Positions 1-44,148 of a DNA stretch of 44,148 nt are shown here, one piece after another. The notes below the pieces were generated by a model. It was given only the letters and a program-made list of their open reading frames with translations. It did not search any database and was not told the DNA's origin. The stretch comes from Chloroflexota bacterium. GTDB lineage: Bacteria > Chloroflexota > Anaerolineae > JAAEKA01. Every line of letters begins with the position of its first letter. Positions within the stretch are counted from its first letter, which is position 1. The stretch covers positions 1-44,148 of the forward strand of contig JAYELL010000039.1 of NCBI GenBank assembly GCA_034717495.1, in the 5' to 3' direction. A program made the translations under genes and the position numbers.

Positions 1-37
1 CAATCGAAGCAAAGGATTTCCGTTATACATTCGGGGA

Positions 38-1483
38 TTGGGTAACCGAAAGATGATGTCACGACCGATAGAACAGTGTTATTGGGTGGTTCCGGGCAAA
101 CTACTTGCCGGGGAATATCCGCGGACCCTGTATCAAGATTCCTCGGCAGCGAAAATCAAGGCCTTGGAGGATGCAGGGATCTCGGCCTTCATCGACTTGA
201 CCGAAGAACATGAAGGCCTGCTTCCCTACGCAGATCTGCTCGGGAAGGCCTCGCACCGGCGATTTCCAATACGCGATGTTTCGATACCCGATTCCCCTGA
301 GAAAACAACAATCATTCTTGACGCGATTGACCAGCATCTCGATCAGGGACGGATTGTCTACGTCCATTGTTTGGGCGGCATCGGACGAACCGGCGTGATC
401 ATCGGCTGCTGGTTGGCCCGGCATGGTTATCACAGGCAGGCCGCCCTGGATCGGCTGCACGAACTCTGGCAGGGGTGTCCGAAATCGGCCTATCGGAAAT
501 CGCCGGAAACTCGCGAACAGGAACAATACATCCTGCGATGGGAGGAAGGGCCGGTCATCACAACGCTCATGCGATACGAGGGGTGCATGTTGGGACTGGC
601 GGCTGGCGATGCCGTTGGCACGACCGTGGAGCTCACGCCGCCGGGCAGTTTCCCGCCGGTGACCGACCTGGTTGGCGGTGGGCCGTTCCGCTTGAAACCG
701 GGGGAATGGACCGATGATACATCCATGGCCCTCTGCCTGGCGGAGAGCCTGGTCAAATGTCGAGAATTCGATGCGCGCGATCAAATGGACCGGTATGTGC
801 AGTGGTGGCAGGAGGGCTACCTGAGCAGCAACGGCACCTGCTTTGATATCGGCAATACGGTCAGTCAAGCTTTGCAGAAGTACCGTCGGACCGGTGATCC
901 CTTGGCTGGCTCGACCGATCCCTACTCGGCCGGCAACGGCAGTCTGATGCGCCTGGCGCCAGTGCCCCTCTTCTTTGCCTCGGACCCGGAAAGGGCGGTG
1001 GCCATGAGCGCGGAGAGTTCCCGTACCACTCATGGGGCCCTGACCTGCCTCGACGCCTGCCGCTACTTCGGGGGATTGATCGTGGGTGCGCTGCAAGGGA
1101 CCTCCAAAGAGGAACTGCTGCCGGAAGGCTATTCACCTGTAGCAGGGATGTGGGCGCGGTCGCCGCTGTGTTCGGAGATCGACGAGATCGCCCTGGGTTC
1201 GTTCAAACGCAAAAAGCCACCCGAGATTATTGGCAGCGGATATGTGGTGAAATCGCTGGAGGCGGCCCTGTGGGCGTTTCACAGGTCGTCGACGTTTGAA
1301 GAAGGATGTTTGTTGGCGGTCAATCTGGGCAATGACGCGGACACGACCGGAGCCATCTACGGGCAGATCGCGGGGGCGTATTATGGTGTCGCGGGAATTC
1401 CCGCGGCCTGGCGCGAGCGGATTGCCCATGTTGATTTGATAACGGGATTGGCAGGGGATCTCTACGAAGACAGGATAACATGA
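38..1483 (+). CDS. Tyrosine/dual-specificity phosphatase-ADP-ribosylglycohydrolase fusion
   Basis: Residues about 10-165 form a cysteine phosphatase domain: the P-loop [10 protein letters not shown] has Cys111 and Arg117 of the CX5R motif, and Asp80 in a PIRDVSIPD segment is a plausible general acid. Residues about 178-480 form an ADP-ribosylglycohydrolase (DraG/ARH) domain, with GLAAGDAVG, the metal motif WTDDTSMA (224-231), [12 protein letters not shown] and a late [13 protein letters not shown] that supplies the second pair of metal aspartates. The family removes ADP-ribose from proteins or nucleic acids using two Mg ions; the phosphatase partner suggests a combined de-modification enzyme, which is inference. 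Both active sites look intact. The start is uncertain: TTG at 38 is the first in-window option, ATG at 53 or 56 is likely better, and the frame is open to base 2, so the gene may begin outside the window. Its stop overlaps the next start as ATGA. Confidence 0.88.
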
Positions 1484-1935
1484 CCAAACTGTTTGACGAT
1501 CAGCTACTCGACGAGTTCGCCCACCAATTCTACGGATACGGCAATTACAGCGGCCAGTATTGGTTCGTCGGCATGGAGGAGGGTGGCGGCAACTCGTTTG
1601 AGAAGGTGAACCGGCGGCTGAACACCTGGGCGCACCGGGGTAAACGGGAACTGGAGGATGTGGCCGGGTATCACCAAGCGATCGGGATAACGGATCTGTT
1701 CAGCGAAAAGCCCAAAATCCAGCGTACCTGGGGAAAGTTAATCCGCATCGTACTGAGCAGCCAGGGAATCACACCGACGACGGAGCGGGTTCGTGCTTAT
1801 CAGCGCGCGGTGTTGGGGCGGCCCAACGGCGAGACATGTCTTGTGGAACTGTTTTCGTTGCCGTCGCCATTGACCACCGCTTGCTCGAAGGCCTCGTTGA
1901 CGGCAGGCGCGATCTGCCCGCCACAACTATCGTAG
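1480..1935 (+). pseudogene. Truncated conserved hypothetical protein
   Basis: The start overlaps the stop of the phosphatase-ARH gene (ATGA), so the two were probably co-translated. Residues 1-130 look like a genuine conserved protein, with YGYGNYSGQYWFVGMEEGG near 18-36, a TWGKLIRI segment, and RAYQRAVLGRPNGETCLVEL running into LPSP. I recall similar uncharacterised proteins that continue for roughly 80-100 residues past this LPSP motif; that is memory, not a search. Here the last 21 residues (LTTACSKASL onward) look unrelated and the frame stops at 1935. The coding pattern appears to break near base 1870, where an apparent minus-strand frame takes over. I infer loss of the 3' half by rearrangement. 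The function of the family is not known to me. Confidence 0.6.
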
Positions 1936-2180
1936 GCCGGCGATCTCGGGAAACTCTCCAGAAAAACGCTGTGGCCGAGGGAAGCGCGTGGCTTTTCGCC
2001 GTCGATGGATTGCATTGACGATGTCCCAGCCCCCGCGCCTCCCAGCGCCGCAACGATTCCAATGACTACCAAGATCAGAGCGGCAAGGGCCGTCTCTCTC
2101 GCGCAGTGTCGCGTCGGTTGCAAAGTCGCTCTGTGAAACTCATCTGATATGCCTTCCAAAATGACTTGTTCGCATAACAC
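1800..2180 (-). CDS. Doubtful small ORF with one hydrophobic segment
   Basis: A 126-residue minus-strand frame lies just downstream of the vWA fragments. It contains one hydrophobic stretch, ALAALILVVIGIVAALGG at about residues 31-48, followed by a polar region (SIDGEKPRASLGHS, SPAYDSCGGQIAPAVNEAF) that reads like protein. Its last 25 or so residues run into the antisense of the truncated plus-strand gene, so only the part above about base 1870 could be native. I see no convincing ribosome-binding site and do not recognise the family. It may be the front of an exported protein cut by the same junction that truncated the plus-strand gene, or it may be chance. Confidence 0.25.
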   Translation of the reverse strand: MLCEQVILEGISDEFHRATLQPTRHCARETALAALILVVIGIVAALGGAGAGTSSMQSIDGEKPRASLGHSVFLESFPRSPAYDSCGGQIAPAVNEAFEQAVVNGDGNENSSTRHVSPLGRPNTAR

Positions 2181-2194
2181 GCAGTCCAGCGTGT

Positions 2195-3117
2195 TTATTC
2201 CTGCAGGCCAGTCCTTGACGCCCGCGGATTGGCTGGCTGTTTAATAGCAGGAAATGAACTGGCTGGCCGGGAAATCCTGTTGCCGGGAGCCTGCCATGCC
2301 AGTTGATCTTCCAGCGAATATTCCAGCTCGATGTCGATCCACATGCCGTGCAGAAACTCGGCATAGGGTATCTTCTCGCGCGGGATGAACACCTCGTAGG
2401 CTACGCCGCGACCCTGACGAATGGTATCGCTATTGGTCCACTGGTCATCGCGATAAATTGACACGTAACCTGGCTCCAGGCTCACCCGAAGGTCTGCCGG
2501 ATGTCCAGGCCAGACATGTTCCCCTGGTTCCACGTCCAGCGTTGCTGTTACCTCAGCCTGGCGGTGGAACGGGGGATTGTGCACCTCGATAAGCAGGAAC
2601 AGCCCGGTCCCTGTTAGCTGGCCGGAGACAGAGGCGATATCAGTGCCCATGTCGCTGCCGTCCCCCGCAGGGTGACCGTGGGAAGTCCATCCATGGTGAT
2701 ATTGATGGCCGAATAGTCGCTGGTCAGCGGCATAGTTGTGACAGCCAGGTTGAGGGCAGCCTCGTAGTTGGTCGCATCCATCATCTCGCTCATGTTACGA
2801 ATCGTGTCAGCCACGGCGCCAGCGTTGGCCGCTGTGATTTGCACCGGGTTCAGCTCCACTCGGGCCGATCGGGAGAACTGAATAACTGTCAGGTTCAGGC
2901 TGCCATCCTGGGGAACGCAATTGGGGTTTTCAATGGCGGCGGCGATACCATTTTTCATGATGACAAAATCGGGAGGTGCTATGCTGCCCGAACCATCGAC
3001 CAGGAAGCCCACCTCAATACTTGTTGGCACCGCCCCGGCGCTGGGACTGAGGGTCAGTGCCAGCAGGGCGACGAGGATGATTAGCAGGGTACTTGCAGCT
3101 GCGAGTCGAGTCTTCAT
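2195..3117 (-). pseudogene. vWA-domain exported protein, frame-broken
   Basis: The first frame (3117 down to 2614, 167 residues) starts with a signal peptide, MKTRLAAAS then a hydrophobic LLIILVALLALTL core and SAGA, and continues into a von Willebrand A domain. The metal-ion-dependent adhesion motif is present as DGSGS, and a later ITMDGLPT strand matches the usual second half of the fold. The domain then stops too early. The other frame (2650 down to 2195) carries a beta-rich stretch (LFLLIEVHNPPFH, VSLEPGYVSIYRDDQW, GVAYEVFIP) that reads naturally and stays open upstream through GDGSDMGTD. A frameshift or deletion near 2660-2700 would join them. About half the vWA domain is absent, so I favour deletion plus frame change over a simple one-base error. 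Likely role before decay: extracellular protein binding. The start has AAAGGAGAT-like Shine-Dalgarno bases upstream (gaaaggagatcccg). Confidence 0.6.
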
Positions 3118-3461
3118 CGGGATCTCCTTTCAGACAAATGTAGACGACCTCAGTGCAACACAGATCCGGATTCTTCGGCATGACCAAGATCATATGTGGG
3201 AGGGCCTATCTGTACGCGGTCCGGAACGCACCAGGTTTGAGAAACGATGGTCGCCAAAGGTTTGTGAGGCATTGGACGGTTCATTCCAGTTTCGATCAGA
3301 CCGCTGGACGAACCATCCAATGCCTTTGAATCTTCGACCCATCTTCGTCTTCCCCCCGGAAGAATCGAAGCGAAGGCCAAAGGGCTGAAGCCGCTGTGAG
3401 CCGGTGACTGTACATGAACTTGTAGTGACATCTTGTTCAACATTGATCAAAATAGACGGTG
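3118..3461. other. Non-coding stretch with long imperfect inverted repeat
   Basis: No frame here looks like protein. Minus-strand frames at 3150-3443 and 3190-3579 have no recognisable composition and cross the repeat. The stretch holds the inverted repeat described separately (3267-3325), whose similarity extends weakly outwards on both sides. Confidence 0.5.
3267..3325. repeat. Imperfect inverted repeat, hairpin-forming
   Basis: Left arm AGGCATTGGACGGTTC (3267-3282) pairs with right arm GAACCATCCAATGCCT (3310-3325), 15 of 16 positions matching. Inside, CCAG (3286-3289) can pair with CTGG (3304-3307). Outside the arms, weaker complementarity continues (GATGG-TCG on the left against CGACCCATC on the right). 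There is no T-run, so it is not a standard terminator. It could be a MITE-like or REP-like element. Confidence 0.55.
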
Positions 3462-4544
3462 TCAATACTGGCTCACCCTGAGCCTGCTTTCCGTCTCCAA
3501 ACGGATCCTGATGCCGTGTCCGGCCATCCTTTCTTGAATCATCGAATGGTGTAGCGAGCCATGTCTGACCACAGCCCATTCCTGGCCAGATCGGTCCGGT
3601 CTGACGATGGTTACCGACGTTGGTAGCAGATCGACGGCGTTCTCTCGCTGGTCGTCGCTCAGAACCTCGAAAGGCGCATTGAGTCTCCGATACCGCTCGT
3701 GCATCGAAAGCCGGGAATCTTCCATGCCTTGTCCGGAGATGGGACCGGCCAGGATCGGGATGCCCAGAAAACCCATGTTCTCCTGGATCTCGCCCAGATC
3801 TTTGTGAGTCCCACCACTTCTGGCGCTGTACCTTCCTTTGGAGGAAAAATTGCCCGAGGTGATCCCCATTATTGGAAAGCCTGTAAGCTGCAAAAACCTA
3901 TCGACCAGATGCGCATAAGGTGATTCAACGCCCGGCAAGATGAACTGAATGAACCCGTCATGGAAGAGGTGCTCGGGTGCCCGGCCATTGGCTGCAACTC
4001 GCATGCCGACAGGTCCCAGGTTGAAGTAGGCGATCACGCTGGCTGCGGAAAGGTTCGTCTGATCATGGTCCACAAACTGGATCAGGTCACCGGCTCGTGT
4101 ACATGCGGCTGTCGGGATATTGTCTGGATCGCGGCCCTTCAGTTCGCCCAGGGCATATCGAATCGCCGGAGGCATTGGGTTCAATCCCCAGGCAAAGATC
4201 CTGGCTTGTGAGGGATCCATGGCGAAATCGGCCAGAAAGGAACCGCCCAGTGCACACCAGTGGATGGTATCAGACACGTTTTCCAGTCGATCCAGATGCC
4301 AAAATTCTTTCCGGAAATCGGTCGCCACCACCCGGAAAAAGGAGGCCGCCAGGTCCACATGGATAAAAACCTCTGCGCCGAACTCCCGGGCTAGTCGCTG
4401 GGGAAGAAATCCAACAGCCTCGCGCATAACGCGGTGGGGAAGCGCCGGTGATGGTGGCAAGGTTCTGATGTTCACAAAGTCTCTGGCCCATCGAGTGCCC
4501 TCAAGCTGGCAAGATTCGTAAGGATGACCGTGGGTCGCAATCAT
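3462..4544 (-). CDS. YrdC/Sua5-like protein, divergent
   Basis: A 360-residue protein with a strong start: GGTTAGGAGAGCATC precedes ATG at 4544. The middle (about residues 220-310) resembles the Sua5/YciO/YrdC fold: FPIMGITSGNFSS replaces the usual TSAN-SG strand, followed by GTHKDLGEI, which matches the typical TH-DLE-I helix, and later EWAVVRHGS resembles the conserved VVRPG strand. YrdC proteins make threonylcarbamoyl-AMP for tRNA modification or carry out carbamoyl transfer in maturation enzymes. The N-terminal 150 residues (HVDLAASFFRVVATDFRKEF, WCALGGSFLADFAMD, FAWGLNPMPPAIRYAL) are not part of that fold as I know it. Key nucleotide-binding residues cannot be confirmed by eye, so a housekeeping TsaC role is doubtful. 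A stand-alone metabolite-modifying enzyme is possible. Confidence 0.5.
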   Translation of the reverse strand: MIATHGHPYESCQLEGTRWARDFVNIRTLPPSPALPHRVMREAVGFLPQRLAREFGAEVFIHVDLAASFFRVVATDFRKEFWHLDRLENVSDTIHWCALGGSFLADFAMDPSQARIFAWGLNPMPPAIRYALGELKGRDPDNIPTAACTRAGDLIQFVDHDQTNLSAASVIAYFNLGPVGMRVAANGRAPEHLFHDGFIQFILPGVESPYAHLVDRFLQLTGFPIMGITSGNFSSKGRYSARSGGTHKDLGEIQENMGFLGIPILAGPISGQGMEDSRLSMHERYRRLNAPFEVLSDDQRENAVDLLPTSVTIVRPDRSGQEWAVVRHGSLHHSMIQERMAGHGIRIRLETESRLRVSQY

Positions 4545-4748
4545 GATGCTCTCCTAACCCGGGTTTTTCTATGCTATAATACATTTCGGAAGGACCACTG
4601 GTTCCTTCGCGTCGACGTTCGCTGGTTTTATTCCCGGAATTCGGTCTTGATCATTTCAATGACCTGGGAATCGGTTGACATGATCAGGTCCAGTATATCC
4701 CCGAAGGTCTTGCTGTAACCTACACGGTACCTATCGGATTCCTCTCAA
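4545..4748. promoter_or_regulatory. Divergent intergenic region, STAND/YrdC-like genes
   Basis: The two genes are transcribed away from each other, so promoters for both should lie here. A good -10 hexamer TATAAT is present on the plus strand at about 4575-4580 (gcTATAATac) without a clear -35, and a TTGACA lies at 4674-4679 without a well-spaced -10. Neither is assigned firmly. Confidence 0.3.
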
Positions 4749-6197
4749 ATGTCCTGCTGTGGAAATGAATCTATGCCTTTCAAGATAGCGAATTCACCAA
4801 ATCAGAGAGATGCAACACACCGGGCGCTGAAGCTGTGGCACAGGGATCCGACTTTCGGCAGCCCCCTTGACACGATGCACGTGGTGCGTGCGGCCATGAC
4901 CGACAATGGCGACATCAGGCAAGCCACGAATCAAGTATTACGCGATGCGCTTGCTATCCTGGAAACGGAAGACCAGCGCGCTGCACGATTGTTGAGATTA
5001 CGGTTTCTGGACGCCAGGATGGTCTATCAGGTATCCAGGGCGATGCATGTGGCTGAATCGACCGTCTACAGACTTCAGGAAGGGGCGATAGGTCGCCTCA
5101 GTGAAATCGTCTGGTCCATGGAGTTGCGAGCTCGCGCAGGTCGCCGGCAAGAACTGGAGGTTCGCTTATCCTCTGCCAATATGTTTCAGCTGGTTGGCGT
5201 GGATGCTCACCTGAATAGACTCGCCGAAACTCTTCGTTTCCCTCGGGGACCATGGATGGTTGCCTTGGAAGGAATCGGTGGAATCGGCAAATCCTCATTG
5301 GCTGCTTCCCTGGTACTCCGACTATTTGAAGAGGATAGCTTTCATGAGTTCGTATGGTTAAGTGCACAGCGGAATCGCCTTAACCTCGGCGGCGTTATCG
5401 AGTTGGTCGAATCTCCCGCGCTGACTGCTCAGGCCATGATCGACGCCCTGGTGACTCAGCTGATGGGTGATGTGACCGGGGCTGGTTCGCCTTCCGGTGA
5501 CCAGGTTTTGGCCATGCTGCAGAGACGGTTGAAGCAGGTCCCAACCCTGGTCGTCGTCGATAACCTGGAAACCCTATTGGACGTCGAGAGTCTGATGCCC
5601 GTAATTCGTCGCCTTGTGGGTCCAAGCAAATTCCTGTTGACCTCTCGGGTAAGTCTTTTTTCAGAAGCGGACATGTTTCACTTCGTGGTGCCCGAATTGG
5701 ATGAAGCGAGCGCCTTGAGGTTGTTGCGGCAGGAAGCCCGTTCACGAAACCTGCCACACCTGGAATCATCCGAAGACAGCGATTTGAAGCGGGTCTACGC
5801 GATTGTAGGCGGGAACCCTCTCGCTTTGCGTCTGATTGTCGGTCAGAACCACGTTCATGGGTTGGATACGATCCTTGGTGACCTCGAAAAAGCGCGCGGA
5901 CAAAAATCAGAGGTCCTTTACACCTATATTTACTACCATGCGTGGCAAAGTCTGGATGAGCTGTCCAGACGAACCCTGCTGGCTATGCCTCTCGTAATGG
6001 ACCGGGGTGGAGACCTGGCCTATTTGACACAGGTCACCGGGTTGGATCACGTTGAGCTACGGGGAGCGTTGGACCATCTGGTTACATTGAACCTGGTCGA
6101 TGCCTTCGGGGGACTAGATCATCGCCGGTACTCAATCCACAACCTGACCCGAGCGTTCCTTCAGAAACAAGTTGCCAAGTGGCAGTCCCAATGTTAA
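4749..6197 (+). CDS. STAND-type ATPase with HTH-like N-terminus
   Basis: Domains in order: an N-terminal helical region (about residues 55-125) with AARLLRLRFLDARMVYQVSRAMHV then STVYRLQ that looks like a sigma-region-4-type helix-turn-helix; an NB-ARC-like NTPase with Walker A GIGGIGKSS (175-183, Lys181), Walker B LVVVDNLETL (267-276), the sensor LLTSR (296-300) and GGNPLAL (354-360); and a C-terminal winged-helix-like region to 475. STAND ATPases are signal-dependent switches that oligomerise on ligand recognition. This protein has no built-in repeats of its own, but the next gene encodes them, so the pair probably behaves as one split STAND protein. The start is ATG 4749; ATG 4773 is also possible. 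I infer a regulatory or conflict-related role. Confidence 0.8.
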   Translation: MSCCGNESMPFKIANSPNQRDATHRALKLWHRDPTFGSPLDTMHVVRAAMTDNGDIRQATNQVLRDALAILETEDQRAARLLRLRFLDARMVYQVSRAMHVAESTVYRLQEGAIGRLSEIVWSMELRARAGRRQELEVRLSSANMFQLVGVDAHLNRLAETLRFPRGPWMVALEGIGGIGKSSLAASLVLRLFEEDSFHEFVWLSAQRNRLNLGGVIELVESPALTAQAMIDALVTQLMGDVTGAGSPSGDQVLAMLQRRLKQVPTLVVVDNLETLLDVESLMPVIRRLVGPSKFLLTSRVSLFSEADMFHFVVPELDEASALRLLRQEARSRNLPHLESSEDSDLKRVYAIVGGNPLALRLIVGQNHVHGLDTILGDLEKARGQKSEVLYTYIYYHAWQSLDELSRRTLLAMPLVMDRGGDLAYLTQVTGLDHVELRGALDHLVTLNLVDAFGGLDHRRYSIHNLTRAFLQKQVAKWQSQC

Positions 6198-7432
6198 TTC
6201 CTGAGCACTCTTCCCATTATCCTGACATTTTCCAGGATTACATTGTCAGAAGTGCCGGGTACATGCTTGGTACGGTTCAGGATGCCCAGAATCCGATTTC
6301 ATCCGGCGATCGGGATCAGGCGCTTCACGTTCTGAGCTTCGCTTTGGGTCTCACGGACGCGTGGCCGTTCGCCCGCGATCTGCTGCTAACCATGGCATCC
6401 GAAATGGAACAGGCTGGCTATCGTGATGAATGGATTCCCTTTTTGGAGAAGGGAATCTACCGGAGCCAGGTCCTTGGCGATTGCCGAGCCGAAGCCGAAC
6501 TTCGCTTTCACCTGGGAATCCTCTATCAGTTGCTTGGCAAATACGACCTGGCTTGCGCTCAGTTTGTTGCAAGCGCAAGCCGGTGGGAATCCACGGATGA
6601 TGTTCGAAACCTGGCCAAAGCTCTGAATCGTCATGCCTACGTTGCCCGCCTTCAGCGTCGCCTTGGCAAGGCAATCGGGTTGGTTGAAAAAGCGCAAAAG
6701 CTGCTGCAGGCAGATGATTCTGAACGAGCATATTCTTTATTTGTTCAGGGCACAATCGCCTTCGACCAGCGGAAGTGGCAAAGTGCATCACGCTCTTATC
6801 AGGCATCCTTGGAAATATGGAAACAGCACGGCGACGGCCGCATGACTGCCTGGAGCCTGACAAACCTCGGTACAACCTATCGAGCACTGGAGCGCTACGA
6901 CGAAGCCATCGCCTCTTATGAAAAAGCCATTGAACTGTTTGAATTGGTGGGAGATCCTGTCCACCAGGCGGCTGCAAGAATGAACTTGGGCAACGTATAC
7001 ATGTCAGCCAAACAGTTGGCCAGGGCGCTGGAATTCTACCTGATGGCGGAACCGGTATTTCGCAAGACGCAAGATAAACTGCGATTGGCAACAGTCTTCG
7101 GCAACAAGGCAATGGTGTATCGACAGTTACGGCAGTGGGATGACGCAGAGCGAGCCTACCGGTCAGGCCTTGAGTACGCTTGCGAGATCGGCAACGTTCG
7201 ACTGATGGTCAACGCTATGGACGGCCTGGGACAAACGCTCCTCTCCACGGGTCGATATCAAGCGGCAATGAAAATCTTCGCAGATGCCATCGAGCAATTG
7301 GATGGCGACGAGAGCATTGAAAACCTGGAAAATCTTCGACATTCCGTGACAACCCACATGAACCAGGTTAGGGCTGCATTGAGGGTTGATGGGGACCCTC
7401 ATGAGGAGGATCCCCATTCCGAAATGACCTAA
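6191..7432 (+). CDS. TPR-repeat protein, partner of STAND ATPase
   Basis: About 413 residues made almost wholly of tetratricopeptide repeats. The clearest are AWSLTNLGTTYRALERYDEA, AAARMNLGNVYMSAKQLARA, ATVFGNKAMVYRQLRQWDDA and NAMDGLGQTLLSTGRYQAA, spaced about 40 residues apart. TPRs bind proteins or peptides. ATG at 6191 overlaps the STAND stop (ATGTTAA), which indicates translational coupling; GTG at 6179 would also keep the frame but adds only four residues. STAND ATPases normally carry such repeats on the same chain, so this looks like a natural split of sensor and ATPase. The 3' end meets a small minus-strand gene tail-to-tail with a 4-base overlap. Confidence 0.85.
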   Translation: MLIPEHSSHYPDIFQDYIVRSAGYMLGTVQDAQNPISSGDRDQALHVLSFALGLTDAWPFARDLLLTMASEMEQAGYRDEWIPFLEKGIYRSQVLGDCRAEAELRFHLGILYQLLGKYDLACAQFVASASRWESTDDVRNLAKALNRHAYVARLQRRLGKAIGLVEKAQKLLQADDSERAYSLFVQGTIAFDQRKWQSASRSYQASLEIWKQHGDGRMTAWSLTNLGTTYRALERYDEAIASYEKAIELFELVGDPVHQAAARMNLGNVYMSAKQLARALEFYLMAEPVFRKTQDKLRLATVFGNKAMVYRQLRQWDDAERAYRSGLEYACEIGNVRLMVNAMDGLGQTLLSTGRYQAAMKIFADAIEQLDGDESIENLENLRHSVTTHMNQVRAALRVDGDPHEEDPHSEMT

Positions 7433-7590
7433 CCGCAGTGGGTGTCCTGGCACTCCTCTTCGGTTATCATCGGTGGTGGAGCGGCTGCCTGATCTGTCGC
7501 CAGTTTGGACAGTGGCATTGTCGCCATCAGCAAAGTCGTGAGGTGAGCCATAACCACCAAGGTCTTGAGCCAGCGGAATCTTACTCGCAT
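7429..7590 (-). CDS. Small exported or membrane peptide, 53 aa
   Basis: The frame is open further upstream, but ATG at 7590 is chosen because GGAGGACAACCAAA stands directly before it, a strong Shine-Dalgarno site at good spacing. The peptide begins basic (MRVRFRWLK), continues hydrophobic (TLVVMAHLTTLLMATM) and ends in an acidic, cysteine-containing tail (ITEEECQDTHCG). That fits a signal peptide with a very short mature part or a single-pass peptide. It ends tail-to-tail inside the last codons of the TPR gene. I do not recognise a family. Its position suggests a possible ligand or accessory of the STAND/TPR pair, which is inference only. Confidence 0.55.
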   Translation of the reverse strand: MRVRFRWLKTLVVMAHLTTLLMATMPLSKLATDQAAAPPPMITEEECQDTHCG

Positions 7591-7928
7591 TTTGGTTGTC
7601 CTCCATCGATGTTCAAGGCTCTCCAAGCACCTGCACTTTTGGTACCAGGGCCGTTTTGGTGCTCGAGGCCGGGAATTAGGATTGTCCAGTTGTTGAGCGT
7701 CACTGACTGAGTGATGCCGCGACACCCGCACGGTGAAGTGCGAGGACGGGAAACCAGCGCTGATTCCTCACTTGGGAGGAGTGAATCCCGTAGGACGATT
7801 CTTTCACCGAATGGCCAGGTTTTAACTGCGAGAGGAGGTTATGATTGCAAATAAGGGCGCGAACTCGCCGCGCGGAAGCCGGGTTGGAGGGAGTCTTGAG
7901 GGTTTACCTATGCACAGTTCTTCCCCAC
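7591..7928. other. Intergenic stretch, no gene seen
   Basis: It lies upstream of the 53-residue peptide gene and downstream of the two-helix membrane peptide gene, so a promoter for the former should be here. A weak stem, GATTCctcact/agtGAATC, lies around 7762-7787. No convincing frame or terminator T-run was found. Confidence 0.4.
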
Positions 7929-8117
7929 TCATGCCAATGTGAACGCCAGGTAGAAGAAGAAACCTGATATACTCAGCGCGATGAAGACGAGAAGAAATCC
8001 CAGGCAGCTTTCGCTTCTCTCTTCACTCACGCGAAATACGAGTGCGTTGATTGCTCCTATGGTCAGAGCCACGCCCAGAAACACTGCGCCTAGAAATGAA
8101 GCCGGCAAACCCATCAT
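7929..8117 (-). CDS. Small two-helix membrane protein, 62 aa
   Basis: ATG at 8117 is chosen over a longer frame from 8162 because AAAGGAGAGACC sits directly upstream. The product has two hydrophobic helices: SFLGAVFLGVALTIGAINAL (about 6-25) and LGFLLVFIALSISGFFFYLAF (about 39-59), joined by a charged loop RVSEERSESC. It is probably an inner-membrane protein of unknown function. It lies between the STAND/TPR region and the signalling operon, with 261 bases to the stop of the latter, so it is not clearly in either unit. The family is unknown to me. Confidence 0.6.
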   Translation of the reverse strand: MMGLPASFLGAVFLGVALTIGAINALVFRVSEERSESCLGFLLVFIALSISGFFFYLAFTLA

Positions 8118-8378
8118 GGTCTCTCCTTTGCGCGCTTGGATTTGATTTACAAATCCTGGCACCGATGGTGCTGGCTTTATTTTAAGTGCTTTTCACCCCA
8201 AAAATGTGACACAGTTGGCTAATAATGTGTGGCTAAGTCCATCGCCGAAATCTTTCAGGTCACGAGGAATTGCTGTGGGATAGCTGGCAGTGGGCACTCA
8301 ACAGAATCGCCGAATCATCACATTTCGGTGCTGATTGCTGGCAAAAAGGTTGCAATTGAATTGAAAGAACCAAACGTT

Positions 8379-10367
8379 TTAGAGCTCGAGTTCAAGTCGG
8401 TAGCCATGTCCTCGGACCGTGATGAGGTATCTGGGGTTCTCAGGATCAACCTCGATCTTTCGGCGCAACCGGCTCATGGCGCTGTTGAGTCGACTGCGCT
8501 CCCAAATCGCCAGCCCCTCCCCCTCTTCTTCGCCTAATGCCTCTTGGATGATTGTGGCGCGGGTGCAGAGGTTCCCGGCGTTCTCAAACAGATAACTGAG
8601 GATAGAAAAGTCCTGAGGAGTCAAATCTTTCTGTTGTCCTTCGACCCAAACGACCTTATTTGCCTCATCTATCCACAGGCTTGAGCTGGCTTGTGCCGGA
8701 AGTTCCTCGGGCGGTTGCGCTGTTCCCATAAGCCTCTCATACAGCATGGCCGCCTGCAGAAGGCTCCGGACAAACGGCATGAGTTCGCGGCGCGTGAAGT
8801 ACTCGACGCCTGGATCGAAGGTGGCGACGTGAGCAAGGGCACAGGCCAGAAGACCTGCGATGTAGGCATCCAGGTTGGGTCCAGCCGTCTCAGCGGCAAT
8901 CCGGCGAATCTGCATCACGTTTTTTGCGATCTTCTCTTGTGCGGGCGACAGACGCTCGGTGGGCACGGTTTCGTTCAGACTGTCAACGGCCAACAGGTGC
9001 TGTTCCAACAGGTGAAGCGCAGGCAGTCCCATGCCGTCAAGTAAATAGGTCTTCACGGCATTTTCCAGCCGGACAAAATCGCGCAGCAACGGTCCCTCTG
9101 CCACATGGCTAAAACCGATGAGCCACGTCCATCCTGCTGTATCCACCAACACCGAGTCGGTATCAACTCGGCCGTGAGTAACGCCACAGAGCACGGGATG
9201 TTCGATGAGGGTCGGTTTCTCGGCGAACAAGCGGCCAGGGTTGGGGAAAGAGAGGGTCGAGCCTGATTGCAGGTCAAAGCTGAGGGCGTCGGGTGAACAA
9301 TCGATGCGCGCCATGCCTTCAGACATGGCTTTTTGGCACAGCTTTTCCATTCTGTCAGACCAGGTGGCCTCAATCGATTCGCCATCCAACCCCAGCCAAT
9401 CGAAATAAAGTGATTGCAGGCTGTTGTCCTCGGCATAGCTTTGTTTGGAACTGTGCCAGGGCGCCAGTGAGGTCTGGTAGAGCTGCTCCAAAGCCGCTCT
9501 AACGCTGTCAGCGCTGTGCCGACGATAGTACACCGACAAAGGCTCCATCGACTCCAGGTCGCCATCCACAAGGCGATAGGCAGTTGCGGAAAACCGCACA
9601 CTTTCCTTGAAACCGTTACTGGCCATACGCGTGCTGCCTCGACCAGCACCTCTTGGCACCAGGTTTTCGAAGCGCCCTGCTTCCTCCAAAATGGGTTCGC
9701 GCAGTCCGCAAGAGACCACACATTGTCCCCGCAGTTCATTTCCACCGTATGCGAACACCTCGGTGTCGATCTGCCCCTTGCCGCGACGCAGCACTTGGCC
9801 GATAGTAATCTGTTTATTGGCGAAGAAGAGCTTTCGAAAGAGATCTTCAAGTTCGGCAGCGCGGTCCGGAATCCGAATACTGTTCGTTTCGGGCGCGATC
9901 AGTTGAAGCAAGTGATGAAATGAGGATTGCCGACTCCAGTGGATTGGCAGGTCCCAGTTGATTCGAACATGGTTGGCGAAAACTTTCTCGATCACATCAT
10001 GCAATCTGTCAGGGCCTTCAGGCTTGCTGACAAAGCCGACTATCATTGACTGGTCGTCAAGAACCAAGTCGAGCGTTTCGCGGAGATGCTCTTGCTCGTA
10101 GGCGGTAAGAATAATCTTGGGAATGTGTTGACAGGTATCTTTCAGTGCCCAAAGAAGACCGCTTATGTCTTCCGGATCATCATCGTCTTGCATGCGAATG
10201 TCTATGATGGCGACTTGGAAATACTCATCTTGCCAAATTCTATCTGCATCTCTCAAGGTATGCGCTTTTTTTACCCGGTATCCCTCGTGTTCAAGGAGTC
10301 GCGCGTTTAGGTCTAAAAAGCTCTTCCTATTATCCAAGAATAGAATCGTTTTTGAATGATCATACAT
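8379..10367 (-). CDS. Response regulator: receiver, degenerate phosphotransferase-like core, OmpR winged helix
   Basis: 662 residues from ATG 10367, which has GAGG eight bases upstream; the longer start at 10412 is less likely. Residues 5-130 are a receiver, with Asp56 (VAIIDIR) as acceptor and Lys115 (VSKPEG). Residues about 150-550 contain a region resembling the aminoglycoside-phosphotransferase/kinase-like domains of bacterial signalling proteins: a LEDLFRKLF start, an N-lobe-like strand set, then THGRVDTDSVLVDTAGWTWLIGFSHV (398-421), where HGDL-x3-N and DF-like motifs would be expected. The aspartate after HG is Arg400 and the DF-like aspartate is Gly418, so catalysis is unlikely. Residues about 560-662 form an OmpR/PhoB winged helix (LTPQDFSILSYLFEN, SRLNSAMSRLRRKIEV, RGHGYRLE). 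It is the last gene of the operon, 72 bases after the giant kinase. I infer a DNA-binding output. Confidence 0.82.
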   Translation of the reverse strand: MYDHSKTILFLDNRKSFLDLNARLLEHEGYRVKKAHTLRDADRIWQDEYFQVAIIDIRMQDDDDPEDISGLLWALKDTCQHIPKIILTAYEQEHLRETLDLVLDDQSMIVGFVSKPEGPDRLHDVIEKVFANHVRINWDLPIHWSRQSSFHHLLQLIAPETNSIRIPDRAAELEDLFRKLFFANKQITIGQVLRRGKGQIDTEVFAYGGNELRGQCVVSCGLREPILEEAGRFENLVPRGAGRGSTRMASNGFKESVRFSATAYRLVDGDLESMEPLSVYYRRHSADSVRAALEQLYQTSLAPWHSSKQSYAEDNSLQSLYFDWLGLDGESIEATWSDRMEKLCQKAMSEGMARIDCSPDALSFDLQSGSTLSFPNPGRLFAEKPTLIEHPVLCGVTHGRVDTDSVLVDTAGWTWLIGFSHVAEGPLLRDFVRLENAVKTYLLDGMGLPALHLLEQHLLAVDSLNETVPTERLSPAQEKIAKNVMQIRRIAAETAGPNLDAYIAGLLACALAHVATFDPGVEYFTRRELMPFVRSLLQAAMLYERLMGTAQPPEELPAQASSSLWIDEANKVVWVEGQQKDLTPQDFSILSYLFENAGNLCTRATIIQEALGEEEGEGLAIWERSRLNSAMSRLRRKIEVDPENPRYLITVRGHGYRLELEL

Positions 10368-10439
10368 TAGGAAAACCTCGCTGTCAGCTCGACTGGCCGA
10401 GTTCAACCTCAAAACGAGCAGAAAGGCATTTCTGCGTCA

Positions 10440-13400
10440 CTATTCTTTCCCACGTGGTTTCTCACAGGGTAACCGGAAGCAAATTTCTGTGCCTTCGCTG
10501 TCAGAATGGACAACATTGATGTCGCCACCAAAGGCCTTGACAATTGCAAGAGCCTGCAACAGGCCAGAACCAGATCCCTTTTCCCCAGGCTCTTTCGGAA
10601 TCCGCCCCTTGAAAGCCAGGGCTGCAATGGGGGAAGGGATTCCTCGCCCGGTATCCCTGATTGATATCTGAACATGATTGTCTACCAGCCAGGATCCAAC
10701 AATCACCGTTTTATCCGGCCGGCTTGATCCTTCCATAGCTTGGACAGCATTCTCTGTCAGTATCGTGAGCAACTCGCGCATCCAGGCTTTGCTTGCGCGA
10801 ACGTTCACCAATTGATCCGTTTCATCTTGTAGATCGAGTACCAACTCGATACCATGTTTTTCGTTGTAGCGATATTTCTTCCATCTTCTTTCAAAGTACT
10901 GTTTTAAGGTGCTGTTGATGTCCAAAGATTGGACAGTTCCATCGGATGTCAAAGGTTCTGTTATGGGAATGTTTTCGATTTCCTTGATCTTCCTCTCGAG
11001 TTGTTCGGCCTCTCGCAGCATTTCTTCATTCTGTCCCATCAGGTTCTTCAACAGCTTCACGTGAGCTAACGCTTCTCCTACTTCTCGATTAATGCTGTGT
11101 CCCCAGCTGCTCGCCACCATCCTCATCCAATCTACAGCATTTTGCGAGCCTACGTAGCCCTTGATTTCCTGAATGTCTCTGTACTGTCGGGCATTGTCGA
11201 GCGCGACTGCCGCCTGCGCAGCCAAGGCCTCCAGCGCCATCTTATCGGAATAATCAAATGCATCCTTTTCTGGATGTTCAACATTGATGACTCCGATGAC
11301 ATGCCCGTCGATTTTGATCGGTACTGCCAGATCTGAATGTGTTGCGGGATGACACTTCAAATAGTCGGGGTCATTCTCAACGTCACCCACCAGCTGAGAT
11401 ATTCCGGTTCGGGCAGCTCGCCCCATGATACCAATACGGCCTTCAACGCCTTCCTCCAAATCTACTTCTTTAGTGAGGCACTCACGAAGTCTCTCGTGTT
11501 TTTCGGCTGGAAAAGCTGAAACTAGTCTTGCCGCATTGTTTTCGATCAGTCGGATGCATGCGAAGTTGACTGGCCGATTCTCATCTCCAGCAAGATGCCA
11601 AGCCTGCTCTACAAGGCGCTTCAGAGTCTCATCAGAGTCGAGGGACCCGGTTACGATTCGGCCCGCTCTGTTCAGTGCTTCCAGAACGCCGGCACGCCTG
11701 TCTGCCTTTTCGAACAATTGTTCATCGTGGATCGCCACGGCTGCTTGATTGGCGAAAAGCTGAATGTCGGTGAGTTCATCGTCGGTGAAACGATGGAGCT
11801 GTCGATAGTTGATAAACATCACACCTTCTCGCTCATCACCTACGCGTAGTGGAACGGCCACAAGAGATTTTATCTCTTCTCTCCGAGAGAAGTCACTGTT
11901 CATAAACATGGGGTCTTTGGAAGTGTTCGGCACATCGATGTAAGGCCTATTGCTGTTCAGTATTTTGAACACAAGAGAACTCTTTAGCCAACTATGAGTA
12001 TCGTTCACCATGTCAGGGTCATTCACCCCGGTCATTCTCGGTGGATAATCAAACCGATCATTCTCTGCATCATATGCATAGAGAACTACGGCATCGCATC
12101 TCAGGACTTCCTTGGTGCCCATCACTACTGATTCCAAAGTGTTCTCAAGTCCCTGCAGAACCGTCATCTCGGCGACCAACCGTGCTGTGGCATGTGCTTC
12201 TCTAACGCGTCGACGCAGCCGCTCCTTCTTGAGTGCAAGAGCCGCATAGTCTGCGAATGCCAGTGTAATTCGCTTCTCTTCCTCCGTGAAACCGCGCGGC
12301 CGGCCGTAGTTAATGTACAAGACACCCAGCTTTTCGTCACCAGTTCGAAGGCAAACACCTTGAAAGCTACGGACCCCATTTAGCCGAAGCCGTCGAGCGG
12401 TAGTTGCCCCAAGGAAGGGATAACTTTTCTCATCCAGGATGTCCTCGACGCCGATCCAACCCTGATCCATGACCATTGTCGCTGTCCCATCCACGCGAGG
12501 AGCCGCTTTCCGGAATGCATGCCAGTTATCTTCGGATATCCCCGCGGCTGTCGACTCTTCGATAAGGAAGATTTCTTTGGCTTCGTCAAAAGACCAGACT
12601 GCAGCCGATTTGGCTCGAAGCACTTGAACCGCGCTCGCTGTAATTTGGCCCAACACCTCGCCCAGGCTATCCGCGGCGGTCAGTTTGCCAGTTGACTCAT
12701 GCAAATTCTCCAGGGTTTCAATCCTCTGCGAATTATCATAAGCAACAGCCGCCTGGTTGGCGAAAAGCTGCAAAGCATCTACCTCAAATGATTGAAAACG
12801 TCGGGGTTCATTGTAATGGATCCACATCACCCCGATTCTCTCATCATGCACCGCAAATGGCAAGCAAAGCGCAGCGCGAACACCCCGGTCTTTCATGTAT
12901 TGGTTGACAGGACGATGGTGTGTTTCGACGTTTTCGATAACTTCTGGAATGCCGGAATCAATTACCTGTCGGGAGATCGATTCCTTCGACCCCTTTCTGA
13001 CGATCCTGTCGACATCGTTGACACCTCCTTCGCCTTTGACAAGAAGATTTCGGGCGTGGCCCCTGTTGTCAATCAGGACCACGCTCACCCATTCGGCGTG
13101 AGCTATTTTCCATGCACGTTCCACGGCGTCTTCAAGTACTTGCTCAGGTGTGCCGATGGCAGTCAGGGTAACGGCTGCCTCAAAGGCACCACGCAGTTCG
13201 CGACGGGCATTCTCAGATGCGGTCAATGTCTTCGCGTTAACCAAAGCGGTCGCGGCGTGGTCTGCGAACATTTGCAGTAGGTTGGCGTCGCTGACTCCAA
13301 AATTTCGGCCTATCTTATCGTCCACGTAGAGTACGCCAACGATCTCCTTCCGCCATCGCAGCGGTACCTCTATCACCGCGCCGAAAGGGTGTCCTTCCCG

Positions 13401-16160
13401 GAAATTGCTGGCCTGGTAAATAGAGGTAGAGTAGTCGGCGGTCGCCAGGTAGGGCCTTTCGCTTTGCACGAGCCTTCCCGCCATGCCATCATTAGTCTTC
13501 AAGACCTGCCCGACGACCCCACGATTTCCTGGAAAATCCGCAGTGATAGTCAGTTCTTCTTGCTCTCGATCATATTCATAGACGCCGCCACTTTGCGCAT
13601 CAAGAAGCCTCACAGCCCGCGTGATTATCTCTTCGAGAAGAGGTGCCTGTTCGACTTGATTTGCCACGCGCAAGGCACCCTGTCGTACCCGCTCCAACTG
13701 AATCGCTTGACGTTTAGTGTCGTCTAATAGTTTAGCGTTGTCAATGGCAATGGCGGCCGTATTGGCGAACGAGATCAGCGACTGGACTGTTTCATTGCTA
13801 ATCGGATCCCTTGTGAACCTGTTATCGGCAACCAGGAGACCGATGACTCTTGCCCGAGAACGGAGTGCCACCACAACCAAAGGTGCTTGCGGTTCGAATT
13901 TCTCACGGAAGATTCGTGGTAATTGTGCAATATCCTCCGGTGATTCCAGTCGCTGCCAGTGACCTGATTGAATCACCTGTGAGAAAACGTCGGACTTATC
14001 CGGATCAATGTCGATTCCAAGATCAGCGATCCGGTCTCCAATTGGTGTCCGGGGCAAAGCCATGAACCTCAAATACCTGCGGAAGAACTCACTACCTTTG
14101 AGTTCTGGCACTCGGAACTCGTCCCAGACTCGTTGATTCTGATGCTTATGCAGATGTCCAACACCCATCTTGCCAACGAGTTTGTCTTCATCTGGTTCTC
14201 GCAAAAATATGGCTGCTCGATTGAGACCTACGCCAAATCCTGCGGTGACACTTGTCAGGATCAGTAAAAAAACCTCGCTGAGGCCTTCGGCCGATTGGAT
14301 GGAATCGCTTATGCGTTGGTAAATGGCAGACTGTGCGAATATCCGTAATTGGGCATCCAGATATTGGATGTCTTCGAAATGACCAAGAGCTCCTACTGTT
14401 TGCCCCAGCGCATCACGGAGCCAGGTTACTGCCAAACGCACGGAAACAGGCTGGTCTGTCTTGCTTCGCAGAAGGGCTTCGTAGTCGGCAATCCTGCCAT
14501 CAGCAGAAGCGCGTAGTCGATTACCGATATTGTGAGCTTCCTCCGGCCGGAAATAGAGTTCCCCCACAGGTTGTCCCAGCAATTCCTTCTGGCGATAGCC
14601 CAGAATTGCCTCCGCGCGACGGTTTAGGCCGATCACCCTACCCTGGAGATCGTTGGCAATCACCGCTGTCGGCGAATTAGTCATGAATTGCCGCCAATAA
14701 TCGGCATGCTCTCTGGTGACCTCGTACATTTGCGCATTGTCCACCGCAGACGCTACCTGTCCGGCCAGAATCATGCACAGATCTATCTCGTCCTGGCTAA
14801 ATCTTCGCTTTCGTCCTATCGCATCCAGGCTAAACGAGCCGATGATCCTATCGTTAAAGATCATTGGGACAACTAGAATCGACTCGATGCCAAACCCTCG
14901 CAAGGTGTCCCGGACTGGTCCCAGAGCCTGTTGATTGGCAACATCGTAGATTACCAAAGGCCGTTTTGAGCGCACAAGGTTTTCCTCGTCAGAAACGCCG
15001 TCGACTTGAATGATCGTACCTACTGTGTTGATATTCTTCGGAAATTCAGCCTTGACTACTCCTTGGGCGAGATTCGGATCAAACAGAACTAAGCCGCTGT
15101 GATCGACGTCAAAGAGTTCCACGGCGGCGCGGCAGGCTACTTCCAGAGTTTCGGTTAAGTTTAAGTTCTCATTTAGTGCTTCACTTACCTCCTGAATCGC
15201 TTCAAGTTTCCGAGCGCGCCACTCAGCTTTTAAGGAAGCTTCATGTTCCTGTTGACGCAATCGAGTATTCTCAATAGCGGCAGCGGCTTGAATGGCAAAA
15301 ATGGATATTGGGTCCAGTTCCGACGATGTAATTCTTCGTTTTGTTTCTTTGTTATCGGCCGATATTTTTCCAATTACCTGGTCGTGCAAAATAAGGGGAA
15401 CACATGCCCACTCAATCACATTCTCCTTACCTAGATCTTTTTCGCGCGCGGCTATTTCCCCTTCAGCCAACCGAAAAATAGTGGATTGGGGATTCTTTAA
15501 AAGCCTTTGCATATACTGATCTTCGTTCAGTGGAATGTTAAAACCCACAAAACTAGATTCCATACCAACGTGGGCCTGCCCGATCAAGCATTGGCTTTCT
15601 TCATCCCAAAGATACAGGCGTATTCTATCGAATCCCAAAGCATGTACGCCGTTTGCGATGCTCTGTAGTATCTCTTCTAGGGTAGAACCGCTTAAAAGAG
15701 CCACGCCACTCTTCATCAAATTCCGCAGGATTAAACGTTCATGCGCACCTTCCTTCAGTTTCCGATACTCGGCGGCATACTCGATCATGAATGCCAATTC
15801 GTCGATATCAAACGGCTTGCGGATATACCGGTATGCGCCCTGACGCATTGCCTCCAAGCCTGAGTCAAGGCCCCAACCTGTAAACAGAATAAACTCAGTG
15901 ATCTGGCTTCGATCGCGAATGGCCTTCATCAATTCGATGCCTAGAGGTTCCGGTTCATTCTCCCCAGAGGGAATTATCATGTCATCGATCAGCGCTACAT
16001 CAAATGATTCTGACCGGGTTTCGACCTTTTCCAATGCCTGTTGAAAGCTTTCCGCCTCATCAACGATGTATCCACACTGCTCGCGAAGAATCCTTGCCAG
16101 CGGCTTTCGCAGGCTGGCCTCATCGTCGACAAGAAGCACGCACAAAGATTGGTCTGTCAT
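10440..16160 (-). CDS. Giant hybrid histidine kinase: receiver, 8 GAF, PAS
   Basis: 1906 residues, soluble, no membrane segment. Receiver 7-135 (Asp60 acceptor, Lys114 in RKPF); GAF at about 145-300 and 325-480; PAS 487-600 (SPTAVIANDLQGRVIGLNRRAEAILGY); a larger GAF at 605-815; then GAFs at about 822-980, 985-1145, 1150-1315, 1320-1485 and 1490-1660, many ending in the typical LFANQAAVAIDN helix; a dimerisation region with His1688 in WGHSINRE; and an HATPase with N-box ENAVQAM (1803-1809), DTGRGIP (1837-1843) and GSGSG (1862-1866). GAFs bind small molecules or mediate dimerisation. The receiver at the N-terminus suggests phosphoryl input or feedback from a partner. It begins seven bases after the S1-kinase stop. 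The histidine box is divergent, so autophosphorylation on His1688 is a proposal. Confidence 0.9.
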   Translation of the reverse strand: MTDQSLCVLLVDDEASLRKPLARILREQCGYIVDEAESFQQALEKVETRSESFDVALIDDMIIPSGENEPEPLGIELMKAIRDRSQITEFILFTGWGLDSGLEAMRQGAYRYIRKPFDIDELAFMIEYAAEYRKLKEGAHERLILRNLMKSGVALLSGSTLEEILQSIANGVHALGFDRIRLYLWDEESQCLIGQAHVGMESSFVGFNIPLNEDQYMQRLLKNPQSTIFRLAEGEIAAREKDLGKENVIEWACVPLILHDQVIGKISADNKETKRRITSSELDPISIFAIQAAAAIENTRLRQQEHEASLKAEWRARKLEAIQEVSEALNENLNLTETLEVACRAAVELFDVDHSGLVLFDPNLAQGVVKAEFPKNINTVGTIIQVDGVSDEENLVRSKRPLVIYDVANQQALGPVRDTLRGFGIESILVVPMIFNDRIIGSFSLDAIGRKRRFSQDEIDLCMILAGQVASAVDNAQMYEVTREHADYWRQFMTNSPTAVIANDLQGRVIGLNRRAEAILGYRQKELLGQPVGELYFRPEEAHNIGNRLRASADGRIADYEALLRSKTDQPVSVRLAVTWLRDALGQTVGALGHFEDIQYLDAQLRIFAQSAIYQRISDSIQSAEGLSEVFLLILTSVTAGFGVGLNRAAIFLREPDEDKLVGKMGVGHLHKHQNQRVWDEFRVPELKGSEFFRRYLRFMALPRTPIGDRIADLGIDIDPDKSDVFSQVIQSGHWQRLESPEDIAQLPRIFREKFEPQAPLVVVALRSRARVIGLLVADNRFTRDPISNETVQSLISFANTAAIAIDNAKLLDDTKRQAIQLERVRQGALRVANQVEQAPLLEEIITRAVRLLDAQSGGVYEYDREQEELTITADFPGNRGVVGQVLKTNDGMAGRLVQSERPYLATADYSTSIYQASNFREGHPFGAVIEVPLRWRKEIVGVLYVDDKIGRNFGVSDANLLQMFADHAATALVNAKTLTASENARRELRGAFEAAVTLTAIGTPEQVLEDAVERAWKIAHAEWVSVVLIDNRGHARNLLVKGEGGVNDVDRIVRKGSKESISRQVIDSGIPEVIENVETHHRPVNQYMKDRGVRAALCLPFAVHDERIGVMWIHYNEPRRFQSFEVDALQLFANQAAVAYDNSQRIETLENLHESTGKLTAADSLGEVLGQITASAVQVLRAKSAAVWSFDEAKEIFLIEESTAAGISEDNWHAFRKAAPRVDGTATMVMDQGWIGVEDILDEKSYPFLGATTARRLRLNGVRSFQGVCLRTGDEKLGVLYINYGRPRGFTEEEKRITLAFADYAALALKKERLRRRVREAHATARLVAEMTVLQGLENTLESVVMGTKEVLRCDAVVLYAYDAENDRFDYPPRMTGVNDPDMVNDTHSWLKSSLVFKILNSNRPYIDVPNTSKDPMFMNSDFSRREEIKSLVAVPLRVGDEREGVMFINYRQLHRFTDDELTDIQLFANQAAVAIHDEQLFEKADRRAGVLEALNRAGRIVTGSLDSDETLKRLVEQAWHLAGDENRPVNFACIRLIENNAARLVSAFPAEKHERLRECLTKEVDLEEGVEGRIGIMGRAARTGISQLVGDVENDPDYLKCHPATHSDLAVPIKIDGHVIGVINVEHPEKDAFDYSDKMALEALAAQAAVALDNARQYRDIQEIKGYVGSQNAVDWMRMVASSWGHSINREVGEALAHVKLLKNLMGQNEEMLREAEQLERKIKEIENIPITEPLTSDGTVQSLDINSTLKQYFERRWKKYRYNEKHGIELVLDLQDETDQLVNVRASKAWMRELLTILTENAVQAMEGSSRPDKTVIVGSWLVDNHVQISIRDTGRGIPSPIAALAFKGRIPKEPGEKGSGSGLLQALAIVKAFGGDINVVHSDSEGTEICFRLPCEKPRGKE

Positions 16161-16167
16161 GGTTCGG

Positions 16168-18432
16168 TCACTCCAGTTTTGCAGCCGGCAACGAGATTAA
16201 GAATGTTGTTTCGAAGGGCACGACGCTTCTCTCGACGCGAATAGTCCCCCCCAGGGACTCGACCAGGTTTCGGGCAAAGTACAAGCCCAACCCCGATCCC
16301 TTTGGACGGGTAGAAAAGCCGAGGGCGAAGATGCGCTCCCAGAGCACTTTATGGATTCCTGGTCCATTATCGGTAAATCGAATCTGAACGGGCCTTTGAC
16401 TGCTCGTGTCGAACGTTGTACCGACCATAAGCATTCCGTCCTCCGCTTTGATGGACGAAACATGTTGAATGGCGTTGAGCATCAGGTTTAGAAAAACTTG
16501 CTGGAGCGCCGCCGGATTGCCGGCCGCCGCGGGAAGGTCGGAAAAACGCTCGATCTGAATCTTAACGCGGCTCCGTCGGGCGGTGGAGCGCATTAACGCT
16601 GCTGACCGTCCCAATACAGTGTTGACATCGACCAGGCCGCCTTGGCCCGGTCGCATCATTTGCTGAAATAAGCCTATCGTCGTGCGCAACTCTGAAGTAG
16701 CCCCTGTCAGTGCTTCGGCCTCCGCCTTAATGTTCGCAAAACCGGAGATATTGACCACTTCCGAATGATTTATCTGCAGAGCGTTGCAGTCGTTTTGCAG
16801 GTTTCTGAGTCGCATCTCGATGCCCGACAGCGCATTATAGATGTCATGGCCCATGCCAGCCGCCATCTGGCCATGAAGGACGAGCGTATTGACCTGCTGG
16901 ACGTGGCGGGTCAACAGGTCGCGCTCCAACGCCGCTGACAATGAGATTGCCGTAGCCAGGGCATCTCGCACTCGATAGGGATGAAAGGCATTTTGGGTTT
17001 TCGCAAACAGAAACAACCCATGATGCGTATCTTCTTGCATCCTGACAGGGACACCGATGCAGGATCCAAAGGGAAGTAAGCCTAGCAGCTTCTGGAACTT
17101 CCTCTCGGCCCGTGCTGGAACCTGGTTCTCGAAAACAGTCTGGTCTTCCTCGATGACATCGCCAACGGGACTTTGCTCCAGCCCATAGAGGGCCTCTCGG
17201 TGGATCATCGCATCGCCTGCCTGGGCTAGAACCGAGATTGCTGCAGAGGTTGAGCTCTTGTGAAACAACAGCGCGGCATCAGCCTTGCTAGCCTTCACCA
17301 GGTGTTCTAAGCCGCTTTGCAATTGCTCGGTTAGTGACCCACCCCGTTTTATGGCGCTTGCAAAGGTCTCGAATGGAGCCTGTTGATCACTGGTGGCAGA
17401 CGATTCAGTTGCTCGCCAGGGTACCAGCGGTTTTCCAGAGTTGACGGCCTGAAGAAACTCCCTGATCTCCGTTAGGTCAAGAGGTTTGGAAATTACTGCT
17501 ACCACGCGCAGGGCTTCGATATCGAGTACGCGCTCGGCCAGCCATTCTGGTGTGCTCATGACAGCGATTGCTGTCTCTGCCAGGTCCTCTTGTCCATCCT
17601 TCAACAGATCCAATCCATCCTCGCCGGAAAGATCAATATCCAGAAGCATGGCAGCGTATTGTTCTGTCTTCAACCGGGCTCTGGTAGTGGTCAGGTCGCC
17701 GGTGTTTTCAGCCTGACATCCTAGACCTATCAGCCAGTTGACCAATGGAATGGCGACATCCTCGCGATCGTCGACGACAAGAATCTTTCCATTCAAAACC
17801 AGCCTATCTCTGATGTGCTCGTCGAGTGCTCTTGCCTGAGTGTCATCTTGTATCTCCGGCTCATGGCGTGCTTGCAGGCGCTTCCATTTCTCCAAGGCCT
17901 TTGCTGCCTTGGCTATCTGCAACGAGCGTTTCCGAACGCTGAGCCGGACGTTACGTTGTTTGGCGTCGATTCGGGTGATGACCGCTTCTACGGTATCTTC
18001 CACCCAGACCACGTCTTCCGGACGTTCAACTTTCCACGTGGCTAGTTGATCCAACGGCACCAGACCGTCAACACCGGGAAGAATCTCCACAAACGCGCCG
18101 TAAGGCCTGATACTAATGACTGTTCCCTGAACGACGCTGCCAACCCTATACATCGTCGCGACTTTATCCCACGGGTCGGCGAGAGTGGCTCGATGGCTGA
18201 GTTCCATATGTTTGCCAGTCTCGGGCAGCTTGATGATGATAGCCTGAACGCGGTCGCCCTCCTGCACGATTTCCAGCGGTTCGAATGAGGAGGCCCAGGA
18301 AAGCTCTCGGCGGCGAATATAGGCCTGCGTGCCGTCGGTCAGACGCACAAAGACGCCGAACGGAAACACTTGCTCCACAATGGCGTCGACGCCTTGGCCA
18401 ACATTGAATGCGGATTTGCGTTGGCTGCTCAT
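16168..18432 (-). CDS. S1-S1-receiver-GAF-histidine kinase hybrid
   Basis: 754 residues from ATG 18432; a start at 18513 would run into transposase remnant sequence and is rejected. Residues 12-82 and 96-168 are two S1-type OB folds: EQVFPFGVFVRLTDGTQAYI then REL, and GTVISIRPYGAFVEILPGVDGLVPLDQL with a following DAKQRNVRLSVR. S1 domains bind single-stranded RNA or other oligomers. A short helical linker is followed by a receiver (216-335; acidic pair DD221-222, acceptor Asp265, Lys316), a GAF-like region (about 360-505), a dimerisation helix with His529 in GMGHDIYNALS, and an HATPase with Asn653, DNGPGI (688-693) and GSGLGL (712-717). All key kinase residues are present. First gene of a three-gene operon. 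No strong Shine-Dalgarno is visible before the start. S1 plus histidine kinase on one chain is not an architecture I know as established. Confidence 0.85.
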   Translation of the reverse strand: MSSQRKSAFNVGQGVDAIVEQVFPFGVFVRLTDGTQAYIRRRELSWASSFEPLEIVQEGDRVQAIIIKLPETGKHMELSHRATLADPWDKVATMYRVGSVVQGTVISIRPYGAFVEILPGVDGLVPLDQLATWKVERPEDVVWVEDTVEAVITRIDAKQRNVRLSVRKRSLQIAKAAKALEKWKRLQARHEPEIQDDTQARALDEHIRDRLVLNGKILVVDDREDVAIPLVNWLIGLGCQAENTGDLTTTRARLKTEQYAAMLLDIDLSGEDGLDLLKDGQEDLAETAIAVMSTPEWLAERVLDIEALRVVAVISKPLDLTEIREFLQAVNSGKPLVPWRATESSATSDQQAPFETFASAIKRGGSLTEQLQSGLEHLVKASKADAALLFHKSSTSAAISVLAQAGDAMIHREALYGLEQSPVGDVIEEDQTVFENQVPARAERKFQKLLGLLPFGSCIGVPVRMQEDTHHGLFLFAKTQNAFHPYRVRDALATAISLSAALERDLLTRHVQQVNTLVLHGQMAAGMGHDIYNALSGIEMRLRNLQNDCNALQINHSEVVNISGFANIKAEAEALTGATSELRTTIGLFQQMMRPGQGGLVDVNTVLGRSAALMRSTARRSRVKIQIERFSDLPAAAGNPAALQQVFLNLMLNAIQHVSSIKAEDGMLMVGTTFDTSSQRPVQIRFTDNGPGIHKVLWERIFALGFSTRPKGSGLGLYFARNLVESLGGTIRVERSVVPFETTFLISLPAAKLE

Positions 18433-18902
18433 AATTTTCGGAAGCACTTGTAGTCGATGAAGGGAACCATTATCTGCAATGATATCACAAAATGGACTTT
18501 TTGTGCTGACCATTTTGCTGTCAGTTTGCTCGCAATCGTCTTGTTTTCACCCCGAATGCGTTCCGCCCCCCAGGTCAGGTTATCCGCGGCCATTTGCCGG
18601 ATGAGTGAAATGGTCTCAGCAGGGATTCTCGGTGATTGTGACTTGGGATTGGACTTTCGTCGCCAGATGAAACGAAAGAGTTCACGATGCCAACGCAGAA
18701 TCGTATCGGGTTGGACAATGAGCAGAGCGTGCTTCCAGAAAGGAGTGGCGCGAAAGAACAAGAGGAGTTTGATGCGATCGAAGTTATTGAGTTGCGGATG
18801 CTGGCTCTGGCGTTGGAGGATGATGAATTGCTGACGCAGGAGGGCGTTTTCGGCGATGAGATCGGCTTTGCTGCGAGTCAGGTCGGCGGTAGCACCACGC
18901 AC
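18433..18902 (-). pseudogene. Integrase-type transposase, N-terminal fragment
   Basis: Residues 1-119 of a frame starting at 18902 match the front of integrase-core transposases common in Chloroflexota: a leucine-rich ENALLRQQFIILQRQ helix, a DTILRWHRELFRFIWRRKS segment, and a helix-turn-helix-like ETISLIRQMAADNLTWGAERIRGE. After about base 18545 the reading becomes unrelated and no DDE catalytic core follows. The rest of the frame to 18433 is therefore likely native leader of the S1-kinase gene. The insertion relic sits directly upstream of that gene and may have replaced its original promoter. A C-terminal fragment of the same family lies at 22612-22945. Confidence 0.72.
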
Positions 18903-19248
18903 AAGGGAAAGGGTGTTGGGTTTGAGTCAGCGTTTGATCGAACAGCGCTTTTCACGCCGTCGGGGCTTTGCTACGCCGCTTCTGGTACCTTCGAGAGCAG
19001 TGTCACCCGTCCGAAACGGGCGACGTCCACGACCTCGTGGACAGGGCTGTAACCAGCACGGTATGGCTCGCTTCGCTCGCCCTTTCATCCTTCTGCATCT
19101 CTTGAGCGCTTCTGGCATTCTCGAGTGGCTGGCCTTCGTTCTGTATGAAAATCGTTTCTTCGAATTTGATGCGAGCATCATGCTGAATGGTGAACAGCCA
19201 ATCAAGACAGACTGTACGTACGTTGGTTGCTATCACGCTTCAATACAG
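18903..19248. other. Gap between transposase fragment and SDR gene
   Basis: No convincing gene. A minus-strand frame (18927-19205) is rich in Arg and Lys and reads like non-coding sequence. The stretch presumably contains the outer end of the insertion element and the original 3' flank of the SDR gene. I could not identify terminal inverted repeats by eye. Confidence 0.4.
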
Positions 19249-20040
19249 CTAATTGATGGTTGGTACGTATCCTCCATCGACTCGGATATTCGCGCCATGC
19301 ACATAACTCGCTAGTTCGCTGGCCAGAAAGACCACTACGCTGGCAATCTCATCAACCTGCCCCATTCTGGCAAACGGTATATCACCCATCATCTGGTTCA
19401 TTGCTGCCTCAACTTCTGCCGCCGTCTTCCCCATGCTCTGCGCCAGACCCATTTCAACCATATTGGGTGTTAGGATGGCACCCGGACTGACGCTGTTGAT
19501 TGTCACGCCATCCCCCTTCATCGCCTGCGCCATCGCAACAGTCAGATTGAGAACAGCCGCCTTCGTTGTCGAATATGCGCCCATGCCCGCTGGGGGCTTA
19601 ATCGCCGCTGCGCTCGAGATATTGATTATCCGGCCCCATCCCTGTTCTTGCATGGCCGGTAACAAGCGCTGCATCAAACGCACCATGGAAAGAACGTTGA
19701 TATTGTACGCTGCGGCCCATTGGGACGGAGGCGATGTCATGTCGTCTTGGTGTTCGCCGCCGGCCGCGTTGTTCACCAGAATATCGATGGCTCTGAGTTC
19801 TGCTTGGGCCAAGTCGATGACGCGCGCGGTTGCGGCATCATCGCTCAGGTCGCCGACAGCAACGATGGCTTTTCCGCCCGTCTGGTGGATCTCGGCTGCC
19901 ACCCGTTCAGCTTGATCGCCGCGACGGCCATTCACAATCACTGTCGCCCCTTCGGCAGCAAACCGTTTGGCGATCCCTTCGCCAATGCCGCCTGTACTGC
20001 CCGTGACCAATACTCGTTTGCTCTCCAATCCCAAGTCCAT
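19249..20040 (-). CDS. Short-chain dehydrogenase/reductase
   Basis: 263 residues, classical SDR length. Cofactor motif TGSTGGIG near residue 14, NNAAGG near 90, and catalytic Ser (INISSAAAI) and Tyr-x3-Lys (AYSTTKAA) all present, followed by the SPGAI loop and a C-terminal GGYVPTIN. NGRR after the second strand suggests a preference for NADP(H), an inference from the basic residues. The start at 20040 has AAAGGAGAAATCACACA upstream. It is the last gene of the PadR/ABC-2 cassette, 30 bases after the permease stop. Substrate unknown; co-transcription with an efflux pump suggests modification or detoxification of a small molecule. Confidence 0.88.
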   Translation of the reverse strand: MDLGLESKRVLVTGSTGGIGEGIAKRFAAEGATVIVNGRRGDQAERVAAEIHQTGGKAIVAVGDLSDDAATARVIDLAQAELRAIDILVNNAAGGEHQDDMTSPPSQWAAAYNINVLSMVRLMQRLLPAMQEQGWGRIINISSAAAIKPPAGMGAYSTTKAAVLNLTVAMAQAMKGDGVTINSVSPGAILTPNMVEMGLAQSMGKTAAEVEAAMNQMMGDIPFARMGQVDEIASVVVFLASELASYVHGANIRVDGGYVPTIN

Positions 20041-20070
20041 TGTGTGATTTCTCCTTTCGAGATTTGTCCG

Positions 20071-20850
20071 TTATCTGATGGTCGATTTGAATGCTCTCAG
20101 AGCAACCGCCATGCCCAGAATCGCGAAGGCCAAGGTGACGCCAAAGCAAAGCCATAAGGGAATTGGGTCGACACTGCCCATGCTCGGTGCCGGGGCCATG
20201 GTGATTTGTCGTAATCCGGTGACGGCGTATGTGGTCGGGTTAAGCATTGCCCCAATTTGCATCCAGACGGGCAAGGTAGCTAATGGATAGAGTGAATTGC
20301 TCCAGAACAGCAGGGGGAGCTGCAGCATGAAGATCATCATGTGGTAGCCGGCAGAGCTATCCGTTCTCGATGCAACGGCCAGCGCGATCCCGGAAAACCC
20401 AATGCCGTAACCGGCGATCAGCAGGAAGCCGCCCAACCAGCCCAGGGGATTTGCGTTCAACCGGGCGCCCAACAGGATGCCCACGATTAGGATGATTATC
20501 GACTGGATCATCACAGTGGTTGTGATGCTCAGCGCGTGGCCCAGCAGGATGCTGAGACGGGGAATAGGCGCCACCAGGTATTCCTTCACGATACCTGCCA
20601 TACGTTCGTTGAGCCAGGTGGAGCCGCCGCCAATGGCAGCGCCCACGGCGGTGAGGGCGACGATGCCCGGCAGGATGAAGGTCAGGTATCCCTCTCCACT
20701 TCCCGGCATGACAGCCCCCATCAGGCTGCGCATGCCTACGCCAAACAGCACAACCCACAAGATTGGCTGGAACAGCATCCCAAAAACCTCTTCCGAGTGG
20801 ACGAGGGTCTTCCTCATCTGCTTTTGCCACAATATGATCGATGCGCTCAT
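20071..20850 (-). CDS. ABC-2 type transporter permease (DrrB-like)
   Basis: 259 residues with about six hydrophobic segments (for example LFQPILWVVLFGVGM, YLTFILPGIVALTAVGAAIGG, TVMIQSIIILIVGILLGA, LGGFLLIAGYGIGFSGIALAV) and the ABC-2 end segment MLNPTTYAVTGLR. It pairs with the upstream ATPase to form an exporter of the DrrAB kind, used for drugs, lipids or polysaccharides. The start has GGAG eight bases upstream. It follows the ATPase by 29 bases. Substrate cannot be told from sequence. Confidence 0.9.
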   Translation of the reverse strand: MSASIILWQKQMRKTLVHSEEVFGMLFQPILWVVLFGVGMRSLMGAVMPGSGEGYLTFILPGIVALTAVGAAIGGGSTWLNERMAGIVKEYLVAPIPRLSILLGHALSITTTVMIQSIIILIVGILLGARLNANPLGWLGGFLLIAGYGIGFSGIALAVASRTDSSAGYHMMIFMLQLPLLFWSNSLYPLATLPVWMQIGAMLNPTTYAVTGLRQITMAPAPSMGSVDPIPLWLCFGVTLAFAILGMAVALRAFKSTIR

Positions 20851-20879
20851 AGGTTAGTCTCCATATTTGCTCCGGGCAG

Positions 20880-21842
20880 CTATTTGTCTCGCAATTGGCG
20901 GCCGGTATATTTCAGAAAGACATCACCCAGGCTCGGTTTGGAAATGGAAACATCGTCAACATGGAAACCACTTGCCTGAGATGCCTTGATGATTTCAAGC
21001 AGACGACCTGAACCGGAGCCGGCGCTGATCTGGATCACACCATTGCCGCCGTCGACGCCTTGAACGAAGGGTAAGACTGATACCTGCTCAATGAATGTCT
21101 CTTTGTCGCCCGCGCCATCAACATGGAATACGTCGGCCCCCATCTGATTGATGAGTTTCTGCGGCGGACCTTCAACAACGATGCGCCCATGATCGATGAT
21201 GGCCACCCGATCGGCCAACGCCTCCGCTTCTTCCATGTAATGGGTAGTCAGAAGCAGAGTGATGTCTGTATTCTGCTTCAGATTGCGGATATATTCCCAG
21301 ATATTGACCCGGTTCTGGGGGTCCAGTCCCTGGGTTGGCTCATCCAACAAGAGCACTTGGGGATCGGTCATCAAGCCACGAGCCAGTTCCAGGCGTCGTT
21401 TCATGCCACCGGAGTAGGTGTTGGTGCGCCGGTCGGCCGCCTCTTCCATCTGCACCAACGCCAGTAGCGCATTGATTTTGTCCTGGCGTCGGGCTTTCTC
21501 CATGTTGTACAGCCGTCCGTGGAAATCCAACGACTCCCTTCCGGTCAGATCAGGATCCAGCACGATCTCCTGGAACGTCACGCCGATACGGCGTCGCACC
21601 TCGGCGGCTTGTTTGACCGCGTCATAGCCGGCGACCGTGGCCACCCCGGCAGTTGGTTCCAGCAGCGTGGTTAGCATGGAAATGGTCGTCGTTTTGCCTG
21701 CGCCATTGGGACCCAGTAGCGCGTAGATCGTGTTCTTCTCGATGGTCAGATCTATCCCATCGACCGCCAATATCTGTCCATCGTAGCGCTTGACTAGACC
21801 CGTGGTTTCGATGGCAAGGCTCGACCCATTCGAATCGCTCAT
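20880..21842 (-). CDS. ABC-2 exporter ATP-binding protein (DrrA-like)
   Basis: 320 residues from ATG 21842, which overlaps the PadR stop as ATGA; a longer start at 21914 would lie inside PadR and is rejected. Walker A GPNGAGKTT, Q-loop in VTFQEIVLDPDLTGRESLDFHGRLY region, signature YSGGMKRRLELA, Walker B VLLLDEPTQGLDP and the switch histidine in LLTTHYMEEAE are all intact. A C-terminal DrrA-type extension ends LGDVFLKYTGR. Drives export through the adjacent permease. Confidence 0.93.
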   Translation of the reverse strand: MSDSNGSSLAIETTGLVKRYDGQILAVDGIDLTIEKNTIYALLGPNGAGKTTTISMLTTLLEPTAGVATVAGYDAVKQAAEVRRRIGVTFQEIVLDPDLTGRESLDFHGRLYNMEKARRQDKINALLALVQMEEAADRRTNTYSGGMKRRLELARGLMTDPQVLLLDEPTQGLDPQNRVNIWEYIRNLKQNTDITLLLTTHYMEEAEALADRVAIIDHGRIVVEGPPQKLINQMGADVFHVDGAGDKETFIEQVSVLPFVQGVDGGNGVIQISAGSGSGRLLEIIKASQASGFHVDDVSISKPSLGDVFLKYTGRQLRDK

Positions 21843-22381
21843 GGTGTTGCTACTCCTTCTGTTCCGAAATCGGAATCTCCTTGCTGGAGTCGGGCGAGAA
21901 GCTCGCCCAGCCACGACAGTTCATTGGCGTAGAAGCGGTGCAGGTATGCCACGCCCAGGTGACTTTCCCGTATCTCACTGGGAAAGGCCTCCAGTTGCTC
22001 AAAATGCTCCTTTACCACCTGCCGCCGCTGTCGCAAGAGTGAAGTCGCTTCCTCCAACGGCAGCGCATCCAGGTAGTTGAGCGCCACGGCCGAGGGCAGT
22101 TCCGGCGTCGGGTAGGTAGCAAGGCTCTCCCGCAGAAGTTGCTGGAACGCCGCCTCACCCTTAGGCGTGACCGTGTATACTCGCCGGGGCGGCCGATTGC
22201 CTTCCTGTTCCTGATGAGCGGCAATCCAGCCATCCTGCTCCATGTTTTTCAGAAGCTTGTAGGCATTCGATTTGGTCAGTGTGATGGCGAGCCCTGAGCT
22301 TTGGTTCAACATCTCATTGAGCTGGTAACCGTGCATAGCCTGGCTCCGCAAGCCACCCAGCAACACCAGTTTTTTCTCCAT
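21839..22381 (-). CDS. PadR-family transcriptional regulator
   Basis: 180 residues. The N-terminal winged helix (about 1-90) has MEKKLVLLGGLRSQAMHGYQLNEML, then TKSNAYKLLKNMEQDGWI as the recognition part and a wing with PPRRVYTVTPKGEAAF. The C-terminal half is helical and fits the dimerisation helix bundle. PadR proteins usually repress their own operon and a linked pump and are relieved by the pump's substrate. It is the first gene of the PadR-ATPase-permease-SDR operon and overlaps the ATPase start by four bases. Repeated TAGTGACTA boxes just upstream are candidate operators. Confidence 0.9.
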   Translation of the reverse strand: MEKKLVLLGGLRSQAMHGYQLNEMLNQSSGLAITLTKSNAYKLLKNMEQDGWIAAHQEQEGNRPPRRVYTVTPKGEAAFQQLLRESLATYPTPELPSAVALNYLDALPLEEATSLLRQRRQVVKEHFEQLEAFPSEIRESHLGVAYLHRFYANELSWLGELLARLQQGDSDFGTEGVATP

Positions 22382-22393
22382 AAGGTTTCGCTC

Positions 22394-22440
22394 TATAGTG
22401 CCAAGATATATACTCGCTAGTGACTAGTCAATAGTGACTA
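22394..22440 (-). promoter_or_regulatory. Candidate PadR operator boxes
   Basis: TAGTGACTA occurs twice (22418-22426 and 22432-22440), 14 bases apart, each nearly palindromic (AGT-G-ACT). A partial copy TATAGTG lies at about 22394-22400. They are 13-59 bases upstream of the PadR start, a normal place for autoregulation. Binding is inferred. Confidence 0.45.
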
Positions 22441-22611
22441 TATCCAAAAAAGTCATGATGTCAAATTGAAGAACGGGTCGTTCAGGCGAGTAGGTTTGGC
22501 ATGAAGATGTCGATTTCTTCCCTCACCCTCTCCGCGACCTCTCGTGTTGGCTACCACGCACATCCGTTCGCTTTTGGAGGATGTTGCGTCGGATAGTAAG
22601 AGAGAATACGA

Positions 22612-22945
22612 TCAGTTCGCTTGGGTCGAGCGACTCCATTTGAGCAGTTGCATGGTCAAAACTACGTTCCACCCCAGCAATAGAACGAGGAGATGCAACA
22701 ATTGCCATGCACCTGGCGTGCGAAAGCAGCATTGGAGCGCGTTGACACCCCTTGCTTTGACCCCCAGTAGAAAACCGTGCCTCTTTCCTGAACCGAGTTG
22801 ATCAGCCGGTGGGATCGGGATGCGTTGCTGCAGGCCCTGGTGTGGCCTTGCTTTCTTGTAGAACGCCACGAATTCTTGCGAGACACCATTGAGATGCCTG
22901 TAATTGAGGATGATCATGTGATCCAGGCACCCCCTGCGTAAGGTC
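22612..22945 (-). pseudogene. Integrase-type transposase, C-terminal fragment
   Basis: The frame reads CLDHMIILNYRHL, then FVAFYKKARPHQGLQQRIP, the hallmark end of integrase-core (rve) transposases, where a Y-N-ARPHQGL motif closes the catalytic domain. Everything upstream of the CLDH segment (the DDE core and N-terminus) is missing. The tail after RIPIPP does not resemble a coherent protein. Together with the N-terminal fragment at 18433-18902 it brackets the PadR/ABC/SDR cassette, both on the same strand. Confidence 0.75.
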
Positions 22946-22973
22946 CCGATTTAACCGATAAGAGCTGACCGTA

Positions 22974-22989
22974 GTGCATCTCGATGCAC
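22974..22989. terminator. Short perfect stem-loop after permease gene
   Basis: GTGCATC-TC-GATGCAC forms a seven-base-pair stem with a two-base loop, 31 bases past the RbsC-like stop on the minus strand. No T-run follows in that direction, so it may be an mRNA-end or insertion-element feature and not a true intrinsic terminator. Confidence 0.3.
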
Positions 22990-23019
22990 CCAGGGGATGG
23001 ACTAGGGGCGCGGGCCTCG

Positions 23020-23994
23020 TTACTTCGTACGGATGACGCTAATCAGCACCGCTACAAGGATAATCAACCCCCGGATCACTTCCTGGGCAAAGGGGTTAAT
23101 GCCCATCAATACCATGCCATTGCCGAGCAGACCGATGAACAGTACCCCCAAAAAGGTGCCGAAGATCGTTCCCTCGCCGCCCATCAGACTGGTGCCGCCG
23201 ATGATGACCGCCGCGATGACCTCAAACTCCAGGCCCATCGCAATGTTCGATGATCCGGACATGATTCTGGACGACAGGATGATGCCGCTGAAGGCTGACA
23301 GAAATCCAACCAGGGCAAAGGTTGTGATGCGCGTCTTCCATACGCTGATACCCGAGAGTCTCGCAGACTCTTCGTTACCCCCAACGGCGTAGACCGATCG
23401 GCCATACACGGTGCGGATACTGATGAAGTGGAAAATAACAAAGGTCACCAGCATGATGATCACTGGTACCGGAATCACGTCGAAAACGTAACCGCCTCCC
23501 CAGAAGTTGAATCCGTCACTGAATGGGGTAATGGGAAAGGCATTGGTGATCAGCCGGGCTGCGCCCCGGAGGCTCATAAACAGGGCCAGAGTGACCACGA
23601 AGGCCGGCACCGCCCACTTCACCCGAATATAGCCGGCGGCGGCGTGAATGGCTGCTCCCTGAATCACCACGAAAATCACAGCGAGCCAGAGGGGCCAGCC
23701 TTGCTGGATTGCCAGTACCCCTAACAGTGCCGAGGCCCAGGCTACGGCGGAGCCGACACTCACATCAATGTCGCCGGAGATAATCATAAAAGTCATGCCA
23801 CAAGCGATAATGCCGTTGAATGCGACCGCCCGCAGCACGTTCAGCAGATTTCTGGGTGTGAGAAAGTTAGGCGCAAAGATCGCCAGGCCAAGAAACAGAA
23901 TAACCAGGGCAATCAAAAGACCCGAACGAGAGGCAAGATCGCCAGCCTTTGAGGAAAATGTTGGCTTGGATTGGGTTTCAACTGCGTTTGTCAT
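23020..23994 (-). CDS. Sugar ABC transporter permease (RbsC-like)
   Basis: 324 residues with about nine to ten hydrophobic segments and the BPD_transp_2 signature region: NVLRAVAFNGIIACGMTFMIISGDIDVSVGS, the usual ligand-gate and ATPase-coupling helix, and later LVGFLSAFSGIILSSR and GGTSLMGGEGTIFGTFLGVLFIGLLGNGM. It forms a homodimeric membrane pore for pentose or hexose import. The start overlaps the ATPase stop by ATGA. It is the last gene of the long carbohydrate operon. Confidence 0.92.
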   Translation of the reverse strand: MTNAVETQSKPTFSSKAGDLASRSGLLIALVILFLGLAIFAPNFLTPRNLLNVLRAVAFNGIIACGMTFMIISGDIDVSVGSAVAWASALLGVLAIQQGWPLWLAVIFVVIQGAAIHAAAGYIRVKWAVPAFVVTLALFMSLRGAARLITNAFPITPFSDGFNFWGGGYVFDVIPVPVIIMLVTFVIFHFISIRTVYGRSVYAVGGNEESARLSGISVWKTRITTFALVGFLSAFSGIILSSRIMSGSSNIAMGLEFEVIAAVIIGGTSLMGGEGTIFGTFLGVLFIGLLGNGMVLMGINPFAQEVIRGLIILVAVLISVIRTK

Positions 23995-25499
23995 TCGGAT
24001 AATTCCTCCATCGCCAGCGACATTAACTGTTCCAGGTCGACTTCATCGTGTTGTTTTTCGTGGGTTATGCGCCCCTGGTTCATGATCAGGATCCTGTCGG
24101 AAACATCCAGCACTTCCTCGATTTCCGATGACACAAACAGCACGGCCAATCCCTGCCGCGCCAGGTCGCGCACCAGCGTAAAAATCTGCTCTTTGGCCTG
24201 GATGTCGATGCCCCGTGTCGGTTCATCCATCATCAGCACTTCGGGCAGCGTGTTCAGCCAGTTGCCGATGACAACCTTCTGCTGATTGCCACCACTCAAG
24301 GTTCGCGTCTGAACGTCCAGGCTGGCTGTTCTTATATCCAGGTTTCCAACCATATCTTCGGCCAGCTCCTGTTCCTTTCCGGGATTCAAGACCCCGTTGT
24401 TGCTGACGCGCTGCAGAGAGGCCAGGGTCAGGTTATCCTCGACCGGGAATACGAGGACCAGGCCCTCCCGTTTTCTGTCTTCCGGGGTGAATCCGATTCC
24501 GTTGGCCTTCATTGCAATAGGGCCGGGTTTGTCGATGAGCGTATCGTCCACACGGATCTCGCCACTGTCGATGGGATCAAGGCCGAAAATGGCTCGCAGC
24601 AACTCTGTGCGTCCTGAGCCAAGCAGCCCGGCGATTCCCAAAACTTCACCGGACCGGAGATCCAGGGAAACATCATTCAGCAGGCCGTGGCGGTTCAGGT
24701 TTCTCACCGACAGCTTGACCCGGCCTAACTTGGCATCCCGTTGCCACTCCGTACGCTGCCAGGCGCCGCCGATCATCATGCTGGTGATGCGCTCAGGCGT
24801 GGCCTCTTCCACCGGAATCGTACCGATCTTCCTGCCATCTCGCAGTACGGTGACGCTATCGGCTACTCTGGGAATCTCCTGAAGCCGGTGCGTCACGTAG
24901 ATGATTGCCCGCCCTTGTTCAGCCAGACGACGCACGACCCTGTGTAACGTATCGACCTCTTCGGCAGGCAATGCGCTGGAGGGTTCGTCCAGTATCATCA
25001 CGCGTGGGTCAAAGGAGATGGCCTTGGCGATTTCAACCAACTGTTGCTGTGCCACATTCAGGCGAGATGCTTGCTGGGAAAGGTCAATATCAACCTCAAG
25101 CTGACCAAGCGCCTCATCAGCAGTCCGCAACATTTCTTTTCGGTCAATGAAGGTTATTCCAAGCCTTTTTTGTTTTGGCCAACGGCCCAGCAGGATGTTC
25201 TCGGCAACGGTCAATCCTGGCACCAGGCTCATTTCCTGATAGACGGTGCTAATGCCCTGCTCGAAGGAGTCCTGGGGTGATTTGAAGATCACTTCCTGAT
25301 CGTCGATGGTGATGGTTCCGTCATCGGGGCCGATCGCGCCGCTCAATATCTTCACCAGGGTAGACTTGCCGGCACCGTTTTTTCCCAGCAGGGCCCGCAC
25401 CTCGCCCGTATGCAACGTGAAATCCATATTGTCAAGGGCCTTCACACCGGGATACTGTTTACTCAGACCTCTGGTCTGCAAGATGGCGGTCATAGACAC
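23991..25499 (-). CDS. Sugar ABC importer ATPase, duplicated NBD (RbsA-like)
   Basis: 502 residues, the standard length for RbsA/MglA/XylG. First NBD: GKNGAGKSTL, LNVAQQQLVEIAKA in place of the canonical signature, and VMILDEPSSALPAEE. Second NBD: the degenerate Walker A GLLGSGRTEL, signature LSGGNQQKVVIGNWL and LMMDEPTRGIDIQA. These differences between halves are normal in the family. It powers import of the sugar delivered by the lipoprotein encoded upstream. 81 bases separate it from the binding-protein stop. Confidence 0.94.
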   Translation of the reverse strand: MSMTAILQTRGLSKQYPGVKALDNMDFTLHTGEVRALLGKNGAGKSTLVKILSGAIGPDDGTITIDDQEVIFKSPQDSFEQGISTVYQEMSLVPGLTVAENILLGRWPKQKRLGITFIDRKEMLRTADEALGQLEVDIDLSQQASRLNVAQQQLVEIAKAISFDPRVMILDEPSSALPAEEVDTLHRVVRRLAEQGRAIIYVTHRLQEIPRVADSVTVLRDGRKIGTIPVEEATPERITSMMIGGAWQRTEWQRDAKLGRVKLSVRNLNRHGLLNDVSLDLRSGEVLGIAGLLGSGRTELLRAIFGLDPIDSGEIRVDDTLIDKPGPIAMKANGIGFTPEDRKREGLVLVFPVEDNLTLASLQRVSNNGVLNPGKEQELAEDMVGNLDIRTASLDVQTRTLSGGNQQKVVIGNWLNTLPEVLMMDEPTRGIDIQAKEQIFTLVRDLARQGLAVLFVSSEIEEVLDVSDRILIMNQGRITHEKQHDEVDLEQLMSLAMEELSE

Positions 25500-25580
25500 A
25501 CTTCCTGATCGAAATCTGGTTCTCGGACGGTCCGGTGTTTCCCAAACCGCCCGAAAACCTCGAAAACTATCTCTGGCTGG

Positions 25581-27569
25581 TTATTCGATTTCGAAGACGG
25601 CGTTGCCCTCGGTTTCGACGAATCGATTGATCATCTCATCGTCGCCGCGACCGAAGTAGATGGTCGGGGTATTGATTACTGATTCTACCTTTTCGCCGCC
25701 GAGTACCTTCAGCATGGTCATGAAGGTGTCATAACCCATCTGGAAAGGTGCCTGGCCGGTGACACCCTGCAGGATGTCGTTGTCAGCCTGAAGCATCTGA
25801 GCCATCTGGTTGTTCATGTCGGTGCCGACCACAAACACTTCACCAGCCAGGCCGGAGGACTGAACCGCCAGCGCGTGGGCTACGGTGCCACCCTCGTTGG
25901 CAGCCCAGAGCAGGTTGATGGTGGGATTGGCTTCGAGCATGGCTTCCGACACAGGCAGCGCGTCGTCTGCCACCCAGCCGGCCTGATCGGCAACGACTTC
26001 CACACCCGGTAATTGAGTTACCTGTGTCAGGAAGCCTTCCTTGCGGGGCGGACAACCTTCGAACTGGTCGCAGTTGAGCAGGCCGATCGTAGCGTTGCCA
26101 TCCAACTGTTCTTCGATAAACTTGACGGCGGCTGCACCGGTTGTGCTGCCCAGGTCTTCGTTCTTGGTTACCAGGTATGCATCGGCGATACCCTCTTCAC
26201 TGACACAGGTGTTGAAGCAGATGATAGTGATGCCGGCTTCCTTGGCCCTCTTCAAGGCCGCAACAGAGCCATCAGCTGAGATGGGGGTGATGAGAATCGC
26301 ATCGACCCCGCGAGTGATGTAGTCGTCGATCATGCTGCTTTCCTTGGCCAGATCGTTCTCGGTGTTGCCGAGGATCAGTTCGGAACCGGCTTCGTCGGCA
26401 GCGGCTGCCATACCGTTCTGAACGGTCTGCATGAAGGTATCGCTCTGGAAGACGACGCCGGCTATGGTCAGGTCTTCGCCACTCATCATGGGCTTTTCTT
26501 CCATGGCGCCAGCATCGGCTCCGGGTACCTCGAATACCGCGTTGCCCTCGGTTTTGACGAATCGATTGATCATCTCATCGTCGCCGCGACCGAAATAGAT
26601 GGTTGGCGTGTTTTGCAGGGCGGAAACAGTCTCACCTGCCAGCGCAGCCAAGGTGGTGTTCAAGGCATCGAAGCCCATCTGGAAGGGTGCCTGGCCGGTG
26701 ACACCCTGAAGGATGTTATTATCGGCCTGAAGCATCTGGGCCATCTGGTTGTTCATGTCGGTGCCGACCACAAACACTTCACCAGCCAGGCCGGAGGACT
26801 GAACCGCCAGCGCGTGGGCCACGGTGCCACCCTCGTTGGCAGCCCAGAGCAGGTTGATGGTGGGATTGGCTTCGAGCATGGCTTCCGACACAGGCAGCGC
26901 GTCGTCTGCTACCCAGCCGGCCTGATCGGCAACGACTTCCACACCCGGTAATTGAGTTACCTGTGCCAGGAAGCCTTCCTTGCGGGGCGGACAACCTTCG
27001 AACTGGTCGCAGTTGAGCAGGCCGATCGTAGCGTTGCCATCCAACTGTTCTTCGATAAACTTGACGGCGGCTGCACCGGTTGTGCTGCCCAGGTCTTCGT
27101 TCTTGGTTACCAGGTATGCATCGGCGATACCCTCTTCACTGACACAGGTGTTGAAGCAGATGATAGTGATGCCGGCTTCCTTGGCCCTCGTCAAGGCCGC
27201 AACAGAGCCATCAGCTGAGATGGGGGTGATGAGAATCGCATCGACCCCGCGAGTGATGTAGTCGTCGATCATGCTGCTTTCCTTGGCCAGATCGTTCTCG
27301 GTGTTGCCAAGGATCAACTCGACGCCCGCTTCGTCAGCGGCTGCCTGAATACCATTCTGAACGGTCTGCATGAAGGTATCGCTCTGGAAGACAACGCCGG
27401 CTATCACCAGTTTGTCATCCTGATCGGTCGCAGGTGCCGCATCTTCAGTGCCAGGTTGTTCGTCGGAAGTGGCCGGTACTGCTGGTGCTGCAGTCGGCGC
27501 ACAGCCTGCTACGAGCAGGCCAATCATGAGCGCCAGCGCGAGGACTGGCAAAAAGCGTTTGAGATTCAT
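25581..27569 (-). CDS. Substrate-binding lipoprotein with two tandem sugar-binding units
   Basis: 662 residues, about twice the normal length for RbsB-type proteins. The signal peptide MNLKRFLPVLALALMIGLLVAGC ends in a lipobox (LVAGC), so it is membrane-anchored outside the cell. A Pro/Ala/Asp-rich linker leads to two complete Peripla_BP_4 units: about residues 52-350 and 365-662. Each has GVVFQSDTFMQTVQNG, RGVDAILITPISADG, IICFNTCVSEEG and GRGDDEMINRF. The halves are offset by 939 bases and near-identical over the middle, more divergent at the edges. ATG has GAGAGGAGAACCTG upstream. Each unit holds a pair of Cys (FNTCVSEEG, NCDQFEGC). It presumably delivers a sugar to the following RbsA/RbsC pair; two binding units on one chain may raise local capture. 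The substrate is unknown. Confidence 0.93.
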   Translation of the reverse strand: MNLKRFLPVLALALMIGLLVAGCAPTAAPAVPATSDEQPGTEDAAPATDQDDKLVIAGVVFQSDTFMQTVQNGIQAAADEAGVELILGNTENDLAKESSMIDDYITRGVDAILITPISADGSVAALTRAKEAGITIICFNTCVSEEGIADAYLVTKNEDLGSTTGAAAVKFIEEQLDGNATIGLLNCDQFEGCPPRKEGFLAQVTQLPGVEVVADQAGWVADDALPVSEAMLEANPTINLLWAANEGGTVAHALAVQSSGLAGEVFVVGTDMNNQMAQMLQADNNILQGVTGQAPFQMGFDALNTTLAALAGETVSALQNTPTIYFGRGDDEMINRFVKTEGNAVFEVPGADAGAMEEKPMMSGEDLTIAGVVFQSDTFMQTVQNGMAAAADEAGSELILGNTENDLAKESSMIDDYITRGVDAILITPISADGSVAALKRAKEAGITIICFNTCVSEEGIADAYLVTKNEDLGSTTGAAAVKFIEEQLDGNATIGLLNCDQFEGCPPRKEGFLTQVTQLPGVEVVADQAGWVADDALPVSEAMLEANPTINLLWAANEGGTVAHALAVQSSGLAGEVFVVGTDMNNQMAQMLQADNDILQGVTGQAPFQMGYDTFMTMLKVLGGEKVESVINTPTIYFGRGDDEMINRFVETEGNAVFEIE
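25800..26370. repeat. Direct repeat, copy 1 (binding-protein second half)
   Basis: About 570 bases match 26739-27309 with roughly four to six visible differences (for example ggctacggtg against ggccacggtg, and ctcttcaagg against ctcgtcaagg). Outside this block similarity falls sharply, though the proteins still align. Confidence 0.85.
26739..27309. repeat. Direct repeat, copy 2 (binding-protein first half)
   Basis: The partner of 25800-26370 at a 939-base offset, in frame, so the duplication keeps the reading frame. Long identical runs make it a hotspot for unequal recombination and for assembly collapse. Confidence 0.85.
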
Positions 27570-27597
27570 CAGGTTCTCCTCTCATTGTGAGTAGTGA

Positions 27598-27613
27598 TTC
27601 GAATTCAATCGAA
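27598..27613 (-). promoter_or_regulatory. Palindrome upstream of binding-protein gene
   Basis: TTCGAATTCAATCGAA has TTCGA/TCGAA arms separated by six bases, 29 bases before the binding-protein start. The half-site TCGAA is shared with the palindrome at 35900-35913 near the DeoR-like gene, though the spacing differs. It may be a second operator for the same regulator. Confidence 0.3.
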
Positions 27614-27684
27614 GGTCTGAATGGTCGGCACGATCGGGCAGTTCAATGTCTTCGGGAATAACGGCACCTCCTTTCAATGTAACA

Positions 27685-29247
27685 TCAACTCCTCAATGAC
27701 TTTTCACTTAACGGCGTAAGGTTCTGATAGAGACCATGCAATTGACCAAACGCCTGCTGGTAAGCGGCTACATAGTCCTGATAATGGCGATGGTAGGCGG
27801 GTCGGGGCTCCGTACGGCTGGTGGTCCGGGCAAAACGACGGGCAGCAGCGGCCATGTCGGGATAAATCCCTACCGCGTGGCCGCCCATGATGGCGCAGCC
27901 CAGGGCAGCAATGTCTTCCCGCTGCAGACGAACGTAGGGCACGCCCAGCACGTCAGCCTTGATCTGGTTCCAGAGATCACTGTTGGCCCCGCCGCCGATA
28001 ACCCGCACCTCGCTGAATTGAGCATCGGGGATGTATTCGCGAACGACGTCCAACGCCTGAGCATAGTCGAAAGCGATCGATTCAAGAACAGCCCGATAGA
28101 AGTGGGGTTTACGGTGCGTCCAGGTGAAGCCCAGCCAGGCACCGCGCACGTTCGGATCACTGGGGCAGGCACGACCCACCAGATGAGGAATGAACAGTAG
28201 ACCTTCGGCTCCCGGCGGGATTTCGGCTGCTTGGGCGTCGAGCAATTGATAGGCAGTCGTGCCTTCTGCCCTGGCCCTTTCGGTTTCTTCGGTGGCAAAC
28301 TGGTCCCGGTACCACCGGTGAGTCAGCCCACCACCGCTGATGTACATCATCGGGTACCAGTGGTCTTCGCCCAATGGCCCGGCCAGTGGTTGCAGCATGT
28401 TGTGGTGGGTGTCGGAAAAAAACATATTCAGCGAGGTTGCAAATACCGGAAATGTGCCGGCCACATCCACCAGCTGCCCCGCTTTCACCAGGCCTGCTCC
28501 CAGGCAGCCTGCCACCTGATCGCCAGCGCCGGCGACCAGGGGTACCCCTTCCGCCAGCCCACAGGCTGCGGCGACCTGTGCCGAGAGCTGCCCTATCACC
28601 GTAGTGGAAGGCACGACCTGGGGTAGTTTCTTCAATGGGATGCCACAGGCCCCGGCCAGTTCTTCGGACCAGGCGCGGCGGGCCGTATTACTGACGCCGA
28701 CCCACGTAAGATAGGATGGATCGATAAATGCGTCATCGGTGGACAGGTTAGCCATGCGCCCCGCCACATAGTTGGCCAGTATCAAAACCTTGTGGATACG
28801 CCGGTAGAGATCGGGATAATTGTCTTGCCACCACAGCATGCGCGGTGCCAAAAAGGGCAGCGAACCGTTGAGCGCCACCAACTTGTCACCAACTCGGTTA
28901 TGCATCTCTGCGACATAGGGTTGATAGCGATTATCCAGCGCCGATGGATACCAAGGCGTCAATGCATTCCATTCGCGATCGATGCCGATGGCGCCGGCCA
29001 TTTGGCCGGCGAAGGTGATGGCAGCGACCGACGCGGGAGAAATCCCGGTTTTTTCGACAACCTCTTCAAGGGTATCCAAAGTGGAATCAAAGAAGTCTTC
29101 ACCCCGTTGCTCGGCTCGACCCGGTGCAGGCTGGAACAACGGTGCATCGCGCGTGGCATCGGCCAGTGCCCGGCCATCGATGTCGAACAAGGAAGTCTTC
29201 ACTACACTGGTTCCCAGGTCAACGCCAATCAGATAATTTTTTGACAT
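27685..29247 (-). CDS. FGGY-family carbohydrate kinase (xylulokinase-like)
   Basis: 520 residues from ATG 29247; the longer frame to 29274 would overlap the dehydrogenase. Both FGGY halves are present: N-terminal phosphate loop GVDLGTSVVKTSLFDIDG, catalytic region ALDNRYQPY, then AGAGDQVAGCLGAG, DVAGTFPVF and C-terminal RVIGGGANSDLWNQIKADVLG. Such kinases phosphorylate xylulose, ribulose, fuculose or related ketoses; the specific sugar cannot be read by eye. Here the kinase would act on the product of the isomerase-like gene of the same operon. A 115-base gap follows before the binding protein. Confidence 0.92.
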   Translation of the reverse strand: MSKNYLIGVDLGTSVVKTSLFDIDGRALADATRDAPLFQPAPGRAEQRGEDFFDSTLDTLEEVVEKTGISPASVAAITFAGQMAGAIGIDREWNALTPWYPSALDNRYQPYVAEMHNRVGDKLVALNGSLPFLAPRMLWWQDNYPDLYRRIHKVLILANYVAGRMANLSTDDAFIDPSYLTWVGVSNTARRAWSEELAGACGIPLKKLPQVVPSTTVIGQLSAQVAAACGLAEGVPLVAGAGDQVAGCLGAGLVKAGQLVDVAGTFPVFATSLNMFFSDTHHNMLQPLAGPLGEDHWYPMMYISGGGLTHRWYRDQFATEETERARAEGTTAYQLLDAQAAEIPPGAEGLLFIPHLVGRACPSDPNVRGAWLGFTWTHRKPHFYRAVLESIAFDYAQALDVVREYIPDAQFSEVRVIGGGANSDLWNQIKADVLGVPYVRLQREDIAALGCAIMGGHAVGIYPDMAAAARRFARTTSRTEPRPAYHRHYQDYVAAYQQAFGQLHGLYQNLTPLSEKSLRS

Positions 29248-29258
29248 ATTAGGGCTTC

Positions 29259-30986
29259 TTACAGAGTCCAGCACTTTTCGATCAACACCCGTTCAGCCTG
29301 CGCGGTCCAGGTTGGGCCGGGATCCAACTGGCGGTAAACGTCGGGCAGAACCTGTTCCAGTTCAGGCAGGCTCAACAGGGGCAGGTCGATCAACTGGGGG
29401 AAAATGACAACCTTGCCGGGGTAGGCTTTCTCTAACACCGCCTGCAAACCGTGGCGCATCGCCTTCATCCCGCCAATAGCGGCAACAGTCCGGGTCGCCG
29501 ACAGAGAATTGTCCTGAATCTTTTCCAGCACCTGCAACTGGTCCGCTACGGTCGAACCGCTGGTACCGGTGAACTGCGCGCCGTACAGCGACACCCGGTC
29601 GAGCGGAAGCTTGATTGAGTTGCCTGCCTCCGCCCCGGCAAAAACCACAAGCATGCCATCAGCGGCCAAAAAAGGGAGGGCCTCTGCGACTGCTGCGGGG
29701 TTGGGAACCACCACGACAATGTCGTCGCAGCCGCGCCCGCCCGTGAGCCGGCTGATTTCACCTTGCAGCCGGCCAGGTTCCATCGTGGGGTTGAAGGCTA
29801 CCAGCTCTCGACCACTGGTTGCGGCCAGGGCGGAAAAGTCGTTGATGATACTGTTGAGGCGCTCCTGTCCCCGATTGGTAGCGATGATGGCGCGGGGACC
29901 ATTGGGCAGTTGCAGTGCCCGCTGAATATGCATTCGGCCCATGGTGCCGCCCGCTCCCAGGATCCAGATCACGCCACCGGGGCGCAGTTCAGACCGGTTG
30001 CGCTCAGTGCCGTAGGCATCGGCGATATCCGGCCCGGTGCAACCTAACAGAGCCAGATGCTGGTAGTGAAGCTTGTTCATGTCCACGGCAACAGGTTCGT
30101 CCCAGGAGTGATTCGTCACCAGATTCAACGTGCCGCGGGAGGCCAGTTGGTCAACCGCTTCTGCGACATGGTCTGCTTCCTTCGGGTCAATCAGAATGAT
30201 ATCGTCAAGACCGGTATCGGGCGCAAACTCCTCAGCCACGTCGACTGCCGACGCCCGCGGTCGCTCCGCAACGACGCCATATCGGCTGTGGAGTTCCCTG
30301 GCAAGCGATGGTGGCACGTTGGTCAGCACAATGTGTCTGCTTTTTAGCTCGCAACCGACTCGGTATGTCCGCCTGTCGCCGGGATTGCCCTTGATCCAGA
30401 GCAGGCCATCTTGTTTGGGTGTAGGACGGCGGGCGGTGGCCCTGTAGGCCACATCCACACAGGCCCATGGCTCTAGAAGAGCAATGTCGGCATAACTGAC
30501 ATCAGACAAGACTGGAAAGATGCAGCTCCCAAAATCGCTGGCAAGTACCCCCCGCTCGAGAATTACGTATTGGGCCATCGCGCCGGGGATATTGACGCCG
30601 AAAATGGTGCGCTTGCCGTCGACGTACACGTCTGGTTGAATGCCCAGGCGCTGTCCAGCGTAATACTGGGCCTGCCATCCGTCACCGACAATCACAGCAG
30701 TCAAGGCTGCTTCGTGACCCAGCCGGGCGGGATCGGCGTCGAAGTCCCGCTCAAAAAAAAGTGGGTAGTCGTGGCCCATACGAATCATCTTGGCATCGGA
30801 AGCGCATAAGCCCAGGGCATCCACTCGGACCAGAATCTCATCAGGACCACAGGTTGGCATTGTTTCCCGGACAGGTTGACCGTCTACTCCAACGCTTTCC
30901 AGACTACGGCCAGCAAAGGGCCACGTCAGGTTGTGCGAGGGCAGTGGCCCGGTCGCCTGCCTGTACTGTTGCCAGCGATCACTCAT
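29259..30986 (-). CDS. Long zinc-type alcohol/sugar dehydrogenase (MDR)
   Basis: 575 residues, well above the usual 340-400. The start is ATG 30986 in a TGATG overlap with the preceding stop; GTG 30989 is an alternative. The N-terminal GroES-like part has the catalytic zinc motif LGLCASD and GHEA, but the four-cysteine structural zinc lobe is absent and replaced by GIQPDVYVDGKRTIFG. A central insert (about residues 175-320, LKSRHIVLTNVPPSLARELHSRYGV) resembles a second nucleotide-binding-like segment. The C-terminal Rossmann fold has ILGAGGTMGRMHIQRA and RGCDDIVVVV. It probably oxidises a polyol or sugar alcohol C-OH with NAD(P). Place in the pathway is inferred from the operon. Confidence 0.85.
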   Translation of the reverse strand: MSDRWQQYRQATGPLPSHNLTWPFAGRSLESVGVDGQPVRETMPTCGPDEILVRVDALGLCASDAKMIRMGHDYPLFFERDFDADPARLGHEAALTAVIVGDGWQAQYYAGQRLGIQPDVYVDGKRTIFGVNIPGAMAQYVILERGVLASDFGSCIFPVLSDVSYADIALLEPWACVDVAYRATARRPTPKQDGLLWIKGNPGDRRTYRVGCELKSRHIVLTNVPPSLARELHSRYGVVAERPRASAVDVAEEFAPDTGLDDIILIDPKEADHVAEAVDQLASRGTLNLVTNHSWDEPVAVDMNKLHYQHLALLGCTGPDIADAYGTERNRSELRPGGVIWILGAGGTMGRMHIQRALQLPNGPRAIIATNRGQERLNSIINDFSALAATSGRELVAFNPTMEPGRLQGEISRLTGGRGCDDIVVVVPNPAAVAEALPFLAADGMLVVFAGAEAGNSIKLPLDRVSLYGAQFTGTSGSTVADQLQVLEKIQDNSLSATRTVAAIGGMKAMRHGLQAVLEKAYPGKVVIFPQLIDLPLLSLPELEQVLPDVYRQLDPGPTWTAQAERVLIEKCWTL

Positions 30987-32065
30987 CACCTGTCATTCCT
31001 GCCCGTTATTTCGCCTGCAGGCGACACGTTTGATACCCGATCGAAGCCTTGATAGGCAACGGCCCTTATTGCGGCGTGGCGCGATTCACCCGGATCGATT
31101 TTCGCAGCGGACCTGTTTTCAATGGCAGTGATTAATCCCGCCGATGGGTAGCTGGACCAGGGCTCCAGGGCCATGGTGTAAACCTGACCATACCAGGGGT
31201 AGCCATTGCTCTGGTTGAACTGACGCCATATCCACAGGTAAGGAAATGTTTCCAGCGACCAGGTGAGGGCAAGGCCGACCTGGGTTGCCTGATTGGTGAC
31301 GGCATACCAGCCTTCGGGCAGGTTGACGACGTAGCCCAGATCCTCATGGCCGGTACCGGGCGCGTCCGGGCGGCTGAAATCCACCCGGACACCGCCATCT
31401 TCAGAGACGTGGGGCCACCGGTATTGCCCGCCGCCGGTCAGTCGAGTGCCGGCGGCACCGGCGAAGGTCTCGATGAGAAGGTCGCCTGCGGGGAGATCAA
31501 CCCGGCAATCGGGCCCCAGAAAGGGTGCACCGAAGGCGGGATGGTGGCCCCACATGAAGTCCATCGCTTCGGCGCCTTCGTTGGTTAAAGCTTCTTCAAT
31601 CAACAACAGTGGCTCGCCCCGGCGCAGGGTCATGGTGCGCTGCAGGTGGAATGGGGTTCGAAAGGGGCGCACCGACAGCGTCACTTGCACCTCAGCGGGG
31701 GTGTCGGCCCCGATAAAATAATCCCACGGAATGGTAGTCACCTCACCGTGCAGCCCAAACTCGACCCCCTTGTAGGTGCAGGCGGGGCCGCCGTTGGGCA
31801 GGATCTCCTGCCAGCCACCCTGGTAGTAATCGAGAAAAGCGCCCCAGCCAGAACCGACGCTCTGGACTGCGGGGGGGCGCAGCCCGCGCGGGGTATGCAA
31901 CATGAACTCAGTATCGCTGGGTTTGTGAAGGAACTGGAAGATGTCGGCGCCCTTGTCCACCAGCACGCCGACGCGCAGAAATTCATTTTCCAGGAAGACC
32001 AGGCGCAGGCCCTGGTAGGTGTATTCAGCCAGCCGGCATTGATGATTTCGATAGGATGGCAGCAT
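30986..32065 (-). CDS. Aldose-epimerase-like (mutarotase-type) protein
   Basis: 359 residues from ATG 32065, preceded by GAGAGACCA; the frame to 32125 is rejected as it lacks a ribosome-binding site. The fold appears to be the galactose-mutarotase beta-sandwich: LENEFLRVGVLVDKGADIFQF, GFGL-type strands (YKGVEFGLHGEV), MTLRRGEPLLLIEEALTNEG and the conserved MWGHHPAFGAPFL, with a histidine pair typical of the active site. It resembles the DUF4432 group. Mutarotases convert alpha and beta anomers of a sugar. In the operon it would supply the anomer used by the isomerase or dehydrogenase. Confidence 0.75.
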   Translation of the reverse strand: MLPSYRNHQCRLAEYTYQGLRLVFLENEFLRVGVLVDKGADIFQFLHKPSDTEFMLHTPRGLRPPAVQSVGSGWGAFLDYYQGGWQEILPNGGPACTYKGVEFGLHGEVTTIPWDYFIGADTPAEVQVTLSVRPFRTPFHLQRTMTLRRGEPLLLIEEALTNEGAEAMDFMWGHHPAFGAPFLGPDCRVDLPAGDLLIETFAGAAGTRLTGGGQYRWPHVSEDGGVRVDFSRPDAPGTGHEDLGYVVNLPEGWYAVTNQATQVGLALTWSLETFPYLWIWRQFNQSNGYPWYGQVYTMALEPWSSYPSAGLITAIENRSAAKIDPGESRHAAIRAVAYQGFDRVSNVSPAGEITGRNDR

Positions 32066-32141
32066 TGGTCTCTCTCGTTCGAAATCGGTTGAGTGGCAGG
32101 TGGGACAGGTCCTGCCCGTAGCCATGGGGTTACCCCTACCT

Positions 32142-33665
32142 CTAGTTCATCGAAGCCAGTGTATCCAGGTGTTCCTGCATCGACTGGTTAGAATCGAGCC
32201 GCACGATCGGAATTCCCATCTGGCGGCATGCGTAGGTGACTTCCCGGGATACATCGCCATTGGTGGCGACAGGGTGGTTGGAGGCGGCTATACGGAAAAG
32301 CAGGTCGGGATCAGTGCCGAGACTGATCATCACGTTGGGCCACATCTGGCCAAAGAAGCCCATTACCTTGTCTTCGACCGCTCCTTCCACGGCTACCGAC
32401 TCGCCCACTCCCAGGTGCATTACATACTGTCCTTTAACACGTCCCAGCCGGGCGGTGGTGACGGGACCCGCCTGGCCCATGAATCCAACCGCCGCGCCGG
32501 TGAAGCCATCGACGTTGGCCTGGATAGTGACGTTGGGTAGTGACTTCCTGGGATCGTTGCTTCTGCCAGCCCACCACACCGAGGCTGCGCCGCAGTTGGA
32601 GACGGCAAAGAAATCCTCGCCCATATACTTCAGGTCGCCAAAGATGGGACCGATCTCGGGCTTGATCTGCTGCAAAAGCACCGCGGTCATCAGTCCCTTG
32701 ATGTCACCCTCGCAGACGGTGGAAATGATGGGTTTGGGACCGAGATCATCTGCGCCGAAGGGCAGAAAAGCCGGAAGGGTGCAACCAACAATACCGTATT
32801 CGACCGAAAGAGTGGGCTGGCAGCGGACCGATACGCCGATGATGTTTTCGCTTTCCAGCTCCTTGAGGCGGTCACGGGCAGCCAGATAGAAAGCAACCTG
32901 CACCTGGAAATTGCGCGGACTTGCGCTGAGGTCATCGTAGATAATGGTAGTGCCGTTGTCGTAGAGCCAATCGAGGAAATGTTGTACCCGCTCCGGCTCG
33001 GAGTCGAGGATGTTTTCAGCCCGGCGGATTAGGGCATATTCGCCCTCGTTGAGAATGTCGCGGATCATCAATCGTTTTAGAGCGGGGATATCGTCCTGCA
33101 GATGCTCCATGTGAAGGGAGTAGGTGCCGCCCCATAGCATCACCGCGCTCCTGCGCATCCGGGCCACCGCGGACACGCCGCGAATCCAGGCCAACATGCG
33201 TTCAGGTTGTCCTCGGAGCCGCTCGTGTTGCACGGCATGCTGGTTGACGCCCGACTCCAGCAGGCTGGCTCCCACCGCGCTGATGCTGACAGTGCCGGGC
33301 AGGGCGGGATCATCCACGGTGTAGAGCATGGTGGGCAGGTTGGCCTCACGCACAAGGTCGATTACCACCATCGGAGGTGTCCAGAAGTGGGAACAGAGGA
33401 TCATGCATTCGGCCCCCTTGGCCTGCAGATAACGGGCACAATGAGCGGCTTCCTCGTAGCGTCGCACACCGAACCAGTCGTTGGGATCTGGCCGCAGGCT
33501 TGCCATGGGATCCACCACCTGGCAATCGTGGTCGTTGAGGAATGTGATCAACTCCTGGTGCTGCTCGCGCAGGTAGGTCTCGCGTGGCAGATCGAAGAAG
33601 GAGTCTCGACCATCGGTGAAGGAGATTAGGCCAACTTTCGGTTTTGAACCTCGTTGTTCTGGCAT
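32142..33665 (-). CDS. L-fucose/L-arabinose isomerase-like protein
   Basis: 507 residues from ATG 33665 with AGGGGAACTATCA upstream. Family features: N-terminal GLISFTDGRDSF, the ILCSHFWTPP stretch, CEGDIKGLMTAVLLQQI resembling the metal-ligand helix EADI-GALT of L-fucose isomerases, and a late FMGQAGPVTTARLGRVKG. These enzymes interconvert aldoses and ketoses with a Mn ion bound by Glu, Asp and His. An unusual, divergent member: the N-terminal segment shows no obvious canonical metal Glu. It probably isomerises the imported sugar before the FGGY kinase. Function is by family and context only. Confidence 0.75.
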   Translation of the reverse strand: MPEQRGSKPKVGLISFTDGRDSFFDLPRETYLREQHQELITFLNDHDCQVVDPMASLRPDPNDWFGVRRYEEAAHCARYLQAKGAECMILCSHFWTPPMVVIDLVREANLPTMLYTVDDPALPGTVSISAVGASLLESGVNQHAVQHERLRGQPERMLAWIRGVSAVARMRRSAVMLWGGTYSLHMEHLQDDIPALKRLMIRDILNEGEYALIRRAENILDSEPERVQHFLDWLYDNGTTIIYDDLSASPRNFQVQVAFYLAARDRLKELESENIIGVSVRCQPTLSVEYGIVGCTLPAFLPFGADDLGPKPIISTVCEGDIKGLMTAVLLQQIKPEIGPIFGDLKYMGEDFFAVSNCGAASVWWAGRSNDPRKSLPNVTIQANVDGFTGAAVGFMGQAGPVTTARLGRVKGQYVMHLGVGESVAVEGAVEDKVMGFFGQMWPNVMISLGTDPDLLFRIAASNHPVATNGDVSREVTYACRQMGIPIVRLDSNQSMQEHLDTLASMN

Positions 33666-33681
33666 TGATAGTTCCCCTACT

Positions 33682-34809
33682 TTACTTGTACTGACCGTAC
33701 GATTGCGCAGTTTCAAACATGGCAATGATGATTTCCGGCCTGACGTCGATCATGTGGTTGCAGGAGGCCAATACATAGCCACCGCCCGGGCCCAGGGCGT
33801 CGATACGGTCCTTGACCTCGGTGACCACCTGGTCTACCGATGGATCGCCTTCCAGCCCTTCGATGGCACCGTGGAAGGTGAGAGCGTCACCGTACGCGGC
33901 TTTCAATCGGCGGGCGTCCATTCCTTCGGTAGATGTCTGTACTGGATTGAGCACGTTAACACCCACCTCCAGGAAGTCGGGGATCACGTCAAAGACCGCG
34001 CCATCGGTGTGGCGGAAGAGGACCGAATGGGGCGCCTTTTCGTGGATCAGAGCGTAGAGTTCCTGCTCGGCCGGTTTGATGAATTCGCGGTACATTTTCG
34101 GCGAGATGAGCAGGCTTCGGTTGCTTCCCAGGTCATCGCCGATTTCGACCATGTGCACATAAGGACCTACCGCGTCCAGGAACATCCCGTAAACATCCTT
34201 GTATATTTCCAGCAAATGGGCAATGATTGCCCTGGCCACATCGGGATAAAGGGCCAGCACCATCATGAATTCCGACATCTCCATGATCTGGCAGGCGCGA
34301 TCCAGGAAGCCAAAGGTGATGGGGTTGCGGGCTACCAGCGCGTAGTCGGTATCTTTGGTCAGCCGCCGAGCTTCCACAGCCAGCTCCTCTGTGGTAAATA
34401 GCTCTTCAGCGGTAGGCCAGTTGTGGGCCTCCACTTCCCGGACAGTAGTTGCGCCCTGCAGGGGGCTTCGGACGATATTGACGTACAGGCCAGCCTTTCG
34501 ATAGCCTACACCCCATGGATCGATGGTGGTGCCGTCGTCCAGGACCGTGCTTTTGGCGGTGGGGTTCTTTGGCAGGAAGAGGCGGCGGAAGTCGATGTCG
34601 AAGTATTCCAGGATTCGTTCGTCGTAGTAGTTGGCCGTGGTACCTGATCGAACAGGAGGGATTGGTTCCAGATCAAGATGATCTCGCAGCCGGAGATAGG
34701 TCTCATCCAGCAGCATGGTAGCGTTGCCCATCAAATCGAGGGGCACGCGGTCAGGTTCCTGGTGGTTGAAAGCTGCAAGTACGCGCTGGCGGTGGCTGTA
34801 GGCAGGCAT
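33682..34809 (-). CDS. URO-D/MtaA-superfamily protein
   Basis: 375 residues, family length. MPAYSHRQRVLAAFNHQEPDRVPLDL is the standard start of uroporphyrinogen-decarboxylase-fold proteins outside haem synthesis, and the barrel continues with ITFGFLDRACQIMEM, VLFRHTDGAVFDVIPDFLEVGVNVLNPVQ and GDALTFHGAIEGLEG. The HemE active-site motif RQAGR is absent, so this is not the haem enzyme. Related proteins include cobalamin-dependent methyltransferases, with zinc held by His and Cys; HTDG and ASCNH are candidate positions. GAGGAAAAA precedes the ATG, and a stem-loop lies in the leader. First of four related genes in this locus. I cannot assign the substrate; a demethylase or methyl-transfer role on a methylated sugar is one possibility. 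Confidence 0.85.
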   Translation of the reverse strand: MPAYSHRQRVLAAFNHQEPDRVPLDLMGNATMLLDETYLRLRDHLDLEPIPPVRSGTTANYYDERILEYFDIDFRRLFLPKNPTAKSTVLDDGTTIDPWGVGYRKAGLYVNIVRSPLQGATTVREVEAHNWPTAEELFTTEELAVEARRLTKDTDYALVARNPITFGFLDRACQIMEMSEFMMVLALYPDVARAIIAHLLEIYKDVYGMFLDAVGPYVHMVEIGDDLGSNRSLLISPKMYREFIKPAEQELYALIHEKAPHSVLFRHTDGAVFDVIPDFLEVGVNVLNPVQTSTEGMDARRLKAAYGDALTFHGAIEGLEGDPSVDQVVTEVKDRIDALGPGGGYVLASCNHMIDVRPEIIIAMFETAQSYGQYK

Positions 34810-34824
34810 TTTTTCCTCGAATCA

Positions 34825-34844
34825 GGCTGGGAGTCGGCCCAGCC
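34825..34844 (-). promoter_or_regulatory. Leader stem-loop before URO-D-like gene
   Basis: GGCTGGG and CCCAGCC form a perfect seven-base stem with a six-base loop, ending 16 bases before the ATG, just ahead of the Shine-Dalgarno. There is no T-run. It may stabilise mRNA after processing or act on translation. Confidence 0.4.
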
Positions 34845-34943
34845 GGAATCCTGGAAGGTGTGCAAAAACGTCGAAACCGGGTATTTCGGCATTGGTTAAG
34901 CCGGCGTACTGGTAAATGGCGGGCATACGTCGTCCCCTGGAAA

Positions 34944-35738
34944 TCAAGATGACGCCATGACGCCCCCGTCGGGGGCGATGGCCTGGCCGGTGATCAGGCG
35001 GGCGCTGTCGGAGACCAGGAACTGGGCCAGACCGGTGAGGTCTTCAATTTCGGTAAAATGTTTCATCGGAATGCTTTCGGAGCGTTCGGCCAGGTATTCC
35101 TCGCGAGAGATACCCTGTTCGGCCGCGGTTTTGTCGGCGTAGCTGACTTGCATGGGGGTCAAGGTAACGCCGGGACAGATAGCATTGACTGTAACATCGT
35201 AGGGCGCCATCACCATGGCGAGACAGCGAGTATACATCAACAGCGCTGCCTTGCTGACCCGGTAGGGAATCACATGGGTGCCGGCGCGAACGCCATTGTA
35301 GGAGGCCGTTATCAGGATCCGGCCCTGCTGCCGTTCCATCATGTGGGGTGCGGCGGCACGGCAAGTCAGCGCCACACCCTTGATATTGACGTCCAGAACC
35401 AGGTCCCAATCGGCGGGCGTGATATCCAGGAAGTTAGCCGGACCCAAGACACCCGCGTTGGCGAAGAGAATGTCGATATGCCCGAAGCGGGAGATGGCAG
35501 TAGAAATGGCAGATTCGACGGCGACGGCGTCGGTGACGTCCAGGGGCAATGCGATGCTGTTGCCGCCCGAAGCAGAGATCCCGGCGGATACATCGGCAGC
35601 GGCCTGGCCATTGAGATCAGTTACGGCGACCGATGCACCACTCTTGGCCATCTGCAGGGCGAAACCGCGACCAATGCCACTGCCGCCGCCGGTGACAAAC
35701 GCTACCTTACCCGTCAAATCGGCTGAAATCCTAGACAT
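34944..35738 (-). CDS. Short-chain dehydrogenase/reductase, first operon gene
   Basis: 264 residues. TGGGSGIG cofactor motif, VTDLNG with an acidic residue after the second strand (favouring NAD), ANAGVLG, catalytic Ser in ITASYNG and Tyr-x3-Lys in PYRVSKAALL, and an ICPGVTLTP loop. It ends GGVMASS. First gene after the minus-strand promoter at 35790-35818. Probable sugar or sugar-alcohol dehydrogenase in the carbohydrate pathway; the substrate is unknown. 134 bases separate it from the next gene, holding a leader with a stem-loop. Confidence 0.9.
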   Translation of the reverse strand: MSRISADLTGKVAFVTGGGSGIGRGFALQMAKSGASVAVTDLNGQAAADVSAGISASGGNSIALPLDVTDAVAVESAISTAISRFGHIDILFANAGVLGPANFLDITPADWDLVLDVNIKGVALTCRAAAPHMMERQQGRILITASYNGVRAGTHVIPYRVSKAALLMYTRCLAMVMAPYDVTVNAICPGVTLTPMQVSYADKTAAEQGISREEYLAERSESIPMKHFTEIEDLTGLAQFLVSDSARLITGQAIAPDGGVMASS

Positions 35739-35789
35739 CCACAGTTCTCAAACTATCGCGGGTGACCGATCGCAAAAAAGGATGGTTTC

Positions 35790-35818
35790 ATCTTAGCACA
35801 AGATCAATAGCGTGTCAA
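35790..35818 (-). promoter_or_regulatory. Sigma-70-like promoter of carbohydrate operon
   Basis: TTGACA (35818-35813 on the minus strand), a 17-base spacer and TAAGAT (35795-35790). Close to consensus and 52 bases before the SDR start. It should drive the operon down to 23020. Confidence 0.7.
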
Positions 35819-35859
35819 GGGAAAATGAACAAACTCGAAGCTGAATCTGTGAAAATGGG

Positions 35860-35888
35860 TTGACTTGGCGCCCTATTTGAGTTATAAT
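35860..35888 (+). promoter_or_regulatory. Sigma-70-like promoter of DeoR-type regulator
   Basis: TTGACT (35860-35865), a 17-base spacer and TATAAT (35883-35888), nearly consensus, 41 bases before the regulator ATG. The two promoters diverge back to back, their -35 boxes 41 bases apart. Confidence 0.75.
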
Positions 35889-35899
35889 TTGTTTGTGAC

Positions 35900-35913
35900 T
35901 TTCGACTTCGAAA
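35900..35913. promoter_or_regulatory. Candidate operator palindrome
   Basis: TTTCGACTTCGAAA has two six-base arms (TTTCGA/TCGAAA) around CT. It lies just after the plus-strand -10 box, at about the start of transcription, where a repressor would block the regulator's own promoter. It is a natural candidate for binding by the adjacent DeoR-type protein. Confidence 0.5.
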
Positions 35914-35929
35914 CTCAAGGGATGGATCA

Positions 35930-37651
35930 ATGGCCACAGATAATCGTTTGAACAACATGGTAACGCTCGTGGAGGAGCGTGGTTATTTGTCTGTGAAAGA
36001 GTTGAGTCAAACGTTCGACGTGTCTGAGGTGACCGTGCGACGCGATCTTCAGCGATTGCATGATGAGCAGCGCCTGCTACGGACCTATGGCGGCGCGGCG
36101 CGCTTGCCTCCTCAGCCGGGACAGCCGCCAATGTCCCTGGGAGAAAATCGTGAGACGGCTTCAACTTCGTCGGAGAGTTCCCTGATCGAACAGGTTGACG
36201 TACTTATCGCCATTTCGTTGAGCCCCCGTTCCGATATGATTCTGCTGGAGCGTGCCGAGAAGCATGGCGTGCCAATTGTGGCGGAGTCGCTGGCGATGCA
36301 GGGGGCCAGAACCCTGGTCGCGGTAGATAACTATCAGGCCGGCTGTTCGTTGGGGCGCTGGGCCGGGCAGTATGCGCAACAACATTTTGCAGGCCAGGCC
36401 CGGATGCTGGACCTGACCTACCACCTGAGTAATACGCAGGATCGCAGCAAAGGATTCCTGGCAGGCTTGCAGGAGATAGTTCCGGAGGCCAGGGTATCCC
36501 TATCGCTCAATACCCAGGCCGATTGGCAGTCGGCCTATCAATTGACAACCGATGCGATTCAGGTTTATCCTGAGATCAACATCATTTTTGGCATCAATGA
36601 CACGACCGTTGAAGGTGCGATCCAGGCCTGCAGGGATCTGGGCATCCCGCCCGAGACCATGCTGGTCCTTACCTTTGGGTTGGAGGGGAATACCCTGAGG
36701 GAGGAGTTGCAACGGGAGGAGTATCTGAAAGCTGGTCTGGCCATGTTTCCCGAGATTGTTGGACCGACCTGTATCGAAGCTGCGATTGCCTCCTACAACC
36801 ACGTGGATATGCCTGCTCAGTTGGTGACGCCCCACATGGTACTGACGGCAGACAATCTCGGCGACGTCTATGAGCAGGGGGAAGAGGGCTGGCGTTTTAA
36901 ACCGGAAAACGGCGATTTGGCCCTTACAATTCCCATCCTGCGGGGCGGTGATGCAGGTGACACGCTGCCAGAGAAGGTGGGTTTTCTGGTGCCGTTCAGC
37001 GAACATGAGTGGTACAAAAACCTGTCGGCGGCCATGCAGGGGCATGCCAACAAACTGGGCATTGAATTGGACAAAACCGACGCGGCGGAAAATCTCAAGG
37101 ACGAACTGGTTTTACGGAAGCTTAGTATCGCGGAGGAAGCCAGCAAGCTGGTCAAAGCGGGAGATGTCGTTCTGATCGATGGAGGGCAGGTGACCACCTA
37201 CCTTGCCGACGCGTTGAGGGGGAAGAGTGACATAACGGTGATCACCAACGCCATGTCGGTTGTGGACGTGCTGCGAAACCAACCGGGAATCGCCTTGATA
37301 TCAACCGGGGGGCTGCTTCGCAACGAAAGCCAAACCCTGACCGGCCCAACCGCTGAAGCCGTCTTGCGGGAACTGAGAGCGAACAGGTTGTTTCTGGCGG
37401 TCACCGGCGTGTCGCTTGACTTCGGTCTGTCTCACACCAACCTGGCTGAAGTGACCGTCAAGCAGGCCATGATCAGGGCCGCGCGCGAGGTAATTTTGCT
37501 GGCCGATCACACCAAGTTTGAGCAGGAATCGGTGGTGCAGGTCGCGCCCATCAGCATCGTGGACAAAGTGATCACCGATAACGCGTTGCCGGCCAGCACC
37601 CGCCTGGATCTAAGCAAACTGGGAATCGAGATCGTTCTGGCAAAGGCCTAG
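35930..37651 (+). CDS. DeoR-type regulator split by a sugar-binding-protein domain
   Basis: 573 residues, where DeoR regulators usually have about 250. Residues 1-65: DeoR winged helix (LVEERGYLSVKELSQTFDVSEVTVRRDLQRL). About 80-340: a LacI/RbsB-like periplasmic-binding-protein fold (LIEQVDVLIAISLSPRSD, TLVAVDNYQAGCSLGRWAGQYA, NIIFGINDTTVEGAIQACRDLGIP). A bridge then leads to about 365-573: the DeoR effector domain, with LSIAEEASKLVKAGDVVLIDGGQVTTYLADAL, TGGLLRNES, GPTAEAVLREL and LLADHTKFEQESVVQV. DeoR effector domains bind phosphorylated sugars and the inserted fold usually binds free sugars, so this protein could read both. Divergent from the carbohydrate operon across a shared promoter region, it is very likely its regulator; repressor versus activator is not decided. 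Confidence 0.9.
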   Translation: MATDNRLNNMVTLVEERGYLSVKELSQTFDVSEVTVRRDLQRLHDEQRLLRTYGGAARLPPQPGQPPMSLGENRETASTSSESSLIEQVDVLIAISLSPRSDMILLERAEKHGVPIVAESLAMQGARTLVAVDNYQAGCSLGRWAGQYAQQHFAGQARMLDLTYHLSNTQDRSKGFLAGLQEIVPEARVSLSLNTQADWQSAYQLTTDAIQVYPEINIIFGINDTTVEGAIQACRDLGIPPETMLVLTFGLEGNTLREELQREEYLKAGLAMFPEIVGPTCIEAAIASYNHVDMPAQLVTPHMVLTADNLGDVYEQGEEGWRFKPENGDLALTIPILRGGDAGDTLPEKVGFLVPFSEHEWYKNLSAAMQGHANKLGIELDKTDAAENLKDELVLRKLSIAEEASKLVKAGDVVLIDGGQVTTYLADALRGKSDITVITNAMSVVDVLRNQPGIALISTGGLLRNESQTLTGPTAEAVLRELRANRLFLAVTGVSLDFGLSHTNLAEVTVKQAMIRAAREVILLADHTKFEQESVVQVAPISIVDKVITDNALPASTRLDLSKLGIEIVLAKA

Positions 37652-37939
37652 ATTCGGTGGTCGTGCTGGCTCTCGCGATTTTGATCCTGCGTCAGCAACC
37701 AGATGTCATGGTGCGCAAGAATGACAACGGGATCAGGCCAAGCCGAAACGACAATAGGATTTTGTCCCTGGCAGACCCACTGCGAGTTAGCGTAAGTTTT
37801 GTGCAATTGAATCGCAACATTCGCTCCCGGTGGCGGGTATTTCGCAGGCAGTTCCAAGATGCGTCGCTCATTACTGCCGGGCGGATAATGTACGAGCGAT
37901 GCAGCGTGCTATCCACAAATATGGCAGGTATCCGCTTCC
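37652..37939. other. Intergenic stretch, no gene seen
   Basis: Between the regulator and the URO-D-like gene. Short frames here cross the downstream start and have no coding-like composition. A promoter for the following genes could lie here but no good pair of hexamers was recognised. Confidence 0.4.
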
Positions 37940-39031
37940 ATGACCATTGAACTGGACTTCACCGAGGCCGACTGGGAACGTGTCACAGATGCATGGACAG
38001 CCTGGTGGGCGGGCGATCTGGATCGGCCTCTCGTCATGATCGAGGGCATGGTTCAGGGCTCTGAAGCCGTTGTTGCCGCGGCACCGGATTTCACCAGCAA
38101 TTTCGGTTTGGACGTCGCTGCCGGCAATGTCATCGACTGCTATCAGGCCCGGCTGGAAGCCACGCGCTGGTATGGTGACGACTTTCCCAAGTGGTGGCTC
38201 AACTTTGGCCCCGGCATTATGGCTGGCTTTCTGGGCGCGCGAGTCCACTGTATACCCGACACAGTTTGGTTCACACCCGGTTCAGTATCAGCCATTAGCG
38301 AAATTGACCTGGTCTACGACGCGCAGAACCCCTGGTGGCTGCGGACTCAGGAATTGACCAGGTTGGCAGTGAGTCGTTGGGGAGATGCCATCGCCATCGC
38401 TCATACCGACCTGGGCGGTAACTTAGACATCCTGGCCAGCTTGCGCGACACACAGCAGTTGCTCTTTGACCTGTATGATTCCCCGGAAGAAGTCATCAGG
38501 TTAGGTGATCGTATTACCACGTTGTGGTGGCGTTATTACGATGAATTGGCCGGGATCATCGCCGAGGCAGGTAGAGGCACGACACCCTGGGCCGCCATCT
38601 GGTCGCCGGAACGTTGCTACATGCTGCAAAGCGATTTCTCCTACATGATCTCACCACAGATGTTCGAACGATTCGTGCTGCCAGATCTATTCGCCTGCTG
38701 CGATGTGTTGGATCATGCGTTTTACCATCTGGATGGTAAGGGGCAGATCCCGCACCTGGACATGCTGCTCTCTCTGGGTGGGTTACGGGGCATCCAATGG
38801 ATTTCCGGAGATGGCGCACCACCACCTGAACAATGGATTCCCTTACTCAAACGCATCAGGGATGCCGGTAAACTGTGTCAGCTTTATGTCTCCCCGGAAG
38901 GCGCCCTTCGTATCGTGCGGGATGTTGGTGGCCGGGGATTCGCTTTCTACATCCAGGAACCTATGCAACCAGACGAGGCCGCAGACTTTCTGAGTGTTTT
39001 AGAAGCCGAAGCCAAGGAAATAGGGTATTGA
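37940..39031 (+). CDS. URO-D-superfamily protein, second paralogue
   Basis: 363 residues. The N-terminus differs from the standard URO-D start (FTEADWERVTDAWTAWWAGDLDRPLVMIEG), but the barrel end is clear: FERFVLPDLFACCDVLDHAFYHLDGKGQIPHLDMLLSLGGLRGIQWISGDG, then a C-terminal LCQLYVSPEGALRIVRDVGGRGFAFYIQEP. This resembles a group of uncharacterised URO-D-fold proteins common in sugar and glycoside loci. No HemE motif. No strong ribosome site is evident before the ATG. The next gene starts four bases after its stop. Substrate unknown. Confidence 0.78.
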   Translation: MTIELDFTEADWERVTDAWTAWWAGDLDRPLVMIEGMVQGSEAVVAAAPDFTSNFGLDVAAGNVIDCYQARLEATRWYGDDFPKWWLNFGPGIMAGFLGARVHCIPDTVWFTPGSVSAISEIDLVYDAQNPWWLRTQELTRLAVSRWGDAIAIAHTDLGGNLDILASLRDTQQLLFDLYDSPEEVIRLGDRITTLWWRYYDELAGIIAEAGRGTTPWAAIWSPERCYMLQSDFSYMISPQMFERFVLPDLFACCDVLDHAFYHLDGKGQIPHLDMLLSLGGLRGIQWISGDGAPPPEQWIPLLKRIRDAGKLCQLYVSPEGALRIVRDVGGRGFAFYIQEPMQPDEAADFLSVLEAEAKEIGY

Positions 39032-39035
39032 ACTG

Positions 39036-39697
39036 ATGAATCACCGAGAGCGTATCCTGGCAGCCATTCATCACCAGCCTCTTGATAGAATTCCCACCGA
39101 TATGTGGGCGACCCCCGAAGTGCAAGAGCGGCTTTTCGAGTACTTCAGCATTGAAACTGCCGGGGATACCGAAGGCACCGCTATCAGCCTGTTGGGAGGT
39201 CTGCTCACACGCGATGTCGAAGCGATTCTGGAGCTATGGCAGATCCTTGGCATCGACGGCATTCTGAATATCTCGCCCCCCTATATCGGGCCTGAACTCC
39301 TTGAGGAGGACGTCTACAGCGAAAACGAGTGGGGGATGGGATTCCGTCCTCAGTCTTACGGCACGGGTTCGTACGATGAGCAAATCTATTTTCCCTTGGC
39401 CGAGGCCGAATCCATTGCCGACCTCGAGACCTATCGCTGGCCAGATCCAGACTGGTACAACTACAGCGTCCTGCCAGATCTGGTTGAACATTGCGGCGGG
39501 CGCGCCACCAGCCTGGGTTACACCGCACCATTTTTCTACCACAATCTCTTACGTGGTCTCGAACTTTCGTTGGTGGATACCTTGTTGCGTCCGGAGTTTA
39601 CACATTACCTGGTTGGGCGCATTTCCGACTTCTTCACCGAGTACCACCGCCGCTGTTTCGAAGCCACCCGCGGTCTGGTGGATATGACCCAGGTGGA
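39036..39697 (+). pseudogene. URO-D/MtaA-like protein, 3' half lost
   Basis: MNHRERILAAIHHQPLDRIPTDMW is a textbook start for URO-D/MtaA relatives, and the frame follows the family to VDMTQV at about residue 221, then ends nine residues later in unrelated sequence (stop 39723-39725). Family members run to about 340-380 residues, so roughly a third is missing, including the C-terminal barrel strands. The break falls at about 39697, where sequence on the other strand becomes the inside of a glycosidase-like gene. Probably inactive. Confidence 0.75.
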
Positions 39698-40042
39698 AAG
39701 ACCGACAAATATGTCTCGTTCCTGACATATTCGGATGAACTCCACCACGGATTTGCGGGGGTTGATATAGATAGTGTATTCATTTTCCCACTTCGCGGTC
39801 CCGAGGAAATGTGGGAAGGTTCCGGGTGGATCTTTGAAGACCTCGACCAGTGCTCCATCCGGAGCCTTGGCGATCAGGTGCGGGAAAACGTCGATCCGCA
39901 CGGCATTGTAGCCCCGTTCTACCAACTCATCGAGGGCCTTATCCCAATCTTCGAAACCGCCTCCTTTTTAACGACGGCGTATCCATGATGAGTCCCACAT
40001 GGTAATGGCGAGGGGTTTTTGAAAATCTCTTATGCTTGGCAT
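39697..40042 (-). pseudogene. Glycosidase-like gene remnant
   Basis: From ATG 40042 (AAGGAGAAGAACC upstream) the frame reads MPSIRDFQKPLAITMWDSSWIRRR, a stop (TAA 39970-39968), then in the same frame GGGFEDWDKALDELVERGYNAVRIDVFPHLIA and onward to RDIFVGLSTW. The downstream pattern is typical of cellulase-like (TIM-barrel) glycosyl hydrolase N-termini, where a strand carries NAVRID. The product would be cut at the stop and then at the junction with the URO-D fragment. It is a remnant of a gene for an extracellular or cytoplasmic glycosidase; exact family not assigned. Confidence 0.65.
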
Positions 40043-40323
40043 GGTTCTTCTCCTTGCATATTCAGTAACTGTGCGAACAGACATCAGATCATGCCTTCAT
40101 CCCTCTGTTTGGTTCGGAAATGAAGGTTGGATTGTATAACTTGCAATAGGGCGAGTTCCACACGTTTTCGTACGTAAAATGGCGTCAGGAGACGTTATTA
40201 TATGTTACACCCTAATCGGTGAGGACCTTGATTATGACCAAGTTGGTACTGTAGACGTAGCAGATGTAGGTCTGAATTGCGGCTATCTTCAAAGCTCTTT
40301 CCGCCTGGCGCAATGTTCTTCGT
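40043..40323. other. Intergenic stretch, no gene seen
   Basis: It lies upstream of the glycosidase remnant and past the 3' end of the TIM-barrel glycosidase gene, so it should contain the former promoter of the remnant. No frame or terminator stands out. Confidence 0.4.
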
Positions 40324-42351
40324 CTAAGTGGACACGTAAATGAGCACGGCGATCTGGTTCGGATTCAGTGTCTCAAGGGGCAGGTGTGCTTCCCCGTCAA
40401 CGGTCACTGTTTTGACCAAACGATACTCTGGTGCCCGGATGAGTAGCGGCTGCCTTTCCGAGGCAGGGTTCCATGCAACGACCGCCAAGTGCTCGGCGAT
40501 CCTGTAGGATTTGGCTACGATCGATGGGTTGCCGAGCTCGATCCCCTCGCCATCCACAAAGGTTCCTTCCAGTAGGAGATCGCCGTGTGCGTCGCGGATG
40601 CGATTGAGCTTGCCCAGGTAGGCCGCATAGTGTGGAATGTCGCTCAGCGTGCCCCGGCAGCGAAAGATGGTCATGTCAAAGCGCAGCCCATAGACAAAGG
40701 TATAATTGGCCTTGGTAAGGTAGTCGTCCTCGTCTTCACCGCACTCCCGGTTCATGCAGATATGCTCCGGGAACGTATAACGGTATAGCGCTGGGAAGGC
40801 ACGGGGATCCGGCCAAGCTCCGTCCAATGAATGTGCGATATCCATATGCTGTCCATAGACGTCGACGGTGTGCTCCATGCACATGGCCGCCTCGGAATTG
40901 AGGGCCTTGACGTTGGCCCGCAACTGCCGATAGTTTTCGGCCTTGGTGGCAAAGGCCGTGCTCGGCTTGTCGTGGGGATGTGAACTGTCAAAGCATAGGA
41001 CAGGTGTATAGCCGCCGATGTCGTAGAGCACGCCATCGGCGCCCATCTCGACGATTCGCCGGCCCACATCTAGCATTTTTTCCTGCCACTCCGGTGTGGA
41101 AGGACACATGCAGGCCAGAGGCATACGTCCGCTGGCAACACGGCGCCAAACGCCCTCGCCCGAGTAGGTCTCTGCAAACGAATACTCGACGTTCCATACA
41201 TTCTTGAGCGAGATGCGATGTCCGACCTCGCGATAAAAGTCGGTGTCGCGATCCACTACGTAATAGCTTACAAAGACCAGCACTTTGCCCCCAGCGGCGT
41301 GGATCTCGTCGATGGCGGTTTTTAGTCCGTCCTCGCCGCCCATCGCCGGGTCGGGATAGTACTCGGGCCACTTGTGAGAGAATCCGCCTGGTATCCAGCC
41401 CAGAATAAAGACCGTGTCCATGCCGGACGCCTGCGCCTCTTTGTACAGGGCGGGGAGCTGGGCATAGTCGCGCAGTATCTCGCCATACTGGTGCTTGAGG
41501 ATCACACGCAGCCAACCCTTGAAGCGTTTGACCCACACCGGTGGGGCAGGCGCTGACCACCAGGTATCATCTGCCCAGCGGCGGTATTTTTTGGCCCCGA
41601 CGTGCCAATCGCCAGCGTGAGCTGAGACGACAAAGGGGCTGGATTGCCAATTTTCGCCCTTTTTCAGGAAGGGGAGCTTGACAAAGCTCAGTGACAGTGT
41701 CTCTCGCTTCATGTCCTTTTCGACGTTGAGGCACGTGCTCTGTAGGGAGGGATCATAGGAGCCCATATAGAGCCCTTCCTGCTCGTTGCACAGCTCGTAC
41801 CACTGCATCGAGGCCGGACCCGGATAGAGCAGATACAGGTTGCGATGGTGCTGGTCCGGCGCTTCATATCCCCGGAAAGACGTGAACTCGCCAAAATCTG
41901 TGTGCAGGGGGGCGACGATCCGCTTTCCCAATCCGTCTGGCCACACGAGGATATCCTGGGCCGGGTCGCCTGCTAGAGACGCGATCCCCCCGACGATAGG
42001 AAAATGCAGCTCTGCGATCTCCACGTCTTGATCGTTGTCGATCTCAGCCCACGCCGTCACCTGGTCTCCGGACAGTTCAAAGCGGAATCGGAGGCCGATC
42101 TGGAGGATGCGATCTCGATAGCAGAGATGCCGGTACGTGACCGTGATCAGCTCTTCGGTCTTTGCTACCTGAGGGGCTTGCTCCTCCGGCCAGATGGCGT
42201 TTTCGTCACTGACATCGTCGCGGAAAATCAACTTCCAGCAGCCGCGCGGCTGGGCAATGTACTTGTGCCCCGTGATTTTGTTTTGGAACTGCACGATCTC
42301 TGCCCGCTCGGATAGGGCAAAGCGAATCTGGTCGTTTTCCAGGTAGAACAA
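40324..42351 (-). CDS. TIM-barrel glycoside hydrolase (DUF6259-like)
   Basis: 675 residues. The start is TTG 42351, chosen because GGAGGT lies five bases upstream. The N-terminal part (about 1-270) is a beta-sandwich with LENDQIRFALSERAEIVQF and QWYELCNEQEGLYMGSYD; the middle is a TIM barrel (GMDTVFILGWIPGGFSHKWPEYYPDP, KVLVFVSYYVVDRDTDFY, MGADGVLYDIGG, with an Asp near the latter as a nucleophile candidate); a C-terminal beta domain ends VTVDGEAHLPLE. It has no signal peptide, so it is likely cytoplasmic. It resembles the DUF6259 group of putative glycosidases related to alpha-galactosidase-type clans. It probably acts on the imported or associated glycan. 64 bases from the following URO-D-like gene. 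Confidence 0.75.
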   Translation of the reverse strand: MFYLENDQIRFALSERAEIVQFQNKITGHKYIAQPRGCWKLIFRDDVSDENAIWPEEQAPQVAKTEELITVTYRHLCYRDRILQIGLRFRFELSGDQVTAWAEIDNDQDVEIAELHFPIVGGIASLAGDPAQDILVWPDGLGKRIVAPLHTDFGEFTSFRGYEAPDQHHRNLYLLYPGPASMQWYELCNEQEGLYMGSYDPSLQSTCLNVEKDMKRETLSLSFVKLPFLKKGENWQSSPFVVSAHAGDWHVGAKKYRRWADDTWWSAPAPPVWVKRFKGWLRVILKHQYGEILRDYAQLPALYKEAQASGMDTVFILGWIPGGFSHKWPEYYPDPAMGGEDGLKTAIDEIHAAGGKVLVFVSYYVVDRDTDFYREVGHRISLKNVWNVEYSFAETYSGEGVWRRVASGRMPLACMCPSTPEWQEKMLDVGRRIVEMGADGVLYDIGGYTPVLCFDSSHPHDKPSTAFATKAENYRQLRANVKALNSEAAMCMEHTVDVYGQHMDIAHSLDGAWPDPRAFPALYRYTFPEHICMNRECGEDEDDYLTKANYTFVYGLRFDMTIFRCRGTLSDIPHYAAYLGKLNRIRDAHGDLLLEGTFVDGEGIELGNPSIVAKSYRIAEHLAVVAWNPASERQPLLIRAPEYRLVKTVTVDGEAHLPLETLNPNQIAVLIYVST

Positions 42352-42415
42352 GTCTTACCTCCATATCTGATCTGTATCTTGGTATGGGTGTTTATTCCTT
42401 CACCCGTGGGTTTTT

Positions 42416-43564
42416 TCAACGCGTCTCCAATCGTCGGACACTGTCCACTACCCGGGCGCCCTGATCCCGGTCCTGGCAGTGAACCACGAAAAAGGCCCTG
42501 ACCTCGCTGTCCACCACTGCCTGGCGATACGCGCAAAACTCCTCCCACGAAAAAGGTTCGATGAATAGGGGCAATCGGTCCGTTGCCTCGGCGATAGCAC
42601 GGATGTCCTGTGCCGTGAATCGTACCATCCCGACCTGGCGCGGCTTGAAAGCTAACACGTTTCCGAGATTGCGAAGCATATCCCAGATCTGCTTCGTAGT
42701 AACATCACGAGCAAAGACCCCTCCCTCGAAATGCCCCAGGAAAGATCGCAGATAGGGCGCAAGGAGTTGCTCAAACATCGGGGCAGAGATCAGGTCTGAC
42801 ACGTTATCACCCACATGGCCGAGGACAGGTCCCGGCGTCCAGTAGCCGCCGTGCCAGGTCGTCGCGTACCCTCCCAATGTTTCGCCACCGATCACGCGGC
42901 GTTGGTCCTCGATTAAGTCAATGACCGCATCGGTGCAGCGTCTCATCAACCGGTGTACCCTTTCGGGGTGTAAGGATAAATCGAGGAAAAAATCGTTTCC
43001 CCTGCATGCCTTGGCGAAATCACTGGGGTTGGCATCCAGTGCCCTGGGTTGCACGAGAAAGCAGCCACGCCCCTGCCGGGCAGCCCAGCTATTGGCCTTG
43101 GTCAATACCTGCCCCCAGGGGCTCTCGGCATCATAGCGGATTCGATCCCAGTCGAAGGTATCGTAACGTTCTATAACTGGTTGCATGGCGCTCGTCTGGG
43201 CGTAGAAAGAAACCTCTGCGCCCGCGACCGTGGCTGCGGTATTTTCCGCCCAACCGATACGAGGCTCGAATACGGGGATGAAGTCGTCATCCAGTCCCCA
43301 CTCAGCCTTTGTCTGCCAGAAAGTTCCGTATTGGGCAAGGCGAAAGGAGAGGTGTTCCTCCAACTGGGCATCGTCGAAGAAATCGAAGGTGTCCAGTGGC
43401 CGCGGTGTTTTTACATCGATGGAGAGATCCCAGTTGAAGGAATCCCAGCTCTGGGGGATGACCGTGACAAGGTATCGTCGCTTTCCCTCAAACCAGGCTC
43501 GATGTCTTGCCACGACTGCTTCCAGATCGGGACGCCAGATCAGTTCAACACCAGTTTTGTTCAT
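42416..43564 (-). CDS. URO-D-superfamily-like protein, fourth paralogue
   Basis: 382 residues with GGAAGAGAACC before ATG 43564. RHRAWFEGKRRYLVTVIPQSWDSF at the N-terminus and FEQLLAPYLRSFLGHFEGGVFA, ISAPMFEQ and the terminal FFVVHCQDRDQGARVVDSVRRLE fit the same divergent URO-D fold as the 37940-39031 gene, but sequence identity between them looks low. Barrel residues for metal or porphyrin binding are not obvious. Transcribed with the neighbouring glycosidase (64-base gap) and 24 bases from the dehydratase gene, so these three likely form one operon. Assignment rests on fold-like pattern only. Confidence 0.5.
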   Translation of the reverse strand: MNKTGVELIWRPDLEAVVARHRAWFEGKRRYLVTVIPQSWDSFNWDLSIDVKTPRPLDTFDFFDDAQLEEHLSFRLAQYGTFWQTKAEWGLDDDFIPVFEPRIGWAENTAATVAGAEVSFYAQTSAMQPVIERYDTFDWDRIRYDAESPWGQVLTKANSWAARQGRGCFLVQPRALDANPSDFAKACRGNDFFLDLSLHPERVHRLMRRCTDAVIDLIEDQRRVIGGETLGGYATTWHGGYWTPGPVLGHVGDNVSDLISAPMFEQLLAPYLRSFLGHFEGGVFARDVTTKQIWDMLRNLGNVLAFKPRQVGMVRFTAQDIRAIAEATDRLPLFIEPFSWEEFCAYRQAVVDSEVRAFFVVHCQDRDQGARVVDSVRRLETR

Positions 43565-43588
43565 GGTTCTCTTCCGGGAAGTTTACCG

Positions 43589-44148
43589 TCAGCAAGACTC
43601 ATCTTCGAAATAAACCGTCGCATGGTCAGGCCGGATATTGGTGAGTTGTCCGGTGTAATGGCGCAAATCACGAGCCTCGTAGGGATAACGGGTGATGGCT
43701 GCTTCATCGATGTCGATGCCTAAGCCAGGTTCCTCGGGAACGAACATCATACCGTCCTGAAAACGAACATGCTCTGTACTGATCTCTTTTCGATGGGGAA
43801 CATCGCTCGCCATGGTCTCAAGAAGATAGAAATTGGGCGTACAGGCAGCGATCTGCAGTGTCGCAGCGTTTGCCACCGGGCCACTGGGATTGTGTGGACA
43901 GATCGGGAGGTGATGACATTCGGCCATCGCCGCTATTTTGCGTAGCTCTCCCAGGCCTCCCACATGAGTAACGTCGGGCTGGATGAAGTCGGCGCAGCCC
44001 AGGCGAAAGAATTCGGGAAAGTCCCAGCGACTGTAAAGCCGTTCACCTGCAGCAATTGACACGTCAATCCGCCGCCGGACCGCTGCCAGGCCCTCTTTAT
44101 TGTCCGGCGGAATGGGCTCTTCGAACCAGAGCACCTCGAAATCCGCCA
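43589..44148 (-). CDS. Enolase-superfamily sugar-acid dehydratase, C-terminal part
   Basis: The frame is open to the right edge, so the gene begins outside the window; the apparent GTG at 44134 is inside the gene (ADFEVLWFEEP). The visible part is the TIM-barrel end of the mandelate racemase/muconate lactonising branch: WFEEPIPP (metal Glu), AAGERL (metal Glu), DFIQPDVTHVGG and the catalytic-histidine region CPHNPSGPVANAATLQ. This matches galactonate- and related sugar-acid dehydratases. They remove water from an acid sugar to give a 2-keto-3-deoxy acid. First of the visible three-gene minus-strand unit; it suggests an oxidative, non-phosphorylating sugar route beside the kinase route. Confidence 0.88.
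   Translation of the reverse strand, partial: ADFEVLWFEEPIPPDNKEGLAAVRRRIDVSIAAGERLYSRWDFPEFFRLGCADFIQPDVTHVGGLGELRKIAAMAECHHLPICPHNPSGPVANAATLQIAACTPNFYLLETMASDVPHRKEISTEHVRFQDGMMFVPEEPGLGIDIDEAAITRYPYEARDLRHYTGQLTNIRPDHATVYFEDESC

Follow-up and report, generated by a model that had tools for sequence, protein, structure and literature searches.

The gene at positions 16168–18432 of the minus strand encodes, as judged from its sequence and predicted structure, a soluble sensor histidine kinase with a tandem pair of S1 domains as its predicted input module, and it heads a conserved three-gene operon with swapped outputs. The gene, hereafter referred to as gene 1, is located in a 44,148-nucleotide stretch of Chloroflexota DNA (the window). 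The original prediction, made from the sequence of the window, had described the domains and the kinase residues of the protein, and these calls stood; the strand (minus) had not been given, and the three-gene relay with swappable effectors had been missed. The observation is more interesting than first reported, because gene 1 heads a conserved three-part relay. The operon and the domains of gene 1 are as follows:

16168–18432, minus strand: gene 1, S1-S1-REC-GAF-histidine kinase; 754 aa, ATG at 18432, stop included
17929–18399, minus strand: tandem S1 domains of gene 1, residues 12–168, similar to domains 3–4 (D3–D4) of ribosomal protein S1
17455–17784, minus strand: receiver domain of gene 1, residues 217–326
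16966–17337, minus strand: GAF-like domain of gene 1, residues 366–489
16180–16920, minus strand: kinase core of gene 1, residues 505–751, with phospho-acceptor His529, N box Asn653, G1 Asp688, F box and G2
10440–16160, minus strand: gene 2, REC-PAS-multiple GAF-HATPase histidine kinase; 1906 aa, starting 7 bases past gene 1
8379–10412, minus strand: gene 3, REC, TCAD9/APH-like part with the catalytic loop lost, Trans_reg_C winged helix; 677 aa, 27 bases past gene 2

The plus strand across 16168–18432 is rich in stop codons. An alternative start of gene 1 at ATG 18513 is possible and would yield a 781-aa product; relatives begin near the later ATG at 18432. As had been proposed, a receiver, a GAF-like domain and a complete kinase core were found on one 754-residue chain, with Pfam matches above cut-offs for Response_reg (residues 217–326, 41 bits, cut-off 30), GAF_2 (366–489, 34 bits, cut-off 29) and HATPase_c (639–751, 66 bits, cut-off 26; N, G1, F and G2 boxes present). 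The catalytic residues named in the original prediction, His529, Asn653 and Asp688, had been correctly placed and are invariant across the relatives that cover each of them (30/30, 29/29 and 28/28, respectively). Five HATPase_c positions, N653, D688, G690, G714 and G716, are invariant in the family, and Asp265 and Lys316 of the receiver are invariant among relatives. The Pfam HisKA profile gave no match in gene 1, despite the presence of His529 and of the DHp helices; in the predicted model DHp is formed by two long helices, and the fold matches DHp-CA structures. The matches listed after VIA-align comparison of the model were of the kinase type only and were uninformative for the S1 part. No clear transmembrane segment was found in the hydropathy profile of gene 1. 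Both parts that define a histidine kinase, DHp and HATPase_c, are present as judged by sequence and model, and autophosphorylation is predicted. Gene 1 has the H, N, G1, F and G2 boxes and the DHp-CA fold in common with AtoS/ZraS-like soluble HisKA/HATPase_c kinases and differs from them in its input, where S1-S1-REC-GAF takes the place of periplasmic or PAS sensing.

The identity of the N-terminal part was established by sequence and fold searches. The Pfam S1 profile matched gene 1 in two copies (E 1e-29, 103 bits, cut-off 22), and in an S1 family search of the genome the single copies scored 68.4 and 44.1 bits, each over the cut-off. A search of PDB sequences aligned residues 12–167 end to end with residues 192–347 (domains 3–4) of E. 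coli ribosomal S1 with an E value of ~7e-50. An AlphaFold2 model of gene 1, built from five sequences (mean pLDDT 73, N-terminus mostly 77–90), contains two five-stranded barrels of the OB type at the N-terminus, and Foldseek placed D3–D4 of Vibrio vulnificus S1 at rank 2 overall and at the top for the S1 region (E 1.5e-15, 31% identity). By these measures of sequence and modelled structure, residues 12–168 are two genuine S1 domains whose nearest relatives are D3–D4 of ribosomal protein S1. The claim that the chain is led by two S1 domains was therefore confirmed by the Pfam, PDB and Foldseek matches, which place the segment in the nucleic-acid-binding S1 family and rule out an OB family that does not bind nucleic acids. 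An extra copy of ribosomal S1 was also ruled out, as the 30S S1 equivalog models scored 158 bits versus 624 and 122 versus 368. Gene 1 shares with bacterial S1 D3–D4 the tandem S1/OB folds; unlike ribosomal S1, it has two S1 domains only, fused to a kinase, with a family-specific R-x-R-E in the first domain.

RNA-contact positions were read from an alignment with the S1 domain of PNPase, in which the residue positions agree with the published ones. The RNA site of PNPase S1 consists of Phe19, Phe22, His34, Asp64 and Arg68 (PMC6832287). The equivalents in the second S1 domain of the window protein (S1b) are Tyr111, Phe114, Pro126, Asp156 and Arg160, four of the five classical positions being retained or conservatively replaced, and in the first domain (S1a) the same positions are occupied by F, F, R, E and H. 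Across the family, S1b has Asp in 24 of 27 members, Arg or Lys in 25/27 and Phe or Tyr at position 22 in 24/27; the aromatic residue at position 19 is present in about half of members only, and the His34 position is split between Pro (about half) and His. In S1a the first aromatic residue is retained, the second is present in about half of members, and the equivalents of Asp64 and Arg68 are lost in most of them; the region of His34 is replaced by a near-invariant R-x-R-E (Arg42 in 29/29, Glu43 in 28/29). The S1 domains carry no consistent net positive charge across the family. Judged by these residues, RNA binding through S1b is plausible, and S1a has been remodelled, perhaps to fit the same ligand or perhaps another one.

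The architecture of gene 1 was found in ~30 Chloroflexota genomes. Sampling 396 genomes of the class yielded 21 with a full-length member, together with two fragments at contig ends; three more full-length homologues come from another family of the same phylum, and at least two more were found in GTDB contigs, labelled Anaerolineaceae and Herpetosiphon, by a scan with two kinase-motif patterns that can miss members, so a range limited to Chloroflexota is not established by it. The recurrence of the fusion in ~30 genomes excludes a chance event, and a chimera or an assembly artefact was rejected on the same ground. Plasmid or phage carriage was also rejected: no record among 72,556 plasmid and 50,697 phage records covered 80% of the gene 1 protein. 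One locus carries, at L160:2878-3645, a lone 256-aa S1-S1 protein that ends inside the receiver and has no adjoining gene 2, probably an eroded copy of the family.

Identity of gene 1 homologues to the window protein ranges from ~42% down to <30%. When calculated by part, mean pairwise identity was 42% for HATPase, 38% for the S1 pair, 35% for GAF, 31% for REC, 25% for DHp and 13% for the linker. Distances between S1 pairs were correlated with those of the kinase (Mantel r 0.87), of the C-terminal part of gene 2 (0.77) and of gene 3 (0.76). Conservation close to the level of the ATPase and co-divergence with the other parts argue that the S1 pair is an old and selected part of the kinase. In the tree, members of one taxonomic family sit in both main clades and the spread is patchy and taxonomically mixed; the mixed clade membership fits either horizontal movement or differential loss.

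A gene 2 homologue, a large REC-(PAS)-GAF(n)-kinase, is the next gene in all 28 loci where sequence extends beyond gene 1. The junctions are mostly tight or overlapping across loci, and the overlap between genes 1 and 2 is often 4 bases. The third gene could be read in 23 loci; it is of the REC-TCAD9 type in 22 of them (one, L151, counted by position and size only) and EAD7-REC-CHAT in the remaining one (L144). The C-terminus of gene 3 is a winged helix in the window and in L029, L030, L032, L033, L142 and L145 (partial in L158), TIR in L154, CHAT followed by TIR in L031 and caspase in L163; other loci have no output domain. His/Cys dyads are visible in the sequences of the CHAT and caspase outputs, and PADLOC matched effector domains of relatives to its ThsB, chat and caspase models. 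Several loci add an nSTAND-like ATPase with a winged helix or a receiver with a TRADD-associated two-TM domain. The type of output did not cluster on the phylogeny beyond chance, the class without output including loci cut by contig ends. In L031 (12400-15339) the TIR part of the CHAT-TIR output gene is interrupted by a transposase gene.

The middle part of gene 3 matches both TCAD9 and the aminoglycoside phosphotransferase (APH) family of Pfam in relatives. The window protein scored 37.9 bits against TCAD9 (PF19974, cut-off 40), many relatives being above the cut-off with 55–146 bits. The TCAD9 part has a pLDDT <50 in the predicted model of gene 3, and its kinase-like identity rests on the Pfam APH/TCAD9 matches of the relatives. 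The clade whose outputs are proteolytic, TIR or absent retains an intact catalytic motif, HGDLHxxN, which the winged-helix group including the window has lost (HGR..., IGF); in the window lineage this kinase fold would, by its sequence, act as a scaffold or a sensor. TCAD9 modules without an S1 kinase also exist (L191, L193, L195, L198, L204 and L206). All of them have GAF-kinases, either alone or after an nSTAND-like ATPase, an nSTAND-GAF-HATPase fusion or a SpoIIE-GAF protein, and all keep the HGDL core. The S1 kinase thus seems to be one front end among several that can be exchanged.

Bacterial immunity and programmed-death systems typically use effectors such as TIR, CHAT and caspase, and the output domains suggest, by analogy, a response to danger inside the cell that is akin to immunity or programmed death. 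An S1 kinase that reads RNA, as the original prediction had proposed, is plausible from the residues retained in S1b. In the reading that we prefer, and to which we give even chances, the S1 kinase is the front of a cytosolic relay that reads RNA or the ribosome/RNA state and triggers a stress or immune-type response. We infer RNA as the ligand, phosphate flow from His529 to the gene 3 receiver, an immune or death role in relatives and a transcriptional role here. Single-stranded RNA, or a changed ribosome/RNA state, would bind the S1 pair, the linker helix would relay the signal to the dimeric kinase, and the GAF domains would contribute small-molecule or redox input. Phosphate from His529 would be transferred to the gene 3 receiver, directly or via the receivers of genes 1 and 2, and the phosphorylated receiver would free the output, which would be winged-helix transcription in the window and proteolysis (CHAT, caspase) or TIR activity in relatives. 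The stronger version, an RNA-triggered phosphorelay immune system of Chloroflexota composed of an S1 RNA sensor, two kinases and a swappable CHAT/caspase/TIR or transcription-factor output, is put forward only tentatively. The reading of the S1 pair as an RNA alarm is weakened by the loss of the Asp64/Arg68 equivalents from S1a, by the frequent Pro for His in S1b and by the lack of consistent positive charge. The immune reading is weakened as well, since the output in the window is an ordinary winged helix, the flanks are mostly metabolic and genes 1–3 of the window match no protein model of PADLOC.

S1 domains can also bind proteins, or be structural in RNA-processing enzymes with no part in signalling. 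The S1 pair might accordingly be a docking module that tethers the kinase to ribosomes or to the RNA-decay machinery, the signal entering via the GAF domain and the receiver. We regard this as unlikely, although it is the best of the alternatives: the pair resembles D3–D4 of ribosomal S1, it is separated from the kinase by an intact receiver and a GAF-like domain, and gene 2 adds many GAF domains, but GAF, receiver and DHp are all less conserved than the S1 pair, and D1–D2, the ribosome-binding part of ribosomal S1, has no counterpart in gene 1. It is improbable that the operon is a conventional two-component relay that controls transcription under metabolic or redox stress, with S1 as a neutral spacer and the immune-like outputs of relatives incidental. 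The winged-helix regulator of the window, the lost catalytic loop of TCAD9 and the SDR, ABC-transporter and PadR-type neighbours on one side would fit such a relay; the conservation and co-divergence of S1 argue against neutrality, and the repeated swaps to CHAT, TIR and caspase argue against coincidence. The most doubtful alternative is that the pair binds a small nucleotide or a cyclic oligonucleotide messenger made in stress or infection, not polymeric RNA, for which speak the use of TIR, CHAT and caspase outputs in nucleotide-signalled immunity, the R-x-R-E of S1a, unlike canonical S1, and the frequent Pro at His34 of S1b, and against which stand the RNA-facing Asp, Arg and one aromatic residue that S1b retains in most members and the absence of any recognisable nucleotide cyclase from the scanned operon genes.

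A search of the open literature, which covers only a minority of subscription papers, turned up no description of an S1-histidine kinase, and two surveys of S1-domain proteins (one of them PMC6832287) do not mention histidine kinases. The original prediction had treated the existence of many known S1 kinases as grounds for abandoning its claim of novelty; none came to light in this literature, and a nucleic-acid-binding input domain on a two-component kinase is, as far as could be found, apparently undescribed. The ternary/STAND conflict systems of Kaur, Iyer, Burroughs and Aravind occur in Chloroflexi, and they have APH-like kinases, receivers, EAD7, TIR, caspase and S1 parts in common with the window family (PMC7159879, PMC8195603); the Pfam name TCAD9 itself carries the "ternary complex" label of these systems. 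There S1 is an effector part, fused to OST-HTH or KH, whereas in the window family it is the input of a histidine kinase, and according to the authors no histidine kinase is found among vWA-associated effectors (PMC7159879). The MoxR-vWA ternary systems carry MoxR and vWA, in contrast to the S1-kinase operon, which has neither; both genes are absent from genes 1–3 and from the flanking genes of the window that were scanned. The family joins a ribosomal-type RNA-binding module at the sensing end to caspase, CHAT, TIR or winged-helix outputs. If its ligand is RNA, it would link two-component signalling with nucleic-acid surveillance and would be a phosphorylation-based counterpart of NTPase-based danger sensors.

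The genes that flank the operon in the window are mostly metabolic, with SDR, ABC-transporter (ABC-2) and PadR-type genes on one side. The latter are flanked by two short minus-strand ORFs, 18432–18902 and 22615–22917, which were judged by eye to resemble the N-terminal and the C-terminal part of an integrase-type transposase and had no Pfam match. An NB-ARC-type STAND NTPase gene (4749–7429, plus strand), followed by a TPR gene, runs towards the kinase operon and meets its end in convergent orientation, and these genes are possibly part of the same signalling neighbourhood. At 38–1480 on the plus strand there is a gene for an ADP-ribosylglycohydrolase with a dual-specificity-type phosphatase domain fused at its N-terminus.

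Follow-up and report, generated by a model that had tools for sequence, protein, structure and literature searches.

In the ABC importer GlnPQ, two tandem substrate-binding domains serve a single importer; these domains are described as linked to the membrane domain and as differing in specificity and affinity (PMC8025302). The protein presented in this study likewise has two tandem binding domains for one ABC importer, but in comparison with that account of GlnPQ its chain is a separate ORF, i.e., a predicted lipoprotein, and the pocket positions are identical in both units. Partial gene conversion is described for mtrA-1 and mtrA-2 of methanogens, of which one domain is homogenised and other parts are kept apart (PMC4632066). 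The two units of the present protein similarly appear to be old duplicates with one homogenised part and other parts apart; mtrA-1 and mtrA-2, however, are two genes with different transmembrane parts, whereas the units here share one reading frame. Long-lasting concerted evolution in prokaryotes, in which paralogues are closer to each other within a genome than to their orthologues, is reported for 26 genes in a study whose main text contains neither the term "ABC transporter" nor "substrate-binding" (PMC6053082). The core of the present gene is also closer within its genome, although the cases outlined in that text are separate genes. Among the best-matching open-licence articles, judged by title and the start of the abstract, none dealt with tandem sugar-binding lipoproteins of Chloroflexota or with exchange within them, which is weak evidence of absence.

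The window, i.e., the whole stretch of 44,148 nucleotides of Chloroflexota DNA analysed here, contains an ORF with bounds at exactly 25581 and 27569 on the reverse strand. Its 662-residue product holds two PF13407 stretches (283.9 bits against a curated cut-off of 35.1), in agreement with the preliminary description, which had placed two sugar-binding units on one lipoprotein; the lipoprotein nature is a prediction. The gene, the parts of its product, and its neighbours are as follows.

25581..27569, (-) strand: tandem sugar-binding lipoprotein gene, ORF of 662 aa with two Peripla_BP_4 units
27501..27569, (-) strand: signal peptide, residues 1-23, read by eye from the translation, with the lipobox-like motif LVAGC
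26535..27410, (-) strand: unit 1, residues 54-345, from the unit split
26472..26534, (-) strand: linker, residues 346-366 (21 residues), outside the repeat, from the unit comparison and split
25584..26471, (-) strand: unit 2 and C-terminal end, residues 367-662 (unit proper 367-658), from the unit split and structure model
23991..25499, (-) strand: sugar ABC transporter ATPase (AraG/RbsA-like), directly downstream, from ORF and profile matches
23020..23994, (-) strand: permease (AraH/RbsC-like), from ORF and profile matches
27685..29274, (-) strand: FGGY carbohydrate kinase, upstream in the same cluster, from ORF and profile matches

The binding-protein gene adjoins the genes for the two-cassette ATPase and the BPD_transp_2 permease, and its product is a two-headed sugar receptor, presumably lipid-anchored, that serves one ATPase/permease pair. 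The upstream part of the cluster (27685-34809) is a sugar cluster that encodes the FGGY kinase, an alcohol dehydrogenase (576 aa), a DUF4432 protein, a fucose-isomerase-like protein with only a weak match to sulfoquinovose isomerase, and a URO-D-like protein (URO-D/MtaA-like). The same gene order, without the DUF4432 match, is found at one related locus (L040). Promoter-like matches were given no weight.

The structure model of the unit 2 stretch with its C-terminal end has a mean pLDDT of 88.9, and the unit model takes the ribose-type fold of 2fn9 (Foldseek; TM = 0.85/0.90, E = 1.4e-23). A model of the whole tandem (mean pLDDT 58.3) was discarded. In the fold of each unit and in its PF13407 match the protein resembles CUT2 ribose-type proteins, i.e., Thermotoga maritima 2fn9 and Escherichia coli RbsB, and the combination of an AraG/RbsA-like ATPase with one permease resembles RbsB-type operons; unlike 2fn9 and RbsB, chains of the window type carry two or three units. 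Alignment to 2ioy places the positions equivalent to the ribose contacts of RbsB-type proteins at Phe13, Met14, Asn87, Thr88, Arg143, Asn192, Asp218, and Gln240 of the unit. These eight positions are identical in both units of the window protein and invariant over 12 units, and both heads should therefore bind the same ligand. Asn87 and Thr88 fall at the positions of Asp89 and Arg90 of RbsB, and this replacement of the usual Asp and Arg suggests, from the alignment, that the ligand need not be ribose. The scores (134.3 bits for both units and 69.8 bits for unit 1) do not reach the NCBIfam RbsB equivalog cut-off of 337, and the sugar is left unnamed here because the scores lie far under the NCBIfam equivalog cut-offs. 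Four cysteine residues (unit residues 85, 89, 134, and 140, in the motifs CFNTC and NCDQFEGC) are invariant in the 12 units, including that of Vibrio; in an exported protein they may form disulphides.

The two units align without gaps at an offset of 939 nt (313 codons), and their identity is distributed over the following parts.

26742..27308, (-) strand: homogenised core of unit 1, codons 88-276, with 4 differences in 567 nt to its partner
25803..26369, (-) strand: homogenised core of unit 2, codons 401-589, from the unit alignment
27309..27356, (-) strand: divergent N-side patch of unit 1, codons 72-87, the second half of helix 1 and strand 2 (helix from the unit model), with 15 of 48 bases differing
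26370..26417, (-) strand: divergent N-side patch of unit 2, codons 385-400, from the unit alignment
26610..26672, (-) strand: divergent C-side patch of unit 1, codons 300-320, made up largely of the helix at unit-model residues 242-257, with 34 of 63 bases differing
25671..25733, (-) strand: divergent C-side patch of unit 2, codons 613-633, from the unit alignment

The cores are 99.3% identical, and the four differing bases lie in codons 127, 202, 220, and 250. Within the gene the core identity is thus 99% at the nucleotide level, compared with 70-77% to relatives. The near-identical centre of about 570 bases and the clearly different edges noted in the preliminary description are both borne out, with one refinement: the outermost ends are alike again (codons 60-71 and 326-338 are identical to their partners), so that the profile is a core, then a divergent patch, then a conserved rim. 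Divergence varies along the repeat: the longest identical stretch spans 74 codons, whereas the average over 10,000 permutations is 22.4 codons (p ~1e-4), and when synonymous differences alone are counted the longest clean run is 128 codons (p = 0.0002, the floor of 5,000 permutations). The differing codons comprise 31 synonymous and 21 nonsynonymous ones, and synonymous differences amount to 29/104 in the outer 40% of the unit versus 3/158 in the inner 60%. At fourfold-degenerate sites of the C-side patch, 6 of 10 differ within the gene, a level like that seen when the window gene is compared with L042, a two-unit relative from another genome (8/14 and 9/11), and none of 45 differ in core columns 36-140; the patches therefore appear to be old and the core young.

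The same synonymous sites bear on whether the gene is simply a recent duplicate whose ends evolve quickly, by selection or relaxed constraint, with no exchange between the units. The C-side helix is indeed the most variable element in the tandem members, including one whose core is not homogenised (L033), and it varies between species. The synonymous differences, however, cluster in the same patches, which amino-acid selection does not produce, and in another Chloroflexota gene, L139 (G242:C5), synonymous differences (36) far outnumber amino-acid differences (4) and are concentrated at the ends (34/130 versus 2/195). We regard the plain duplication as most improbable and disfavour it; since amino-acid selection alone cannot yield patchwise synonymous change, an older duplication homogenised in its centre is the best reading.

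It is also very unlikely that the profile is an artefact in which a short-read assembler fused two similar cores into one consensus that was then walked twice. The genome that includes the window is split into 120 contigs, of which the window is one, most relatives come from metagenome assemblies, and in genome G285 the gene is cut by contig ends within the unit. Isolated single-base differences nevertheless remain in the window core, and merging would be expected to erase these first; L139, whose genome is assembled in 9 contigs and which sits on one of 1,005,150 bases, shows the pattern too, and the two-unit layout is repeated in independent assemblies.

One scan of the genome collection with the window gene gave 9 loci. 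The numbers of units are two in L033 and L034, three in L035, and one in L036, and single units are found in L037 (a Rhodobacteraceae genome) and L039 (Vibrio penaeicida). L038, L040, and L041 are interrupted by contig ends: contigs of two metagenome assemblies stop inside the gene, at the start of locus L038 and at the ends of loci L040 and L041, as expected if near-identical units confuse assembly. L042 (two units) was added by a search of the class. At E 1e-40, matches were found in 1 of 400 genomes of the phylum (the window genome only), 8 of 396 of the class, and 1 of 6 of the order. The ATPase and permease genes directly follow the binding-protein gene in L033 to L039, regardless of unit number. 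Plasmid records hold related binding proteins in Rhizobium, Ensifer, Thioclava, and others (861 records), and the one record examined has a single unit beside the ATPase and permease. ORFs with two PF13407 matches were absent from the V. penaeicida genome (45 matches) and the Rhodobacteraceae genome (5 matches).

The geometry of the window gene recurs in L034, which has 221 consecutive identical codons between its units and differing ends, and in six other genes (see below); L035 is an intermediate of homogenisation. L033 and L042, on the other hand, show synonymous differences along the entire unit (83 and 60, respectively). In L033, 10 of the 20 amino-acid differences between the units lie within 26 columns. 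In a tree of the core, units 1 and 2 of the window gene are joined at 100/100, and a pairing of window unit 2 with unit 2 of L042 is rejected (p-AU = 4e-56). The end tree of the window family is weak: the two window units pair with each other at 69/89, and a positional grouping that places window unit 2 with unit 2 of L042 is neither favoured nor rejected (p-AU = 0.18). Informative sites between the window gene and L042 number 6 for the same position versus 5 crossed, or 5 versus 5 on another alignment, and in protein sequence the C-side stretch of window unit 2 shares 21 of 26 positions with L042 unit 2 and 13 of 26 with window unit 1.

Two further explanations involve recombination of other kinds. 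The first is turnover of an array by unequal crossing-over, in which the core is the site where crossovers are resolved and two-unit genes are snapshots between gain and loss. One unit (L036), two (the window, L033, L034, and L042), or three (L035) stand beside the same transporter genes, and the three-unit gene L127 (G105:C3) has 609 of 618 codons identical between its units, linkers included; the latter is a recent array expansion, and arrays therefore also grow. In the window gene, however, the edges and the number of units have both been retained, an outcome that conversion reaches in one event and crossovers in two, and the two linkers of L035 are unlike each other. We consider such turnover possible rather than probable as the main account, and it is compatible with conversion. 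The second is a recent duplication of the unit whose ends were then swapped in by recombination with a different binding-protein gene. It would leave the same profile, and direct support for it from the tools used was nil. The ends of both units are still typical of the family, and the window genome contains no donor of such similarity (the next-best matches are 23-30% identical over long stretches, with one short piece at 33%); we judge this origin to be extremely unlikely.

The order of events is clearest in a sister family of three genomes (G105:C43, G209:C151, and G285:C122). In the end columns, all first units are separated from the second units at 100/100, and pairing within a genome is rejected (p-AU = 3e-77). 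In the middle columns the positional grouping is itself rejected (p-AU = 4e-5), and the two units of G209 are joined at 100/99; the pair of G105 has no resolved grouping there. Between G105 and G209, sites supporting the same position and the same genome number 46 and 4 in the ends versus 2 and 27 in the middle (Fisher, 1e-14). The corresponding numbers between G105 and G285, 46 and 9 versus 7 and 9 (Fisher, 0.003), form a weaker contrast. The end and middle trees and these sites together place the duplication before the genomes diverged, with homogenisation of the middle coming afterwards, in G209 at least. The earlier proposal of an old duplication homogenised by gene conversion is thus sustained in part: homogenisation is well supported by the synonymous profile and seven further genes, and conversion or an equivalent exchange is as well, with unequal crossing-over being able to do the same job, whereas the greater age of the duplication is proven in the sister family only.

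The proposal that selection keeps the edges different fared similarly. The three genomes of the sister family share 22 fixed amino-acid differences that set the first unit apart from the second, and columns 67-215 contain none of these. When the genomes are compared with each other, the C-side stretch of unit 2 has accumulated 12-14 synonymous changes against 0-1 at the amino-acid level, which is purifying selection on a sequence specific to its position. Among the structural elements in the window family, the largest within-gene difference falls in the helix at unit residues 242-257 (2.25 per residue over six comparisons), compared with 1.50 for the loop and strand that follow it and 0-0.75 for the other elements, but this helix also varies freely between species. 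We offer tentatively the idea that, across this class of Chloroflexota proteins, selection might hold two patches position-specific, one around helix 1 and the other at the helix that follows the pocket glutamine, while exchange keeps the pockets identical; the patches might, for instance, serve the inner and outer heads as surfaces for docking or orientation.

Multi-unit genes are not confined to this locus. The window genome has 33 PF13407 matches above the cut-off, 11 of which sit in 5 multi-unit ORFs, and multi-unit PF13407 ORFs are present in further Chloroflexota genomes. One binding protein of the window genome (L005, L122; G000:C4) has three units in 906 aa that are diverged throughout. 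The clustering of synonymous differences was tested in 26 multi-unit sugar-binding genes from 10 Chloroflexota genomes (28 rows minus the two antisense rows L034-3388 and L035-5962; six other antisense frames were also dropped, and L135 (G005:C30) was excluded because its units have too few words in common). Clustering at the permutation floor was found in 8 of the 26 (the window gene, L034, L119, L120, L124, L131, L134, and L139), a fraction that is not a phylum frequency since the genomes were picked for holding multi-unit hits. In all 8 genes the identical stretch is central or touches one end only, and the edge-versus-centre comparison gives Fisher values below 0.001 in seven and 0.055 in L119. 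The units of L124 differ on the C side alone, and the C side alone is visible in L131, the first unit of which starts at a contig end. The other 18 fell short of the floor, several being diverged throughout and five near-identical throughout, and the reverse pattern, with ends alike and the centre diverged, was seen in none of the 26 genes tested. In the other families with two genomes, the sites are almost exclusively of the same-genome kind over the whole unit, and these families therefore do not date the duplication.

The reading that we consider highly probable is that the binding unit was duplicated in frame and that the direct repeats then exchanged sequence, which homogenised the centre and left a two-headed receptor for one ligand. 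The duplication would be older than the present core sequence. The later exchange, presumably RecA-dependent, would be gene conversion or paired unequal crossovers on sister chromosomes; the two are inseparable here, and because relatives hold one, two, or three units, both probably act. Exchange tracts would have to start and stop within homology, so that the centre would be copied most and the ends least, and ends that had drifted would then bar later exchange; this would give a core that looks recently copied between patches that look like old paralogues. With all pocket positions inside the copied part and the invariant rim, both heads would keep the same ligand, and the tandem would give more receptors per anchor without wider specificity. 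A neutral simulation, in which exchange was restricted to tracts ending in identity and selection was absent, gave U-shaped divergence and never the reverse. At each of the two highest conversion rates only a few of the 20 runs reached a sharp plateau (3 and 4 runs), and at lower rates none did. Under earlier settings, mutation that was too fast gave no pattern, and the next setting gave a trend only.

Of more interest than the single gene is that homogenised cores recur in Chloroflexota lipoproteins with several sugar-binding heads. There is a warning here for metagenomics, in that assemblies may truncate such tandem genes or put them together wrongly. In GlnPQ, the best-studied case of tandem binding domains, the domains differ in specificity, whereas the heads described here should have one specificity, and the DNA record suggests that exchange has maintained it repeatedly, in several genes and several genomes. 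These genes would offer a natural system in which to study how exchange works within a single bacterial reading frame, with the core copied and the ends escaping, and what a second identical head may add to uptake.
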